From assembly GCF_009759685.1 (NCBI RefSeq), contig NZ_CP046654.1, positions 1,922,001 to 1,986,000 on the forward strand: a stretch of DNA of 64,000 nucleotides, written 5' to 3'. Source of the stretch: Acinetobacter baumannii. GTDB lineage: Bacteria; Pseudomonadota; Gammaproteobacteria; Pseudomonadales; Moraxellaceae. Every line of letters begins with the position of its first letter. The first letter of the stretch is position 1. Both the position numbers and the translations under genes were made by a program. The notes under the pieces are model-generated. The model was not told the DNA's origin. It did no database searches and worked only from the letters and a program-made list of their open reading frames with translations. Below, piece after piece: positions 1 through 64,000 of the stretch.

Positions 1-1512
1 AATGGCGTTTTCAGCAGCACTGGTCGAGTATTTATCATTAATACGTACGACAATATTACGGACATGGGCTTGCCCTAACATACGGCTCATGACCGTGGTA
101 TAAGGCATATATACATTCAGCGTGTCATCCGAACCCATTCCGCTGGTCTGAGGTTCTACAATGCCGATAATACGAGCTGGTACGCTACCCAGTAACACGA
201 CTTGCCCGATTGGGTTAGTACCATCACTAAAGAATTGTTTTTGCGTATTGGTATCAATGACTACATCTTGTGAACGGTCGCGGACACTTCGTTGATCAAA
301 GGTTTGGCCGTCTTTAAAAACTAGACCTTTTACATCAAAATAATCGTTACTTACACCGTTAATAGTCGCATTTGCTTCATTTTGTTGATAACGCATGGTC
401 TTGGATGTACTGACCATCGGACTAACTGCACTGACATAAGGCTGTGTCATTAATGCATCGGCATCGGCAGGAACCAGCGTTTTAAAATTGGCTGTCTTGG
501 AGTTATCACCAAAACCACGACCTTGGAATACCGTAATTGTGTTGGTGCCTAAACTGCTAATGTTGCTCAAAATCTGTTGTTGAGAACCATTACCTAGCGC
601 AACTACCGTTACGACAGAGGCAATACCAATAATGATCCCCAGCATGGTTAAGAAAGTACGCATGCGGTGGGCATTCATAGACAGTAAAGCCATTTGAAAG
701 GCTTCGGATAAGCGATCTAGAGTTGAACGCCAAGCCGAAATACTTTTGCCTTTTTTCTGCTTATTTTGTAAAGCAGGTGCTGCATCTGGATCAGATTTAA
801 CTTCTTCTAAAGACTGGTCTGGAACATTAGGACGGTCACTAATAATTTCCCCATCACTAATTTCGATAATGCGCGTTGCATTCTTTGCAACTTGCATATC
901 GTGCGTTACCAAAATAATCGTATGGCCAGCCGCGTTGAGTTCACGCAAAATTCGCATCACTTCAACGCCGCTATGTGAATCGAGTGCCCCTGTTGGTTCG
1001 TCGGCCAAGATCACATCGCCGCCATTCATTAAGGCACGTGCAATTGATACACGTTGCTGTTGACCACCTGAAAGCTGGCTTGGTCGGTTTTGCGTTTTAG
1101 TACCTAAACCTAGCTCTGTGAGCAGGGCAGTAGCTCGCTGTTTACGGTCTGCTGGAGTAACACCAGCATAAACAGCCGGAACCTCAACGTTACCTTCAGC
1201 TGATAAGTCACCCAGTAAATGATAACGCTGGAAAATAAAGCCAAAATATTCACGGCGTAACTGTGCTAACTGGTCTGGCTCAAGTTTACCGGTTTCTTGT
1301 CCATTAACCTTATAACTACCACTTGTTGGGCGGTCCAGACAGCCCAAAATATTCATGAGCGTTGATTTACCAGAGCCGGACTGACCGACGATGGCAACCA
1401 GCTCACCCTCATAAATAGTCAGGTCAATGCCTTTTAAAATTTGAATCGTGCTTTCGCCAGCAGGGAATTCCCGGACCAGATTGCTGACTTCAAGCAAAGC
1501 TTGTTTTGTCAT
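1..1512 (-). CDS. macB: MacB, macrolide/polypeptide ABC exporter ATPase-permease (3' part cut by window edge)
   Basis: N-terminal 504 codons of the fused ATPase-permease of the MacA-MacB-TolC type tripartite pump, which moves macrolides, peptides or outer-envelope substrates out of the periplasm. Seen: start ATG at 1512 (protein begins MTKQALLEV), Walker [10 protein letters not shown] at about residues 43-51, ABC signature LSGGQ near residue 146, and the first membrane helix near residue 285 (MRTFLTMLGIIIGIASVV), followed by the large periplasmic domain typical of MacB. The family is about 650 residues, so roughly 150 C-terminal residues with the last three helices lie before base 1. It is the second gene of a macA-macB operon, with only 2 bases between the macA stop and this start, so translation is probably coupled. 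Family assignment is firm; the substrate is inferred. Confidence 0.95.
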   Translation of the reverse strand, partial: MTKQALLEVSNLVREFPAGESTIQILKGIDLTIYEGELVAIVGQSGSGKSTLMNILGCLDRPTSGSYKVNGQETGKLEPDQLAQLRREYFGFIFQRYHLLGDLSAEGNVEVPAVYAGVTPADRKQRATALLTELGLGTKTQNRPSQLSGGQQQRVSIARALMNGGDVILADEPTGALDSHSGVEVMRILRELNAAGHTIILVTHDMQVAKNATRIIEISDGEIISDRPNVPDQSLEEVKSDPDAAPALQNKQKKGKSISAWRSTLDRLSEAFQMALLSMNAHRMRTFLTMLGIIIGIASVVTVVALGNGSQQQILSNISSLGTNTITVFQGRGFGDNSKTANFKTLVPADADALMTQPYVSAVSPMVSTSKTMRYQQNEANATINGVSNDYFDVKGLVFKDGQTFDQRSVRDRSQDVVIDTNTQKQFFSDGTNPIGQVVLLGSVPARIIGIVEPQTSGMGSDDTLNVYMPYTTVMSRMLGQAHVRNIVVRINDKYSTSAAENAI

Positions 1513-1514
1513 GC

Positions 1515-2855
1515 TTACATTCCCATTGGACCGCTACGGCGACGGTTATTACCACTGTTTGCAGAAGCTGCAGAGTTTTCTGAACTATCAGCAATCACAA
1601 CTTGGTCACCTTGTTTTAATCCGGCAAGTACTTGTGCATTTACACGGTTATTAATACCTACCAAAATTTGTGTTGGTTTAGTCGTACCATCTGCTTGTAA
1701 AACGCGAACTACACTCAGAGTTGCTTTGCCTTGTTCAATAAGCTGTTTTTGTTCAGGAGTTAAATTTAAGCGTTCTAAACGGGCGCCGTTACCTTGATGC
1801 TTGCGTTCTGCACTTGGAGTAGAACTTGCTTTATCTGCCGATTGCCCCTGTTTTCTTTGGCCAGAAAATTGTTTGCTACTTAACGCAGAAGATGGAACCA
1901 ATAAGGCATTTTTTGCTGAATTTAATACGATATAAACTTGTGCAGTCATATCAATACGCAATTTGCCGTCCGTATTTGGAACATCAAATAAAGCGTTGTA
2001 GTAAACGGCTGAGCTGGTTGTTGAACTTGTGGTGCTGTTTGATTCACTAGAGATTGAATCTGGAGCAGGTTCGATTTGACGTAAGGTTGCATAGCGCTTG
2101 GTTTCATCACCTAAGGTCGTGAAATAGACCTGCTGACCCTTTTCCACTTTCATAATATCGGCTTCACTCACCTGTGCTTTAATCGTCATATTTTGAAGTT
2201 TTGCAATTTTGACGATAGTTGGAGCGCTTTGGTTTGCGTTTACCGTTTGACCTTCTTCAGTCACAATCGCAACAACCGTACCATCAGTTGGCGCAACAAT
2301 ACGTGTATAGCCAATATTGGTTTGTGCTGTTGAACGCGTTATTTTTGCAGACTCAATTTGTGCATCTAATGCTTTAACTTGTGCCTGAGCAGTTTTATAA
2401 GCAGCTTCAGCCGACTCTAAATCTGCACGAGGTGTTGCATCTTGAGCATACATTTGTTGTTGACGACGATATTCGAGTTGTTTCTCGTTTAAAGAAGCGA
2501 TTTGCTGAAGACGCTGTGCCTCTAAATTTTTAATATTGGCATCAGATGTTTTTAAACTGTTTTCTTGGGTGGTCGAGTCAATTTGTGCAATAAGTTGACC
2601 TTGTTTTACTTGATCACCAAGCTGCACATACATCTTTTTAACCTGACCAGATACCTGAGCACCCACACTAATGAGCTTGGTTGCATCAAGTGTACCGGTT
2701 GCAAGTACATTATTCTCAATATCCCCGCGAGTTACCTCTGCTGTAATATATTGAGGCTGCTGTTGTTTAGGCTTTAAGAATTTCCAAGCTAAGACAGCAA
2801 TAATGGCGATACAGACGACAATAATTACGAGTTTAATTGGCTTTATTTTTGGCAT
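1515..2855 (-). CDS. macA: MacA, periplasmic adaptor subunit of MacAB efflux pump
   Basis: Membrane-fusion (HlyD/RND-type) adaptor that bridges MacB to an outer-membrane TolC-like channel. The 446-residue protein has one N-terminal membrane anchor (about residues 8-26, VIIVVCIAIIAVLAW), a lipoyl half-motif, a long alpha-helical coiled-coil hairpin (about 85-190, rich in Q, K, E and A), a second lipoyl half and beta-barrel, then the membrane-proximal domain. Odd for the family: a low-complexity Ser/Thr patch near residues 270-280 and a long polar Gln/Lys/Ser-rich insertion near residues 325-355, plus an Arg/Gly/Met tail. It is first in the operon and followed after 2 bases by macB. No outer-membrane partner is encoded here, so a TolC-like protein from elsewhere is inferred. 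Confidence 0.93.
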   Translation of the reverse strand: MPKIKPIKLVIIVVCIAIIAVLAWKFLKPKQQQPQYITAEVTRGDIENNVLATGTLDATKLISVGAQVSGQVKKMYVQLGDQVKQGQLIAQIDSTTQENSLKTSDANIKNLEAQRLQQIASLNEKQLEYRRQQQMYAQDATPRADLESAEAAYKTAQAQVKALDAQIESAKITRSTAQTNIGYTRIVAPTDGTVVAIVTEEGQTVNANQSAPTIVKIAKLQNMTIKAQVSEADIMKVEKGQQVYFTTLGDETKRYATLRQIEPAPDSISSESNSTTSSTTSSAVYYNALFDVPNTDGKLRIDMTAQVYIVLNSAKNALLVPSSALSSKQFSGQRKQGQSADKASSTPSAERKHQGNGARLERLNLTPEQKQLIEQGKATLSVVRVLQADGTTKPTQILVGINNRVNAQVLAGLKQGDQVVIADSSENSAASANSGNNRRRSGPMGM

Positions 2856-2962
2856 GGCGAGAGGTCGAAAAGTCTAAAATTTAACTTAGTATAAGAGTCA
2901 AATGAGGATAAAACGTGAATTTTTATGATATTTCAATAAAGCAGGCAAATGATTTGGCTGCG

Positions 2963-3952
2963 CTAATGTATAAATAATGTTTTTCCACACAGCTCGGCAA
3001 TGGCTTGTTGCATTAAATGTTGGGCATTCTCATTTGACATGCCTTTGATTGCGGCATCAATTTGTAAAAGTAGAGCAGACCATCCCAAAAATTGCTGTGG
3101 ATTGAGTCTTCTTAATGCTTGTTGATATAAGCTAACTTTTGTTTTCCATATACCCAGTTGTAATGCATTATGTGGTTGTTCAAACAACTGCATTAATAAA
3201 CGCATTTCTTTACTTAATGTCCATAAGATCAAGCTTTCCGGTTCACCGGAACCGATTAAATATTGAAAGATCTTAATGGACTGAGCAAGATTACCTTCTA
3301 ATAACGCATCGCTTAAATCGTAAGTGGTGTAACGAGACTGATCTTGTAGACATGCATATAACTGTTCAATTTGAATTAGTTTCTGGTCTGGAAAAGTATC
3401 TCTTACCCGCATCAAGCTATTTTTAGCAGCGAGCAGGTTATGCTCATGATGCTGCATGAGCCACTGCCAAGCATCATTGTCGAGTTGAATTTCTAACTTC
3501 TCAGCCTCAGCGGCTAATATTCGTTGGCGGTCTTGCGGATAGTTAGCAGTAAGGGCAACCACCACACCGTTCGCTTCAACAACTTGGAAAAAAGCAGATT
3601 TTAAGCTGCTACTGTCTTGTTTGGGTAAAACAATTAACAGCAAGTTAGTTTCATTATGCTGGATATAACTTTTTAGCTGTTTTAAACCATTGGCATCGGG
3701 CTTGATATTGCCGTGAACTTCAATCGCAAGTTGCTGAGAAAATAAAGATAGGCTGTTCAGTGCATTAAAGACATTTTTCCAGTCACTTACACTACTAATA
3801 TCGTAGCGCTGTCTTTCAATGTCTTGTTGCTGCCAGCTTTTGCGAAAAGTGTCGAGTAAATTTTGTTCTAATAAAGGTTCCTGTCCATGCAGGATCCACG
3901 CACCCCGAGCTTCCGGAATGCGTTTGAGGGCTTGTAAATAGTCAAGTTTCAT
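2963..3952 (-). CDS. holA: DNA polymerase III delta subunit
   Basis: Delta subunit of the clamp-loader (gamma complex), which opens the beta sliding clamp during replication. The length (329 residues) and the N-terminal pattern, with a GAWILHGQEPLL segment that takes the place of a P-loop, fit HolA; the subunit is an AAA+-fold protein without ATPase activity. The C-terminal half is all-helical collar (YLIGSGEPESLILWTL). The ATG at 3952 lies 19 bases after lptE. The lptE-holA pairing directly downstream of leuS is the usual order in gammaproteobacteria, which supports both assignments. It is probably co-transcribed from the leuS promoter. Confidence 0.92.
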   Translation of the reverse strand: MKLDYLQALKRIPEARGAWILHGQEPLLEQNLLDTFRKSWQQQDIERQRYDISSVSDWKNVFNALNSLSLFSQQLAIEVHGNIKPDANGLKQLKSYIQHNETNLLLIVLPKQDSSSLKSAFFQVVEANGVVVALTANYPQDRQRILAAEAEKLEIQLDNDAWQWLMQHHEHNLLAAKNSLMRVRDTFPDQKLIQIEQLYACLQDQSRYTTYDLSDALLEGNLAQSIKIFQYLIGSGEPESLILWTLSKEMRLLMQLFEQPHNALQLGIWKTKVSLYQQALRRLNPQQFLGWSALLLQIDAAIKGMSNENAQHLMQQAIAELCGKTLFIH

Positions 3953-3971
3953 TACTTAAGAAAAGATATGT

Positions 3972-4481
3972 CTATGGTTGAGCTTTTGGTAAGCGATTGG
4001 CTGAAATTTGACGAGTAATTTGCTGTGCAAGGTCATCAATTACAATACGTTGCAAGTAACTCTCTTGCTGGTTCTCAGTGTTGACCGTTGCCAAGTCATA
4101 TTGATAACTACGAGCTGCGGTTAAAGTACGCGGCTCTGTAATTTTATTACCTTGACGGTCTTCGATTTGGAAAGTTACAGTCAAGCGTAATAACACTTCT
4201 GTAAGTTTACCATTTAGAAGCTGACGACGAGGCGTGTATTCTAAAACACGAAGAACGTAGGCGTCGTTGTCATTGCTGAGCTGAACACCATTTGCCGTTA
4301 AATACACTTTTAATTGTGTTTCAAGGTCATCGGTTTTTGCCGGTAACTCAAGGCTTAATTTTTTATAAACAAGTGGAGTCGCAGTCGGGTTAGTTCCTTT
4401 TAAATGGAAACCACACCCGACTAAGCCTGCACTAAGGCCTAAGGTTAAAACAACAGCGGCTAAACGTTGGGCTAAGTGCAT
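3972..4481 (-). CDS. lptE: LPS-assembly lipoprotein LptE
   Basis: Outer-membrane lipoprotein that plugs the LptD barrel and helps insert lipopolysaccharide or lipooligosaccharide into the outer leaflet. Seen: a signal peptide with lipobox LVGC, lipidated Cys at residue 23 of the chosen start, then GFHLKG, the characteristic mature N-terminus of LptE/RlpB. I chose the ATG at 4481 because GAGGA sits about 6 bases ahead; an in-frame ATG at 4496 would add five residues and place that ribosome site inside the gene. The chosen protein is 169 residues. It lies 27 bases after leuS and 19 before holA, the classic leuS-lptE-holA operon. Sequence conservation of LptE is low outside the N-terminus, so context carries part of the call. 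Confidence 0.92.
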   Translation of the reverse strand: MHLAQRLAAVVLTLGLSAGLVGCGFHLKGTNPTATPLVYKKLSLELPAKTDDLETQLKVYLTANGVQLSNDNDAYVLRVLEYTPRRQLLNGKLTEVLLRLTVTFQIEDRQGNKITEPRTLTAARSYQYDLATVNTENQQESYLQRIVIDDLAQQITRQISANRLPKAQP

Positions 4482-4508
4482 GCTTGATCCTCTCATTAAT
4501 ACCTGTAA

Positions 4509-7142
<2,634 letters not shown>

Positions 7143-7319
7143 CTATACAACGAAAATTGAAATGAAAGATTGCTGCACAGCATAGCGCAAAATAGAGGAA
7201 AATGTCAGTTTTTAGAGCAGGATTTTATCTTTTAATCTGCGCTATAAAATTTCCCAATCCATTCTTGTTTATTTTAAATAAACGAAGAGTGGTAAAAATA
7301 TTCACCACTCTCATTTTAA

Positions 7320-7655
7320 TTATCTTGGTGCCGATACAGACGGGGCAGGTGGGACTGGGACAGCAGGTGCACCTTTTTCTACTGTTACATTAGTTACTTC
7401 TTGTACGACTTTATCTTTATCCTGAGATGATTGTTCTGAGTTTGATGTTGGATTTTTCAACAATGGTTGACTGCCGTAAGTCGAAACTTTGTTCAAATGT
7501 TTCGCTCCTTGAGGTGGTGGCGTCGTGGTGTAATGTGTAGACCCACTTTGATCTATCCATTTATAATATTGCTGTGCCTGACTTTGACTTGAGCAAAGTA
7601 AAATTGCTGTTGTAGCGGCTGTATACAGGCTTGTTTTTAAATAAGATAAATTCAT
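7320..7655 (-). CDS. Small exported DUF4124-type protein, function unknown
   Basis: Predicted 111-residue secreted or periplasmic protein. The ATG at 7655 is preferred over upstream ATG codons because a good ribosome site (GGGGAAG) lies 7 bases before it and a signal peptide starts right there, with a likely cut after SQSQA. The mature N-terminus QQYYKWIDQSGSTHYTTTPP matches the DUF4124 pattern (YKW.D..G..hysd.PP), common in small envelope proteins of gammaproteobacteria. The rest is low-complexity, polar and proline-rich, ending VPVPPAPSVSAPR. No catalytic motif is visible. It is a single gene, separated by about 186 bases from leuS. The role is unknown; the domain name rests on recall of the motif. 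Confidence 0.75.
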   Translation of the reverse strand: MNLSYLKTSLYTAATTAILLCSSQSQAQQYYKWIDQSGSTHYTTTPPPQGAKHLNKVSTYGSQPLLKNPTSNSEQSSQDKDKVVQEVTNVTVEKGAPAVPVPPAPSVSAPR

Positions 7656-8159
7656 GTCAGTTCTTCCCCAATGTAAACTGATTATATTTAAATAAACTTT
7701 ATAAATAAGCAATTTAGAATGGATCGTTTTATATAAAAATAATGAATTTTTAATAAATAATGAGCTAAGAAGAGTAAATTCACGATTTAATATTAGATTA
7801 AAAAAGCAGCAGCTAAATTTTTTTATGGAAAAACCTTTTCTTTATTCTTGACTTTGTATATAGAAACAACAAAAATGCTTTCTCTAGTTTTATATGCATT
7901 TACTCGATCACCCTTCGAATAACTGTCATGTTTTGTAATAGACATTCTCTCTAGCCGAGAGATTGATTTTACTAAAGTATGTATATCCAGACATGCTTTA
8001 TTAATGTTAAAACAGCTTATACGGCTGAAAAACAGAAATTTTTCTATTGCAACGAAAACTAGACAATATGTGTGCTATAACAGTGCAGACAATTCAATGA
8101 ATGAAACACTATTTATGCCTTCCATAAAATAGTGATATAAGATTTTAGGGTGAATCACG
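7656..8159. other. Intergenic region upstream of ilvI
   Basis: About 500 bases, very AT-rich, without a convincing gene. It must contain the promoters of ilvI (plus) and the DUF4124 gene (minus). An extended minus-10-like element TGTGCTATAAC ends at 8081 but no minus-35 at proper spacing is visible. A small inverted repeat TCTCTC/GAGAGA lies near 7946-7962. A tiny plus-strand reading frame MKHYLCLP at 8101-8127 is not rich in Leu, Val or Ile, so I see no classical attenuation leader peptide. Confidence 0.5.
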
Positions 8160-9884
8160 TTGGAACTTTTATCTGGTGGTGAAATGCTCGTTCGCGCTCT
8201 TGCGGACGAAGGCGTTGAACATGTTTTTGGTTATCCAGGCGGCGCAGTATTACATATTTATGATGCGCTATTTCAACAAGACAAAATCAATCATTACCTC
8301 GTGCGCCATGAGCAAGCTGCTGGTCATATGGCAGATGCCTACTCGCGTGCTACAGGTAAGACTGGCGTAGTACTGGTCACTTCTGGTCCAGGCGCAACCA
8401 ATACAGTAACTCCAATTGCAACAGCTTATATGGACTCAATCCCAATGGTGGTTTTGTCTGGCCAGGTTGCATCACATCTGATTGGTGAAGACGCTTTCCA
8501 GGAAACTGACATGGTTGGTATTTCACGTCCTATCGTGAAACACAGCTTTCAGGTCCGCCACGCAAGTGAAATCCCTGCAATTATTAAAAAAGCATTCTAT
8601 ATCGCATCAAGTGGGCGCCCTGGTCCAGTTGTAGTCGATATTCCTAAAGATGCGACTAACCCTGCAGAAAAGTTTGCATACGAATATCCTGAAAAAGTGA
8701 AGATGCGTTCATATCAACCACCTTCACGCGGCCACTCTGGTCAAATTCGTAAAGCAATTGATGAATTACTAACTGCAAAACGTCCTGTTATTTATACAGG
8801 CGGTGGTGTCGTACAAGGGAATGCTTCTGCGTTATTAACCGAACTTGCGCATTTACTTGGTTATCCGGTAACTAACACACTTATGGGGTTAGGCGGATTC
8901 CCGGGCGATGACCCACAGTTTATTGGCATGTTGGGTATGCACGGTACATATGAAGCCAATATGGCAATGCACCATGCAGACGTAATTTTGGCGATTGGTG
9001 CGCGTTTTGATGACCGCGTAACAAATAACCCAGCCAAATTCTGCCCGAACTCAAAAGTGATTCATGTCGATATCGACCCTGCAACCATTTCAAAAACGAT
9101 TATGGCTCATATTCCGATCGTTGGTGCAGTAGAGCCAGTTCTTCAAGAAATGTTGGCACAGTTAAAACAATTAAATGTGTCTAAACCAAATCCTGAAGCA
9201 ATTGCAGCTTGGTGGTCTCAAATCAATGAATGGCGCAAAGTTCATGGTTTGAAATATGAAAATCCATCTGATGGCACTATGAAGCCACAGCAGGTTGTTG
9301 AAACTTTATATAAAGTGACCAATGGCGATGCCATTATTACTTCTGACGTAGGTCAACATCAGATGTTTGGTGCACTTTATTATAAGTACAAACGTCCTCG
9401 CCAATGGATCAACTCAGGTGGTCTTGGCACTATGGGTGTTGGTTTACCTTATGCAATGGCTGCGAAGCTTGCTTTCCCAGACCAGCAAGTTGTTTGTATT
9501 ACGGGTGAAGCTTCAATTCAGATGTGTATTCAGGAACTTTCAACCTGTAAACAATATGGCTTGAACGTAAAAATCTTGTGCTTGAACAACCGTGCATTAG
9601 GTATGGTGAAACAATGGCAAGATATGAACTATGAAGGTCGTCATTCAAGTTCTTATGTTGAGTCATTACCTGACTTTGCCAAGTTAATGGAAGCTTATGG
9701 TCATGTAGGCATTCAAATTAATCATGCCGATGAACTTGAATCTAAGCTTGCAGAAGCAATGGCAATCAATGATAAATGCGTATTTATCAACGTTATGGTT
9801 GACCGTAGCGAACACGTTTATCCAATGCAGGTTGCAGGTCAATCTATGCGTGATATGTGGATTTCTAAAGGGGAGCGCATTTAA
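8160..9884 (+). CDS. ilvI: Acetolactate synthase large (catalytic) subunit
   Basis: Thiamine-diphosphate enzyme that joins two pyruvates, or pyruvate with 2-oxobutyrate, in the first common step of valine, leucine and isoleucine synthesis. The 574 residues equal the length of E. coli IlvI. The start is TTG at 8160, preceded by TAGGGTGA; starting there gives [14 protein letters not shown], which aligns with the family N-terminus. Seen: [14 protein letters not shown], catalytic Glu in [17 protein letters not shown], and the C-terminal TPP/metal motif reading TGEASIQM...NN. That motif is normally GDGS, so the metal-binding Asp is Glu and the next Gly is Ala here. Stop and ilvH start overlap by one base. 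Feedback inhibition through IlvH is expected from the family. Confidence 0.97.
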
Positions 9885-10375
9885 TGAGACATATTATTTC
9901 TGTACTCGTTGAAAACGAAGCTGGTGCGCTTTCTCGTTTGGTGGGCTTATTCAGTCAACGTAACTACAACATTGAAACACTTAATGTTGCACCAACCGAA
10001 GATCCGACATTATCGCGTTTGACGTTAACGACTTATGGCGATGACCATAAGATCGAACAAATTACGAAACAGCTCAACAAGCTTGTTGAGGTGGTAAAAG
10101 TAGTTGATTTATCAGAAGGTTCACACATTGAGCGTGAACTTATGCTAATCAAAGTAAAAGCATTAGGTGCTTCACGTGCTGAAATTAAACGCACTGCGGA
10201 TATTTTCCGTGCGCAAATTGTAGACGTGACACCAACGACCTATACCATTCAAATAGCAGGGACAACTGAAAAATTAGATGGTTTTATCGATGCGCTTGCA
10301 GAAAACACCATTCTTGAAGTCGTTCGTTCAGGTGTATCAGGTATCGCCCGTGGCGAAAAAGTTTTAGCCATTTAA
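9884..10375 (+). CDS. ilvH: Acetolactate synthase small (regulatory) subunit
   Basis: Regulatory subunit that activates IlvI and confers valine feedback inhibition. The 163 residues match E. coli IlvH. The N-terminal ACT domain spans about residues 1-78 ([20 protein letters not shown], then FSQRNYNIETLNVAPTED); the C-terminal domain follows from VVKVVDLSEG. The start overlaps the ilvI stop as TAATG, so the two chains are translationally coupled. ilvC follows after 32 bases. Confidence 0.97.
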   Translation: MRHIISVLVENEAGALSRLVGLFSQRNYNIETLNVAPTEDPTLSRLTLTTYGDDHKIEQITKQLNKLVEVVKVVDLSEGSHIERELMLIKVKALGASRAEIKRTADIFRAQIVDVTPTTYTIQIAGTTEKLDGFIDALAENTILEVVRSGVSGIARGEKVLAI

Positions 10376-10395
10376 TTTTTTAAAAAGTATTTTAG

Positions 10396-11424
<1,029 letters not shown>

Positions 11425-11450
11425 TTCTCTTTTCTATTGTTTTTAAAAGG

Positions 11451-11475
11451 ACCCTGCTAAATGCAGGGTTTTTTA
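11451..11475 (+). terminator. Intrinsic terminator of ilvIHC
   Basis: Perfect stem ACCCTGC/GCAGGGT (11451-11457 with 11463-11469) and loop TAAAT, followed by a T-rich run. It sits 26 bases after the ilvC stop. Confidence 0.9.
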
Positions 11476-11754
11476 TTTTATTAGTCCCTAAAACAAGTTT
11501 AAAAAAACATCATTAAGGTCAATTGACCTAGACTTAAGAAATCCTATATTTTTCATATAATTGGATGCTTAATTTTTGTTTACTTTATTGATTTCTAAAG
11601 TAAAAAATACTTGACCAAATGTTAGATAATGTTATTGTTTATAACTGACTAAAAAAGTCGAATTTACTAATTTTTCTTTAACGTGTTTAATTGTATTTTG
11701 TGCAATGAGTTGAACAAAATAAAAAAAAGTATTGAATAATCATGGAAGTCCAAT
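11476..11754. other. AT-rich intergenic region
   Basis: About 280 bases between the ilvC terminator and the MHYT gene. It holds only short A/T runs and a weak GACT...AGTC repeat near 11648-11660. No gene or clear promoter could be supported. Confidence 0.4.
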
Positions 11755-13809
11755 ATGGGTCATGTTGATTACGATAGCACATTGATCGTCGGCTCTTTTA
11801 TTGCGGCTGGCGCTATTTGCTATATTGTGATTTCCATGGAGCAGTTAATATTTAAGCAAACTTATAAAAAGATTGAGCCGTTTATTCTATTACTCAATGG
11901 ATTATTACTCGCAGCAGCGATTAGTATTGTCCATATTGTCGGCATGCATGCTTACCATTTATTTGAAGCAGCTTCTTCGAACGTTCCTTTAATTACACTG
12001 GCTTTTGGAATTAGTGCTGTACTTTCAAGTGTCGCAATTTGGCTGACTTCTCGTTTTACACTTCCTATATTTAGACTCATTTTAAGCTCAATCATTATGG
12101 GAATTGGGATTTCTGCTTCTTATTATGTGAGTATGTTAGGCTGGAATATTGATATTTATAAGAAAGACTATACCTCTTTTCTTATTTTATTTTCTGTTTT
12201 AATTGCCATGAGCGGGTCGGGACTAGCTTTCTTGCTGGCCTATAAATTAAAAGAAAGTGAACGTCACCGTATAAGTTTAAAATTAGCCTTTGCAGTGATG
12301 ATGACCCTAAGTATTATGGGGATGCACTATACGGCACTTATTTCGACAAATATTACTGATAAGTTTGTAAGCCAATATCAGGCTGAGCATGACTTGCTGT
12401 TATTTACAATTATTTTAGTTACCTGTCTGGTGCTGGTCGCGAGTTTTATTGTTGCCGTGCTTGAACAACGACTGAACCAGCGAAATCTAGAACTGCGCAA
12501 AGCCAATAAAGAATTAGCCAACCTCTCTATTCAAGATAACTTAACTAAATTACCAAACCGACTTTATTTAGTGGATTACGCCGAAGTTCTCCTGTCAGAT
12601 CACCGTTATAAAGACCAAAAAATTGCTTTTCTCTATATTGATTTAGACCGTTTTAAATCGGTAAATGATGCGTTTGGACACCACTTTGGTGATCAACTGC
12701 TTATACAAATGGCCAATCGTTTACATTGGCAACTCAATGAAAAATGTAAATTGCTTAGAATTGGTGGGGATGAGTTTTTACTAATTGCTGAAAACACTGA
12801 TACTGAAGAGGCAATGCAACTTGCTGAAAAAGTATTACATCTTATTCAAGACAGTTACCAAATTTCCGGTAAAGAAATTAATATTTCAGCAAGTCTAGGT
12901 ATCGCACTGTTCCCTGAACATGGGCAAAATGTTCAAGACCTGCTGATGAATGCCGATGCTGCCATGCTGATGTCTAAGGAGCAGGGCCGCAATACTTATA
13001 CCGTCTTTAGTTATTCTACCCATCAACAAGAAACAAGAAGTCAGTCAAAACTGATCAATGATTTATACAAAGCAGTCGAAGAAAAACAATTTGTTCTCTA
13101 CTACCAGCCAAAATTTAATACCAATCTTGAGATTTGTGGGGTAGAAGCACTCATTCGCTGGAACCATCCGTCCTTAGGTATGCTGACACCGCATATGTTT
13201 ATTGGTGGCGCAGAAAAGACAGGTTTAATTATTCCAATGGGATATTGGGCGCTTGAGCAAGCTTGCCAACAAATTCAGGAATGGGAACGTAGCAATACGC
13301 AGTTTTATCCTATTGCAGTCAATTTATCGGCCTTGCAGTTCGAAAATAAAAAGCTCTTTAGTACTCTCGAAGGCTTATTAAAAAAATACCAAATTCAGCC
13401 TCATCACCTCATTATTGAAATTACCGAATCAACCGCAATGCGGCATATCGACTTAAGCATTCGTGCTTGTGAACGACTGCGCGATATGGGTATTCGGGTG
13501 GCAATTGATGACTTTGGAACAGGGCACTCAAGCTTCTTATATTTAAAAGATTTACCAGTCGATGAACTTAAAATTGACCGTGGATTTATTGTCGATTTAA
13601 AACCGGGCTCAAAAGAAGAAGTCATTTTAGAAAGTATTATTCATTTGGCGAAAAAGTTAGGTTTAACCGTAACAGCCGAAGGGGTGGAAACACAGCAACA
13701 AGTTGAGATTTTAACACGCTTGGGCTGTCAGCAGTTCCAAGGTTATTTGTTGGGTATGCCTGTAAATGTAGGGCAACTGATTCAGTCGCAAGGTGCTCAT
13801 TTTGTTTAA
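11755..13809 (+). CDS. MHYT-GGDEF-EAL membrane cyclic-di-GMP synthase/phosphodiesterase
   Basis: Inner-membrane bifunctional signalling protein of 684 residues. The first 235 residues form seven hydrophobic helices with MHYT-type His motifs (MHAYHL at 64-69 and MGMHYTAL near 185), a fold proposed to sense copper-bound gases such as O2, CO or NO. The GGDEF domain has an intact GGDEF near residue 337 and lacks the RxxD inhibitory site just before it. The EAL domain begins with VEALIRW near 463 and keeps the other catalytic signatures (NLSALQF, EITES, IDDFGTG, LKIDRGF, TAEGVE, QGYLLG). Both activities may therefore be live; which one dominates is not readable. The ATG at 11755 has GGAAG 6 bases before it. 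It is a single gene with no partner. Confidence 0.92.
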   Translation: MGHVDYDSTLIVGSFIAAGAICYIVISMEQLIFKQTYKKIEPFILLLNGLLLAAAISIVHIVGMHAYHLFEAASSNVPLITLAFGISAVLSSVAIWLTSRFTLPIFRLILSSIIMGIGISASYYVSMLGWNIDIYKKDYTSFLILFSVLIAMSGSGLAFLLAYKLKESERHRISLKLAFAVMMTLSIMGMHYTALISTNITDKFVSQYQAEHDLLLFTIILVTCLVLVASFIVAVLEQRLNQRNLELRKANKELANLSIQDNLTKLPNRLYLVDYAEVLLSDHRYKDQKIAFLYIDLDRFKSVNDAFGHHFGDQLLIQMANRLHWQLNEKCKLLRIGGDEFLLIAENTDTEEAMQLAEKVLHLIQDSYQISGKEINISASLGIALFPEHGQNVQDLLMNADAAMLMSKEQGRNTYTVFSYSTHQQETRSQSKLINDLYKAVEEKQFVLYYQPKFNTNLEICGVEALIRWNHPSLGMLTPHMFIGGAEKTGLIIPMGYWALEQACQQIQEWERSNTQFYPIAVNLSALQFENKKLFSTLEGLLKKYQIQPHHLIIEITESTAMRHIDLSIRACERLRDMGIRVAIDDFGTGHSSFLYLKDLPVDELKIDRGFIVDLKPGSKEEVILESIIHLAKKLGLTVTAEGVETQQQVEILTRLGCQQFQGYLLGMPVNVGQLIQSQGAHFV

Positions 13810-13923
13810 CCCAGATATTTGGTTAAATTTAAAAACTACTACTTAATATAATATCTAAAATAATAATTTAGTTAATCTAATGAAAAATAATAAGAATTTT
13901 TAAAACTTGTCATAAATTCCACA

Positions 13924-13952
13924 TTGACACTTCTAAACTCTCAGATTATCCT
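13924..13952 (+). promoter_or_regulatory. Sigma-70 promoter of the structured RNA
   Basis: Perfect minus-35 TTGACA at 13924-13929, a 17-base spacer, and minus-10 TATCCT at 13947-13952. It is one of the best promoter matches seen in this window. Transcription would begin near 13959, exactly where the first hairpin of the structured element starts, which supports both calls. Confidence 0.65.
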
Positions 13953-13958
13953 TTGCCT

Positions 13959-14142
13959 GCTGGCCTACATTGCCAGCCGGTTGTCGCAGACCGATTAGTA
14001 AAGGCATCAGATTATTCCCTCTGAGGAGTAGTCTTGTGTGTACAATCGTCCCTCGCTCGTTGCGGTAGGACGAGTGAGGGACACCTTTGGGTGTGCTGAT
14101 TCTTTACTATCAGTCTGCGAACCCTTGCTCGTTCTGCCACCA
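13959..14142 (+). ncRNA. C4-antisense-like structured RNA
   Basis: Non-coding stretch with dense nested structure. Hairpin 1 is GCTGGC/GCCAGC (13959-13977). A long imperfect stem pairs 13985-14010 with 14096-14119: seven base pairs CGCAGAC/GTCTGCG, then about sixteen more with small bulges. Inside it lie a CCTC/GAGG hairpin, a 13-pair stem GTCCCTCGCTCGT/ACGAGTGAGGGAC (14048-14060 with 14070-14082, one G-U), and CACC/GGTG (14082-14093). The single-stranded tail CTCGTTCTGCC (14128-14138) can pair with 14064-14074 of the inner hairpin. This plan resembles the C4 antisense RNA of phages P1/P7; from memory, multi-copy C4-like small RNAs have been reported in A. baumannii. The 3' end is not defined by the sequence. 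Confidence 0.65.
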
Positions 14143-14187
14143 TAATCTTTTATTAATGCTTTGGCAGAACTCCCCAAATAAGGAGTT
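14131..14187 (+). promoter_or_regulatory. Two consecutive hairpins, the second masking a ribosome-binding site
   Basis: The first hairpin pairs GTTCTGCCA (14131-14139) with TGGCAGAAC (14162-14170), nine perfect pairs. The second pairs AACTCC (14168-14173) with GGAGTT (14182-14187) across an 8-base loop and buries the AGGAG Shine-Dalgarno of the mini-ORF at 14192. The first hairpin competes with pairing of 14128-14138 to 14064-14074 inside the C4-like element. The first and second hairpins overlap by three bases, so they also compete. This is what a translational switch would look like. Confidence 0.5.
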
Positions 14188-14191
14188 GGCT

Positions 14192-14221
14192 ATGCATACT
14201 ATTTTTACCCCTCCCAGTTAG
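14192..14221 (+). CDS. Nine-codon mini-ORF behind masked ribosome site
   Basis: ATG at 14192 encodes MHTIFTPPS and stops with TAG. A strong AGGAG at 14181-14185 lies 6 bases ahead of the ATG, good initiation geometry in an otherwise non-coding stretch, and is sequestered by a hairpin. In P1-type immunity regions the C4 RNA controls a small ORF placed immediately downstream; this frame occupies that place. It could be a leader peptide, or the stub of a longer ORF lost by mutation. There is no evidence of expression. Confidence 0.3.
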   Translation: MHTIFTPPS

Positions 14222-14283
14222 TCTTTATGCAGTTTGATCACCTTTAGGTTTTCAGGCGTCAGTTCTTCACGACTAAAAATCAT
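14218..14283 (-). pseudogene. Possible protein-coding remnant, antisense to the region below the structured RNA
   Basis: Minus-strand frame from ATG at 14283 to TAA at 14218 encodes 21 residues (MIFSREELTPENLKVIKLHK plus a final Asp). The frame is open for eight more codons upstream. The composition is protein-like and the codons are more GC-rich than the surrounding AT-rich DNA. The stop codon overlaps the mini-ORF stop on the other strand. No start with a ribosome site is visible. I read it as a possible fragment of a decayed mobile-element gene, but chance cannot be excluded at this length. Confidence 0.25.
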
Positions 14284-14415
14284 ATCAACAATAAAACTTG
14301 AGATGCGTTAGGGCAGTCTTTGGGGCCTTTGCATGCTTTTTTTGCTTAGAGCAAAAGTTGCAGTCGTTTTATCTCTTTTAAACACAACAAGAAATTATTT
14401 TATAACGGTAACTAT

Positions 14416-14979
14416 ATGCCATATTCAGATCTCTCATTTCGCGCGTTAAGCGTGCTCCATAAGTCTCGATATCTTTTTAATAAACATGGTTTTCATAACG
14501 TAGGAGTAGACCGCATTGTGCGAGAAGCAGAGGTGCCAAAAGCTTCGTTTTATAACTATTTCCACTCTAAAGAACGGCTTATTGAAATATGCCTACACTT
14601 TCAAAAAGACGTCTTAAAAGAACAAGTGCACTCAATCATTTACATACAAAAAGATTTAATCTTGCGTGAAAAACTCAAGAAGATTTTCTTTTTACATACC
14701 AGTCTGGATGGTTATTATCACTTGCTATTTAGGGCTATTTTTGAAATTGAGAAACTCTATCCCGCAGCCTATCAAGTGGTTATACAATATCGGCATTGGT
14801 TAACTACTGAAGTTTATAAATTGCTTTTAACTGTGAAGAAAGATGCTACGAAAAGCGATAGCGATATGTTTTTATTTACATTAGAGGGGGCCATTATTCA
14901 GCTGCTAGATGAAACGAGGGGTGATACGAGAGAACTGTTATTCGCTTATATTTTAAAGGGTATTTTTCTTAAAGATTAA
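14416..14979 (+). CDS. TetR-family transcriptional regulator
   Basis: A 187-residue one-component repressor. The N-terminal helix-turn-helix covers about residues 14-58 (FNKHGFHNVGVDRIVREAEV, then ASFYNYFHSKERLIEICL). The helical C-terminal ligand and dimer domain is not recognisable to a named subfamily. It shares the GVDxI, SFYNYF/TFYKYF and SKExLIExCL motifs, and an LYP...Y R.W segment near residue 115, with the TetR gene at 15196-15768, so the two are probably paralogues. It is convergent with that gene. The long leader (13.95-14.41 kb) contains the structured RNA, which might read into this gene. Targets are unknown. Confidence 0.88.
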   Translation: MPYSDLSFRALSVLHKSRYLFNKHGFHNVGVDRIVREAEVPKASFYNYFHSKERLIEICLHFQKDVLKEQVHSIIYIQKDLILREKLKKIFFLHTSLDGYYHLLFRAIFEIEKLYPAAYQVVIQYRHWLTTEVYKLLLTVKKDATKSDSDMFLFTLEGAIIQLLDETRGDTRELLFAYILKGIFLKD

Positions 14980-15037
14980 TTTATTAAAATCTATATGTTT
15001 ATTAATTGATATATTTAGAATAACTAAATTTATATAG

Positions 15038-15078
15038 AGTTCAGGCGGTTGTGCTTTTAAAACATATCGGCCTGAACT
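15038..15078. terminator. Inverted repeat between convergent tetR genes
   Basis: Perfect 9-base arms AGTTCAGGC (15038-15046) and GCCTGAACT (15070-15078) around a 23-base spacer, lying between two convergent genes. It may serve as a bidirectional terminator, although the T-tract is short. A regulator-binding site is the alternative. Confidence 0.45.
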
Positions 15079-15195
15079 TTATATTGAACCAGATAAAAAA
15101 ACAGATCTGATCACCTGATAGAGCATGTATTACAGATCCTCTCATCTTCAAAATAAAACTTATAATATGGTAAGGAACCGTAATAATTAAATTTT

Positions 15196-15768
15196 TTAAG
15201 CAGCTTCATATTTTTGTTTTGTTTCAAGCTCAATGAGTTTATTTATATAAGACCATGTTTCTTCAGAGTTAATTTCTGGTTTGTTAATTGTCCCGTCAAT
15301 AATAAGCCCATCTATAATGTTAAGAAAAAGACTGCTTAATACTTTTGGATCTTCAATTTCTAACTCTAAAAATATAGATAAAACTAAACTGTAAATCCAT
15401 TCACGGTATTTATTTACTTGTTTTTTAATAGAAGGATAGAGCTGCAGGACTTCTATCGTTGCTTTTTTAAATAAACAACCACTAAAATCTTCAGTGTTAA
15501 TCCAGTCGATATACCAATTAAAAATACTTTTCAGTTTATTTAATGGGTCATCTACACTATTAACTTTATCTAATAAAGAAGTTTGGACTTCTAAAATTCT
15601 TCGGCGAAGACACTCTTCAATTAAAACTTCTTTAGAAGAGAAGTACTTATAAAAAGTCATTTTTGCAACTTTAGATTCAGCAATAATTTTGTCTACCCCA
15701 ATTGAGGTATAACTTTTCTGATTAAAAAGGGTCATTGCTGTTGTTATAATCGTTTCTCTTTTTGACAT
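15196..15768 (-). CDS. TetR-family transcriptional regulator
   Basis: A 190-residue regulator with an N-terminal helix-turn-helix (FNQKSYTSIGVDKIIAESKV, then MTFYKYFSSKEVLIEECL, about residues 15-55). The C-terminal domain carries a single Cys in DFSGCLFKKATIEV, a position at which several TetR subfamilies have a conserved GC(P/L)F motif. I chose the ATG at 15768 (MSKRETIITTAM) because GGGG precedes it by 6 bases; the frame opens five codons earlier. It is divergent from the diiron gene at 16099 with about 330 bases between, which contain two palindromes, so it likely controls that gene and itself. Confidence 0.88.
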   Translation of the reverse strand: MSKRETIITTAMTLFNQKSYTSIGVDKIIAESKVAKMTFYKYFSSKEVLIEECLRRRILEVQTSLLDKVNSVDDPLNKLKSIFNWYIDWINTEDFSGCLFKKATIEVLQLYPSIKKQVNKYREWIYSLVLSIFLELEIEDPKVLSSLFLNIIDGLIIDGTINKPEINSEETWSYINKLIELETKQKYEAA

Positions 15769-16098
15769 TGGTTGCCCCGTCATAGATATTTTTTGATTAA
15801 CTTTGCTATTGTAAAGTATGAAAGCTTAAATAAAACTTATTTAATGATATTTAAAAAATTATATTTATTCAATAGCTTGGTTTGCCTTGATAAATAAAGA
15901 AATAAATATTTTATTGGCAATAGTTTACTTTTTTAAATAATATTAATTAATCCATTGATTTGTTGAGATAATAATCATAATATCAATTCGTTAAGTATGG
16001 GTATAAGGAATTTATCCTTTTTACGTTTGAATACGTAATGGAAATAGAGGGATAGCCTTTAGCTTAACTATAAGAAAAACTTTTTATTGAGAATGATT
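15769..16098. promoter_or_regulatory. Divergent intergenic region with two adjacent palindromes
   Basis: About 330 AT-rich bases between the divergent tetR and the diiron gene. Two perfect inverted repeats lie nearly back to back: AAGGA-ATTTA-TCCTT (16005-16019) and TTACGT-TTGAAT-ACGTAA (16021-16038), about 60-95 bases before the diiron gene. Spacing and symmetry suit a dimeric TetR operator. Neither can be a terminator of an upstream gene, since none reads toward it. No confident minus-35/minus-10 pair could be picked out. Confidence 0.5.
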
Positions 16099-16962
16099 AT
16101 GTCAAAAAAAATTGAAGACTTTAATAATCCAAGAGAAAAAGCATTGCAGGGGATGAAAGATAGTATTCCCGCTTCACAATGGGAAGAAAACTTACAGTTT
16201 CTCAAACAATTAAGGAATAAAATTGCGCAATTACCAGTAAGTAAACACCCTGCAATTGAAATATTAAATAACGGTTATCTTGATAAACAAACCCTGACTC
16301 GTATTCATTTAGAATATCGTCATGCCATTGTTCAGATTTTTACCGATGCTTTATTAAAGGCGCAGTTTCTGACAAAACAATTGGAGCCAAAGCTTCACTC
16401 GGGCGCTAAAATGTTTCCACGGGTGTTGTTGAGCTTAAATATATTAGATGAATTTGGTTTTCGACCGGGTTTAGATAAAGATCATTATTATTTAGGCAAC
16501 CCTGAATATGCACATTATCTATTATATGAAGATTTGCTAAATGACTATGGTTTGACTGAGGCTGACCGCCGTAATTATAAACCTTCAAAAATTGCAGATC
16601 AGGTGAGAACATTTTTAGAAGCTTCTTACGATCGTTATATTAATGTGGTGGCATTATTGGCGGTGGCAGAAGAAGAAGTCATTCTTTTTAGCCCGCCATT
16701 ACGACAAGCAACCAAGTTTGTAAATATCGATGTTGAGGGTGGTGGTTATTACCATGTACATGGCGTTTCAACAGATGAAACAGCTGAAGCTGCTGATGAT
16801 GACCATCAAGATGACCTTTGGTTTGCGTTGGCTCAAGCCATTACCAAAGATGACTATGAAAACTTGACTCAACTATGTCTTGATTATTGTGCATTGTGGA
16901 CTGAGTTTTGGGATGCACAAATTGCCGATGTCCAATTTATTGAAGAAAAGAAATTAGCATAA
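16099..16962 (+). CDS. Haem-oxygenase-like (HDO-type) iron-containing redox enzyme, substrate unknown
   Basis: A 287-residue, mostly helical cytoplasmic protein of the iron-containing redox enzyme family (PqqC/TenA/haem-oxygenase-like fold). Candidate metal ligands are visible: the Glu and His of LEYRHAIVQIF (about residue 75), the EEEVILF segment (about 195), and the His/Asp-rich YYHVHG...DDDHQDDLWF (about 225-250). Members of this superfamily use a diiron centre for oxidative cleavage or hydroxylation; no substrate can be read here. I chose the ATG at 16099; an ATG at 16093 and a TTG at 16087 are in frame and equally weak. It is divergent from a TetR gene and has its own terminator, so it is probably a single regulated unit. 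Confidence 0.75.
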   Translation: MSKKIEDFNNPREKALQGMKDSIPASQWEENLQFLKQLRNKIAQLPVSKHPAIEILNNGYLDKQTLTRIHLEYRHAIVQIFTDALLKAQFLTKQLEPKLHSGAKMFPRVLLSLNILDEFGFRPGLDKDHYYLGNPEYAHYLLYEDLLNDYGLTEADRRNYKPSKIADQVRTFLEASYDRYINVVALLAVAEEEVILFSPPLRQATKFVNIDVEGGGYYHVHGVSTDETAEAADDDHQDDLWFALAQAITKDDYENLTQLCLDYCALWTEFWDAQIADVQFIEEKKLA

Positions 16963-16980
16963 GCTGTTCAGTTTATTCGT

Positions 16981-17012
16981 AAAAAGCCTGTTGATATTGA
17001 ACAGGCTTTTTT
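16981..17012 (+). terminator. Intrinsic terminator of the diiron-protein gene
   Basis: Stem AAAAGCCTGTT/AACAGGCTTTT around a short loop, followed by T residues, 18 bases after the stop. It separates this gene from prfC. Confidence 0.88.
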
Positions 17013-17166
17013 AATGGCTCAATTAAAAATATTCCAAATATGAAAACACGGATAGACAACTCAACAATCTCTAAACAGGACCTATAAATCTGCTACAATT
17101 ACGCCAATTTTTATTTTGATCGACTTTAGATCTTTGGCACTGCAATCTCCGCAGTAGGTGTATTTC

Positions 17167-18759
17167 ATGAGTTTTAAAGATGAGTTAGCGGCACAGGTCG
17201 CTCAACGACGCACATTTGCTATTATTTCCCACCCCGATGCCGGTAAAACCACCATGACAGAAAAACTGTTGTTATGGGGTAAAGCGATTCAGGTTGCAGG
17301 GATGGTAAAAAGCCGTAAATCTGATCGTGCAGCTACATCTGACTGGATGGAAATGGAAAAAGAACGTGGTATTTCGATCACCACGTCTGTTATGCAGTTC
17401 CCATATAAAGGTCACACGATTAACTTACTCGATACACCGGGGCACGAAGACTTCTCGGAAGATACTTATCGTACCCTTACTGCTGTTGACTCTGCACTAA
17501 TGGTGATTGATGGTGCAAAAGGTGTCGAAGAACGTACCATCAAATTGATGGAAGTGTGTCGTATGCGTGACACACCAATTATTTCATTCGTCAACAAAAT
17601 GGACCGTGAAATTCGTGAGCCACTTGAGTTGTTAGATGAAATTGAAAATGTCTTAAACATTCGCTGTGTACCAATTACATGGCCACTTGGTATGGGTCGT
17701 GACTTTGCTGGTGTATACAATATTCTTGAAGATAAATTGTATGTCTACAAAGCAGGTTTTGGTTCAACCATTACCGATATTGAAGTACGTGATGGCTATA
17801 ATCACGCTGATATTCGTGAAAAAGTTGGTGAGTTAGCGTGGGCTTCTTTTGAAGAGTCACTTGAGCTTGTACAAATGGCAAATGAGCCATTAGACCGTGA
17901 ACTTTTCTTACAAGGTAAACAAACACCTGTTTTATTTGGTACAGCATTAGGTAACTTTGGTGTTGACCACGTTCTCGATGCATTTATGAACTGGGCACCT
18001 GAACCTAAAGCACATCCAACGCAAGAGCGTATGGTTGAAGCAAAAGAAGAAGGTTTCTCTGGCTTTGTATTTAAAATTCAAGCCAACATGGACCCTAAAC
18101 ACCGTGACCGTATTGCCTTCATGCGTATTTGTTCAGGTAAATACGAGAAAGGCTTGAAAATGAATCACGTACGTATTGGTAAAGAAGTTCGTATTAGTGA
18201 TGCGTTGACTTTCCTTGCAGGCGAGCGTGAGCACTTAGAAGAAGCATGGCCGGGCGATATTATTGGTTTACACAACCACGGTACAATCCAGATTGGTGAT
18301 ACTTTCACTAGCGGTGAAAACTTGCACTTCACAGGTATTCCTCACTTCGCGCCGGAAATGTTCCGCCGTGTACGTTTGAAAGACCCATTAAAGTCAAAAC
18401 AGTTGCAAAAAGGTTTGAAAGAGTTGTCTGAAGAAGGTGCAACTCAGGTATTTATGCCACAAATTAGCAATGATTTGATCGTGGGAGCTGTGGGTGTACT
18501 TCAGTTCGACGTTGTTGCTTACCGCTTGAAAGAAGAATATAAAGTTGACTGTGTTTATGAGCCAGTAAGTGTAAATACGGTACGCTGGATTCATTGTGAT
18601 GATGAAAAGATTCTTAACGAGTTTAAGAAAAAGGCACATGACCAACTTTCTATTGATGGTGGCGGACACTTAACGTATCTTGCGCCAAGCCGAGTGAATT
18701 TGCAGATTATGCAAGAGCGTTGGCCTGATATTGAGTTCCGTAGCACACGTGAACACTAA
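17167..18759 (+). CDS. prfC: Peptide chain release factor 3 (RF3 GTPase)
   Basis: Translational GTPase that removes RF1/RF2 from the ribosome after termination. The ATG at 17167 ([10 protein letters not shown]) has AGGTG 6 bases ahead and gives 530 residues, the family length; a GTG three codons upstream is rejected. Seen: P-loop SHPDAGKTT (21-29), switch [18 protein letters not shown] near 142, then domain 2 and the RF3-specific C-terminal domain ([34 protein letters not shown]). Monocistronic, with a terminator-like hairpin after the stop. Confidence 0.98.
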
Positions 18760-18773
18760 TCATGTAAATGTGA

Positions 18774-18806
18774 CAAACAGCTTCGAATAGAAGCTGTTTT
18801 GTTTTG
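18774..18806 (+). terminator. Hairpin terminator after prfC
   Basis: Stem AACAGCTTC/GAAGCTGTT (18776-18784 with 18790-18798) and loop GAATA, followed by a T-rich stretch 15 bases past the prfC stop. Confidence 0.8.
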
Positions 18807-18828
18807 AAAAATAAGAAAGGATGATGAA

Positions 18829-19671
18829 ATGAACTTGAGTAAAAAGACAATTATTGCGCTTGTGGTTGCAGCCATAGCTCTAATTTTGGCTATTTGTGTA
18901 TTTGTCTGGAAAAAGCCTCAGTCTTCATCATCTTCTCAAGAAAATTCAGCTTCTACTCAAGACCATCCGGTTGAGAAAGCAGAGGTTTTACCTTATTTAA
19001 ATTTGACCGAAACCAAAGCAAGTTATGCAGTGCCGTTTTGTGAAAAGAAAAATTGTATTGATGTCGATATTCAAACCATAAAAACCCAAGATGCGTGGTT
19101 AAATAGCTGGATTGAAAAAAATCAGGCGAAAGTTATTCAGGCTCAAATTAATTTGAAAAAAGATTTAAGCCTTCAACAAGCGATTAATGCTTACGTGAAA
19201 AAGTCGGATGAATGGCAAGATAAGTATTCTAAAAATCGTGCTTATGAGTTACACATTCGTACACGCATTGCCTCGCAGCGTAACCAGTATGTGTTATTGC
19301 AACTGGCTTTAGACAGTAAACAAGAAGAAATCACCATAAAAGACCGTTATTATTTTTTCGTGGCTGATCGTAAACTGCATAAAAACTTAACGTTGCTTGA
19401 TGTGCTTAAAAAAGACCAGCAACCGACAGTACATCAAATTGTTCAAACCGCGTATCAGGACTGGTTGAAAAAGCAAACTGCCGATGTCAAAAAACAGGCC
19501 CCAAAAACTTTATATTGGGGACAAGCTGACTGGTTCTTTGATGGTGAAGGGGTAGGTTTGCACTATCAGGCAAATCAGATTACGAAAGATGCGCCTCAAC
19601 TTGATATTTATTTAACAACAGAACAAACGAAAAAAATATTGCAACCTCAGGTTTATGAACAAATGTTTTAA
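18829..19671 (+). CDS. Membrane-anchored envelope protein, DUF3298/RsiV-like relative
   Basis: A 280-residue protein with one N-terminal transmembrane anchor (about residues 7-28), a Ser/Gln linker (30-55), and a periplasmic domain. A CEKKNC motif (C-x4-C) near residue 70 matches the CDGKTC of the next gene at the same place after the linker, so the two are likely paralogues arranged in tandem. The C-terminal part (WFFDGEGVGLHYQANQI, then LDIYLT) resembles the DUF3298 half of RsiV/PdaC-like proteins, which bind lysozyme or modify peptidoglycan in other bacteria. No catalytic residues can be named. AGGATGATGAA precedes the ATG. The role is unknown. Confidence 0.7.
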   Translation: MNLSKKTIIALVVAAIALILAICVFVWKKPQSSSSSQENSASTQDHPVEKAEVLPYLNLTETKASYAVPFCEKKNCIDVDIQTIKTQDAWLNSWIEKNQAKVIQAQINLKKDLSLQQAINAYVKKSDEWQDKYSKNRAYELHIRTRIASQRNQYVLLQLALDSKQEEITIKDRYYFFVADRKLHKNLTLLDVLKKDQQPTVHQIVQTAYQDWLKKQTADVKKQAPKTLYWGQADWFFDGEGVGLHYQANQITKDAPQLDIYLTTEQTKKILQPQVYEQMF

Positions 19672-19755
19672 GTTAGTAGCAGAATTTGCAACCTACTTGT
19701 AGATGCGCTAACTTCATATGAGTTATGCATAATCTTCTCAGAATAAAGGCAAAAT

Positions 19756-20700
19756 ATGATGTTAACTTCTAAGGCTTCGCTACGTTTAACGCTACTTGCT
19801 TCTGCGATATTTTTGGTGGCATGTCAGCCTAAAAGTGATCCTAAAGAGTCGGAAGATCAGCAAAAACCGGCTGTGGTTGAACAAAAGCCTGTAGAACTGA
19901 CTTTGAAAGGAGAAACAGTTCCAAGTAAAGTGACTTTACCGGATTGTGATGGTAAAACTTGTCCTGAATTTACGGTAGAACGCCTACAAAGTAATTTCCC
20001 TTTTATTGATAAGATTATTGATCAACAAGTTTTAAAAGCACTCGGTCAGATTCTTGAAATTGCAGAACCAGATGCAAAAGCAGCACAAGCTGATAAGAAG
20101 ACAGAAGCTTCAGCAGCTGCCGCTACAGAGCAACAAGATAGTTTCGATGCTCAGGTTCAGCGCTATGCAAATTCATTTATTGATTTGGACAATGAGTTAA
20201 AGGCTCTAAGTAGTAATCACCAGATTAATCTGTTGGTGAAACCTAAAATCATACAGTCTCAAGGTAAAGTCGTAACCGTTGTTGTAAATAGTAGTAGCTA
20301 TTTAGGCGGGGCACATGGCTCGGCAGCGCAGCAATATTATAATTTTGACTTAAAGAAAGAAAAGCAGGTCAAACTTGAAGACTTGTTACGTCCAGAGAAA
20401 AAAGCGGCTTTAGAAAAATTAGCACATGAAGCGTTTAAAGCTTGGGTGACAGACTCAAAACTTGCAAATAGTGTGAGTGAATATGAGCAAGCTTGGCCGT
20501 TTAAACTCACAGAAAATTTTCTGTTAGGTGACCAAGGCTTGATTCTTCAATATGGCGAATATGAAATTGGACCTTATGTGGTCGGGCTACCTCGTTTAGT
20601 TATTCCATATGTCCAATTACAAGATGTATTGAAAGAAGAATATCTGCCGCAGCCTAAAGCTAAACCAGCTTCGGCACCTGCCGTAAAAAGTACCAGCTAA
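19756..20700 (+). CDS. Lipoprotein with DUF4163/DUF3298 (RsiV-like) domains
   Basis: A 314-residue predicted lipoprotein. Signal peptide with lipobox LVAC, lipidated Cys at residue 23, and a charged linker. It shares the C-x2-K-x-C motif (CDGKTC) with its upstream neighbour. The central region has an Ala/Glu-rich insertion (about 110-135). The C-terminal half carries the DUF3298 signature: YLGGAHGSAAQQYYNFDL near 192-209, then DLL, and LQYGEYEIGPYVVG. Relatives include anti-sigma factor RsiV and deacetylase-associated proteins; here the anchor is a lipid and no sigma factor is adjacent, so an anti-sigma role is unlikely. The last base of the stop is the first base of the next start (TAATG), so it is coupled to the TatD-family gene. 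Confidence 0.8.
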   Translation: MMLTSKASLRLTLLASAIFLVACQPKSDPKESEDQQKPAVVEQKPVELTLKGETVPSKVTLPDCDGKTCPEFTVERLQSNFPFIDKIIDQQVLKALGQILEIAEPDAKAAQADKKTEASAAAATEQQDSFDAQVQRYANSFIDLDNELKALSSNHQINLLVKPKIIQSQGKVVTVVVNSSSYLGGAHGSAAQQYYNFDLKKEKQVKLEDLLRPEKKAALEKLAHEAFKAWVTDSKLANSVSEYEQAWPFKLTENFLLGDQGLILQYGEYEIGPYVVGLPRLVIPYVQLQDVLKEEYLPQPKAKPASAPAVKSTS

Positions 20701-21512
20701 TGCATCTGTTTGATACTCACACCCATTTTGATGTTGCCGATTTTGATGAAGATCGGCAGCAATTAGCACTTGAAGCTAAAAAAATGGGTGTGGATGCTTT
20801 GGTGTTAATTGGCTTTTTACAGTCACGTTTTGATGAGTTGGTACAAACCCATCATCAGCTCAAGCAGTGGGACAACGTGCCTACTTCTTATTTAGCACCG
20901 GGGTTGCATCCGTTTTATATTGAGCAGCACAGACCAGAGCATCTTTCTCATCTTGAACAGACTTTGCAGCAAGAAGACTGCGTCGCAGTAGGAGAAATCG
21001 GCTTAGATACCTTCTTAAAGGAACACAAGCAGCCCGATATATATGCCAAGCAAAAACAGTATTTTGCTGATCAGTTAGATCTGGCAACTCAATACCAAAA
21101 ACCGGTGTTGCTTCATATACGAAAAGCACATGGTGATGTGCTCGCACTATTAAAAACGCATAAGTTTAAACTCGGTGGCATTGCTCATGCCTTTAGTGGC
21201 GGAGTGGAGGAGGCAAAAGGCCTGATTAAACTTGGTTTTAAAATTGGTGTGACGGGACAAATCACGAACCCCAATGCGAAAAAGCTTCATACAGTTGTGC
21301 AGACTATAGGTGCCGAGCATTTAGTGATTGAAACAGACTGTCCTGATATGACGCCACTTTGCTGTCAAACTTCAACTGAGCAGCGTACTCGAAATACGCC
21401 TGTGAATTTACCTTATGTACTAAAAAGTTTGGCTGAAAATTTAAATATGGCAGAGTCAGAATTAGCAGATTTGCTGTGGAAAAACTCTTTATCTGCTTTG
21501 AAATTATCGTAA
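20700..21512 (+). CDS. TatD-family metal-dependent hydrolase / DNase
   Basis: A 270-residue TIM-barrel metallohydrolase. Metal ligands are visible in order: HTHFD at residues 6-10, Glu in VGEIGLD (about 98), His in LLHIRKAHGD (about 138), His in IAHAFSGG (about 162), and Asp in ETDCPDM (about 213). Family members are 3'-5' DNases or act on D-aminoacyl substrates; the exact role is not readable. Relative to E. coli TatD it looks closer to the YjjV/YcfH branch, which is an impression only. Its ATG overlaps the stop of the lipoprotein gene by one base, an unexplained pairing of an envelope protein with a nuclease. Confidence 0.9.
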   Translation: MHLFDTHTHFDVADFDEDRQQLALEAKKMGVDALVLIGFLQSRFDELVQTHHQLKQWDNVPTSYLAPGLHPFYIEQHRPEHLSHLEQTLQQEDCVAVGEIGLDTFLKEHKQPDIYAKQKQYFADQLDLATQYQKPVLLHIRKAHGDVLALLKTHKFKLGGIAHAFSGGVEEAKGLIKLGFKIGVTGQITNPNAKKLHTVVQTIGAEHLVIETDCPDMTPLCCQTSTEQRTRNTPVNLPYVLKSLAENLNMAESELADLLWKNSLSALKLS

Positions 21513-21636
21513 TAAAAATCAAAGATTAGAAATAGTAACTAAAACAAAACACAGCGATTAAAAAAGAAGCTTAAAGTAAGAAAACAACATGTAAAAACGT
21601 GAAAAATAACATTGCCAGACATGGGAGGATAACCCA

Positions 21637-24393
21637 ATGGCTAAGTATAGCAATATCAATAGTTTTAATGCTTTACAGACGCTAACAGTAGGTTCCAGCA
21701 ATTATCAGATTTTTAGCTTAACCCAAGCCGAGAAAAAGCTAGGTGACATTGCCAAACTGCCGAAATCATTAAAAGTACTGTTGGAAAACTTATTACGGTT
21801 TGAAGATCAGCACAGTGTTAAAACAGAACACATTTATGCTTTAGCTGAGTGGCTAAAAACCCGTACCTCAGATCAAGAAATTCAATATCGACCTGCACGG
21901 GTTTTAATGCAAGATTTTACTGGCGTTCCGGCAGTCGTTGACTTAGCCGCAATGCGTGCTGCAATGGCTGAAGCGGGGGGCGACCCTGAAAAAATTAATC
22001 CGTTATCACCTGTAGATCTGGTTATTGACCACTCTGTGATGGTAGACCATTTTGCCGATGATCAGGCTTTTGAAGAAAACGTTCAAATTGAAATGCAGCG
22101 AAATGGCGAGCGATATCAATTTTTGCGTTGGGGACAATCTGCATTTAATAACTTTAGTGTTGTGCCACCGGGTACCGGTATTTGCCATCAGGTCAATTTA
22201 GAATATTTGGCTCAAGCAGTGTGGCTAGGTGAAGACAACGGACAGACCTTTGCTTTCCCTGACACCTTAGTGGGTACAGACTCACATACCACCATGATTA
22301 ATGGTCTAGGGGTATTAGGTTGGGGAGTTGGGGGTATTGAAGCAGAAGCTGCCATGTTGGGTCAGCCTATTTCTATGCTCATTCCTGAGGTGATCGGTTT
22401 TAAACTAACCGGCAAATTACAAGAAGGGATTACGGCAACTGACTTGGTGCTCACCATTACTCAAATGCTTCGCCAAAAAGGAGTGGTAGGTAAATTTGTC
22501 GAGTTCTATGGCGATGGTCTAGCCGATTTACCACTTGCTGACCGTGCAACCATTGCCAATATGGCGCCTGAATATGGTGCAACTTGTGGTTTCTTCCCAA
22601 TTGATGAAGTGACTTTGGGTTATTTGAAATTAACTGGTCGTCAAAGTGACCGTATTGCATTGGTTGAAGCATATAGCAAGGCGCAAGGTTTATGGCGTAA
22701 TCCGGGTGATGAACCTGTGTTTACAGATACGTTAAGTTTAGATATGAGTACGGTTCAGGCAAGTTTGGCAGGTCCAAAACGTCCTCAAGACCGCGTACTT
22801 TTATCGGAAGTACCTAAAACCTTTAATGCACTCATGGAATTAACGCTTAAGCCAGCTAAAGAAGCGAAAGAGCGTTTAGAAAATGAAGGCGGTGGCGGTA
22901 CGGCTGTAGAAGCGACCAAAGCCAATATTCAGCATGAAAGCCCATCTTGTGTAATTGAAGGACAAGAATATCCGTTAAATCATGGTGATGTCGTCATTTC
23001 AGCGATTACTTCATGTACCAATACTTCTAACCCAAGTGTCATGTTGGCAGCCGGTTTACTTGCTAAAAAAGCAATTGAAAAGGGTTTGCAGCGTAAACCG
23101 TGGGTAAAAAGTTCACTTGCGCCTGGTTCTAAAGTCGTGACTGACTATTTATTGGCGGCTGGGCTTACGCCGTATTTAGATGAGTTGGGCTATAACTTGG
23201 TCGGATATGGTTGTACAACGTGTATTGGTAACTCAGGTCCTTTACCTGAACCAATTGAAGATGCAATTCAGTGTCATGATCTAAACGTGGCATCTGTACT
23301 TTCGGGTAACCGTAACTTTGAAGGACGTGTGCATCCATTAGTTAAAACCAACTGGCTTGCCTCACCACCACTTGTGGTTGCCTATGGTTTAGTTGGGAAT
23401 ATCCGTACAGACTTAACGACTCAACCAATCGGGCAAGGTAAAGATGGGCAACCTGTTTACTTAAAAGATATCTGGCCAAGTCAGGCAGAAATTGATGCCG
23501 TCTTACAAAAAGTAAATACTGACATGTTCCACAAAGAATATGCTGCGGTGTTTGATGGTGATGAAAGCTGGCAAGCGATTCAGATTCCAAAAAGTAAAAC
23601 TTACGAATGGGCTGATGACTCGACTTATATTCGTCATCCGCCGTTCTTTGAGGGTATTGGTGAGCCACCAAAACCAATCAAGAATATTGAACAAGCACGT
23701 ATTTTGGCAGTGCTTGGTGATTCGGTAACAACCGACCATATTTCACCAGCGGGTAATATCAAAAAAGACAGTCCAGCTGGCCGCTATTTACAAGAGCAAG
23801 GTGTTGAGCCAAAAGACTTCAACTCTTATGGTTCACGACGTGGTAACCATGAAGTCATGATGCGAGGCACCTTTGCTAACATTCGTATTAAGAACGAAAT
23901 GCTCGGCGGCGAAGAAGGCGGTAATACCATACATGTGCCAAGTGGTGAGAAGCTTGCCATTTATGATGCGGCAATGCGTTACCAACAAGAACATACACCG
24001 CTTGTGATTATTGCTGGTAAAGAATACGGAACGGGTTCTTCACGTGACTGGGCTGCCAAAGGAACGAACTTATTAGGTGTAAAAGCTGTCATTGCTGAAA
24101 GTTTTGAACGTATTCACCGTTCAAACTTGGTGGGTATGGGCGTGTTGCCACTCCAGTTTGTTGATGGCCAAACCAGGCAGTCCCTCAACTTAACGGGTCA
24201 TGAAGTCATTTCGATTCGTGGTTTATCGGATGGTATTCAGCCTCATGAAATTCTTGAGGTTGATGTGAAAGGGCCAAATGGAGTAGCTAGTCATTTTAAT
24301 GTGTTATGTCGAATTGATACGTTAAATGAGGTTGAGTACTTTAAGGCAGGTGGTATTTTGCATTATGTACTTCGGAATTTGATTGCTTCATAA
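21637..24393 (+). CDS. acnA: Aconitate hydratase A
   Basis: Tricarboxylic-acid-cycle enzyme that isomerises citrate to isocitrate; AcnA-type proteins can also bind mRNA when they lose the cluster. Of 918 residues, the IRP-like AcnA type. The [4Fe-4S] cysteines are C460 (SCTNTSNP), C526 and C529 (YGCTTCIGN). Other signatures: GTDSHTTMINGLGVLGWGVG, LGDSVTTDHISPAG, and the substrate-binding GTGSSRDWAAKG near residue 795. A ribosome site GGGAGGA lies 7 bases before the ATG. It is monocistronic with a terminator at 24419. Confidence 0.97.
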   Translation: MAKYSNINSFNALQTLTVGSSNYQIFSLTQAEKKLGDIAKLPKSLKVLLENLLRFEDQHSVKTEHIYALAEWLKTRTSDQEIQYRPARVLMQDFTGVPAVVDLAAMRAAMAEAGGDPEKINPLSPVDLVIDHSVMVDHFADDQAFEENVQIEMQRNGERYQFLRWGQSAFNNFSVVPPGTGICHQVNLEYLAQAVWLGEDNGQTFAFPDTLVGTDSHTTMINGLGVLGWGVGGIEAEAAMLGQPISMLIPEVIGFKLTGKLQEGITATDLVLTITQMLRQKGVVGKFVEFYGDGLADLPLADRATIANMAPEYGATCGFFPIDEVTLGYLKLTGRQSDRIALVEAYSKAQGLWRNPGDEPVFTDTLSLDMSTVQASLAGPKRPQDRVLLSEVPKTFNALMELTLKPAKEAKERLENEGGGGTAVEATKANIQHESPSCVIEGQEYPLNHGDVVISAITSCTNTSNPSVMLAAGLLAKKAIEKGLQRKPWVKSSLAPGSKVVTDYLLAAGLTPYLDELGYNLVGYGCTTCIGNSGPLPEPIEDAIQCHDLNVASVLSGNRNFEGRVHPLVKTNWLASPPLVVAYGLVGNIRTDLTTQPIGQGKDGQPVYLKDIWPSQAEIDAVLQKVNTDMFHKEYAAVFDGDESWQAIQIPKSKTYEWADDSTYIRHPPFFEGIGEPPKPIKNIEQARILAVLGDSVTTDHISPAGNIKKDSPAGRYLQEQGVEPKDFNSYGSRRGNHEVMMRGTFANIRIKNEMLGGEEGGNTIHVPSGEKLAIYDAAMRYQQEHTPLVIIAGKEYGTGSSRDWAAKGTNLLGVKAVIAESFERIHRSNLVGMGVLPLQFVDGQTRQSLNLTGHEVISIRGLSDGIQPHEILEVDVKGPNGVASHFNVLCRIDTLNEVEYFKAGGILHYVLRNLIAS

Positions 24394-24416
24394 ATGTCTA
24401 TTTTTCAAAAGCTATA

Positions 24417-24446
24417 TAAAAAAGCCTTATATTCATGAGGCTTTTT
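24417..24446 (+). terminator. Intrinsic terminator of acnA
   Basis: Stem AAAAAGCCT/AGGCTTTTT with loop TATATTCATG and a following T run, 24 bases after the stop. Confidence 0.88.
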
Positions 24447-24513
24447 TATTGTCTTTATTTAATGGATAAGCTAAATATAAATAAAATAATTTTTGTTATA
24501 AGAAGAAGCAATT

Positions 24514-24987
24514 ATGGGTAGAGATACAGTATTTTTAAAAGTTGAATCTCGATTGGGATATGATTTTTCAGGGGATATAAAAATAGGAGGTAAATATACC
24601 TCATTAATTGAACACGCTGGACTTGTATTTATTAGTGGTCAAATTCCAAGAGTGGGAGATACGGTACAGATTTGTGGAAAAGTTGGATTAGATGTTGATT
24701 TATCAGATGCACAGCTTGCTGCAAGTATTAGCACCATGAGAGCTTTAGCAATTTTAAAACAGCACTATGGGACTTTAGATGTTATTGGAAAAGTTTTACA
24801 AATGAATGTATTTGTTCATTCAACGTCATCTTTTATACAGCAAAGCGAAGTTGCTGATGGAGCATCTGAAATACTTTATGAAATTTTGGGTTTAGATACG
24901 GGACGGCATACACGTACATCGGTCAGCGTGTACCAACTTCCAAAAAATGCATCTGTTGAAATCAACTTCATTTTTGCTTTGAAATAA
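24514..24987 (+). CDS. RidA/YjgF/YER057c-family protein
   Basis: A 157-residue single-domain protein of the Rid family, trimeric enamine/imine deaminases or relatives. Seen: the family core VFISGQIPRV, the central helix DAQLAASISTMRALAILKQHYG, and the C-terminal RTSVSVYQLPKNASVEINFIFAL, in which the deaminase Arg of RidA proper (usually R..V....LP....VEI) appears as RTSVSVYQLP. This looks like a Rid group with a longer N-terminus (EsR.....), similar to stand-alone Rid2/Rid7 types. It is a single gene and its substrate is unknown. A second Rid-family gene lies 5.3 kb away in a transporter operon, with low similarity to this one. Confidence 0.85.
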   Translation: MGRDTVFLKVESRLGYDFSGDIKIGGKYTSLIEHAGLVFISGQIPRVGDTVQICGKVGLDVDLSDAQLAASISTMRALAILKQHYGTLDVIGKVLQMNVFVHSTSSFIQQSEVADGASEILYEILGLDTGRHTRTSVSVYQLPKNASVEINFIFALK

Positions 24988-25111
24988 AAGTAAGTTGGTG
25001 GAATTCAATTATTTCAATTTTACTGGGTATTTTTATTTGTAAGAGCGGCAAGACGCACTACGTAAAAAACAGTAAAATATATGGTTTGATTTTTTAGAGA
25101 AAGCCATTTCC

Positions 25112-25876
25112 ATGTCCGATTTACCACAAAATGATGAATATGACCGCCGTTTTGCAGGTGTAGCCAAAATTTATGGTGATTCATCGTTCCAGCACTATGA
25201 AAAAAGTCATGTGATGGTGATTGGTATTGGCGGGGTCGGCAGTTGGGCAGTAGAAGCTTTAGCGCGTACAGGTATTGGTGAGATTACATTAGTCGATATG
25301 GATGTAGTTGCAGCATCAAATGTGAATCGTCAGCTACCTGCAATGACCTCAACTCTGGGCTGTGAAAAAGTTGAAATTATGGCGGAGCGTTGTCGCCAAA
25401 TTAACCCACGCATTAAAGTCAATATTATTGATGACTTCTTAACACCTGAAAATGTTGCAGAGCTTTTAAACCCTGTACCGGATATTGTTTTGGACTGCAT
25501 TGATGACGTTAAAGCAAAACTGGCTTTAATGCTCCATTGTCGTTTTAATAAAATTCCTTTAATTGTGTCGGGTGGAGCTGGTGGTAAGCTCGATCCACTT
25601 AAAATTCGTGTGGCCGATCTATCAAAAACAGAACAAGACCCAATGTTAGCAAAGCTACGTAGTCAGCTTCGCGCTCGCGGCATCTGTAAAAAGCCAAAAG
25701 AGAAATTTGGCATTACCTGTATTTACTCAATCGACAATCCATTTTCAAGCGCAGATGTCTGCCCATCGGCTGGGTTGCGCTGTGGGGGCTATGGTTCAGC
25801 GGTGGTGGTGACTTCAAGCTTTGCCATGATTGCTGTAGCCGAAGTTTTGAAAAAGCTCGATTTAAAGAAAGCCTAA
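25112..25876 (+). CDS. tcdA: tRNA threonylcarbamoyladenosine dehydratase
   Basis: E1-like ATP-dependent enzyme (CsdL/YgdL) that cyclises t6A at position 37 of ANN-decoding tRNAs to ct6A. Of 254 residues. Seen: nucleotide-binding GIGGVGSWAVEALARTGIG (about 37-55), VDMDVVAASNVNRQL, DCIDDVKAKLAL (about 130), and a Cys-containing C-terminal segment (GITCIYS, SADVCPSAGLRCGG). It is monocistronic. A partner sulphur acceptor CsdE is not encoded nearby. Confidence 0.95.
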   Translation: MSDLPQNDEYDRRFAGVAKIYGDSSFQHYEKSHVMVIGIGGVGSWAVEALARTGIGEITLVDMDVVAASNVNRQLPAMTSTLGCEKVEIMAERCRQINPRIKVNIIDDFLTPENVAELLNPVPDIVLDCIDDVKAKLALMLHCRFNKIPLIVSGGAGGKLDPLKIRVADLSKTEQDPMLAKLRSQLRARGICKKPKEKFGITCIYSIDNPFSSADVCPSAGLRCGGYGSAVVVTSSFAMIAVAEVLKKLDLKKA

Positions 25877-25885
25877 TTTAAATAT

Positions 25886-25925
25886 GGAAAAGGCATGCGC
25901 TTAGGTGGGGGGCATGCTTTTTTTT
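25886..25925 (+). terminator. Terminator of tcdA
   Basis: Arms GGCATGC and GCATGCT around a G-rich loop, followed by eight T residues, about 15 bases after the stop. Confidence 0.75.
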
Positions 25926-25937
25926 GGGAAAAACTAT

Positions 25938-26060
25938 TTAATCATATAGCTCTATATTGTCTTGTTTGGGCTGTGTGGGTAATTGCTGATCATAAAATTT
26001 AAAACACCATAAAATTAAAATAACGATGGTGCATATTGCGAAACCTTTTAAATACTTCAT
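25938..26060 (-). CDS. Possible 40-residue single-pass membrane peptide
   Basis: Minus-strand frame from ATG at 26060 to TAA at 25938. The peptide begins MKYLKGFAICTIVILILWCF, a positively charged end followed by one hydrophobic helix, then a polar tail ending NIELYD. It occupies most of the space between the tcdA terminator and the LysR gene and is divergent from that regulator with about 100 bases between, the usual layout for a LysR gene and its target. Weak point: no clear Shine-Dalgarno before the ATG, and a TTG start five codons upstream is no better. It is too short to assign a family. Confidence 0.4.
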   Translation of the reverse strand: MKYLKGFAICTIVILILWCFKFYDQQLPTQPKQDNIELYD

Positions 26061-26163
26061 GAAGAATTCAATCAAGTGAATGGTCTTGATTAAAATTCTA
26101 GCGAAGGGAATCTATCTAATCTAATATAGAAAATAGACCAAATGATCTAATTTTGAGATGATA

Positions 26164-27057
26164 ATGCTCACATTAAAACAATTCCAATATTTCATAAAAA
26201 TTGTTGAAGAAGGGAGTTTTACCGCTGCTTCCGAAAAGCTATTTATTGCCCAGTCTGCTTTAAGTCGACAAATGAAGCTATTAGAAGAAGAAATTGATTT
26301 TCAGTTGTTTGATCGTACGGACAAAAGAGCAAGACTCACGCCAGCGGGAGAGGTCTTCTATAAGAAAATAAAAGATAACTTGCTTTATTTAAATGAAATT
26401 ATTGATCTTTCTAAAAGTGTTTCGGAAGGGAAAAATCGACAGATTAAAATTGCTCATTCCAGCAGTATTGTCGTGGATAATACAAAGGTGCAGATATTAA
26501 AAGAAGTTAGCTTAACGCAGCACTTGAGCTTTGAGATCAATACCTTGTCATCGGAGCAGCAAATCTTAGCGTTATTAAATGGTGAAATTGATATCGGTTT
26601 GATCCGCCCACCAGTTCGGCATACTTTAGATGGTATAAATACTCTTAAGTTATATGAAGAGCCTTTAATGGTGGCTGTGCATATTGATCATGCCAAGTTT
26701 GCTAAATCAGAAAAGGTTTATTTAAAAGACTTAAAAGATGAGTGTTTTGTATCAACACCTCATGCCGAAAGAGGAGGCTTAAGTTATTTGGTCGCAAATC
26801 TGTGTTTAGCCGCAGGATTTACCCCACAAAAAACCTCCATTCAGTCGCGTAAGATTTCACAGTTACAGCTCGTGGCGGCAAATTTAGGGGTAGGTATTGT
26901 TCCTGCGGAGTTTCAACAAATCTTACCCGCCAATGTAAAACTAATACCTTTGGAAGATTCCCTATCTCTTTCGGAAGTTTTGCTGGTCTATAGAAAGGAC
27001 CATGATGAAATCATTCAGCACTGCGCCGAGCAAATTCATCAAATGTTTTTATCTTAG
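26164..27057 (+). CDS. LysR-family transcriptional regulator
   Basis: A 297-residue LysR-type regulator. The N-terminal winged helix-turn-helix spans residues 2-60 (LKQFQYFIKIVEEGSFTAAS, then IAQSALSRQMKLLEEEI and LFDRT...LTPAGE). The periplasmic-binding-fold effector domain begins near 90 (QIKIAHSSSIV) and contains GEIDIGLIRPP, which fits the BenM/CatM-like branch for aromatic or carboxylate effectors (inference). The ATG at 26164 has GAG about 6 bases ahead; an ATG at 26158 is equally possible. Candidate regulated genes are itself and the divergent 40-codon frame; no catabolic operon is adjacent. Confidence 0.9.
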   Translation: MLTLKQFQYFIKIVEEGSFTAASEKLFIAQSALSRQMKLLEEEIDFQLFDRTDKRARLTPAGEVFYKKIKDNLLYLNEIIDLSKSVSEGKNRQIKIAHSSSIVVDNTKVQILKEVSLTQHLSFEINTLSSEQQILALLNGEIDIGLIRPPVRHTLDGINTLKLYEEPLMVAVHIDHAKFAKSEKVYLKDLKDECFVSTPHAERGGLSYLVANLCLAAGFTPQKTSIQSRKISQLQLVAANLGVGIVPAEFQQILPANVKLIPLEDSLSLSEVLLVYRKDHDEIIQHCAEQIHQMFLS

Positions 27058-27064
27058 AAGTGAA

Positions 27065-27574
27065 TTAGCCTAATCTATAGTAAGTATAGGTGACGTTATC
27101 ATCTTTATAGACGTCATAACTACTTTGTTTAAAGTCCGACACCCATTCGCTTCCTGTGTAACCAGCGATATGACCGTAAATATGGTTGCGGGTTCTGTGA
27201 ATGATATAAATGTCGCCTTCTTGTGGCTCATCAAAGGCTGGATTTATTTCTTTATAGCCAATTTTCTTGAGGGTATCGCCCCAATCAGATGCTGCAATCG
27301 GATGGTTTTCAACATCGGCACCAGCAGACTCAAGCGCAATACGGATGCTACGTGCACAACGCGCTTTACTGCGTCTAGAGGTAATACTTTCTAATTTAGC
27401 TACGAATTTTTCTACATCAATGGCTGGAGGAGTGTTGGTTTCAGTGGAGTGATTATTGGGTTTCATGGTGAATGGATAAGGGAGGCTTGGTGTGCTGTGG
27501 GATACAACAATGGCTGCCTGATTTGAATCCTGATACATATAGTTATCAGCTACTTGTCCGTCATAAATAATCAT
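27065..27574 (-). CDS. Orphan cysteine peptidase/amidase of CHAP-NlpC/P60 type, possible type VI effector
   Basis: A 169-residue protein without signal peptide. The N-terminal 50 residues are disordered and polar; the catalytic domain begins near 53. Candidate catalytic residues are Cys73 in KARCARSIRIALE, His135 in YGHIAGYTG and Asp147 in EWVSDF, with GDIYIIHR before the His strand. The order and spacing resemble papain-like peptidoglycan amidases delivered by type VI secretion or found in phage lysins. Lack of a signal peptide suits a type VI cargo. Against that, there is no vgrG, hcp, PAAR or immunity gene beside it: neighbours are a convergent LysR gene (7 bases away) and dusA. The fold call is good; delivery is speculative. 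Confidence 0.65.
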   Translation of the reverse strand: MIIYDGQVADNYMYQDSNQAAIVVSHSTPSLPYPFTMKPNNHSTETNTPPAIDVEKFVAKLESITSRRSKARCARSIRIALESAGADVENHPIAASDWGDTLKKIGYKEINPAFDEPQEGDIYIIHRTRNHIYGHIAGYTGSEWVSDFKQSSYDVYKDDNVTYTYYRLG

Positions 27575-27909
27575 CGTGAAATCTCTACCCGTACTACCTA
27601 TATCCGTATTTAGAAAATCACCACCTACCTGTGGCGTTCAGAGATACTAATGGCCCAAACTTAAAAGTTTTGTTTATGTTATGTAATAACGTATCTTTTT
27701 GCCAGTTTTTATTTCTGGCTATGGAAAAAAGGGCTAATTAAAAGAGCTTTTGAAATCATACAAATTAAGTTTTTGATATTATTGAATATAAATAATTAAT
27801 CAGAGCCTAATTTTGAATATTTCGAGCCAACATTTGCGAATATACTCAAAATCTAAGTCTCTGATTTAAAATGCCACATTTTCTTACAATTTTAGAAACA
27901 TGGGCTGGC
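27575..27909. other. Intergenic region downstream of dusA
   Basis: About 335 bases, very AT-rich. A hairpin GCCAG...CTGGC near 27701-27719 is flanked by T and A runs. A TCAGAG...CTCTGA pair of arms (near 27801 and 27861) encloses about 55 bases. I see no reading frame that could be an immunity gene for the upstream-reading amidase, nor a clear promoter. Confidence 0.4.
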
Positions 27910-28914
27910 TTAAAATTGGTGTTCCTTTAAATACTCTTCAGTACGGATAATGGCAGCTTGCATATTATGGATTGCATTCTCGACATCAGTTAAAGTTTTT
28001 GCATTTCCACCACTTAGCGCCTGACGCCATTTGCGAGCGCCCGGTAAATTTTGGAATAAACCTAAAATATGACGCGTAATGATAGAGAGTGGCGCACCCT
28101 CAGCTAGACGTTGTTCAATATACGGTAGCATTTGTTCCATAATATCGAAGCGATCCGGTGCTTCTAGGTTCCAAAGTTGGCCGAGCTCAGCAAGTAAGTA
28201 AGGGTTGTGATAGGCTTCACGGCCAATCATGACGCCGTCAACGTGCTGTAAATGAGCTTGAGTTTCGGTAAAAGTTTTAATACCGCCATTAATTTCAATA
28301 GTCAGATGCGGGCGTTCTTGCTTTAAACGGTAAACATCTTCATAGCGTAGCGGTGGTACTTCTCGGTTTTCTTTCGGAGACAAACCTTTCAATATCGCAA
28401 TACGGGCATGTACAACAAAGTGAGTACAACCTGTTGCTGCTACAGTATCTACAAAGTGCAGCATTTCTTCGTAAGACTGCATGTCATCAATACCGATACG
28501 GTGTTTTACCGTTACCGGAATATTGACGGCTTTTTGCATGCTGTGAATACATTCAGCGACCAAGTCTGGTTCTGCCATTAAACATGCACCGATTTTATTG
28601 TTCTGTACACGGTCACTTGGGCAGCCTACATTCAGGTTGACTTCATCGTAACCCCAGTCTTCAGCCATTTTTGTGCAAGTGGCAAGCTCTTGTGGGTTTG
28701 AGCCGCCAAGCTGCAATACGATCGGGTGTTCTTGAGCGTTATAGTCCAAATGGCGTTTTGCATCGCCAAATAGAATCGCGCCCGTAGTCACCATTTCTGT
28801 ATAAAGTACAACGTTTGGGTTAAACAACCGTGCAAAGAATCGGTAGTCCTTTGTAGTCCAGTCCATCATAGGGGCTACTGAAATACGAGGTTGTAACGAT
28901 TGAAGTGATTGCAT
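27910..28914 (-). CDS. dusA: tRNA-dihydrouridine(20/20a) synthase
   Basis: Flavin enzyme that reduces uridine to dihydrouridine at D-loop positions 20/20a. I chose the ATG at 28914 (MQSLQSLQPRISVAPMMDWT, 334 residues) over a TTG five codons upstream. Seen: FMN-binding VAPMMDWT, YTEMVTTGAIL, the catalytic Cys in LNVGCPSDRVQ, VKHRIGID, HARIAILKGLSPKENR and the DusA-specific C-terminal helical domain. Known from other genomes: the 5' end of dusA is a frequent integration site for phages and genomic islands; here it is intact and nothing is inserted. Monocistronic. Confidence 0.96.
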   Translation of the reverse strand: MQSLQSLQPRISVAPMMDWTTKDYRFFARLFNPNVVLYTEMVTTGAILFGDAKRHLDYNAQEHPIVLQLGGSNPQELATCTKMAEDWGYDEVNLNVGCPSDRVQNNKIGACLMAEPDLVAECIHSMQKAVNIPVTVKHRIGIDDMQSYEEMLHFVDTVAATGCTHFVVHARIAILKGLSPKENREVPPLRYEDVYRLKQERPHLTIEINGGIKTFTETQAHLQHVDGVMIGREAYHNPYLLAELGQLWNLEAPDRFDIMEQMLPYIEQRLAEGAPLSIITRHILGLFQNLPGARKWRQALSGGNAKTLTDVENAIHNMQAAIIRTEEYLKEHQF

Positions 28915-29062
28915 AACCGATAGACCCAAAAGTCGCTAAATTAAAGAAAGGGCAGCATTATACGGGGTTTAGCCCTGAATCGACAGTGGCATTTAACTGC
29001 GTAATTTATAACCGCCCTAATGTTAAATATAGAAAGATGATTTTTAACAAATTACCTTATAG

Positions 29063-30247
29063 CTAAGCCATTTGCTTTTTTTGTAAGAAAGCATCAATCA
29101 TGCTAAATAAAATACAAAACACAACGAGTCCCACACCTGCTAGGCAAGTCATGGTCCATCCACCACGATTCCATGCAAAAATCCCTAATGCCGAACCAGC
29201 TGCACCACCAATAAAATAAGTAGTCATATAAATAGCATTAATACGAGATTTGGCATCGGGACGTAAACGGAAAATAATACTTTGGTTGCTGGTGTGGACA
29301 AGGGCAAGTGCCAATTGAATTAAAGCAAAACCAATAACATAAGCTGAAAGTAGAGTTTGTCCGAAATAGAAACAAATCCAGCTTACCAAAAATAGCCCGC
29401 AACCCATCCAGGTGAGTAAACGTGTGTAGCCTTGGTCGGCATATTTGCCGATATAACGTGTTGATAACGCACCAAAGATACCGACTAAAGGTACCAGTCC
29501 AATAAATAGATCGGGTAAATGATGTGCCGAGGTGAGAAGTAATGCGATGGTGGAATATAGAATACTTACTGCTGCAAAGGCGAAAGCACCTGTAAGCGCT
29601 CTTAATAATAGACGCTTTTCCTCTTTTAAAAGCTGAGCCATGGAAATAAAGATTTGTCCATAGTTCAGTTTCATACGCATGACATAAGGTAGGCGGCTTT
29701 TTAAGGTATAGGCCAACAAAAGCATTAATATACCGCTTATGGCATAAACGACTTTCCAGTGGAAAAGGTTGGAAAATAAGCCAGCCAGACTGGTAGAGAG
29801 TAAAATCCCGACCAATAAGCCACTCATTAAGAAGCCAATAATCTCACCAGTTTTTTCAGGTTTAACCGTCATTGTTGCAAGAGGAATAAGCACTTGAGCT
29901 GCAACTGAAAACAAACCCGCTAAAATTGTACCGATCCAGAGCATAGGTAAGTTAACAGCAAAAGCAGAGGTAAATAGGCCAACTGCACAAAGCATCATTA
30001 AAAACGGAATAGCTTTGGCTTTATTGACAATATCACCCATCGGAACAATAAAGAGTAAACCTAAGGCATAAGACACCTGAGCGAATGTTACTGTTAAAGC
30101 AGCTTGTGCTTGAGTTACAGCAAAATCTTGCTGAATAGAGTGAATAAGTGGTTGGCAATAGTAATTCACACCTGCACATAGGCCACATGCTGCTGCCATC
30201 AACCAAAGTAAAGGTTTATTTTGACTGATATCTTCAGGGGTAGACAT
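29063..30247 (-). CDS. MFS transporter, drug-efflux-like
   Basis: A 394-residue major-facilitator protein with about 12 hydrophobic helices and a Gly/Pro-rich helix 5 (GLLVGILLSTSLAGLFSNLFHW), resembling 12-helix DHA1-type exporters such as YnfM relatives. Motif A appears as GDIVNKAKAIP, with the usual second Arg/Lys pattern altered. Substrate cannot be read. It is the last gene of an EamA-RidA-MFS set on the minus strand, 18 bases after the RidA gene, so probably co-transcribed with it. The pairing of two exporters with a Rid deaminase suggests disposal of a reactive or toxic amine metabolite, which is inference. Confidence 0.88.
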   Translation of the reverse strand: MSTPEDISQNKPLLWLMAAACGLCAGVNYYCQPLIHSIQQDFAVTQAQAALTVTFAQVSYALGLLFIVPMGDIVNKAKAIPFLMMLCAVGLFTSAFAVNLPMLWIGTILAGLFSVAAQVLIPLATMTVKPEKTGEIIGFLMSGLLVGILLSTSLAGLFSNLFHWKVVYAISGILMLLLAYTLKSRLPYVMRMKLNYGQIFISMAQLLKEEKRLLLRALTGAFAFAAVSILYSTIALLLTSAHHLPDLFIGLVPLVGIFGALSTRYIGKYADQGYTRLLTWMGCGLFLVSWICFYFGQTLLSAYVIGFALIQLALALVHTSNQSIIFRLRPDAKSRINAIYMTTYFIGGAAGSALGIFAWNRGGWTMTCLAGVGLVVFCILFSMIDAFLQKKQMA

Positions 30248-30265
30248 GATGTTCTCTCGATTTTA

Positions 30266-30673
30266 TTAAGTGTATGCCGTTGCTTCGACTTCAATGAGCA
30301 TATGTTCTAGTGCAAGACGCGGCACAGGAATGAGTGTGCAGGCTGGAAAAGGGTGATTTTTCCATAAATCCTTCATAATTTTAATCAAAATCTCATGTTT
30401 TTCTACCGAATGGTCAACAACTAGAATTCTTAAAACGGCGATATCCGTAAGTTCTGCATTGGCAGCTACTAACGCATATTTAATATTTTCAAATGTTTGT
30501 AGGACTTGTTCGCTGAAATGAGAACTTAATTGACCTTGTTGGTCTTCGCCACCTTGACCTGCAATATGAATAATATTGTTAAAATTGCTTACTACAGCGA
30601 CATGACTATAAGCGTTAGGTGTTGGGTCATATAAAGTAGAAGGATTTATGATTTTAAAAATTTCTTTGTTCAT
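30266..30673 (-). CDS. RidA-family protein in a transporter operon
   Basis: A 135-residue Rid-family protein. The ATG at 30673 (MNKEIFKIINPSTLYDPTPN) gives the typical N-terminus (..i.P...y.P....yS.....); a TTG 15 codons upstream is rejected. Seen: YSHVAVVSNFNNIIHIAGQGGED, the helix QVLQTFENIKYALVAANAELTDI, and C-terminal PACTLIPVPRLALEHMLIEVEATAY. In RidA proper the catalytic Arg lies in a segment R.....LP...VEIE; here the segment reads CTLIPVPRLALEHMLIEVE, with Arg shifted to another position, so classical imine deamination is uncertain. It lies between an EamA exporter gene (67 bases upstream) and an MFS gene (18 bases downstream). Confidence 0.85.
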   Translation of the reverse strand: MNKEIFKIINPSTLYDPTPNAYSHVAVVSNFNNIIHIAGQGGEDQQGQLSSHFSEQVLQTFENIKYALVAANAELTDIAVLRILVVDHSVEKHEILIKIMKDLWKNHPFPACTLIPVPRLALEHMLIEVEATAYT

Positions 30674-30740
30674 GGAACTCAACCGTTTAATAAAATTTAG
30701 ATGAGTATCCAACCTCAACTTAAGTTGAGGTCAAGAGCAT

Positions 30741-31667
30741 TTAGTGTTTTAGTCTTTTCTTTCTTAAAGTAATCATCATTACACCGACTATATTGAGGAA
30801 ACAACCGACCCATTGCCATATATTTAGGTGTTCATTTAAAAAAGCAACGGCAAGCAAAATCGTTAAAACTGGTCCGATCGAAGCAATCATTGCAGATTGA
30901 GAGGCACCTAATCGTTCAATGCTTTGCATAAGCATAACGGTAGGTAAGACAGTGACTAAAAAGCCTAAGCCAATCCCGTACCAAATTACACTTGAGGGAA
31001 GTTGTAATAGGAGTTGAAACGGGTGAGGGGTACTTAAAGTGTAATGGGTTAATGTACCTATACAGGCAACTGTTAAAGCTAAGCCTGTGAAATTCCAAGA
31101 ACCAAATTTTTTAATTAATGGTGGAGTCAGCAGTAAATAACCGGCAAAAGCTACAGCGCTAGCAAATACAAAACTTGTTCCGAGCCAAAAGTTGCCCTGA
31201 ATTGGTGCATTGTTGTGCTCTTGCAGCATCACTAACACGGTTCCACCATAACTAAGAAAAATGGCGAATAAACTTTTTACATCTAATTTTTGTTTGTAGA
31301 GCAGACTTGAAGCGATCACGGTAAGTGTGGGATATAAAAATAGGATGATTCGCTCTAAAGAAGCGCTAATAAACATGAGGCCCATGAAATCGAGCCAGCT
31401 GGCAAAGTAGTAGCCTAACAGACCGGCAAAAATTAAAATTAGCCAATCCTTCTTTTTTATGCCCTGATTATGATGCCTATTGAACCAGCAAATTAATAGA
31501 AAAAACGGTAAAGCGCTTAACATCCGTAAAGCCATCAGGACTGTACCGTCTACTAATGGAGAAAGGGCATAAGTTTGTTTAATGAAAATCGCTTTTGTGC
31601 TGAATAGAAAAGCAGAGCAAAGCGCAAAAAAAGACCCAATTTGAAACGAAGATAAAGAAATTTTCAT
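30741..31667 (-). CDS. EamA/DMT-superfamily transporter
   Basis: A 308-residue inner-membrane protein with ten hydrophobic helices in two EamA repeats (about residues 10-145 and 155-300), as in amino-acid/metabolite exporters such as RhtA and YdcZ relatives. The repeat ends show the family pattern (SASLERIILFLYPTLTVIAS and ASQSAMIASIGPVLTILLA). The C-terminus LRKKRLKH is cytoplasmic and basic. First gene of the EamA-RidA-MFS set; divergent from pntAA. Substrate unknown. Confidence 0.9.
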   Translation of the reverse strand: MKISLSSFQIGSFFALCSAFLFSTKAIFIKQTYALSPLVDGTVLMALRMLSALPFFLLICWFNRHHNQGIKKKDWLILIFAGLLGYYFASWLDFMGLMFISASLERIILFLYPTLTVIASSLLYKQKLDVKSLFAIFLSYGGTVLVMLQEHNNAPIQGNFWLGTSFVFASAVAFAGYLLLTPPLIKKFGSWNFTGLALTVACIGTLTHYTLSTPHPFQLLLQLPSSVIWYGIGLGFLVTVLPTVMLMQSIERLGASQSAMIASIGPVLTILLAVAFLNEHLNIWQWVGCFLNIVGVMMITLRKKRLKH

Positions 31668-31850
31668 ATACAGGACTGTATAAGAGAGACTATTGTCTGC
31701 AAAAAAAGAAAAATTTTCCTATACTACACCTCATATCAAGTATCGTGAATCATCAGTTCAAAATATGGGTATTTATTAAATAAATAGTGGGTGGTATTTT
31801 CAAAAAGTTCAATTAGAATCCAAATTCTGTACAAAGAATACACATGGGGG

Positions 31851-31875
31851 AAACATTGCGGGTTGCAATGTTTTT
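31851..31875 (+). promoter_or_regulatory. Terminator-like hairpin in the pntAA leader
   Basis: Perfect 9-base stem AAACATTGC/GCAATGTTT (31851-31859 with 31865-31873), loop GGGTT, then TT. It ends 32 bases before the pntAA ATG, inside the probable 5' leader, with no upstream plus-strand gene for it to terminate. It may act as an attenuator or a stability element. Confidence 0.45.
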
Positions 31876-31905
31876 GACAATGAGAAATTAGCTTGAGGAA
31901 CGCTC

Positions 31906-33033
31906 ATGCAGATCGGAATCCCAACCGAAACTGTCGTCGGTGAAAATCGTGTAGCTGCTACGCCAGAGACAGTAAAGAAGTTGATTAGCGCTGGTCATAG
32001 CGTTGTGATTGAACGTGGTGCTGGTGTAAAGGCTGCGTACATTGACAGTGCTTATGAACAGGTCGGTGCAACCATTACGGATGATGCCTATACGGGTAGT
32101 CAAATTATTTTGAAAGTTCGTGCGCCACAAGGCGGGGAAATTCAAAAACTTGCAGCAAATACAACTGTTGTAGCAATGTTTGATCCTTATCGTAATACCG
32201 AGCTAGACCAATTTGCGAATCAGCAAGTGTCTGCTTTTGCTCTGGAATTGCTTCCTCGTACGCTTTCTCGTGCACAAAACATGGATGTGTTGTCTTCTCA
32301 AGCAAACTTAGCTGGTTATAAATCAGTTTTGCTTGCAGCTGCTGAATATCAACGCATGTTCCCAATGCTTATGACTGCTGCTGGTACTGTAAAGCCTGCA
32401 CGTGTTGTGATTATGGGTGTTGGGGTTGCAGGACTTCAAGCGATTGCTACTGCAAAACGTTTGGGTGCAATTGTTGAAGCAACTGACTTGCGTCCAACAG
32501 CAAAAGATCAGGTTGAGTCTTTAGGCGGTAAGTGGTTAGACGTACCAATGTCTGAAGAAGAACAGCAACGTGCAGCAGATGCAGCAAAAAATGGTTATGG
32601 CTGGATGCCGGGTGAGCAATACATCAAAGACCAAGCTGCGATTGTAGATAAAGCTGTATCGAATGCCGATATCGTGATTACAACAGCATTGTTGCCAGGC
32701 CGTGATGCACCGCGTCTGATCAAAGCTGAAACTGTTGCCAAAATGAAACCAGGCTCTGTCATTTTAGATATGGCAGTTGAAACAGGCGGTAACGTTGAAG
32801 GTTCTAAAGTTGGCGAAACTGTTGTCACTGAAAATGGTGTAAAAATTTTGGGTATTCCAAATATTCCAGCCACTGTTGCGACAGAAGCTTCTGCATTATA
32901 TGCACGTAACGTTTTTAATTTCGTAGAGACTTTATTCGACAAAGAGAAAAACTTTGCGATTAATCAAGAAGACGAAATCCAAAAAGCCCTATTGGTCACT
33001 CATGGCGGTCAAGTGCTGCTTAAGCGTGGTTAA
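31906..33033 (+). CDS. pntAA: NAD(P) transhydrogenase subunit alpha part 1 (NAD-binding domain I)
   Basis: Soluble NAD(H)-binding domain dI of the proton-translocating transhydrogenase, which uses the proton gradient to make NADPH from NADH. Of 375 residues. Starts [20 protein letters not shown]; the Rossmann segment is [20 protein letters not shown] (about 169-188), then VEATDLRP. In E. coli dI and four membrane helices form one PntA; here the protein stops after dI and the helices are a separate gene, as in Rhodospirillum rubrum. GAGGAA lies 7 bases before the ATG. First of three tightly spaced genes. Confidence 0.96.
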
Positions 33034-33044
33034 GGAGATTTCTC

Positions 33045-33359
33045 ATGGTTGAAACTATTACAATTTTCGTCCTTGCCATCTTCGTAGGTTATTACGTTGT
33101 TTGGGGTGTTACACCAGCTTTGCACACGCCACTTATGGCGGTAACCAACGCATTGTCATCGATTATTGTTGTTGGTGCGATGTTGCAAACAGTTGGCCTG
33201 CCTGTACTTGGTGTAGATGCAAATGTTGCATTTCAAAGTGTGAATGTTGTGAGCGTACTTGGTGCGATTGCAGTATTTTTAGCAAGCATTAATATTTTCG
33301 GCGGCTTCGCAGTAACTGCACGCATGTTGGAAATGTTCAAGCCTAAGCAAAAGAAATAA
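33045..33359 (+). CDS. pntAB: NAD(P) transhydrogenase subunit alpha part 2 (membrane helices)
   Basis: A 104-residue membrane protein with three to four hydrophobic helices (about 3-20, 30-50, 60-90), corresponding to the membrane end of E. coli PntA and forming domain II together with the N-terminal part of PntB. Seen: [20 protein letters not shown], the conserved segment of this subunit. AAGGAGA precedes the ATG; 11 bases after pntAA and 12 before pntB. Confidence 0.95.
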
Positions 33360-33371
33360 GAGGGCTTTGAC

Positions 33372-34826
33372 ATGGAATTTATTCAAGCAAATGCAAACTG
33401 GTTGTACCTTGTAGGCGCAATTCTCTTTATCTTGACGCTTCGCGGCCTATCTGGTCCTAAAACAGCAATTCAAGGTAACCGTTACGGTATGATCGCAATG
33501 GCGATTGCAGTTGTAACAACCTTCTTTGTTGCCAATAACCCAGTTATTTGGATGATTGGTGGTGCAATGGTGCTTGGTGCGATTGTGGGTATTGCACGTG
33601 CACGTACTGTACCCATGACTCAAATGCCTGAAACTGTTGCACTTATGCACTCATTGGTGGGTTTGGCTGCGGTTTTGATTGCAGTTGCAGCAATTTTGCA
33701 TAACAACCAGCTTACAGCATTGTTTGCTCAAAATGAGGCAGCATTAACAGCGGCTGGCGTGCAACATGCACACATGAGTAAGGTTCACCTATTTGAATTG
33801 TTTGTTGGTTGTTTCGTTGGTGCGATTACCTTTACAGCATCTGTGTTTGCTTACGGTAAATTGGCTGCGAAAAAATGGGCTAAAACAATCTCTGGTGCAT
33901 GGGTTAAACCTGTTCAAGCACTTATCTTTGTTGCGATGTTGGCTTGTGGTTTCTACTTCTTCACAACTGGCAACATGACTGCTTTCTGGGCAATGACCGC
34001 ACTTGCACTTGCATTTGGCTGGGTATGGATTGCACCGGTAGGTGGTGGTGACATGCCTGTAGTGGTATCGCTTCTTAACTCGTTCTCTGGTTGGGCAGCA
34101 GCAGGTATTGGTTTTACCCTTGAAAACAACATGTTGATCGTTGCGGGCTCACTTGTGGGTTCATCTGGTGCGATTCTGTCATACATCATGTGTAAAGCAA
34201 TGAACCGTTCAATCATCAACGTATTGTTTGGTGGTGCAATGGGTGGTGCAGCAGTTTCTACAGCTGCTAAAGGTGAACAAGTTCAACGTAACTACCGTTC
34301 AGGTTCTGCTGATGATGCTGGCTTCTTAATGTCAAATGCAGACAGCGTTGTGATTGTGCCGGGTTATGGTATGGCGCAAGGTCGTGCACAAAATGCTGTA
34401 AAAGAGTTATGTGAAATTCTAAAAGAACAAGGTGTTCGCGTCCGTTTCGCAATTCACCCGGTTGCAGGTCGTATGCCTGGTCACATGAACGTATTGCTTG
34501 CTGAAGCAGACGTAGCATATGAAGACATCTTGGAAATGGATGAGATCAACTCAGACTTCCCGGCAACTGACGTAGTACTTGTTATTGGTGCAAACGACGT
34601 TGTGAATCCTGCTGCAAAAGATGACCCAGGTTCACCAATTTATGGTATGCCGATTCTTGAAGCACATAAAGCACGTACAATCATGGTGATTAAGCGTTCT
34701 ATGGCGACAGGTTATGCTGGTCTTGATAATGATTTGTTCTATAACGAAAAAACAATGATGATCTTTGGTGATGCTAAGAAAGTTGTTGAAGATATGACGA
34801 AAGCAATTAACGGTACAGGCCACTAA
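33372..34826 (+). CDS. pntB: NAD(P) transhydrogenase subunit beta
   Basis: A 484-residue subunit with about nine N-terminal membrane helices (proton channel, residues 1-270) and the C-terminal NADP-binding domain III. Seen: MALMHSLVGLAAV with the membrane His, VVSLLNSFSGWAAAGIGF, VPGYGMAQGRAQ (NADP-binding GYGMAxAxAQ), HPVAGRMPGHMNVLLAEA and VLVIGANDVVNPAA near the C-terminus. Completes the pnt operon; a strong terminator follows at 34841. Confidence 0.97.
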   Translation: MEFIQANANWLYLVGAILFILTLRGLSGPKTAIQGNRYGMIAMAIAVVTTFFVANNPVIWMIGGAMVLGAIVGIARARTVPMTQMPETVALMHSLVGLAAVLIAVAAILHNNQLTALFAQNEAALTAAGVQHAHMSKVHLFELFVGCFVGAITFTASVFAYGKLAAKKWAKTISGAWVKPVQALIFVAMLACGFYFFTTGNMTAFWAMTALALAFGWVWIAPVGGGDMPVVVSLLNSFSGWAAAGIGFTLENNMLIVAGSLVGSSGAILSYIMCKAMNRSIINVLFGGAMGGAAVSTAAKGEQVQRNYRSGSADDAGFLMSNADSVVIVPGYGMAQGRAQNAVKELCEILKEQGVRVRFAIHPVAGRMPGHMNVLLAEADVAYEDILEMDEINSDFPATDVVLVIGANDVVNPAAKDDPGSPIYGMPILEAHKARTIMVIKRSMATGYAGLDNDLFYNEKTMMIFGDAKKVVEDMTKAINGTGH

Positions 34827-34838
34827 GTTGCTTTGATA

Positions 34839-34871
34839 TAAAAAAACCACCTTCGGGTGGTTTTTTATTTT
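34839..34871. terminator. Bidirectional terminator after pntB
   Basis: Stem AAAAAACCACC/GGTGGTTTTTT with a TTCG tetraloop (34841-34866). A and T tracts on both sides allow it to stop pntB (plus) and the convergent SDR gene (minus). Confidence 0.93.
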
Positions 34872-34878
34872 TTGAAGG

Positions 34879-35700
34879 TTAGAGGAACTTTTCCACTAGA
34901 GACATAGATTGCTGATAGAGGTCGCGTGCTAATTGCTGGTTTTTGGCATGGGAAGATTTCCAGTCTGGCATATGCGCACTGACATATTCACCATTGCGGT
35001 TGTGCCATGTGTCACCAGTCGCCATTTCTGTAATGAGCTTTGCAGGAACCGATGTTGGAACTAAACCTACTTTCATGGCTGCATAAACTGGTTTTGGTAA
35101 ATCGCGATAAATATCGGAAGCAACACCACCGGGGTGTAATGCATTATTGGTAATTGAACTGTCTGCTAGTTGTTCAGCTAATGCATTGCTGAACAATAAG
35201 TTTGCAAGCTTGGATTGTCCATAATAGAACAGGGGATTGTAAAAACCTTCCGCACGAAATTTATTAGGCTTAATTGAACCAACCCAGTGAGCAATAGACG
35301 CTAGATGAATAATACGTGCTTGAGGAGACTGCTTTAGAGCGGGGAGTAGTTTTTGAGTTAATAAAAAGTGACCTAAATAGTTAACGCCAAATTGCTGTTC
35401 AAACCCATCTACGGTGAGTTGCTTTGTTTTTGAAAATAGACCGGCATTATTAATAAGTACATCAAGGCTGCCATATTTATCTGCAATTTCTTCTGCAGCT
35501 TTTTGAGTTAATTCAAGGCTGTTTAAGTCGAGAGAAACGACATCGACTTGTCCTTGGTCGAGTGAGCGTAGTTTGTTTTGTGCCTCTTGTGCTTTTTGAG
35601 GATTTCGGCATGCCAAAATGACATGTTGTCCTTGTTTTACAAGTTGTTCTGCTGTGGCAAAACCAATACCTGTATTGGCGCCAGTAATGAGTATCTTCAC
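34879..35700 (-). CDS. Short-chain dehydrogenase/reductase, retinol-dehydrogenase-like
   Basis: A 273-residue cytoplasmic NAD(P)-dependent oxidoreductase. Seen: cofactor motif TGANTGIG (residues 6-13), the following ACRNPQKAQEA loop with Arg favouring NADP, NNAG (about 88-91), catalytic Ser in HLASIAHW (about 137) and YYGQSKLAN (Tyr and Lys about 160-164). The pattern resembles the RDH/WWOX-type subgroup, whose bacterial members act on unknown alcohols or ketones. Convergent with pntB; single gene. Confidence 0.88.
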   Translation of the reverse strand: MKILITGANTGIGFATAEQLVKQGQHVILACRNPQKAQEAQNKLRSLDQGQVDVVSLDLNSLELTQKAAEEIADKYGSLDVLINNAGLFSKTKQLTVDGFEQQFGVNYLGHFLLTQKLLPALKQSPQARIIHLASIAHWVGSIKPNKFRAEGFYNPLFYYGQSKLANLLFSNALAEQLADSSITNNALHPGGVASDIYRDLPKPVYAAMKVGLVPTSVPAKLITEMATGDTWHNRNGEYVSAHMPDWKSSHAKNQQLARDLYQQSMSLVEKFL

Positions 35701-35907
35701 TTTTTAGTGCTCCGGTTATGCTATTTATTGATGAGACTATAAGAATTGGTATAGTGCTGGAATTCTGACAATTTGTCATGTCAATTTTAAATAAGAGTGA
35801 TGACTTGCTTGTTAGTGTTATTAAAGTTTTGTTGAGTTACCAGCTTTTCATAGAACATGAGGGTAAAGGTGGGTGTTTAAATAATAAAAGTTTCAGTAAG
35901 TGTATAA

Positions 35908-35942
35908 ACAAAAAGCGGCTCAAAAGAGCCGCTTTTTTTAAA
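35908..35942. terminator. Bidirectional terminator next to rsfS
   Basis: Stem AAAGCGGCTC/GAGCCGCTTT, loop AAAA, with A and T tracts on both sides. It lies just past the rsfS stop on the minus strand. Confidence 0.92.
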
Positions 35943-35951
35943 AGCAAAATT

Positions 35952-36353
35952 TTATGCGACCGACTCTGGAGCAGTACGCCATAAGCTTTCTAAATCATAG
36001 AATTTGCGGGCAGTTGGTAGCATCACATGTACTACAACAAAGCCAAGATCGATTAAGATCCATTCGGCATCTCGTTCGCCTTCAACGCCAATCGGGCGGA
36101 AACCAGCTTTTCGAGCTTCTTCTGCAACATTGTCAGCAAGTGCTTTGACGTGACGAGTAGAAGTACCACTCGCGATGACAATAGCATCAGCAACATTGCT
36201 AATAGAACTAACATCTAACTGTAGAATATCTTTTGCTTTTACATCAACTAAAGCGTCATGGACGACTTTAAGACAAGCTTGTACGTCTTTATTTGAGGTG
36301 TTCATTGCGAAATCGTGAGAATTAGACACGCTGGGCGATGGTTCTAAATTCAT
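35952..36353 (-). CDS. rsfS: Ribosomal silencing factor RsfS
   Basis: RsfS (YbeB/Iojap family) binds ribosomal protein L14 and blocks subunit joining when nutrients are short. The core is unmistakable: DVKAKDILQLDVSSIS, DAIVIASGTSTRHVKALAD, GVEGERDAEWILIDLGFVVVHVML and RKFYDLESLW. The start is uncertain: ATG at 36353 (133 residues, AGGA rather far upstream), a GTG ten codons earlier, or an ATG at about codon 17 of this frame. The usual partners nadD and proA are not adjacent here. Confidence 0.93.
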   Translation of the reverse strand: MNLEPSPSVSNSHDFAMNTSNKDVQACLKVVHDALVDVKAKDILQLDVSSISNVADAIVIASGTSTRHVKALADNVAEEARKAGFRPIGVEGERDAEWILIDLGFVVVHVMLPTARKFYDLESLWRTAPESVA

Positions 36354-36434
36354 ATAGGGTATATTTTCCTGACAATTACTCACTATCTAATATAGTGGTT
36401 TTCACTCAGAATTTCAAACAAAACTAGTAACAGT

Positions 36435-37229
36435 TTATATATTTACATCATCGGAAAAATATTTCTTTTTCCATGTAAATGACTGATTTGAGCCATTTTT
36501 AGGTTTATATTCTGCCGCAATATAGCCCTCATAAGCACTTTGCTTAATCCATGAAAAAATTTGCTCATACGGTATTTGAGCTGTATCGGGTTCATGGCGT
36601 CCCGGACAATCTGCAAACTGAATATGGCCAATCTGGTGAATATTTTCTTGTAACCCTTCAAGTACATCTTCACCCATCATTGCCATATGGTAACAGTCAT
36701 ATTGCATTTTTAAGGCAGGGTGATTGACTGCTTCTAGCATTTCTTGGGCTTGGGCAATGTTCTGTACCAAAAAGCGTGGCATATCTGTGCCATTAATCAT
36801 TTCAAATACAGGTTCAATATCGTGTTCTGTCAGTAAATCACAGGCTAATTTTAAGTTGCTTGCAAGTGTCTTAAGGCAAGGAAGTAAGTCAGAGTCTTGA
36901 GGTTGCTTACCTGCCAAAATATTAACACGAGGTACTTTTAATGCTGTGGCATAGCGAATCGCTAACTGTAATGCCTCACGAAATGCTGCCTCTTGACCCG
37001 GTATACCTGCTAAGCCATTTCCACCTTGCATAAGGTCACCAGCAGGAACGTTAATTAAACATAAATTTAGGTTGTAACGTTCAAGTTGGTCTTGAATATC
37101 AGAAATGGCAAGCTCGTATGGGAATTGAATTTCTACATGTTCAAAGCCCTCTGCATGGGCTAATGCAAAGCGTTCAATTAAAGGAACTTCGGTAAAAATC
37201 ATGGATAAGTTAACGGCAAGACGACCCAT
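36435..37229 (-). CDS. Hydroxypyruvate-isomerase-like TIM-barrel sugar isomerase
   Basis: A 264-residue protein of the Hyi/OtnI branch of the xylose-isomerase-like TIM-barrel family, which interconverts hydroxypyruvate and tartronate semialdehyde, or related keto-sugar acids. The ATG at 37229 (MGRLAVNLSMIF) has GGAG about 8 bases ahead. Metal-site segments: EPVFEMINGTDMP (Glu), MQYDCYHM (Asp), HIQFADCPGRHEP (Gln/Asp/His) and YIAAEYKP (Glu). Last of a three-gene minus-strand run with a beta-hydroxyacid dehydrogenase (16 bases upstream) and a crotonase. Pairing with a GlxR-like reductase supports a tartronate-semialdehyde route, but no glyoxylate carboligase is here. Confidence 0.85.
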   Translation of the reverse strand: MGRLAVNLSMIFTEVPLIERFALAHAEGFEHVEIQFPYELAISDIQDQLERYNLNLCLINVPAGDLMQGGNGLAGIPGQEAAFREALQLAIRYATALKVPRVNILAGKQPQDSDLLPCLKTLASNLKLACDLLTEHDIEPVFEMINGTDMPRFLVQNIAQAQEMLEAVNHPALKMQYDCYHMAMMGEDVLEGLQENIHQIGHIQFADCPGRHEPDTAQIPYEQIFSWIKQSAYEGYIAAEYKPKNGSNQSFTWKKKYFSDDVNI

Positions 37230-37245
37230 ACACAAACTCCGTTTA

Positions 37246-38112
37246 TTATTGCTCTACTACTTGAATCATAGTAGCTAAATCTTTCTCAGCAAAGCCATTT
37301 TTTTGGTGAGTTTGTAGCTGTAATAGAGCTTTTTGTGCAACGGGGATGTCTAAATTAACATTGTTAGCCAATGTTACTGCGTTGTTAAGGTCTTTCGATA
37401 ATGTTTGAACTTTCCACTGAACAGGTTCGAAAGTATGAGTCGCCATACGTGGTGCCAGTATTTGAAAAGGTTTTGAGTCGGCAAATCCGCCAGCTAGGGC
37501 AGGAGCGAATAAAGTGGTATCTACGCCCGCGCGGTCTGCCAGTGCAACTGCTTCGGCAATCAGGGCGCTGTTTGCTGCCACAATGAGTTGATTGCAAATT
37601 TTAGTTGCTTGTCCTGTGCCTGTATCTCCCATTCGTGTGACACGTTGGGAAAGAACATTATAAACAGGACTTAAAGCTTCAATAGTTTGAGCATCGCCAC
37701 CTGCAAAAATCACTAGCGTGCCTTGTTCTGCCCCAGCTGTACCGCCTGAAACGGGGGAGTCAATCCATATCACATCTTGTGAAGCAGCAGCCTGAGCAAG
37801 TACTTTTGTCGCAGCAACAGAGAGACTTGAGAAGTCGACAATGACCTGACCCGCTTTTAAGTTTGTTTGAATTTGATCAAATACTGCTTGCACAGCTTTA
37901 TCGTCGGCTAGGCAAGTTAAAATGAGAGGGTACTGTCCGATGTTGGAAAGATCGAGTGCATGCGCGCCAATATCAATAAGTTCTTCACAAGCAGATGCTG
38001 TTCGATTCCATACTGCGACCTGAAAGCCGGCTTGTATAAGACGGCTTGCCATACGGCTTCCCATAAGTCCTATGCCTAAAAAAGCAATAGGAGTATTACG
38101 ATCAAAATTCAT
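37246..38112 (-). CDS. 3-hydroxyisobutyrate dehydrogenase / tartronate-semialdehyde-reductase-family oxidoreductase
   Basis: A 288-residue beta-hydroxyacid dehydrogenase. The ATG at 38112 (MNFDRNTPIAFLGIGLMG) is chosen; the frame opens 29 codons earlier inside the preceding gene. Seen: cofactor motif FLGIGLMGSRMASRL (about 11-25) with VWNRTA after strand 2 (NADP-type Arg), the substrate loop DSPVSGGTAGAEQGTLVIFA (about 118-137), and the catalytic Lys in GQATKICNQL (about 171). Adjacent to a hydroxypyruvate-isomerase-like gene, it could be GlxR (tartronate semialdehyde); next to a crotonase it could equally be a hydroxyisobutyrate dehydrogenase of valine breakdown. Sequence alone does not decide. 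Confidence 0.85.
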   Translation of the reverse strand: MNFDRNTPIAFLGIGLMGSRMASRLIQAGFQVAVWNRTASACEELIDIGAHALDLSNIGQYPLILTCLADDKAVQAVFDQIQTNLKAGQVIVDFSSLSVAATKVLAQAAASQDVIWIDSPVSGGTAGAEQGTLVIFAGGDAQTIEALSPVYNVLSQRVTRMGDTGTGQATKICNQLIVAANSALIAEAVALADRAGVDTTLFAPALAGGFADSKPFQILAPRMATHTFEPVQWKVQTLSKDLNNAVTLANNVNLDIPVAQKALLQLQTHQKNGFAEKDLATMIQVVEQ

Positions 38113-38122
38113 AATAAAGCTC

Positions 38123-38911
38123 TTATCTATATTGGCGTGGTAAAAATTTAACTTCCGGATGTTTGTCTTTTTTACGAGCAAGTTTGCTATTTTTACCAAG
38201 TAATAATTTAAGTTGCCAGATTTTTTCTAAGCGTAATGATTTTTCTGGTTGATGTTCCATTGCATCTAGTACACGTTTTGCAGCAGTCAATGCATCAGGT
38301 GAGCGCTGTAACATTTCCGAAGCGATCGCATTTGCTTTTTCTAATGGGTTCTCACTTAAGTGAGTCACAAGTCCAATATCTTTTGCATAATTTCCGTCAA
38401 AAACACGGGCAGTTAAAGTCAGCTCTTTTGCAAGGTCAACTCCAATCAAGCCTTTGAGCGAACGGGTAAGACCCATATCTGGTACTAAGCCCCAGCGGCT
38501 TTCCATAATCGACATTTTAGTGTCTGGGTGGGCAATGCGGATATCGGCAGCTAGTGCAAGTTGCATACCTGCCCCAAAACAATAGCCTTCAAGAGCGGCA
38601 ATAACAGGGACGGGCAAATTTTGCCAAATAAGAAAAGCTTTTTGGAAAAGGCTTTGTCCTGGTTTAACAAGTTCCCAAATGGCAAATGCAGAGTTCTTAG
38701 GGTTGTTTAAGTCAGATAAATCAATACCAGCACTAAACACTTGTGCTTCACCCGTCAAAATTACACAGCGGATATCTCGGTCTTTTTGTATAGCTTTAGC
38801 CGTTGTTACAAGTTCTTTGAGTAGAGCAAAACTCATAGCGTTACGTTTATCAGGACGGTTTAGATAAACTGTTGCAATGCCATTATTTTTTTCAATACGT
38901 AAAAGTGCCAT
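38123..38911 (-). CDS. Crotonase-family enoyl-CoA hydratase/isomerase
   Basis: A 262-residue crotonase-fold protein acting on a CoA thioester. Oxyanion-hole segments FSAGIDLSDL (about 59-68) and GYCFGAGMQLALAADIRIAH (about 109-128) are intact. At the two catalytic acids of enoyl-CoA hydratase, the first is Gln (GAGMQLALAAD, normally GxCEL) and the second is Glu (MESRWGLVPDMG). The Asp in VPDMG sits where dienoyl-CoA isomerases carry their second acid. I therefore lean to an isomerase-like rather than hydratase activity (inference). First gene of the minus-strand run, 10 bases before the dehydrogenase. Confidence 0.87.
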   Translation of the reverse strand: MALLRIEKNNGIATVYLNRPDKRNAMSFALLKELVTTAKAIQKDRDIRCVILTGEAQVFSAGIDLSDLNNPKNSAFAIWELVKPGQSLFQKAFLIWQNLPVPVIAALEGYCFGAGMQLALAADIRIAHPDTKMSIMESRWGLVPDMGLTRSLKGLIGVDLAKELTLTARVFDGNYAKDIGLVTHLSENPLEKANAIASEMLQRSPDALTAAKRVLDAMEHQPEKSLRLEKIWQLKLLLGKNSKLARKKDKHPEVKFLPRQYR

Positions 38912-38970
38912 GAAATTCCCGCTTATTTTTTTATCGATAAGCGGAGCATAGCATGGCTGGAAATTGGAAA

Positions 38971-38988
38971 CATGACAGGTCAGTCATG
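38971..38988. promoter_or_regulatory. Inverted repeat upstream of the crotonase operon
   Basis: Perfect 6-base arms CATGAC...GTCATG around AGGTCA, 60 bases upstream of the crotonase start and 20 bases past the gacS stop. It could be an operator of the crotonase operon or a weak terminator of gacS; it lacks a proper T-tract. Confidence 0.35.
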
Positions 38989-39007
38989 CCTATTTAACAA
39001 CTATTAT

Positions 39008-41815
39008 TTAATCTGGTATGACTAAAATTTGATGAGCTGCACTCTCAACTTCTTTAATGACAAGACCTAATTCATCGAAACGTCTCATGACTTCTTCAAT
39101 GAAGCCATCGTCAGCTCTACGGCGTTCTTTGCGTAGCGTAGAAATAAATTGTTCAAAGTCACCTGTCACTTGTTGAAGTTTTGGTGTGCCTACATAGCGT
39201 GTAGCTCCATAAAGACGGTGTAGTACATGCTCAAGCTGAGGAAAGTCTTCAAGCTCAATGAGTTGCTGCATTTCTTCTAGCTCGGTTGGGAAGCTATCTA
39301 CCAACATTTTGAGAAGATCTTGAGCTAAATCTTCTTTGTTTGCTGCTAGTTGTAAACTTTGCTGCCAATTTAAAATTTCTGGATCTAATGCTTCTGCAAC
39401 CACATGATGATCTTTAGCTAGATTTTGCGCAGTGAAGTTGTTTTTTGTCCATTGCGTTAAAATTTGAATGATTTGCTCCATTTGAATTGGTTTGGTGACA
39501 TAGTCATTCATACCAACTTTAAGAAGCTTTTGCTTTTCATCTGCAAGCGCGTGGGCTGTTAGAGCAATAATTGGAAGTTGCATTTCCCCATCTAAAGTGG
39601 ATTCTAAAGAGCGGATCGCACGTGTGGTATCAATGCCCGACATAACCGGCATTTGAATGTCCATAAATACCAAATCAAATGGTTTAAGCTTCTGATCAAT
39701 TCTTTCTTGAATAATATTAAGCGCTTCTTGACCACTTAAAGCCTTAGTGGTTTTGACATTTAACTCACCTAATAATGCTTCTAAAACAATTAAGTTAGGT
39801 AAATGGTCATCAACCGCCAAAATATGTAAACCCTGCCCATTAAAGTCTTGTTGTTCCTCTTCAAAGATAGGTTGGTCACTTAATAATTGAATGAGGCCAC
39901 TACGGCTTAATGGTTGATAAAGTGGGCGAGCGCGATATTCGGTGAGCATGTTTGGCTCAAGAGTCATTTGATAGCCGTAAACTGCTAAGTTACCTTGATA
40001 GCGGCTACGAATTTCTTTGAGTAGAGCTTCAGTATCACCACTATGATCAACAATGAGCCATGTATTGTCTTTCTGGTCGAGATGTTTTAAGCGGCTAAAC
40101 AAGTCCAGAATAGATTGAGTTTCGATATGTGGTACTTGATAATTTTCAAGATAGTAGCGTAAAACACTGGCTGTTGCAGGGTGGGCTAAATAAGACACCA
40201 CCTGTAAATGTTCGAAGTGAGGATGTTCAATCTCATGTTCTTCATCTACAGCAAACTGTGCAGTAAACCAGAATGTTGAACCTTTTTCTGTTGGGGCACG
40301 TTCTTGGTTATCTTCAAAGCCAATTTGGCCATGCATGAGATGAACCAATTGTTTAGAAATTGCCAGACCTAAGCCTGTACCACCAAATTGGCGGGTAACA
40401 GATGCATCGCCTTGCGAAAACGACTCAAATAATTTTTTACGGTCTGTACCGCTTAAACCAATACCACTGTCCTGAACACTAAAATGAAGCAAGCACTGAC
40501 CGATGTCATCATGTTCCATACGCACACGAACAATAATTTCACCATCTGGCGTGAACTTGATGGCATTGGAAATCAAATTGGTCAAAATTTGCTTAAAGCG
40601 TAAAGCATCACCAATCACCTGTTGAGGAATGTTATCTGCATAATAAAAAGCCATGGCAATATGCTTTTGTGCAGCCAAAGGTGACAACATATCCATGACA
40701 TCAAATACAGCTTCTTCTAAGTCAAAAGGTGCTGTTTCAAGTTCCAGTTTACCTGCATCAATTTTTGAGAAATCTAATACATCATTAATTAATGCTAATA
40801 AATGGGCAGAGGACTTGCGAATAGTTTGTAAATAAAGGTTCTGTTCGTTACTTAAATTTTGTTGGCGAAGTAATAAATGAATAAAGCCATCAATACTATT
40901 AAGCGGTGTACGAAGTTCATGACTGATATTGGCAAGGAAAACCGATTTTGCCTGATTAGATGAAATGGCTTGGTCGCGTGCTTGACGGTAAGTAATGTTT
41001 TGAACTTCTAAAGTATCTAAAGTTCTGCGTAAGTCTTCTTCTGTTTGCTCGGTATGTTCTTTTAACTCTAAAAAACTAAAGTGTAAGCGTTTCACCACGT
41101 TTGCGATATCGCGCTGGAGTAATCTTAACTCACCGGAACTGTTAATCACGATGTGTTGGTCTAAAGTGTCTGCATTGAGACGCTGTAATTGCATACGTAT
41201 TTCATACATGGGTGCAATCCAGCGGCGAGAATAAAAGTTAAGACAGAGCAAAAGTAATAATAAAGTCATTAGGCCGGTAATGACCAAAGCAATCAGAATG
41301 CGATAACGCGCTAATTCAAGTGGTTGATTATCCATTTCAATCAAGAGCCAGACAGGGGGCTTCCCTGCGGTATCAATGATACGGACTCCATAAATATTAT
41401 TATGGTTATAAGAGATCGGACCAAAAAAGTTATTGTTTTGTGTGAAGTTAGGCCAGTAACGATTATCTCGATAACCGATACTTAAATAAGTCTGACCATT
41501 ACTATCAATTAAAGCAGCACGCTTTAGATTTTTCTCGCTAAACATACTTTGCATAATATGTTGAGCATGATCATATTCATCTGGTTGTAGTTCTACTAAT
41601 GTGTAGAGATCTTTAGCAATTTGATTGTAGCGTGCCAAAATCGCTGAGGCATGATGCAATTGTTGTTGCTTTGCAGAACGTGATGTTTCAGTTAAAACCA
41701 GAAAAGCCCCAACACACGTTAAAATCATAATGGGCACAAAAATAAGAGCAATTAATTGCCCATATGCATGATTCAGACGTAAGCGTTTCGATAAGGTTTT
41801 ATTGAAATTAGACAT
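39008..41815 (-). CDS. gacS: GacS/BarA-type hybrid sensor histidine kinase
   Basis: A 935-residue inner-membrane hybrid kinase, the sensor of the GacS-GacA two-component system that controls virulence, biofilm and metabolism in related bacteria. Domain order: helix about 19-41, periplasmic sensor about 42-170, helix about 170-195, HAMP (about 195-250), coiled coil, HisKA with His299 in NISHELRTPLN, HATPase (DSGIGLS; GTGLGLAISKQLV), a degenerate receiver-like segment, a full receiver with Asp719 in VFMDIQMPVMSG, and an HPt with His866 in LHRLYGATRYVG. GacA is not in this window, as usual for this pair. Divergent from cysM. Confidence 0.95.
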   Translation of the reverse strand: MSNFNKTLSKRLRLNHAYGQLIALIFVPIMILTCVGAFLVLTETSRSAKQQQLHHASAILARYNQIAKDLYTLVELQPDEYDHAQHIMQSMFSEKNLKRAALIDSNGQTYLSIGYRDNRYWPNFTQNNNFFGPISYNHNNIYGVRIIDTAGKPPVWLLIEMDNQPLELARYRILIALVITGLMTLLLLLLCLNFYSRRWIAPMYEIRMQLQRLNADTLDQHIVINSSGELRLLQRDIANVVKRLHFSFLELKEHTEQTEEDLRRTLDTLEVQNITYRQARDQAISSNQAKSVFLANISHELRTPLNSIDGFIHLLLRQQNLSNEQNLYLQTIRKSSAHLLALINDVLDFSKIDAGKLELETAPFDLEEAVFDVMDMLSPLAAQKHIAMAFYYADNIPQQVIGDALRFKQILTNLISNAIKFTPDGEIIVRVRMEHDDIGQCLLHFSVQDSGIGLSGTDRKKLFESFSQGDASVTRQFGGTGLGLAISKQLVHLMHGQIGFEDNQERAPTEKGSTFWFTAQFAVDEEHEIEHPHFEHLQVVSYLAHPATASVLRYYLENYQVPHIETQSILDLFSRLKHLDQKDNTWLIVDHSGDTEALLKEIRSRYQGNLAVYGYQMTLEPNMLTEYRARPLYQPLSRSGLIQLLSDQPIFEEEQQDFNGQGLHILAVDDHLPNLIVLEALLGELNVKTTKALSGQEALNIIQERIDQKLKPFDLVFMDIQMPVMSGIDTTRAIRSLESTLDGEMQLPIIALTAHALADEKQKLLKVGMNDYVTKPIQMEQIIQILTQWTKNNFTAQNLAKDHHVVAEALDPEILNWQQSLQLAANKEDLAQDLLKMLVDSFPTELEEMQQLIELEDFPQLEHVLHRLYGATRYVGTPKLQQVTGDFEQFISTLRKERRRADDGFIEEVMRRFDELGLVIKEVESAAHQILVIPD

Positions 41816-41987
41816 AGCTACATCAGATTGATCTCTCTGTAGGGCATATTATCACGCTTTATTTTAAAACAGACGGCATTTTATAACTGACTGGGCTTTA
41901 ATCACTTTCATTAAAAAGCATAGTGAAATGGATGCAGTACCGATCATTTTTTCATACAATAGTGCCACCCCGATTTAGGTGTTGATC

Positions 41988-42902
41988 ATGAGTAATACAC
42001 AACCTGATTTTTTAGCCGACGAATTTTTGTTAGATCACTATGTAGGTAAAACACCTCTGGTCCGTTTGCAGCGCTTGGCTTGTCATACGCAGGCAACGGT
42101 TTTAGCAAAATTGGAAGGTAATAATCCAGCAGGTTCTGTAAAAGATCGTCCTGCATATAACATGATTATGCAGGCTGAAAAGCGTGGTCAAATTAAACCA
42201 GGTGATACATTGGTTGAAGCTACCAGTGGTAATACAGGTATTGCTTTAGCTATGGTTGCGGCGATGCGCGGCTATAAAATGAAACTGATTATGCCTGGGA
42301 ATTCAAGTCAGGAGCGTAAGGACGCCATGCGTGCTTATGGCGCAGAATTGATTGAAGCGCCGAATATGGAAGCTGCACGAGATATGGCTTTGCAAATGCA
42401 AGCTGAAGGTTTAGGTTTGGTCCTCAATCAGTTTGGCAATCCAGATAATGTGGAAGCTCATTACCTTACGACTGGCCCTGAAATTTGGAAACAAACAGGT
42501 GGAAAGATTACCCATTTTGTAAGTTCAATGGGTACAACCGGTACCATTATGGGTGTTTCTAAGTATTTAAAAGAACAAAATCCAGATATTCAAATTATTG
42601 GTTTACAACCTTCTGAAGGTTCAAATATTGCCGGTATTCGCCGTTGGCCACAGGAATATTTACCTACAATTTTCGAACCAAAGCGTGTTGATCAAATTAT
42701 GGATATTCCGCAAATTGAAGCGGAAAAAACGGCTCGCCGTTTAGCACGTGAGGAAGGAATTAGTGCAGGTACATCTTCTGGCGGGGCGGTATGGGCTTCA
42801 GTAAAAATTGCAGAAGAAAATCCGGATGCTGTGATTGTTTGCATTATCTGTGACCGTGGTGATCGCTACTTGTCTACAGGTCTGTTCTCAGTACAGGACT
42901 GA
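41988..42902 (+). CDS. cysM: Cysteine synthase B
   Basis: PLP-dependent O-acetylserine sulfhydrylase B, which makes cysteine from O-acetylserine and sulphide or thiosulphate. The ATG at 41988 has AGGTG 6 bases before it and gives 304 residues, the CysM length. Seen: KLEGNNPAGSVKDRPAYNMI with the PLP Lys, EATSGNTGIALAMVAAMRGY, SSMGTTGTIMGVSKYL (phosphate loop), RRWPQEYLP (CysM-specific) and GISAGTSSGGAVW. Short type without the long C-terminal extension. First of a plus-strand run; 22 bases separate it from the exonuclease gene. Confidence 0.95.
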   Translation: MSNTQPDFLADEFLLDHYVGKTPLVRLQRLACHTQATVLAKLEGNNPAGSVKDRPAYNMIMQAEKRGQIKPGDTLVEATSGNTGIALAMVAAMRGYKMKLIMPGNSSQERKDAMRAYGAELIEAPNMEAARDMALQMQAEGLGLVLNQFGNPDNVEAHYLTTGPEIWKQTGGKITHFVSSMGTTGTIMGVSKYLKEQNPDIQIIGLQPSEGSNIAGIRRWPQEYLPTIFEPKRVDQIMDIPQIEAEKTARRLAREEGISAGTSSGGAVWASVKIAEENPDAVIVCIICDRGDRYLSTGLFSVQD

Positions 42903-42924
42903 TGACTCATAATTGAGAGAAAAA

Positions 42925-43743
42925 ATGCGTTTTCCTACTTTAGTTTTTGATATTGAAACTTTAACTGATTTAAAAGCGGGAGCGCATTTATATCATCTTG
43001 ATTTGCCAGAGGCAGATGTTGAGCAGGCACTCACAAAAATCCGTCGCCAAGAATCCGGCATGGATTTTCAGCGTTTGCCTTTACATGAAATCGTTTGTAT
43101 TTCTGGTTTGTGGATTGATGAATCAGGTTTCAGATTATTTTCTTTTAGTCGGGAACACTATTCGGAAGCTGAAATTTTACAGAAATTTTTATCCATTTTT
43201 GATAAGCGTCATCCAACTTTAGTGAGCTGGAATGGTTCGCAATTTGATTTGCCCGTCATTTTGTTCCGTGCCATGTATCATGGTCTTTCGGCACCCGGGT
43301 TATTTGATCAAGGCGAGCTTGATAGTCAGAAGCGTTTTAATAATTACCAAAACCGTTATCACCACCGTCATATTGATTTAATGGATGTTATGGCAATGTT
43401 TAATGGCCGTAATTTCCAGAAACTCGATGATGTAGCCTGTATTTTAGGTTTACCAGGTAAACGTGGTGAGTCGGGTTATCATGTGCCTGAATATGTACGT
43501 ACAGAACAATGGTTAAAGTTAACCAGTTATTGTGAAGGTGATGTGCTCAATACATGGTTTATTTATTTGCGTTGGCTATTGCTCAAAGGCCAAATGAATG
43601 TAGATGAGCATAACCACTGGATTAGTTCGAGTATTGAGTATTTACAGACTATGCCTCAGCAAGCCGATTTTCTTGAGGTGTGGCAACGTACATCGAAGCA
43701 TACCGAATTTACGTCCCACTATTTTAATCCTTTAAATTTTTAG
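42925..43743 (+). CDS. PolB-like DEDDy 3'-5' exonuclease
   Basis: A 272-residue stand-alone RNase-H-fold exonuclease of the predicted PolB-type proofreading family. Motifs: Exo I FDIETL (Asp9, Glu11), Exo II SWNGSQFDLPVI (about 104), and Exo III YCEGDVLNTWFIYLRW (about 207), giving the DEDD set with the Tyr variant. The ATG at 42925 has GAGAG 6 bases before it; a TTG four codons upstream is in frame. Sits between cysM and rlmD (9 bases after the stop), an arrangement also seen in pseudomonads as I recall. Its in-vivo substrate is not established to my knowledge. Confidence 0.88.
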   Translation: MRFPTLVFDIETLTDLKAGAHLYHLDLPEADVEQALTKIRRQESGMDFQRLPLHEIVCISGLWIDESGFRLFSFSREHYSEAEILQKFLSIFDKRHPTLVSWNGSQFDLPVILFRAMYHGLSAPGLFDQGELDSQKRFNNYQNRYHHRHIDLMDVMAMFNGRNFQKLDDVACILGLPGKRGESGYHVPEYVRTEQWLKLTSYCEGDVLNTWFIYLRWLLLKGQMNVDEHNHWISSSIEYLQTMPQQADFLEVWQRTSKHTEFTSHYFNPLNF

Positions 43744-43752
43744 GTTCATTCT

Positions 43753-45144
43753 TTGAAACAGCAAGCCAAATCTCGTAAACCTCAACAACCCGAACATATT
43801 TTTCAGGTTGAAACTCTTTCTCATGAGGGGCGGGGAATTGCGCATTATGGTTCTCATCCAGACCATCCGGCAGATAAGCATGGTAAAAAAGTGTTTATTC
43901 GTTATGCGTTGCCTGGAGAAACAGTAAAAGCCCAAATTACGCATGAGGCTAAGCGGCTTGAAGAAGCTGAAATGGTAGCGCTTTTAGCAGAACCTTCAGC
44001 AAATCGTGTAGAGGCGGTTTGTCCTCATTATGGTATTTGCGGGGGATGTAGCATGCAGCACATCCACCCTGATGAGCAGATCCGTTTAAAGCAAAATGTC
44101 CTTCAGTCACACTTGCAACACTTTGCTGGTATTCAGCCTGAACAATGGTTAGAGCCAATTCGTTCTTTGCAAAGTGATTATCGCCGTCGTGCTCGAATAG
44201 GTGTGCGCTATTTGCCAAAACAGGACCGTTTGATTCTAGGTTTCCGTGAGCATCATAGTAATCGTTTAACATCTATCCATACTTGTAGCGTTTTGGATAA
44301 AAAGTTATCAGATAGTCTGCCGGAATTGCGTAATTTACTCCAAAGTCTAAAAGGCAAAGCGCATATTGGTCATGTAGAATTAGCAAAAGGTGATCATGAA
44401 ACATCTTTATTAGTTCGTCATATCGAAAAACTAAACAATGCTGATGTCAACCAATTAAGACAATTTGCGTTACACAAAGGCTGGCAGTTGTATTTGCAAC
44501 CTAAAGGACCCGAAAGTCTTCGTCGTATTGATGAAGAACAAGGACCTATGCGATTACATTATGCTTTAAATGCATTTGATGTAAATTTTGCTTTTTCGCC
44601 ATTGGATTTTACGCAGGTCAATGCCACAGTAAATGAACAAATGGTGCAATTGGCATGTGAATTGCTTCAATTGCAACAGGGTGAAAGAGTACTGGATCTG
44701 TTTTGTGGGTTAGGTAATTTTTCGCTTCCACTTGCACGATGTGTTGGTGCAAAGGGTGTGGTTGTTGGTGTGGAAGCAAGTGAAGAAATGGTGCAGCGGG
44801 CAACAGATAATGCAAAGCGTAATAATCTGGTGCAGGCAAGCTTCTTTTCACAAGATTTAACAAAAGATTTTTCGCATCATTCTTGGGCAAATCAAGGATT
44901 TGATGCATTATTGATTGATCCTCCTCGTGCTGGTGCATATGAAATTATGCAGTATGTGCCGAACTTTGGAGCAAAAAGAATCGTTTATGTATCATGTAAT
45001 CCAGCAACATTAGCAAGGGATGCAGGTGTTTTGGTTCAACATGGTTACCAGTTAAAAAAAGCAGCGGTTATGGACATGTTTACGCACACAGAACATGTTG
45101 AATCGATTGCTTTATTTGAGAAAATTCAAGAGATAAACGATTAA
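43753..45144 (+). CDS. rlmD: 23S rRNA (uracil-1939-C5)-methyltransferase
   Basis: SAM-dependent RumA/TrmA-type enzyme that methylates U1939 of 23S rRNA. Of 463 residues from a TTG start at 43753; AGG lies about 8 bases before it and no ATG fits. Seen: N-terminal TRAM domain ([17 protein letters not shown]...), [4Fe-4S] ligands [14 protein letters not shown] (three Cys) and the fourth Cys in IHTCSVLDK, the SAM motif [14 protein letters not shown] (about 314-327), IDPPRAG, and the catalytic Cys in [12 protein letters not shown]. Together with relA downstream and gacS upstream it keeps the barA-rumA-relA order known in enterobacteria. Confidence 0.94.
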
Positions 45145-45174
45145 AAACATGAGTTACATATCCAGGAGAATGGT

Positions 45175-47481
45175 ATGGTCACAGTACGTGAACAGTTACC
45201 TGAACAACTAACTGAGTTGTCAGAGGAAACGACTGTAGAGCATGCCGCCGAAACACAAGTCGGTTTAGCCTCATGGTTGGATCGGGTTCGTGAAATATTA
45301 GATGGGGCAGAGCTTAAACAACTCGAAGAGGTTGCGCATTTAACCCTACAAAAAGAGTTAGATTCAACGGTTAATCATCGTTCCAATACATTTGCTACTG
45401 GTGTTGGAATGGCTGATATTCTGGCGCATTTACATGTAGATGAAGATACTTTATCTGCTGCAATGCTTTATCGTAGTGTTCGTGAGGACATTACTGATAT
45501 AGAAGAAGTAAAGCGAAAGTTTGGTGAGCAAGTTTATAACCTTGTCAAAGGTACTTTGGCAATGGGTAAGCTTTCAGAGCTTATTGAAAAAAATAAACGA
45601 CTAGAAGACCATTTTAATAACAACCAACGGGAACATTTAAGCGGCATTTATAAAATGCTGATTTCAGTGACCGAAGATGTTCGTGTCGTTTTAATTAAGT
45701 TAGCTGAACGTACTTACTCTTTACGTGAGTTGGCAAACTCATCACGTGAACGTCAAGAGCGTGTGGCGCGTGAAATTTTAACTATTTATTCACCATTAGC
45801 GCATCGCCTTGGTATTGCACAGCTGAAGTGGGAACTTGAAGACTTAGCGTTTCGTTATTTGGCGCCAGACCGTTATAAAGAGATTGCTTCATTACTCAAT
45901 GAAAAACGTCTTGAGCGTGAACATTATATCCAGTTCGTGATAGACCGTTTAAAAAGTGAATTGGCGGCGCATGGTATTGAAGCTGAAATTACAGGTCGAG
46001 CAAAACACATTTATTCGATTTATCGAAAGATGAAAAGCAAAAACCTAAGTTTCGATCAGCTTTATGATATTCGTGCTTTACGTGTATTGGTGAATAGCGT
46101 ACCTGAGTGTTATCACTCATTAGGTATTGTTCATCAGATTTGGCGTCATATCCCACATCAGTTCGATGACTATATTACTAACCCGAAAGCCAATGGTTAT
46201 CGCTCATTACATACTGCTGTTATTGCTGAGAATAAATCCTTAGAGGTACAAATCCGTACTCATGAGATGCATGACGAAGCAGAGTTAGGGGTATGTTCGC
46301 ACTTTAACTATAAAGAAGGTTCAAAGAATACCGACCACTCTTTTAACCACCGTTTGCATTCGCTTCGTGCTGTTTTGGAACATTACCAAGAACGTAATGA
46401 AACAACAGTACATCAAAATGAAGATGAGACGGAAGGTTTTGATCAGCTTCAAGACTTTGAAGGTTTTGAAAAGATTTATGTCTTTAGTCGTGATGGTGAT
46501 ATTAAAGAGCTACCACGTGGCTCAACAGTTTTAGACTTTGCTTATCATGTGCATACAGAGGTAGGAAACAAGTGTTATGCAGCACGTGTTAACCAGCGCT
46601 ATGTACCATTAACCTATACGTTAAAAACAGGTGAGCAGGTTGAGATTTTAACCAAGAAGGATCGTGAGCCTAACCGTGACTGGTTGGTGAACTCTTTAGG
46701 TTATATCAAGACAGCTCGTGCCCGTGACAAATTACGTCATTGGTTCAGACAGCAAGACCGTAGTAAGAACCTTGAAGTTGGCCGTGAGTTACTAAACAAA
46801 GAATTGTCTCGATTGGCGATTCACCCTAAGAGTATCGATCTCAACGATTACTCGTCACATTTTAATGTGAAAACAGGGGATGATATTTTGGTTAGTCTGG
46901 TCAGCGGCGATATTAGTTTGCATGCTCTGATTAATCAGATTAATCGTCAAATGCATCTGGATCAGGATGAACCTGAACTGGTACTTAAACCAACATTAAA
47001 CCCACGTGCTAGTCATACTCTGTCTGCGCATGGCATCTTAATTGATGGTTTAGACAATGTTGAGCTACATATTGCGCAGTGTTGCCAACCAGTTCATGGT
47101 GAATCAATTGCCGGTTATATCACGTTGAACCGTGGGGTAAGTATTCATAAAGTCTTATGTTCTGATTATCAACGTATGATCAAGCAAGAGCCAGAACGTG
47201 CTGTTGAAGCCGATTGGGAAATGCAGCCAACTCGTGGTCAAAGTGTTCAAATTGTAGTTGAGGCTTATGATCGTCGTGGCTTACTCAAAGACTTAACTCA
47301 AGTGATTTTTTCTGACCAGATTAATATCCGTCAGGTGAACACAATTTCTGAGGCAGATGGTATTGCTAATATGAAGTTGCTCATTGAGGTGAAAGGCTTG
47401 GCTCAGCTTTCACGTTTGTTAGCTCGTTTAGAGCAACAACCGGGGATTATTAGCGCACGACGCATGATTCAAGGTGTTTAA
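45175..47481 (+). CDS. relA: GTP pyrophosphokinase RelA
   Basis: Ribosome-associated (p)ppGpp synthetase of the stringent response. Of 768 residues. The N-terminal hydrolase domain is inactive: the HD motif region reads SAAMLYRSVRED instead of the metal-binding HD...ED set of SpoT, as in other RelA proteins. Synthetase domain signatures are DIRALRVLV and NPKANGYRSLHTAVI (about 333-347). Then TGS (YVFSRDGDIKELPRGSTVLD), helical/zinc-finger segment with IAQCCQPVHGE, and ACT (VEAYDRRGLLKDLTQVI). GGAG lies before the ATG, 30 bases after rlmD. Followed by a strong terminator. Confidence 0.96.
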   Translation: MVTVREQLPEQLTELSEETTVEHAAETQVGLASWLDRVREILDGAELKQLEEVAHLTLQKELDSTVNHRSNTFATGVGMADILAHLHVDEDTLSAAMLYRSVREDITDIEEVKRKFGEQVYNLVKGTLAMGKLSELIEKNKRLEDHFNNNQREHLSGIYKMLISVTEDVRVVLIKLAERTYSLRELANSSRERQERVAREILTIYSPLAHRLGIAQLKWELEDLAFRYLAPDRYKEIASLLNEKRLEREHYIQFVIDRLKSELAAHGIEAEITGRAKHIYSIYRKMKSKNLSFDQLYDIRALRVLVNSVPECYHSLGIVHQIWRHIPHQFDDYITNPKANGYRSLHTAVIAENKSLEVQIRTHEMHDEAELGVCSHFNYKEGSKNTDHSFNHRLHSLRAVLEHYQERNETTVHQNEDETEGFDQLQDFEGFEKIYVFSRDGDIKELPRGSTVLDFAYHVHTEVGNKCYAARVNQRYVPLTYTLKTGEQVEILTKKDREPNRDWLVNSLGYIKTARARDKLRHWFRQQDRSKNLEVGRELLNKELSRLAIHPKSIDLNDYSSHFNVKTGDDILVSLVSGDISLHALINQINRQMHLDQDEPELVLKPTLNPRASHTLSAHGILIDGLDNVELHIAQCCQPVHGESIAGYITLNRGVSIHKVLCSDYQRMIKQEPERAVEADWEMQPTRGQSVQIVVEAYDRRGLLKDLTQVIFSDQINIRQVNTISEADGIANMKLLIEVKGLAQLSRLLARLEQQPGIISARRMIQGV

Positions 47482-47489
47482 CTAAATTG

Positions 47490-47522
47490 AGAAAAAGGCC
47501 GTCAATTGACGGCCTTTTTTAT
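47490..47522. terminator. Terminator between relA and the convergent SDR
   Basis: Stem AAAGGCCGTC/GACGGCCTTT with loop AATT (about 47495-47516), with A and T tracts on both sides; works for both converging genes. Confidence 0.93.
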
Positions 47523-47525
47523 AAG

Positions 47526-48299
47526 CTACTTTCTTGATAGATAAATATTAGTTAAACGATTTAAAAACTGGGGGCTTATTGTTGAGAGTTGATAAAGCAA
47601 TTTGGTTTTTATACCAACTGGAGTGTGAGTAGGTGTCCAGAAATGAGCTTTTTTCTCTACAAGTGAAAGCACCTGTTGAGCAATATCATTAGGCGTTAAA
47701 TCGACTCCCATGTTTTGAATAGAACCTGCATCCATATTGTTGACCATTGCGGTTTGTACAAATAAAGGCATCACATCTAAAACACGAATACCGTATTTTT
47801 TCCATTCCACATCTAAACCTTCGGTAATTCCTCTCACTGCAAATTTACTGGCCGAATAAGAAATGAGGTCAGCTTGCCCGTAAATTGCAGAAGCTGAAGA
47901 GAGATTAATGACTCGTGCAAAAGAAGCTTGCTTTAAATAAGGGAGTGCAGCATGGCAACCATTGATTACGCCGTTTACATTAATATTGATTGTTCTTTGG
48001 TGTGACTTGATATCGATATTTTCAAAGGCTCCGGAATATAAAATCCCTGCGTTATTCACCAAAATATTAAGCTCGCCAGCCCAGTCGGTAAATTCTTTTA
48101 ATATATGTTGCCACTGGCTGTAGTCACTGACATCTAGATACCCTGCGCATGCATTCGGCCCTAATTCCTGCGCTAAATTTTGAGCAAGCGATTCATTAAT
48201 GTCATAAATGCCGACTTTATAACCCCGCTGATAAAATACCCGTGCAATTTCTGCTCCAATACCTTGAGCTGCGCCACTAATCAGAATGCTATGTTTCAT
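47526..48299 (-). CDS. Short-chain dehydrogenase/reductase
   Basis: A 257-residue classical SDR. Seen: SGAAQGIGAEIA (residues 8-19) as cofactor motif, IYDINESLA with Asp suggesting NAD preference, LDVSDYSQW, NNAGILYSG (about 84), Ser in INLSSASAIYG (about 136) and YSASKFAVRG (Tyr and Lys about 149-153). C-terminal tail NIYLSRK is basic. Substrate unknown. Divergent from mazG and convergent with relA, so it interrupts the relA-mazG adjacency seen in enterobacteria. Confidence 0.88.
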   Translation of the reverse strand: MKHSILISGAAQGIGAEIARVFYQRGYKVGIYDINESLAQNLAQELGPNACAGYLDVSDYSQWQHILKEFTDWAGELNILVNNAGILYSGAFENIDIKSHQRTININVNGVINGCHAALPYLKQASFARVINLSSASAIYGQADLISYSASKFAVRGITEGLDVEWKKYGIRVLDVMPLFVQTAMVNNMDAGSIQNMGVDLTPNDIAQQVLSLVEKKAHFWTPTHTPVGIKTKLLYQLSTISPQFLNRLTNIYLSRK

Positions 48300-48410
48300 C
48301 TTTTTTTCTCTTTATCGTTACAATATGACGAATGATTTGCCGCTTTAATTTTGATCATAGCAAATTAAGATTTTAAAGTTACTGACCAATTTTTTGAACT
48401 TGAGGGTTAC

Positions 48411-49217
48411 ATGGATAAATTGCTTAAAATTATGCAAGAGCTACGTGAAAAATGTCCGTGGGACCAAGAGCAAACTCCAATGTCACTGACTAAATATGCG
48501 ATTGAAGAGGCATATGAAGTCGAGGCTGCCATTCGTCAAGGTGACATTAATGAAATTCGGAATGAATTGGGTGATCTGTTATTACAAGTGGTATTTCAAT
48601 CGCAAATGTTTAGCGAGCAGGGGGCGTTCAATTTTCAAGATGTGGTTGAGGCAATTAGCGAAAAATTAGTACGACGTCATCCGCACGTTTTTCAAGCAGA
48701 CCAATTTAACAACTTAACACCAGAACAAGTAAGTGAGTTATGGAAACAAATTAAACAACAAGAAAAGCAAGGAAAACCACAATCAAGATTAGATGAAATT
48801 AAACATGGACCAGCACTATCTCAAGCGCAGGAAATTCAAAAAAATGTTGCAAAAGTTGGGTTCGATTTTGAAACGGTAGAAGATGCTTATACAAAATTAG
48901 AAGAAGAATTAGATGAGTTTAAACAGGCGCTTAAAAATCAAAATAGTGATGAAATTCAAGATGAATTTGGAGACTGCCTGTTTTCATTAGTCAATGTAGG
49001 ACGTAAACTTGGCATTTCAAGTGAAAGTTCACTTTTATCAACCATACATAAATTTAGAAGTCGTTTTGCTTTTATTGAAGAGCAAGCCATAAAACAGCAA
49101 AGAACATTGGAAGACATGACCTTGTCCGAAATGGATGAATTGTGGAATCAGGCAAAACGACAATTAAAATCAGGGGAAAAACCACATGCAATACAGCATG
49201 AGATTTTGGAAAAATAA
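48411..49217 (+). CDS. mazG: Nucleoside triphosphate pyrophosphohydrolase MazG
   Basis: House-cleaning NTP pyrophosphatase of 268 residues with two MazG repeats. N-terminal repeat: CPWDQEQTPMSLTKYAIEEA followed by EVEAAI and ELGDLLLQVVF (EExxE...ExxD metal site). C-terminal repeat: VGFDFETVEDAYTKLEEELDE and EFGDCLFSLVNVGRK. E. coli MazG lowers (p)ppGpp by removing nucleotide precursors, which suits its closeness to relA. The ATG at 48411 follows GAGGG. Its last 31 bases overlap the ComEA-like gene in another frame. Confidence 0.95.
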   Translation: MDKLLKIMQELREKCPWDQEQTPMSLTKYAIEEAYEVEAAIRQGDINEIRNELGDLLLQVVFQSQMFSEQGAFNFQDVVEAISEKLVRRHPHVFQADQFNNLTPEQVSELWKQIKQQEKQGKPQSRLDEIKHGPALSQAQEIQKNVAKVGFDFETVEDAYTKLEEELDEFKQALKNQNSDEIQDEFGDCLFSLVNVGRKLGISSESSLLSTIHKFRSRFAFIEEQAIKQQRTLEDMTLSEMDELWNQAKRQLKSGEKPHAIQHEILEK

Positions 49218-49596
49218 GTATTTTATTTTAATAATGTTGTGCTTGGGAGTAGTTTCACCTTCAGTTTACGCTCAATCTTTTGATCAAAACTTTCAAGAAT
49301 GGAAGGCTAAACAGCAGATGTATGACCAAAAGTTAAAGATCACTAAGTCTTCTCATTCTAATGGTTCTAAAATTTCTCAAACTAAAAATTTTAATGACTT
49401 TACAGGGCAAATTCATTTGAATCAGGCGAATGTAAATGAGTTTCAGCAATTAAAAGGTGTAGGTGAGAAAAAGGCTCAAGCGATTGTAGAATACAGGCAA
49501 AAGAACGGTAGCTTTAAAAATATTGACGAAATTAAAAACGTTAAAGGAATTGGACCAGCTATTTTTGAAAAAAATAAATCGCGTTTAGCCTTATAA
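49186..49596 (+). CDS. ComEA-like exported helix-hairpin-helix DNA-binding protein
   Basis: A 136-residue predicted periplasmic protein. Signal peptide YFILIMLCLGVVSPSVYAQS, a 50-residue polar linker, and a C-terminal double helix-hairpin-helix domain (IHLNQANVNEFQQLKGVGEK, then NGSFKNIDEIKNVKGIGPAI). ComEA homologues bind incoming DNA during natural transformation, consistent with competent Acinetobacter; with the linker present it is longer than the minimal single-domain Gram-negative form. The start ATG at 49186 has GGGGAAAAA upstream and lies inside mazG, overlapping by 32 bases, so it is translated from the mazG mRNA. Confidence 0.88.
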   Translation: MQYSMRFWKNKYFILIMLCLGVVSPSVYAQSFDQNFQEWKAKQQMYDQKLKITKSSHSNGSKISQTKNFNDFTGQIHLNQANVNEFQQLKGVGEKKAQAIVEYRQKNGSFKNIDEIKNVKGIGPAIFEKNKSRLAL

Positions 49597-49720
49597 AAGT
49601 TCTATTCGTCAATTATCATTTCCTGCGCAATCTAAGAGAATCAAATTGCCCTTTGTGTGTGTTAGAGCTATGATTAGCGACAACTTGTTATTTACGTCCT
49701 GACGTAGGAGACAGCGTCTT

Positions 49721-51184
49721 TTGCAAACCTTGCGAGCGTCAAAATGTGGTTTGTCCACAGCCCAACTTCCTTCTTCGATTTTAGATGTGATCGATAGTCT
49801 GACTAAAGCAGGCTATGAAGCTTATATTGTTGGGGGTGGTGTCCGTGATTTAATGCTAGGACTCAATCCTAAAGATTTCGATGCAGTCACCAATGCAACA
49901 CCTTCTCAAATTAAAGAAGTTTTTGGCCGTCGATGCCGAATTATTGGCCGTCGATTTGAATTGGCACATGTCTATTCAGGACGTGAGCTAATCGAAGTTG
50001 CCACTTTCCGTGCTCCTCCTAAAAAAGCGGTGACCAGTGCTTCGGGCATGATTTTACGTGACAACAACTGGGGAACCATCGAACAGGACTTTGCTCGACG
50101 CGATTTTTCTATCAATACTCTGTACTACCAGCCGCGTAAGGGTATTGTGCTCGATTTCTGTAAAGCAATTGATGATGTCAAAAGTAAGACTTTACGTTTA
50201 TTGGGCGATCCTGTGCAACGTTTTGAAGAAGATCCGGTGCGTATGCTTCGGACATTACGTTTTGCAGCTAAACTCAACTTTAAAATTGATCCGGCAATTC
50301 TCGACATTTTTGATGTTGAGATGACGCAATTACTTCGTGATGTTTCACCACACCGTTTATATGATGAGTCTCAAAAGCTTTTCACAATGGGGCATTTGGC
50401 ACGCGTATTACCAATGTTGATTGACTTTGGCGTGTGGAAACAGCTTTTTGCTGATATTCGTCCGGATCTCACTCCATTTATTCAACGTGCAGCAAAAAAT
50501 ACTGATCAACGTATTCAGGTGGGTAAAACGATTAATCCGGCATTTTTCTATGCGGTTTTATTGTGGCAGCCATTTTTAGAGCGTTGTGATTTTTATTTAT
50601 CAAAAGGCGTTGTTCCGGCCGAAGCACGTGCTCAAGCAGGTTTGGATGTTTTAAAACGTCAAGCAACACGCACAGTTATTCCTCGTTTTGCCGAAACTTT
50701 TATTCGTGAAGTTTGGGAAATGCAAACCCGTTTGCTTAATCCAAAACCACAGCAAATTGAAGCATTGGCAAGCCATGCTCGTTTCCGCGCTGGATTTGAT
50801 TTCTTATTACTTCGTGAAAAGTCAGGTGATGACACAACACAGGGAATGGGAAGCTGGTGGGAAGCTTACCAAGAAATGTCAAACGACGAAAAAGAAGCTG
50901 CGATTAGCCAATATAATCGTCAGAAGGCGAAAAGTCGTCGTAAGGTTGCTGCTGAGCCTGTTGAAAGCAATAAAGTTGATACGGAAATTGAGCCTTTGGT
51001 TGATGTTCCAGAGCCTCGAAGCCGTCGTGGTAAAAAAGAGCGTGCACGACAAGAGCAGTCTATTGACCGTTTTATTGAAAAATCTTCCGCAGCACAAACG
51101 AATGTGATGAGTGATCATCCAATTTTAAAGCGCAAGCGGGTACAACGTGATTTGAGCCAAGTTATTTTTGGGCCGACACAATGA
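49721..51184 (+). CDS. pcnB: Poly(A) polymerase I
   Basis: Nucleotidyltransferase that adds 3' A-tails to RNA and marks it for decay. Up to 487 residues from TTG at 49721; GGAG is about 11 bases ahead and other TTG starts nearby are possible, so the first 10-20 residues are uncertain. Seen: VGGGVRDLMLGLNPKDFDAV with the catalytic DxD, RRCRIIGRRFELAHV, RRDFSINTLYY (second metal site), EEDPVRMLRTLRFAAKL and a basic C-terminal tail (RQKAKSRRKVA; RSRRGKKERARQEQ) for RNA binding. Stop overlaps the folK start by 4 bases (ATGA). Confidence 0.93.
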   Translation: MQTLRASKCGLSTAQLPSSILDVIDSLTKAGYEAYIVGGGVRDLMLGLNPKDFDAVTNATPSQIKEVFGRRCRIIGRRFELAHVYSGRELIEVATFRAPPKKAVTSASGMILRDNNWGTIEQDFARRDFSINTLYYQPRKGIVLDFCKAIDDVKSKTLRLLGDPVQRFEEDPVRMLRTLRFAAKLNFKIDPAILDIFDVEMTQLLRDVSPHRLYDESQKLFTMGHLARVLPMLIDFGVWKQLFADIRPDLTPFIQRAAKNTDQRIQVGKTINPAFFYAVLLWQPFLERCDFYLSKGVVPAEARAQAGLDVLKRQATRTVIPRFAETFIREVWEMQTRLLNPKPQQIEALASHARFRAGFDFLLLREKSGDDTTQGMGSWWEAYQEMSNDEKEAAISQYNRQKAKSRRKVAAEPVESNKVDTEIEPLVDVPEPRSRRGKKERARQEQSIDRFIEKSSAAQTNVMSDHPILKRKRVQRDLSQVIFGPTQ

Positions 51185-51663
51185 CAGTAACCACATATAT
51201 TGGCTTAGGAAGTAACCTAGGTGACTCACGCCAGATGCTGTCTGAAGCGATAGCCAAACTTAAATCTCTTGGTGAAGTGAAAGTATCTAAACTTTACCAA
51301 AGTCCCCCTATGGGTCCCCAAGATCAGCCGAATTATCTAAATGCAGTCGCTCAGCTAAAAACCGAGTTACTTCCGCTTGAATTACTTGATCAGTTACAGC
51401 GTTTTGAGCAGGAAGCTGGGCGGGTGAGACTCCGTCATTGGGGGGAGCGAACTTTAGATCTTGATCTACTGATTTATGGCAATGAAAAAATACAAAATGA
51501 GCGCTTAACGGTGCCGCATGTAGGGATATTACAACGAGATTTTGTTGTGATTCCTTTATTAGATTTAGATGCTGATCTACATATTAATGATCAGCCACTT
51601 AAAAATTTAGAACTCATACAGCAGCCAACGCTGACTGTACTTGCTGATGAGTCTTGGGCTTAA
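51181..51663 (+). CDS. folK: 2-amino-4-hydroxy-6-hydroxymethyldihydropteridine pyrophosphokinase
   Basis: HPPK transfers pyrophosphate from ATP to the pterin in folate synthesis. Of 160 residues, normal length. Seen: YIGLGSNLGDSRQML (5-19), the substrate segment QSPPMGPQDQPNYLNAVAQL, and the metal/ATP motif HWGERTLDLDLLIYG with both Asp (about 84-98). The ATG overlaps the pcnB stop (ATGA). panB follows after 45 bases, as in E. coli (pcnB-folK-panB-panC). Confidence 0.96.
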   Translation: MTVTTYIGLGSNLGDSRQMLSEAIAKLKSLGEVKVSKLYQSPPMGPQDQPNYLNAVAQLKTELLPLELLDQLQRFEQEAGRVRLRHWGERTLDLDLLIYGNEKIQNERLTVPHVGILQRDFVVIPLLDLDADLHINDQPLKNLELIQQPTLTVLADESWA

Positions 51664-51708
51664 AGCCGGACTTATTACGTTCTGCAAACTCCTGTAGAGG
51701 ATACCATC

Positions 51709-52518
51709 ATGATTAGTCTAAGTGACTTAAGAAAATTTAAAGCCGAAGGACGTAAGTTCTCTTGCCTAACTTGTTACGATGCAAGTATGGCAAAAGCAAT
51801 GGAACTTGCTGAAATTGATACGATCTTAATTGGTGATTCTCTTGGAATGGCAATTCAGGGGCGTGACTCAACTTTACCTGTAACTGTTGAAGACATGGCC
51901 TATCATACAGCGGCAGTCCGTCGCGGTAATCAGCATGCTTTAATTATGACTGACTTACCATTTATGAGTTATGCCACTTTAAACGATGCTTTGCAGAATG
52001 CGAAAACAGTTATGCAAGCTGGTGCCCAAATGATCAAAATCGAAGGTGGTGCATGGCTAAGTGAAACTGTCCAAGTGTTAACACGTAATGGTGTGCCTGT
52101 ATGTGTACATTTAGGTTTAACTCCTCAGTCTGTACATGTATTTGGTGGCTACAAGTTACAAGCTAGAACGCGTGAAGCAGCTGATCAGCTTATTGCCGAT
52201 TGTACGGCGGTGGTTGAAGCGGGCGCGGCAGTTTTATTACTTGAATGCGTTCCGGCACAATTAGGTCAAGAAATTGCCGAATTGTTCCCAAATACTCCTG
52301 TGATCGGTATTGGGGCAGGTAATGCGACTGATGGTCAGGTATTGGTTGTACAAGACATGTTAGGACTAACGTTTGGTCGAGTTGCGCGTTTTGTACGTAA
52401 CTTTATGAAAGAGCAATCTGGTGAAACAGCGATTTTAGATGCTTTTAAAGCTTTTCATGCTGCTGTACAAGATCAGTCGTTCCCAGCTAAAGAACACACT
52501 TTCCAAGTTGAGCTGTAA
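51709..52518 (+). CDS. panB: 3-methyl-2-oxobutanoate hydroxymethyltransferase
   Basis: First committed step of pantothenate synthesis, using methylene-tetrahydrofolate to make ketopantoate. Of 269 residues. Seen: LIGDSLGMAIQGRDSTLPV (metal-binding Asp), MAYHTAAVRRG, KIEGGAW, CVHLGLTPQSVHVFGGYK, the catalytic Glu in LLECVPAQL and GIGAGNATDGQVLVVQDMLG. GAGG precedes the ATG. Its substrate is the product of the ilv pathway encoded at 8-11 kb; panC starts 3 bases later. Confidence 0.97.
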   Translation: MISLSDLRKFKAEGRKFSCLTCYDASMAKAMELAEIDTILIGDSLGMAIQGRDSTLPVTVEDMAYHTAAVRRGNQHALIMTDLPFMSYATLNDALQNAKTVMQAGAQMIKIEGGAWLSETVQVLTRNGVPVCVHLGLTPQSVHVFGGYKLQARTREAADQLIADCTAVVEAGAAVLLLECVPAQLGQEIAELFPNTPVIGIGAGNATDGQVLVVQDMLGLTFGRVARFVRNFMKEQSGETAILDAFKAFHAAVQDQSFPAKEHTFQVEL

Positions 52519-52521
52519 TTC

Positions 52522-53370
52522 ATGAAAACAGAAACCACTATACAAGGCTTAGCTGCTTCTTTAAATCCTGCTAGAGCTGCACGTAAAATCATTGGTTTTG
52601 TCCCAACGATGGGAAATCTACATGAAGGCCACCTCACTCTTGTTCGTGAAGCGAAAAAGTTATGTGATGTTGTGGTTGTGAGTATCTTCGTGAACCCAAC
52701 ACAGTTTGGTCCGGGTGAAGATTTTGATAATTATCCGCGTACGTTAGAGCAGGATAGTCGTCTACTTGCAGATGTTGGCTGTGACATTATTTTTGCACCA
52801 TCAGTTGAACAAATGTACGGTACACAACCTCGCTTAACTAACATTAGCGTCAGTCAAATTACTGATGATTTATGTGGAAGCTCACGTCCGGGGCACTTTG
52901 ATGGCGTAGCACTGGTTGTCACCAAACTCTTTAATATTGTGCAACCGAATTATGCTTTCTTTGGTCAAAAAGACTACCAGCAATTAGCAGTGATTCGCCA
53001 GTTTGTACAGGATTTGAATATTCCGTTAGAAGTTATTGGCGTACCAATTGTTCGTGCAGAAGACGGTTTGGCACTGAGTTCAAGAAATGGTTACTTGACT
53101 CCTGAACAGCGTCAGGTTGCACCAGTCATTTATCAAGGTTTAAAACAAGCCGAAGAGCAATTACACCAAGGTAAAGATTTACAACAAGTCTTGGCAGATT
53201 TGAAAACACTGTTGACAGACAATGGTTTTGTTGTGGATTATGTGGAGGCTCGCCAACCTAATTTGTTAGCTGCTTCTCAATTTGATCGTGATATTGTGTT
53301 GTTTGTCGCGGCGAAATTAGGTGGAACGCGTTTAATTGATAATCTACAAGTTGCCTTTACACCTCAATAA
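52522..53370 (+). CDS. panC: Pantothenate synthetase
   Basis: ATP-dependent condensation of pantoate with beta-alanine. Of 282 residues. Seen: [15 protein letters not shown] (HIGH-like, about 28-42), [43 protein letters not shown] and the KMSKS-equivalent [13 protein letters not shown] (about 190). The ATG follows the panB stop after 3 bases. The C-terminal dimer domain is complete. Confidence 0.97.
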
Positions 53371-53392
53371 TATATAAAAGGACAGCCATGCC

Positions 53393-54244
53393 ATGAAGCG
53401 TATACTTATCGTGACAGGACAGTCTGGTTCAGGAAAATCTTCAGCTCTTCAAGTATTAGAAGATTTGGGCTACTACTGTATTGATAATTTACCTTTGGCA
53501 TTGCTGCCTGAAATTGTGGCAAAGCTAGATCATGAAAATAATCTTGAGCAGCTTGCTTTAGGAGTGGATGTACGAAGTACTCGGGCAGATATGCAAGAGT
53601 TCGACCATGTTTTTGAGCAATTACAGAAACATGGTACGGTTGATGTGATTTATCTGACGACACAAGACCAAGATTTGATTGCACGATTTAGTGCTTCACG
53701 TCGTCCACATCCGTTAGCAAATCGTTTCAAAAGCCTTTTACAGTGTATTCATGAAGAAAAGCAGTTGCTGATTCCAATTCAGTTTCGTGCCACTGTTCAC
53801 ATTGATACTACAGATAAAAGTGTTCACGATTTAAAACATATCTTGCTATCAAAACTAGGGCAGTCAGATAATCTGATTGTTATATTGCAGTCATTTGGTT
53901 ATAAACATGGCATTCCTTTAGATGCCGACTATGTTTTTGACGTACGGCATTTACCAAATCCGCATTGGGATTTAGAATTACGCCGCTTTTCTGGTTTAGA
54001 CGAGCCAGTTAAACAATTTTTAGAAGCAAGTCCACAAGCAAATGAAATGTTTGAGGACATTCTCCACTTCTTAAAAAAATGGCTGCCGGCATTTGCTGAA
54101 GGGCATCGTCACTATATGACGATTTCAATAGGTTGCACAGGCGGCCAGCATCGTTCAGTTTATATGGTAGATAGACTAAAACAAGCACTTGAGGCAGAAT
54201 GGTCTGTTCAGGTCTTACACAGAGAAATGAAGCACTGGTCATGA
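53393..54244 (+). CDS. rapZ: RNase adapter protein RapZ
   Basis: P-loop protein of the YvcJ/RapZ family; in enterobacteria it delivers small RNAs GlmZ/GlmY to RNase E and so sets GlmS levels. Of 283 residues. Seen: Walker [14 protein letters not shown] (residues 7-19), [11 protein letters not shown], Walker-B-like VIYLTTQDQ, and the C-terminal sensor/RNA-binding domain with [10 protein letters not shown] and [17 protein letters not shown]. The stop overlaps the npr start (ATGA). RapZ-HPr(Ntr) linkage is common; the other rpoN-ptsN genes of that cluster are not here. Confidence 0.95.
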
Positions 54245-54510
54245 TAGACACAACTGTTGATGTAATTAATAAACTCGGTTTACATGCACGTGCATCAGGA
54301 AAACTGATAGAGGTCACTACAAAGTTTCGTTCGTCAATTCAAATTGGTAAGGGCGATCATTTAGTAGATGCAAAGAATATTATGTCGTTACTGATGTTAG
54401 GTGCAGGTAAAGGGACTACTTTACGTTTAGTCATTGATGGCACTGACGAAGAACAGGCATTAAATGAAGTACAGGCGTTATTCGCCGCAAAATTTTATGA
54501 GGCAGATTAA
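54241..54510 (+). CDS. HPr-family phosphocarrier (nitrogen PTS, NPr-like)
   Basis: An 89-residue HPr-fold protein. The ATG at 54241 overlaps the rapZ stop and yields [20 protein letters not shown], with active-site His15 in LGLHARAS and the HPr serine region [10 protein letters not shown] near residue 46. Position after rapZ and absence of sugar PTS genes nearby suggest NPr (PtsO) of the nitrogen phosphotransfer chain rather than a sugar HPr. The gene reads in the same direction as darP, 2 bases later. Confidence 0.92.
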
Positions 54511-54512
54511 TC

Positions 54513-55049
54513 GTGGCACGTCGTCCCAAGCGTTATACTGAAGAAGATTTTGATTCTTTAGAAGGACGTGCAAGTAAAACCGAACAGAAAAAAGCAGTTC
54601 AACGTATGGCTGCTTTAGGTGAGCAGTTAGCACAACTTTCTATCAAACAAATTCAAAAACTTCCTGTTGATGAGCGTTTAATTGATGCTCTTTTGGAAGT
54701 TCAGAATATTAGTTCATTCGAAGCGCGCCGTCGTCAGTTTCAGCGTGTTGGTAAACTCTTGCGCAATGAAGATGAGACAGTCATTTTATCTTATTTAACT
54801 CCTCAGCAAGGCGCGAAGAAACAAGCTCAACTCATGCGTTGGGTAGATCGTATGATCGAGCAGGGCGACCCTGCAATCAATGAATTTAGCAAAATCTATA
54901 ATGCATCCGAGCGACATACTTTACGCCAGCATGTGTTAAGAATTAATCGTGATAAAACCCAGCAAGTTGCAGAAGCAGATCTTGAAGCAACTAAAATGAA
55001 ATTTATTAACTATGTACAACAGGTTGCTCTATTGTCAGATCAAGGTTAA
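54513..55049 (+). CDS. darP: Ribosome-associated assembly factor DarP (YjgA)
   Basis: A 178-residue basic helical protein of the DUF615/YjgA family that binds late 50S precursors. Start is GTG at 54513 (MARRPKRYTEEDFDSLEGRA). Seen: the family core KAVQRMAALGEQLAQLS, IQKLPVDERLIDALLEVQNI, FEARRRQFQRVGKLLRNED and ERHTLRQHVLRI. Last gene of the pcnB-to-darP run; a terminator follows. Confidence 0.92.
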   Translation: MARRPKRYTEEDFDSLEGRASKTEQKKAVQRMAALGEQLAQLSIKQIQKLPVDERLIDALLEVQNISSFEARRRQFQRVGKLLRNEDETVILSYLTPQQGAKKQAQLMRWVDRMIEQGDPAINEFSKIYNASERHTLRQHVLRINRDKTQQVAEADLEATKMKFINYVQQVALLSDQG

Positions 55050-55061
55050 TACAGTTTTAAA

Positions 55062-55096
55062 TAAAAAGCGGCGTTAGATACGCCGCTTTTTATTTT
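55062..55096. terminator. Bidirectional terminator after darP
   Basis: Stem AAAAGCGGCG/CGCCGCTTTT around TTAGATA (55064-55090), with A and T tracts on both sides. It serves darP and the convergent acyl-CoA synthetase gene. Confidence 0.92.
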
Positions 55097-55109
55097 TATA
55101 GGGTTCGGG

Positions 55110-56738
55110 TTAAGCACGTTCTTTTGCCCATTCACGCAAGATGAATTTTTGCAATTTACCTGTTGAAGTTTTTGGAATTTCAGTAATCACCACATCTTTA
55201 GGAACTTTAAAGCGCGCCAGTTCTTTTTGACAGTGCTCAATAATTTCTTCAGGCGTGACACTAGCCCCAGTTTTTAATTCAATAAATGCACATGGTACTT
55301 CTTGCCAACGTTCGTCAGGTTTTGCCACAACAGCGGCTGTTAAAACTGCTGGATGTTTATATAAAACGTCTTCGACTTCTAAAGATGAAATATTTTCTCC
55401 ACCTGAAATAATAATATCTTTAGAGCGATCAGTAATTTTTGCATAACCATCTGGGTGACAAACAGCTAGGTCACCCGTGTGGAACCAGCCACCTGCAAAG
55501 GCTTCTTCAGTTGCCTTTGGATTTTTTAAATATCCTTTCATGACAATATTGCCACGGAACATAATTTCTCCCATGGTTTCACCGTCATTTGGAACTGGCT
55601 GCATCGTTTCAGGATTTAACACCCGCATACTATCTTGTAAAGGATAAGGCACACCCTGACGAGAGTGTAGTTGCGCTTGCTCGGTAATGGAGAGGTCGCT
55701 CCATCCCGCTTGAGAAGCACAAAGCGCAGATGGTCCATAGGTTTCGGTTAAACCATACACATGGTTGACATTAATCCCAATATTCCGCATACCTTCAATG
55801 ACAGCGACAGGTGGAGCAGCACCTGCTACCATAACTTCAACATGATGTTCTATGCTTGGCTGCTTTTCCTTAGGCAGATTAATAATCATAGATAGGACGA
55901 TTGGAGCACCACAGAAGTAATCCACCTTATGTTTTGCAATAAGCTGCATCACCAGTTCTGGGTCAACTTTACGTAGACAAATATTGGTTCCGCCACTTGC
56001 TGTAATACTCCATGCAAAGCACCAACCATTACAATGAAACAGAGGAAGTGTCCATAAATAAACGGCTCGAGGTTTCATGCCACAAGCTAAAATATTACTA
56101 GCCGCATTTAAATAAGCACCTCGGTGGTGATAAACCACTCCTTTAGGATTTCCAGTGGTTCCAGAGGTATAATTTAAACTAATTGCATCCCACTCATCTT
56201 CAGGTAATTGCCATTCAAAATTGGCATCGCCTTGAGCTAACCATTCCTCATATTCGAAAGAACCAAGGAATTGGTTTTCGCCTTCATACTCTTCATCAGC
56301 AACATCAATCACAATAATATGTTGGTTAGGAATGAGTGATAAAGCTTCTCTTGCTAAATTAACAAACTCGGGGTCAACTAAAAGCACTTTAGTTTCAGCA
56401 TGCTCTAGCATAAAAGCGATGGTTTTAGCGTCTAAACGGGTATTTAGGGTATTAAGAACAGCACCCGCCATTGGTACAGCAAAATGTGCTTCAATCATTG
56501 CTGGTACATTTGGCAGTAAAACTGAAACCGTATCATTTTTAACTATGCCTAATTGTTGAAGCTGAGATGCAAATTGACGACAGCGCTGATAAGTTTGTTT
56601 CCATGAAATCTGACGGTTGCCGTGAATAATAGAAGCTTGGTCTGGATAGATATAAGCTGCGCGCTCTAAATAGCGCAGAGGGGATAACGCAACAAAGTTT
56701 GCGGGTGTGCGTGGTAATTCGTTATAGGCACTAACCAT
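55110..56738 (-). CDS. Acyl-CoA synthetase (AMP-forming), medium/long-chain type
   Basis: A 542-residue ANL-superfamily ligase that activates a fatty or other carboxylic acid with ATP and CoA. The ATG at 56738 has GGAG 8 bases ahead; a TTG three codons upstream is rejected. Seen: P-loop YTSGTTGNPKGV (about 190), HVYGLTETYGPS (about 325), GWFHTGDLAVCHPDGYAKITD, DRSKDIIISGGENISSLEVE and the catalytic Lys in PKTSTGKLQKF (near the C-terminus). Similar in layout to AlkK/FadD3-type enzymes used for medium-chain or branched acids. Substrate not readable. Single gene; a 16-base palindrome lies 63 bases upstream. Confidence 0.9.
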   Translation of the reverse strand: MVSAYNELPRTPANFVALSPLRYLERAAYIYPDQASIIHGNRQISWKQTYQRCRQFASQLQQLGIVKNDTVSVLLPNVPAMIEAHFAVPMAGAVLNTLNTRLDAKTIAFMLEHAETKVLLVDPEFVNLAREALSLIPNQHIIVIDVADEEYEGENQFLGSFEYEEWLAQGDANFEWQLPEDEWDAISLNYTSGTTGNPKGVVYHHRGAYLNAASNILACGMKPRAVYLWTLPLFHCNGWCFAWSITASGGTNICLRKVDPELVMQLIAKHKVDYFCGAPIVLSMIINLPKEKQPSIEHHVEVMVAGAAPPVAVIEGMRNIGINVNHVYGLTETYGPSALCASQAGWSDLSITEQAQLHSRQGVPYPLQDSMRVLNPETMQPVPNDGETMGEIMFRGNIVMKGYLKNPKATEEAFAGGWFHTGDLAVCHPDGYAKITDRSKDIIISGGENISSLEVEDVLYKHPAVLTAAVVAKPDERWQEVPCAFIELKTGASVTPEEIIEHCQKELARFKVPKDVVITEIPKTSTGKLQKFILREWAKERA

Positions 56739-57149
56739 GTGAAACAACTCCGTGTTCTATTTTTTAATTCATTCTTTGAAAATATGGCTTAATAGTAATC
56801 AAAGCATTAATGCTTTAGTCTTAAAGAGAAATACCTCTCAGTCAGAAAATGAGCAGAAATGCTATTTTCAACATCTTAAATCAGTTCTGATGAATAATTA
56901 TCCTATTTATGTATTTCTGAAAATTTAGCTAGGTTCTTATTAAAGTCATTTATTGCTGTTTACCGTATAAGCAAAATGTATTTATGATTTTATGAGTACA
57001 AAGGTTTTCACTTGGCTTGAACAAGTGTAAAATCTTTCAGGTTTTTTAATTTTGATTTACACCGTTTTTATATTTTGAGGCTTGCCTCGATCATAATCTC
57101 GCGGTGAAATGCTCCTTCGTATAGGGCATCACTCCTTAAGGATTTTTTT
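56739..57149. promoter_or_regulatory. Divergent intergenic region of the acyl-CoA synthetase and thrS
   Basis: About 410 bases. A perfect 16-base palindrome AAAGCATTAATGCTTT (56801-56816) lies 63 bases upstream of the acyl-CoA synthetase start and suits a TetR/FadR-type operator. On the thrS side, CACTTG/CAAGTG arms (57009-57014 and 57022-57027) lie in the spacer of a possible promoter (TTTTCA at 57005, TAAAAT at 57028, 17 bases apart). A GAGG/CCTC mini-hairpin lies at 57077-57088. I could not draw a tRNA-like operator of the E. coli thrS type with confidence. Confidence 0.4.
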
Positions 57150-59072
57150 ATGCCAATTATCACATTGCCAAATGGCGATCAAAAGAGTTTTGATCACCCT
57201 GTATCTGTTATGGAAGTCGCTCAAAGTATTGGGCCTGGTTTAGCAAAAAATACCGTTGCTGGACGAGTAAATGATCGCTTAGTTGATGCATGTGACTTAA
57301 TTACCGAAGACTCGACCTTACAAATTATCACTCCAAAAGATGAAGAAGGTCTTGAGATCATTCGCCACTCTTGTGCACACCTTGTAGGGCACGCAGTAAA
57401 ACAGCTTTTTCCTGAAGCAAAAATGGTGATTGGTCCGGTCATCGAAGAAGGTTTCTATTACGATATCTGGATGCCACGTCCTTTTACACTAGATGATATG
57501 GCTGCGATTGAAGAGCGTATGAAAAAGCTCATCGATCAAGATTATGACGTTATCAAAAAAATGACACCGCGTGATGAAGTCATCAGAGTATTCACTGACC
57601 GCGGCGAAGAATATAAATTACGTCTTGTGGAAGACATGCCTGAAGAAAAAGCAATGGGCTTGTACTACCACCAAGAATATGTAGATATGTGTCGTGGTCC
57701 GCACGTACCGAACACAAAATTCTTAAAATCATTCAAGCTTACTAAAATCTCTGGTGCTTACTGGCGTGGTGATGCGAAGAATGAACAGCTTCAACGTATC
57801 TATGGTACTGCTTGGGCTGATAAAAAACAGTTAGCAGCTTACATCAAGCGTATTGAAGAAGCTGAAAAGCGTGATCACCGTAAAATTGGTAAAGCGTTAG
57901 ACTTGTTCCATATGCAAGAAGAAGCACCGGGTATGGTGTTCTGGCATGCAAATGGCTGGACTATTTATCAAGTACTAGAACAGTACATGCGTAAAGTTCA
58001 GCAAGACAATGGTTACCAAGAAATCAAAACTCCGCAAATCGTAGATTTTACGCTTTGGGAGAAATCTGGTCATGCGGCAAACTATGCAGAAAACATGTTT
58101 ACGACTCATTCTGAAAGTCGTAACTATGCTGTAAAACCAATGAACTGTCCTTGTCACGTTCAAGTGTTTAACCAAGGATTAAAGTCTTACCGTGATTTAC
58201 CAATTCGTTTAGCTGAGTTTGGTTCTTGTCACCGTAATGAGCCGTCTGGTTCTTTACACGGTATTATGCGTGTTCGTGGTTTTACTCAAGATGATGCGCA
58301 TATCTTCTGTACTAAAGAACAGATCGGTAAAGAAGTTGCAGACTTTATTAAACTCACTTTAGATGTTTATAAAGACTTTGGCTTTGAAGAAGTTCAAATG
58401 AAATTATCTACTCGCCCAGAAAAGCGTGTAGGGGATGATGCACTTTGGGATTTAGCTGAAAAATCTTTGGCAGATGCTTTAGATGCAGCTGGTCTTGAAT
58501 GGGAATTGCAGCCGGGTGAAGGCGCATTCTATGGTCCAAAGATTGAGTTCTCTTTAAAAGACTGTCTTGGTCGTGTATGGCAATGTGGTACCATTCAGTG
58601 TGACTTCAACTTGCCAGTTCGTTTAGATGCTTCTTATGTAACTGAAGAAAACGAGCGTGATCAACCTGTCATGTTGCACCGTGCAATTCTTGGTAGTTTT
58701 GAGCGTTTTATTGGTATACTAATTGAACACTACGCTGGTTTTATGCCGCCTTGGCTATCACCTGTACAAGCATGTGTCATGAATATCACTGATTCTCAAG
58801 CTGAAGCAAGTGAGCAAGTTGTGGCAAAACTCAAGGAAAATGGTCTTCGTGCTATTTCTGACTTGAGAAATGAAAAAATCGGATTTAAGATTCGTGAGCG
58901 TACTCTAGAGCGCATTCCTTACCTGTTAGTTCTTGGTGATCGAGAAGTTGAAGAAGGTACAGTGAATGTACGTACTCGCTCAGGAAAAAATTTAGGTACT
59001 ATGTCAGTGGATGCTTTCATTGACTTAGTGAAATCTGCCGTCGCCGAACGTGGCCGGTATATTGTGGAGTAA
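57150..59072 (+). CDS. thrS: Threonyl-tRNA synthetase
   Basis: Class II synthetase charging tRNA-Thr. Of 640 residues. N-terminal TGS domain (residues 1-62), editing domain with [20 protein letters not shown] (about 73-92) and the C-x-x-x-x-H partner region, catalytic core with [10 protein letters not shown] (zinc Cys), motif 2 [20 protein letters not shown], and motif 3 [20 protein letters not shown]. Anticodon-binding domain at the C-terminus. AAGGA precedes the ATG. infC starts 5 bases after the stop, the usual thrS-infC coupling. Confidence 0.98.
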
Positions 59073-59077
59073 GAAAG

Positions 59078-59629
59078 ATTAAACAGCCTGACCGTAACCA
59101 ACAACAAGGTGCAAAGAGTAACCGTCCAGCAATTAATGATGAGATCCGTGCAAAAGAAGTACGCCTTGTCGGTGCTGATGGTGAGCAAAAAGGAATTGTT
59201 TCATTAAATGAAGCACTGCGTGCTGCTGAGGATGCAGATCTTGACCTTGTTGAGATTGTCGCAAACGCTGAGCCGCCTGTTTGTAAAATCATGGATTACA
59301 ACAAGCACTTGTTTGACCTGAAACAGAAGCAAAAAGATGCCAAGAAAAAACAGCATCAAGTGCAAGTGAAGGAAATCAAACTACGCCCAGCAACTGATGT
59401 AGGTGATTATCAAGTTAAGCTTCGTGCTATTCTGAAGTTCCTTGAAGAAGGCAACAAAGTTAAGATCACCTTACGTTTCCGTGGTCGTGAAATGGCTCAC
59501 CAACAACTTGGTTTAGCTCAATTGCAAAAAATTGAAGCAGACGTAGCTGAGTTAGGGGTTGTAGAGCAAGCACCGAAAATGGAAGGTCGACAAATGGGTA
59601 TGTTACTTGGACCGAAAAAGAAAAAGTAA
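59078..59629 (+). CDS. infC: Translation initiation factor IF-3 (ATT start)
   Basis: IF3 monitors start-codon choice and keeps the 30S subunit free. The frame has no ATG, GTG or TTG until codon 72 (MDYNKH), far inside the domain; in the same frame an ATT at 59078 follows GGAG by 8 bases and yields 183 residues, the IF3 length. N-terminal domain: [20 protein letters not shown]; linker [19 protein letters not shown]-terminal domain: [19 protein letters not shown] and [13 protein letters not shown]. The ATT start is the conserved autoregulatory device of infC: IF3 rejects its own non-canonical start. Programs that demand ATG would truncate this gene. Confidence 0.96.
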
Positions 59630-59633
59630 CACT

Positions 59634-59667
59634 CAAAAAAAGCACTGCAAAAGCAGTGCTTTTTTAT
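59634..59667 (+). terminator. Intrinsic terminator of thrS-infC
   Basis: Stem AAAAGCACTGC/GCAGTGCTTTT with an AAAA loop and T run, directly after infC. It physically ends the operon before rpmI-rplT, which lie 2.8 kb further on. Confidence 0.93.
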
Positions 59668-59834
59668 GCCTCTCATCTTTTAGCTCTATTTTCTTAAACT
59701 GACGTTTAATATCGTTTTAATCCAAAGTTATTCTCAAATTTTATGTGTTTTTTGGTGTTGGAAATATCATTGTATTACCCAAAACATGATATAACGCAAG
59801 ACGCAGTCATGATAACGATGAATAGGAAAATAGA

Positions 59835-60455
59835 ATGATTGATCTATATTATTGGGGCACACCCAATGGACATAAAATCACAATTGCCTTAGAAGAAATG
59901 GGACTGGATTACACCCTTTACCCAATTAATATTTTAGAAAATGATCAATTTCAACCAGACTTCCTGAAAATTTCTCCGAATAATAAAATTCCTGCCATTG
60001 TTGACCAAGATGGTCCACGTGGTGAGCCAATTTCAGTATTTGAATCAGGCGCGATCTTGCAGTATTTAGGACGAAAAACTGGATTGTTCTACCCGACAGA
60101 CGAGCAAGAGCGAGTTGAAGTGGAACAATGGCTTATGTGGCAAATGGGTGGCTTAGGTCCTATGTTGGGACAAAATCATCATTTTAACCGCTTTGCGCCA
60201 GAGAAAATTCCCTATGCTATAGACCGCTATGTAAATGAGACTAAGCGTTTATATGGTGTGTTGAATAAACAGCTCATTGGTCAGAAGTTTGTTGCAGGGG
60301 AATACTCAATTGCTGATATGGCAATTCTACCTTGGATTTTGCGTTATGAATGGCAGGGGATTCAATTAGAGGATTACCCGTATGTACAAGAATACATTGT
60401 TCGCTTAACCGCACGCCCTGCAGTACAAAAAGCATTATCAATTAAAGTCATCTAA
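59835..60455 (+). CDS. yfcG: Nu-class glutathione S-transferase / disulfide reductase (YfcG-like)
   Basis: A 206-residue GST-fold protein. The N-terminal thioredoxin-like domain begins MIDLYYWGTPNGHKITIALE, with the Nu-class Thr-Pro-Asn in place of Tyr/Ser/Cys, then ISPNNKIPAIVD and FESGAILQYL; the helical domain has GGLGPMLGQNHHFNRFAPEKIPYAI, almost the E. coli YfcG signature. YfcG has weak transferase and strong disulphide-bond reductase activity with glutathione. Single gene with the start at 59835 preceded by GGAAA. Confidence 0.93.
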   Translation: MIDLYYWGTPNGHKITIALEEMGLDYTLYPINILENDQFQPDFLKISPNNKIPAIVDQDGPRGEPISVFESGAILQYLGRKTGLFYPTDEQERVEVEQWLMWQMGGLGPMLGQNHHFNRFAPEKIPYAIDRYVNETKRLYGVLNKQLIGQKFVAGEYSIADMAILPWILRYEWQGIQLEDYPYVQEYIVRLTARPAVQKALSIKVI

Positions 60456-60507
60456 GTTTATTGGTAGGGTAATGAATAAGGTGAAAGGTGATTTGGTCTA
60501 ATTTAAC

Positions 60508-60936
60508 ATGCTAAGTTACTTTTTACTTTTTCTGAGTGCATTTGGGGCGGCTACCTTATTACCGCTACAATCAGAAGCTGTACTCGCTACTTTACTATTA
60601 AAAGGTGAGCATTCAGCTTTTCTTCTCATTTTGATTGCTACTTTCGGAAATGTATTGGGCTCATGTATAAACTGGTGGTTAGGTTTAAAAATAGAACAGT
60701 TTAAACATAAAAAATGGTTTCCGGTTTCTGAAAAACGTTTAGAACAAGCCCAACGCTTTTATCATAAATATGGCTTTTATTCGCTGCTTTTAAGTTGGAC
60801 ACCTGTGATTGGTGACCCTATTACTTTGGTTGCTGGCTTATTCAAAGAAAATTTTTGGCGCTTTTTATTTATGGTCCTTATTGCTAAGGCTGGGCGTTAT
60901 ATCTTCATTTATTGGGTAATTACAGGTTTTATTTAA
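60508..60936 (+). CDS. yqaA: YqaA/VTT-domain inner-membrane protein
   Basis: A 142-residue integral membrane protein of the YqaA family (SNARE-associated/DedA-related fold). Four hydrophobic segments; family signatures SAFGAATLLPLQSEAVLATL (about 10-29), TFGNVLGSCINWWLG, RFYHKYGFYSLLLSWTPVIG and DPITLVAGLF. Same length as E. coli YqaA. DedA-like proteins support lipid scrambling and membrane homeostasis; for YqaA itself the role is unknown. It lies 52 bases after the GST gene, possibly in one transcript. Confidence 0.87.
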   Translation: MLSYFLLFLSAFGAATLLPLQSEAVLATLLLKGEHSAFLLILIATFGNVLGSCINWWLGLKIEQFKHKKWFPVSEKRLEQAQRFYHKYGFYSLLLSWTPVIGDPITLVAGLFKENFWRFLFMVLIAKAGRYIFIYWVITGFI

Positions 60937-60937
60937 A

Positions 60938-60964
60938 ATAAAAGCATCCGAAGATGCTTTATTA
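60938..60964. terminator. Bidirectional hairpin between yqaA and MFS gene
   Basis: Perfect stem AAAGCATC/GATGCTTT with CGAA loop (60941-60960), lying between two convergent stops and flanked by A/T tracts. Confidence 0.85.
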
Positions 60965-60975
60965 AAATGATTTAA

Positions 60976-62226
60976 CTAATCTTCTGAGCTTTTAGTAATA
61001 TCGACTTTAAAAAGATCATTGGTTTTTAGCCAACAGAAGGTTACTACTGCAAGAGTCATACAACCACCAAAAATAGTCGCTGCAATAGTTCCCAAATATT
61101 TGGCAGCCAAGCCTGATTCAAATGCACCCAGCTCATTACTTGATGAGACAAACATTCCATTTACAGCCGCTACGCGACCACGCATATTCTCTGGTGGGAA
61201 TATTTGCAAAATGGTTTGTCTAACTACCACCGAAATACTGTCGCAAGCACCCGTCATCGCCAACGCAAATAGTGATAACCACATGTTGTTCGAGAACGCG
61301 AAAAGGATTGTAAATACACCAAACCCTGCAACTGCAAGTAGCATATTACGCCATGCGTGCTGAGTTGGCGGAAAACGAGTTAAAGCAATCATAGTAATGA
61401 GCGCACCAATAGAAGGAGCCGCACGCAAGTAACCCAAGCCTTCAGGACCGACTTTTAAAATATCTTCGGCAAAAATAGGGAGTAGAGCGATTACACCACC
61501 AAATAAAACAGAGGCAAGGTCTAAAGAAATCGCCCAAAGAACTATTTTGGTTTTCCAAATAAAGCGAAAGCCATCGCCTAAGCTTTCTATAACATTGGCA
61601 GTTTCAATTTTAGGAAAGCTACGTTTATGTAATAAATTAATGAGAATAAAGCAGATACTAAGTAGACCGGCAACACTAAAAAGACTGGTTTCTCTGCCTA
61701 AATAAGCGAGCATGAACCCACCGAGCATAGGCCCAATAATTACACCACTCTGCCAACCAATGGTTGTCCATGTTGCACCATTTGCATAAAGCTCACGTGG
61801 AATTAAAAATGGTTTTAGGGATGTAGCAGAAGGGTTGTAAAAACCACGTATGGTGCCCAAACCAAAAATAACCGCATAAATGCCCCAAGAAAGGAAATTT
61901 ACACTGATATGACCCAACCCATGCAGATGGAACAGTAACCATAAAACTAAAGGAAGAGGTACTGAGAAAAATAAACAGATTTTCATGATGACCTGTTTAT
62001 TAAATTTATCAGCAAAATAACCACCCCAAAGCGATAGGGCAATAAATGGAATGGCTTCTGCTAGTCCAATTAAACCTAAAGTTAGAGGGTCTTTGGTAAT
62101 TTGATAAAGTGAATAGGCAACAATAATTTCTTGAATCAAAATTGCTAATGTTAAGCAAAATTGATTAATGGTGACAATTGAGAAATCTCTATAGCGCAGG
62201 GCAGCGAATGCATCATGTTTCTGCAT
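60976..62226 (-). CDS. MFS exporter, EntS/MFS_3-like
   Basis: A 416-residue major-facilitator protein of the EntS-like (MFS_3) branch, which includes siderophore and drug exporters. About 11-12 helices. Seen: N-terminal AFAALRYRDFSIVTINQFCL, motif A as GGYFADKFNKQVIM (about 68-81), TWTTIGWQSGVIIGPMLGGF (motif C-like), and RQTILQIFPPENMRGRVAAVNGMF (typical of EntS relatives). No siderophore genes are adjacent, so the substrate is open. It separates infC from rpmI-rplT in the opposite direction. Confidence 0.87.
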   Translation of the reverse strand: MQKHDAFAALRYRDFSIVTINQFCLTLAILIQEIIVAYSLYQITKDPLTLGLIGLAEAIPFIALSLWGGYFADKFNKQVIMKICLFFSVPLPLVLWLLFHLHGLGHISVNFLSWGIYAVIFGLGTIRGFYNPSATSLKPFLIPRELYANGATWTTIGWQSGVIIGPMLGGFMLAYLGRETSLFSVAGLLSICFILINLLHKRSFPKIETANVIESLGDGFRFIWKTKIVLWAISLDLASVLFGGVIALLPIFAEDILKVGPEGLGYLRAAPSIGALITMIALTRFPPTQHAWRNMLLAVAGFGVFTILFAFSNNMWLSLFALAMTGACDSISVVVRQTILQIFPPENMRGRVAAVNGMFVSSSNELGAFESGLAAKYLGTIAATIFGGCMTLAVVTFCWLKTNDLFKVDITKSSED

Positions 62227-62392
62227 TTGAAATATCGTATGTTGATAATTTGCCCATATTATAGGGGTAAATAAGCAGCGATGCTGAAATTATTGCCGAT
62301 TATATTCATCTAAAAAAGAGATAGGTTTTTCTCATTTCTAAAGAGGTTAATTTAAAAAAATTCTAGGAATAGTTTTAATTTTAGTCAGCATA

Positions 62393-62474
62393 CTATAAAA
62401 TACGCGCTTCCTTACCTGCAGGTCGATTTTGCAATGGTGCAATCGTGCCGAACAGGTGCCCAAAAGAGGTTACT
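62393..62474 (+). promoter_or_regulatory. Leader of rpmI-rplT
   Basis: A TATAAA-type minus-10 lies at 62394-62399; the minus-35 is poor. The leader contains a palindrome ACCTGCAGGT (62415-62424) and an imperfect hairpin CGATT...AATCG (about 62425-62446). Because rplT is known to be autoregulated by L20 binding a leader structure in other bacteria, this is where such a site would be expected; I cannot confirm it by eye. Confidence 0.35.
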
Positions 62475-62669
62475 ATGGCTAAGTTAAAAACTCGCCGTGG
62501 TGCAGCTAAACGCTTCAAAGCGACTGCAAACGGTTTTAAGCGCAAACAAGCATTCAAGCGCCACATTTTGACCAAAAAATCTGCTAAGCGTATCCGTCAA
62601 TTGCGCGGCTGTGTAATGGTTCACGTAAGTGACGTTGCTTCAGTTCGTCGTATGTGCCCATACATCTAA
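62475..62669 (+). CDS. rpmI: Ribosomal protein L35 (bL35)
   Basis: A 64-residue basic protein of the large subunit. The ATG at 62475 has AGAGG 5 bases before it; the frame opens ten codons earlier, which is rejected. Seen: [40 protein letters not shown]. The C-terminal VRRMCPYI contains Cys residues. rplT follows after 11 bases. Confidence 0.97.
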
Positions 62670-62680
62670 GGAGATTATAA

Positions 62681-63040
62681 ATGGCTCGTGTAAAACGTGG
62701 TGTAGTGGCTCATCGCCGTCACAAAAAAATTCTTGCTCGCGCTAAAGGTTACTACGGTGCTCGTTCACGCGTTTACCGCGTAGCGTTCCAAGCGGTAATC
62801 AAAGCTGGTCAATACGCTTACCGTGACCGTCGTCAGAAGAAACGTCAATTCCGTGCTCTATGGATTGCGCGTATCAACGCTGGTGCTCGTCAAAACGGTT
62901 TGTCTTACAGCCGTATGATCGATGGCTTGAAAAAAGCTCAAGTGATCATCGACCGTCGCGTATTAGCTGACATCGCTATGCATGATGCAGTAGCATTTGC
63001 TGCTTTAGCTGAAAAAGCTAAAGGTGCATTAGCTGCATAA
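62681..63040 (+). CDS. rplT: Ribosomal protein L20 (bL20)
   Basis: A 119-residue large-subunit assembly protein. Starts [20 protein letters not shown]; contains [19 protein letters not shown] and [27 protein letters not shown] precedes the ATG. L20 represses its own operon in other bacteria. Codon use is that of a highly expressed gene. A terminator follows. Confidence 0.98.
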
Positions 63041-63052
63041 GCTTAGAGATTC

Positions 63053-63087
63053 AAAAAAAGACCGCTTTTTAGCGGTCTTTTTTATTT
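63053..63087 (+). terminator. Intrinsic terminator of rpmI-rplT
   Basis: Stem AAAAGACCGCT/AGCGGTCTTTT with a short T loop and following T run, 13 bases after the rplT stop. Confidence 0.93.
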
Positions 63088-63130
63088 TTAGTGGTTCTAT
63101 TTTAAAAAAGAAAATAATCAGAGATAAATC

Positions 63131-63688
63131 ATGAAAGACGAAAAATTTCTAAATGACTTAATTCAAAAAATACAGCAAGGTCACCAGTTCAAATATTTAT
63201 ATTTCTGGGGACATACTCCTAAGAAAGCTAATCTTATTGATAAAAGCTGTTTTAGCCAGTGGTTTCCCGCGCAATTTAATGTAGAAGGTATTGAATACTT
63301 TACTGCTGAGCACTATATGATGGCGCAAAAAGCAAAATTATTTAATGATAAAGAAATTTTTGCACAGATTTTGCAGGTTAAACATCCGAATGAAGCGAAG
63401 CAACTAGGCCGTAAAGTACGTAATTATGATGAACAGATATGGCGAGAAAAACGTTTTGACATAGTGGTGCAGGCGAATTTTGCTAAATTTTCACAGCATC
63501 CTGAGTTAAAAAAATTCTTATTAGCAACGAGAGAGCGTATTTTGGTTGAAGCATCTCCAGTCGATAAAATTTGGGGGGTGGGTATGGCGCAAGACCATCC
63601 ACACATTCAAGATCCATCTCTATGGCAAGGACTAAATTTGTTGGGTTTTGCTTTAATACATGTTCGAGAGTTACTTTTAACTGAGTAG
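63131..63688 (+). CDS. NADAR-domain (YbiA-like) N-glycosidase-type protein
   Basis: A 185-residue cytoplasmic protein of the NADAR/YbiA family. Seen: CFSQWFPAQFNVEGIEYFTA followed by EHYMMAQKAKLF (the family's catalytic Glu region), EAKQLGRKV, WREKRFDIVVQANFAKFSQ and LVEASPVDKIWGVGM. Family members remove ADP-ribose from guanine in nucleic acids or hydrolyse N-glycosidic bonds in damaged riboflavin intermediates; which applies here is not readable. Single gene after the rplT terminator, ATG at 63131 with AGAGA upstream. Confidence 0.88.
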   Translation: MKDEKFLNDLIQKIQQGHQFKYLYFWGHTPKKANLIDKSCFSQWFPAQFNVEGIEYFTAEHYMMAQKAKLFNDKEIFAQILQVKHPNEAKQLGRKVRNYDEQIWREKRFDIVVQANFAKFSQHPELKKFLLATRERILVEASPVDKIWGVGMAQDHPHIQDPSLWQGLNLLGFALIHVRELLLTE

Positions 63689-63746
63689 GTTAGTACGAGA
63701 CGAATTAATGCTTCACTCTAAAAAGTAGTGACATGAGGGAAGTGAA

Positions 63747-64000
63747 TTGAAACTATTAAATGACACAGATATTCGTATAGCATCATTTAAGGATGCATTG
63801 TCTATTGCAGAAGTACATGTACAGAGTTGGAAAGAAACCTATACAGGTATGATTAAGCAAGAAATATTGAATAAGCTTAACGTACTAGATAAACAACAGT
63901 TATGGAAAGAGATAAGTAGAAGTCCTGATCATAAGTTATTTATCTATACTGAAAATGGAGTAGTGAAAGGCTTTCTCGATGGTTATTTAAATCCGGAAAA
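63747..64000 (+). CDS. GNAT-family N-acetyltransferase (3' end beyond window)
   Basis: First 84 codons of an acetyltransferase. The start is TTG at 63747, with GAGGGAAG about 5-8 bases ahead; the GTG at 63743 leads to an immediate stop. Sequence begins MKLLNDTDIRIASFKDALSI, then VHVQSWKETYTGMI, the usual first beta-strand and helix of GNAT proteins with an (R/Y)-rich 'W...Y.G' motif. Catalytic motif A (Q/R-x-x-G-x-G/A) is not yet reached at the window end. Confidence 0.85.
   Translation, partial: MKLLNDTDIRIASFKDALSIAEVHVQSWKETYTGMIKQEILNKLNVLDKQQLWKEISRSPDHKLFIYTENGVVKGFLDGYLNPE

What the first reader, a model, noticed from the sequence alone, without database searches (positions are those of the whole stretch)
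13924..14142. Promoter-driven, highly structured RNA resembling phage C4 antisense RNA
A TTGACA/17/TATCCT promoter leads straight into a stretch with a 5' hairpin, a 23-pair imperfect long-range stem and a 13-pair inner stem, in a region with no long ORF. The layout recalls the C4 immunity RNA of P1/P7. It lies alone on the chromosome, with no prophage around it, between a c-di-GMP gene and a tetR gene. If real it is a domesticated phage-immunity RNA that could act in trans on incoming phage.
Basis: partly seen in the sequence, partly recalled or inferred. Interest (0 to 1): 0.72.

Follow-up and report, generated by a model that had tools for sequence, protein, structure and literature searches.

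The report
Phage-type C4 RNA heading virulence-switch gene
The finding is real: a C4 immunity-type RNA forms the leader of a TetR regulator gene, and it is one of many such RNA-plus-TetR units in Acinetobacter, apparently the same regulators reported to flip A. baumannii at random between virulent and translucent forms, so the RNA is a candidate for the switch.

Summary
Confirmed and reinterpreted. Window 14058-14144 scores 61.6 bits against Rfam C4 (cut-off 45). It is not alone: this genome has 19 C4s. It heads a fixed cassette: promoter, 5' hairpin, a1/b1 sites, C4, mini-ORF, cargo gene. The cargo is TetR in 13 of 19 copies, a small lipoprotein-like gene in 4, phage-type genes in 2. The 13 strongest TetR hits in the genome all follow a C4, as do the best 80 of 218 related TetR loci in named Acinetobacter genomes (80 of 80). 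Order, spacing and strand match these TetRs to the randomly activated TTTR family of A. baumannii AB5075 (PMC9802203), and the C4s to its Group 1 sRNAs (PMC5320573). The window copy is most likely ABUWs071/ABUW_3353. Leader and C4 codes covary between paralogues and between orthologues. I propose that this choice decides read-through into tetR. No phage target was found for the window's code. The C4 RNAs are known; I found no C4-TTTR link in the library, but key papers were not held.

The parts
13924..13952 (+). sigma-70-type promoter TTGACA-17-TATCCT
   Evidence: a TTGAC promoter at this place in 40 of 42 TetR-type cassettes; aligned in 13 own-genome copies
13959..13977 (+). 5' hairpin GCTGGC-CTACATT-GCCAGC ('Region 1' of Weiss 2016, loop CUACAUU)
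   Evidence: fold; present in 42 of 42 TetR, 20 of 20 small-lipoprotein and 0 of 28 phage-type copies; loop motif as
13984..13990 (+). a1 site TCGCAGA, complementary to a' of the C4
   Evidence: 7-nt exact complement to own a'; P1 has an annotated a1 at the same place
13996..14003 (+). b1 site TAGTAAAG, complementary to the b' hairpin loop of the C4
   Evidence: 8 nt; changes together with b' in orthologues
14048..14061 (+). anti-5'-arm, pairs with 14069-14082 of C4 in the precursor fold
   Evidence: own-versus-cross test
14058..14144 (+). C4 antisense RNA (RF01695); C4 stem-loop domain 14064-14138, possible RNase P cut before GGT at 14064
   Evidence: 61.6 bits, cut-off 45; fold; GGW cut motif from PMC5320573, cut not shown here
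14101..14108 (+). b' loop of hairpin P3
14115..14121 (+). a' single strand
14160..14170 (+). anti-3'-arm TTTGGCAGAAC, pairs with the C4 3' arm in the precursor fold
14180..14221 (+). Shine-Dalgarno AAGGAG and 9-codon mini-ORF MHTIFTPPS; the cis a2/b2 target seen in class I copies is lost here
   Evidence: a2 5 nt, b2 4 nt; no codon periodicity in class II
14303..14343 (+). weak hairpin followed by T7, terminator-like, between mini-ORF and tetR
   Evidence: the hairpin itself is not better than shuffles (z 0.42)
14416..14979 (+). TetR-family regulator, 187 aa, probable orthologue of ABUW_3353
   Evidence: Pfam TetR_N 2.3e-12; subfamily found behind C4; order and strand match

Best explanation
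Window 13924-14979 is one regulatory cassette: a P1-type C4 immunity leader with a TetR gene where P1 has antirepressor genes. Shown by sequence: the C4, its a1/b1 leader sites, two competing predicted folds, conserved coupling to this TetR subfamily, and distinct pairing codes for nearly every copy within a genome. Supported by map comparison: the TetRs are the TTTR virulence-switch family and the window copy is most likely ABUW_3353. Inferred: one transcript starts at about 13959. If it folds as C4 it is cut by RNase P, C4 accumulates and transcription stops before tetR (OFF). If the leader pairs with the C4 segment, no C4 forms and polymerase reads into tetR (ON). Free C4 pairing with the a1/b1 of the next nascent leader would favour the C4 fold, so C4 would help make C4, which could give the reported random ON/OFF states. 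In class I copies C4 can also cover the Shine-Dalgarno site of the leader peptide, as reported for P1; in class II copies such as this one, only the leader pairing remains.
For: Rfam C4 hit and 19 copies. The 13 strongest TetR hits (E 5.8e-42 or better) are the 13 behind a C4; none of the 9 weaker hits has a C4 within 5 kb upstream on its strand. 80 of 80 TetR loci elsewhere have a C4 245-336 nt upstream on the same strand. The hairpin loop matches its own leader by 7 nt or more in 92 of 120 loci, against 6.8% of 12,320 cross pairs. Leader:a'b' duplex is -27.2 own against -21.6 cross. In the leader swap, interaction energy is -9.4 own against -5.1. Seven orthologous loci with five codes: each C4 pairs best with a leader of its own allele. 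Leader:C4 is the minimum-energy fold in 39 of 42 TetR and 48 of 50 other cassettes, but in 6 of 28 phage-type copies. P1 has a1/b1, c4, a2/b2 in the same order. TTTR tags lie near Group 1 sRNAs; strands agree 11 of 11 and gap alignment pairs the window with 3353. TTTRs are reported as random ON/OFF.
Against: No expression, 5' end, RNase P cut or read-through was measured for this copy. P1's own precursor keeps the C4 fold in the same computation, so the leader:C4 fold is not needed for C4 action in general. The terminator-like hairpin in the window is no stronger than shuffles, and a strict terminator rule found one in only 8 of 49 TetR loci; Rho-dependent stopping is assumed. In the swap test the own leader was best of all in only 6 of 19 copies, and L003, L005, L008 and L019 did about as well with foreign leaders. 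The Rfam c4-a1b1 model does not hit the window even at E 1. The AB5075 match rests on approximate locus-tag positions, not on sequence. PMC9802203 credits another RNA, SrvS, with tuning the switch and has no occurrence of 'antisense'. Cassettes with lipoprotein-like cargo show that the leader is not specific to TetR.
Confidence: 0.6

Rival explanations
1. The C4 and tetR are co-located, but the C4 is a separate sRNA acting in trans on other host mRNAs; tetR is set ON or OFF by Rho, CsrA or SrvS acting elsewhere in the long leader.
For: Group 1 sRNAs are reported as expressed and processed. SrvS changes TTTR ON frequencies. Titles of papers on Rho and CsrA control of the switch exist (titles only). 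Class II copies have lost the cis Shine-Dalgarno target.
Against: C4-tetR coupling is 80 of 80. The codes are matched to each copy's own leader, not to one shared target. Within four genomes only one pair of C4s shares both codes, which fits insulated self-control better than one regulon.
Confidence: 0.22
2. One reading: a domesticated phage-immunity RNA that silences antirepressor genes of incoming phages in trans.
For: C4 family membership. P1 C4 is reported to work this way (passage of PMC5320573). Four of 24 class I codes, not the window's, match one phage-type site (G100_L092) by 10-13 nt; the window code has an 8-nt match to one phage-type region (G052_L090), a level reached by 9.4% of shuffles. 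Leaderless C4 arrays exist near other cassettes.
Against: No target for the window code next to a C4: 1 of 175 genomes and 21 viral stretches, none with a C4. 0 of 55 class II codes match any of 28 phage-type sites by 9 nt or more, shuffled codes 2.3%. The unit carries its own tetR.
Confidence: 0.08
3. The conserved 5' palindrome is a DNA operator for the TetR (autorepression), and the RNA structure is secondary.
For: An inverted repeat sits just behind the -10 in 42 of 42 TetR copies examined; the 13 own TetRs share a highly conserved helix-turn-helix.
Against: The same palindrome heads cassettes with lipoprotein-like and membrane-protein-like cargo. PMC9802203 found no autoregulation of three TTTRs. 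It does not explain the covarying leader and C4 codes.
Confidence: 0.05
4. Decaying prophage debris kept only by descent.
For: RNA family first known from phages; no C4 hit at this locus in G135, G083 and G004, with tetR-like traces (read by eye) in G135.
Against: Coordinated changes of leader and C4 in orthologues, tetR without internal stops in 13 of 13 copies, strong structure.
Confidence: 0.03

Closest known systems
C4 RNA and immI operon of phages P1/P7 (Rfam RF01695 C4, RF03163 c4-a1b1)
   Same: C4 fold, a'/b' loops, a1/b1 sites in the leader; C4 placed between promoter and gene
   Different: Cargo is tetR instead of icd-ant; a 5' hairpin is added; the cis a2/b2 site is lost in this copy; the predicted precursor prefers the leader:C4 fold whereas P1 keeps C4
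Group 1 (C4-like) sRNAs of A. baumannii AB5075 (Weiss et al. 2016, PMC5320573)
   Same: Apparently the same RNAs: Region 1 hairpin, C4 domain, 21 copies, six without Region 1, some in a tight cluster by position
   Different: That paper proposes phage or host targets in trans; in the sections and passages I read it does not tie them to tetR (term search). Table S1 with neighbours was not read
TTTR virulence-switch regulators of A. baumannii (Perez-Varela et al. 2022, PMC9802203)
   Same: Similar number, conserved HTH, dispersed loci, order and strand
   Different: In the parts read that paper gives no RNA element in the TTTR leaders for the ON/OFF choice; 0 occurrences of 'antisense' or 'phage'
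Orphan immunity arrays of polymorphic toxin systems (recalled, no call)
   Same: Leaderless C4 units in tandem beside a full cassette, most with another code
   Different: RNA, not protein; matching to targets elsewhere was significant for 1 of 17 codes only

Membership tests
C4 antisense RNA (RF01695) | covariance-model score over the gathering cut-off | tested here: met
   61.6 against 45 bits
C4 antisense RNA (RF01695) | three-stem fold with exposed a' and b' | tested here: met
   minimum-energy fold of 14063-14190; not the minimum-energy fold when the leader is included
C4 antisense RNA (RF01695) | a1/b1 sites in the leader complementary to a'/b' | tested here: met
   7 and 8 nt exact; covarying in orthologues
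c4-a1b1 (RF03163) | covariance-model hit of the leader | tested here: not met
   no hit in 13900-14420 even at E 1; three orthologues score 23-29 bits, cut-off 46.7
C4 antisense RNA (RF01695) | a2/b2 target covering the ribosome-binding site behind C4 | tested here: not met
   window copy 5 and 4 nt only; met in class I copies such as L001, L002, L004, L006, L007
C4 antisense RNA (RF01695) | 5' end made by RNase P | not testable with these tools
   GG motif present at 14064; processing reported for AB5075 Group 1
P1-type immI operon | antirepressor (ant) gene behind C4 | tested here: not met
   tetR instead; so 'works like', not 'is' an immI operon
AB5075 Group 1 sRNA | Region 1 hairpin with CACAUU/CUACAUU loop plus C4 domain | tested here: met
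TTTR family | TetR with shared HTH, same chromosomal order and strand as the AB5075 TTTRs | tested here: met
   by position, not by AB5075 sequence
TTTR family | stochastic ON/OFF expression | not testable with these tools
   reported for four AB5075 members including ABUW_3353

The most novel reading that the evidence does not exclude
The C4 leader is itself the epigenetic switch of the A. baumannii TTTR network. A bistable RNA whose mature product favours its own folding from the next transcript stores the OFF state of each tetR independently, and private a/b codes insulate some dozen such switches in one cell. A phage immunity circuit has become a bank of random gene switches, with leaderless C4 arrays as extra trans-acting code carriers.
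Probability: 0.3. Interest if true: 0.92.

Novelty: new variant of a known kind. Interest (0 to 1): 0.74.

Why it matters
The 2022 paper reports random activation of several related TetR genes in A. baumannii without naming what sets each one. This analysis puts a defined RNA element, of a kind with a reported mechanism in phage P1, in the leader of these genes and predicts which bases decide ON or OFF. It also bears on two puzzles in print: why the species carries some twenty C4-like sRNAs, and why their loops differ. Each carries its own private code. The pairing can be tested at once in E. coli reporters.

Tried and rejected
Phage target in trans: pattern searches in 175 Acinetobacter genomes (1 hit; reversed control pattern 1 hit) and IMG/VR (21 stretches) gave no target with a C4 in the stretch held, by my model R1 (R1 misses some phage-type C4s, e.g. 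L013) or by Rfam. Codes compared with 28 phage-type sites: no signal for class II; 4 of 24 class I codes reach 9 nt or more, all at one site. Only the window code was pattern-searched.

'The hairpin loop matches its own downstream Shine-Dalgarno in every copy': true for class I only; rejected for the window.

Type I toxin-antitoxin idea (small hydrophobic mini-ORF): class I mini-ORFs show some coding constraint (third-position share 0.45 over 154 pairs, pairs not independent), class II none (0.32 over 2,443 pairs); one mini-ORF, the TetR and two cargo proteins show no PADLOC match. Not kept for the window.

Leaderless arrays as memory of other alleles: 30 leaderless candidates; after a filter and dropping L127, L132, L102, L089 and L183 by hand, 23 units with 17 codes. 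Two codes equal a class I code and two contain or equal a class II code elsewhere, but the match to class I Shine-Dalgarno regions beat shuffles at P<0.05 for 1 of 17. Left as a lead.

Intrinsic terminator before tetR: 8 of 49 loci (non-redundant subset of the 80) by a strict rule, mononucleotide shuffles 0.00; window hairpin z 0.42. Unproven. Rigid shift mapping to AB5075 was ambiguous: 9 TTTRs matched in either orientation; gap alignment separated them (436 kb against 1,350 kb total misfit). SrvS complementarity: the plasmid record was not in the collection; not pursued.

Full report
WHAT IS THERE. Rfam finds a full-length C4 antisense RNA at 14058-14144, 61.6 bits with a cut-off of 45. The 233-nt RNA from the expected start has z -6.0. 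Without the leader the same RNA folds as classic C4, z -5.3.

IT IS A FAMILY. The genome has 19 C4 hits over the cut-off. Of 149 Acinetobacter genomes, 127 have C4, and 15 genomes including this one have 15 to 26 copies. In a family-wide sample 32 of 119 genomes had a match, 15 of them outside the genus, in 8 of 16 genera. I fetched 100 regions, chosen by hand from the roughly 150 best-scoring matches that one search lists, so weak copies are not sampled; with the 19 own copies and a second unit in one region this gave 120 oriented loci.

IT HEADS A CASSETTE. Among the 19 own copies, 13 are followed about 270-320 nt downstream by a TetR gene and 4 by a gene for an 85-96-aa protein that looks like a small lipoprotein by eye (no Pfam or NCBIfam match for the one tested). 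Two are phage type: L013 has a Bro-N protein behind it, L005 a DUF927 protein at the Pfam cut-off. A search of the genome with the window's TetR gives 22 hits. The 13 strongest (E 5.8e-42 or better, 41-100% identity) are exactly those 13. The other 9 (E 2.3e-20 or weaker, 29-45% identity) have no C4 within 5 kb upstream on their strand. The 13-TetR alignment found 218 relatives in named genomes by peptide patterns; the best 80 were kept. All 80, from 25 Acinetobacter genomes by record title, carry a C4 on the same strand, 245-336 nt before tetR. The other 138 were not examined. Among the 120 loci the 5' hairpin is present in 42 of 42 TetR, 20 of 20 small-lipoprotein and most other non-phage copies, and in 0 of 28 phage-type copies (cargo clusters).

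P1 IS THE MODEL. The P1 record annotates a1 and b1 before c4, and a2 and b2 between c4 and icd, and the sequence shows the same order of sites. In P1 names, b' is the P3 hairpin loop and a' the strand behind it. In Acinetobacter, a1 and b1 lie behind the 5' hairpin. Some copies (class I) keep a2 and b2 over the Shine-Dalgarno site of a mini-ORF, often of 30 codons; others (class II, including the window) keep a1/b1 but have lost a2/b2. Of 246 non-redundant C4 units, 61 fell in class I, 116 in class II, 30 were leaderless candidates and 39 were left unclassed (inventory). Class I mini-ORFs show some codon constraint, class II do not.

COVARIATION. The hairpin loop matches its own leader by 7 nt or more in 92 of 120 loci against 6.8% of 12,320 cross pairs, and its own downstream region in 71 of 120 against 5.1%. 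Duplex energies: leader:a'b' -27.2 own, -21.6 cross, own better in 89% of sampled comparisons; the four other helices go the same way. Swapping leaders among own copies: -9.4 own, -5.1 swapped; own best of all in 6 of 19; L003, L005, L008 and L019 do about as well with foreign leaders. At the window's locus I compared orthologues from five other genomes plus a sixth (G047) in which an insertion of about 1.46 kb parts leader and C4. These seven sequences carry five codes. Leader and C4 changed together while promoter, hairpin, Shine-Dalgarno region and tetR stayed recognisable, and each C4 pairs best with a leader of its own allele. Three sister genomes lack a C4 at this locus.

TWO FOLDS. With the leader present, the minimum-energy fold pairs leader with a'b' in 39 of 42 TetR and 48 of 50 other cassettes and keeps the C4 stem in 3 and 0. 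Phage-type copies pair the leader in 6 of 28 and keep C4 in 21; P1 keeps C4. When transcription has just passed C4, the fold using the leader is better by 0 to 9.6 kcal/mol in own copies. These are computed energies only.

PRIVATE CODES. In G000 (19), G007 (20) and G145 (24) no two C4s share both a' and b'; in G083 (26) one pair does, a leaderless unit and the cassette beside it (inventory). One opposite-strand hit each in G000 and G145 was dropped; G053, searched, was not inventoried. This fits insulated self-control. Leaderless C4s, single or in tandem, sit beside some cassettes; their targets are not established.

LINK TO A KNOWN SWITCH. PMC9802203 (abstract, sections 9, 16, 18 and passages read) describes 11 TetR-type regulators plus a pseudogene with conserved HTH in AB5075. 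Four of them, ABUW_1645, 1959, 2818 and 3353, turn on at random and drive virulent-opaque cells to translucent ones. Three of these showed no autoregulation, and an RNA, SrvS, tunes the rate. PMC5320573 (abstract, sections 11, 15-17 and passages read) lists 21 C4-like Group 1 sRNAs in the same strain with positions. TTTR tags taken as kilobases lie a median 6.4 kb from a Group 1 sRNA, random 74 kb, 0 of 20,000 draws as close; with scale 1.005 P is 0.0003, with 1.018 it is 0.009. For a gap alignment I gave each TTTR the position of the nearest Group 1 sRNA (for 0222 its tag) and aligned 12 TTTRs with the 13 own TetR cassettes. The best fit is in reversed orientation and pairs the window with ABUW_3353 in the four best solutions; strands agree in 11 of 11 pairs tested. 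A second sRNA, s073, lies 21 kb from s071 and cannot be excluded as the partner of 3353. An array-bearing orthologue of L015 (L143, 93% identical flank) lies 143.5 kb from the window's orthologue in G008. The distance is 138.5 kb here and about 144-145 kb in AB5075 between the cluster s066-069 and s071. So the window copy is most likely ABUWs071/ABUW_3353. This is positional inference; no AB5075 sequence was compared.

MECHANISM. That C4 covers a ribosome-binding site in P1 is stated in PMC5320573; that this causes Rho-dependent stopping of the genes behind is recalled, not read here. [quoted passage not shown] I infer that OFF is C4 made and transcription stopped, and ON is leader:C4 pairing with read-through, with C4 favouring its own folding through a1/b1. 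No step of this was measured.

AGAINST PHAGE DEFENCE. A single Acinetobacter genome hit and 21 viral hits lacked a C4 in the stretch held; class II codes behave like shuffled ones (best-match mean 6.20 against 6.21). Four class I codes match one phage-type site (G100_L092), so trans action by other copies is not excluded.

NOVELTY. C4-like sRNAs in Acinetobacter are published (PMC5320573), and so are the TTTRs. I found no paper joining them in ten full-text searches; 'C4' alone is too short to search. The RNA-interactome papers PMC12802169 and PMC11472050 were seen in passages only, PMC2864571 (Weinberg 2010, c4-a1b1) likewise. The library lacks the 2018 primary-transcriptome paper (recalled) and the Rho, CsrA and SrvS papers, and Weiss Table S1 was not readable here.

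Noticed in passing
L205 289-544, L199 305-560, L191 upstream of 473, L143 1116-1430, L025 1302-1557: Tandem leaderless C4 units with differing b' loops directly upstream of a full C4-TetR cassette; AB5075 sRNAs s066-069 look like the same arrangement by position.
   Followed up: partly
own-genome loci L008, L009, L014, L018 and clusters: The same C4 leader heads genes for small lipoprotein-like or membrane-protein-like products instead of tetR; the 94-aa-type cluster has 20 loci in 15 Acinetobacter genomes.
   Followed up: partly
L159: In G047 the window's orthologous cassette carries an insertion of about 1.46 kb between leader and C4; tetR remains.
   Followed up: no
L151 520-1150, L152 548-1290: At the EAL-gene locus of G135 and G083 there is AT-rich DNA without a C4 hit; L151 has a stretch that resembles tetR by eye.
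   Followed up: no
phages and plasmids collections: Records named 'Acinetobacter phage MD-2021a' look like bacterial chromosome contigs, and several 'plasmid' records are the size of whole A. baumannii chromosomes.
   Followed up: no
15196-15783: A second TetR-family gene on the minus strand, 32% identical to the cassette TetR over part of its length, without a C4 upstream.
   Followed up: partly
15039-15077: Inverted repeat GTTCAGGC / GCCTGAAC behind tetR, a possible end of the cassette transcript (by eye).
   Followed up: no
TetR cassettes of the own genome: By the order match, three of the four TTTRs reported as stochastically active (1959, 2818, 3353) are class II, which lost the cis ribosome-binding target; numbers are too small to judge.
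   Followed up: no
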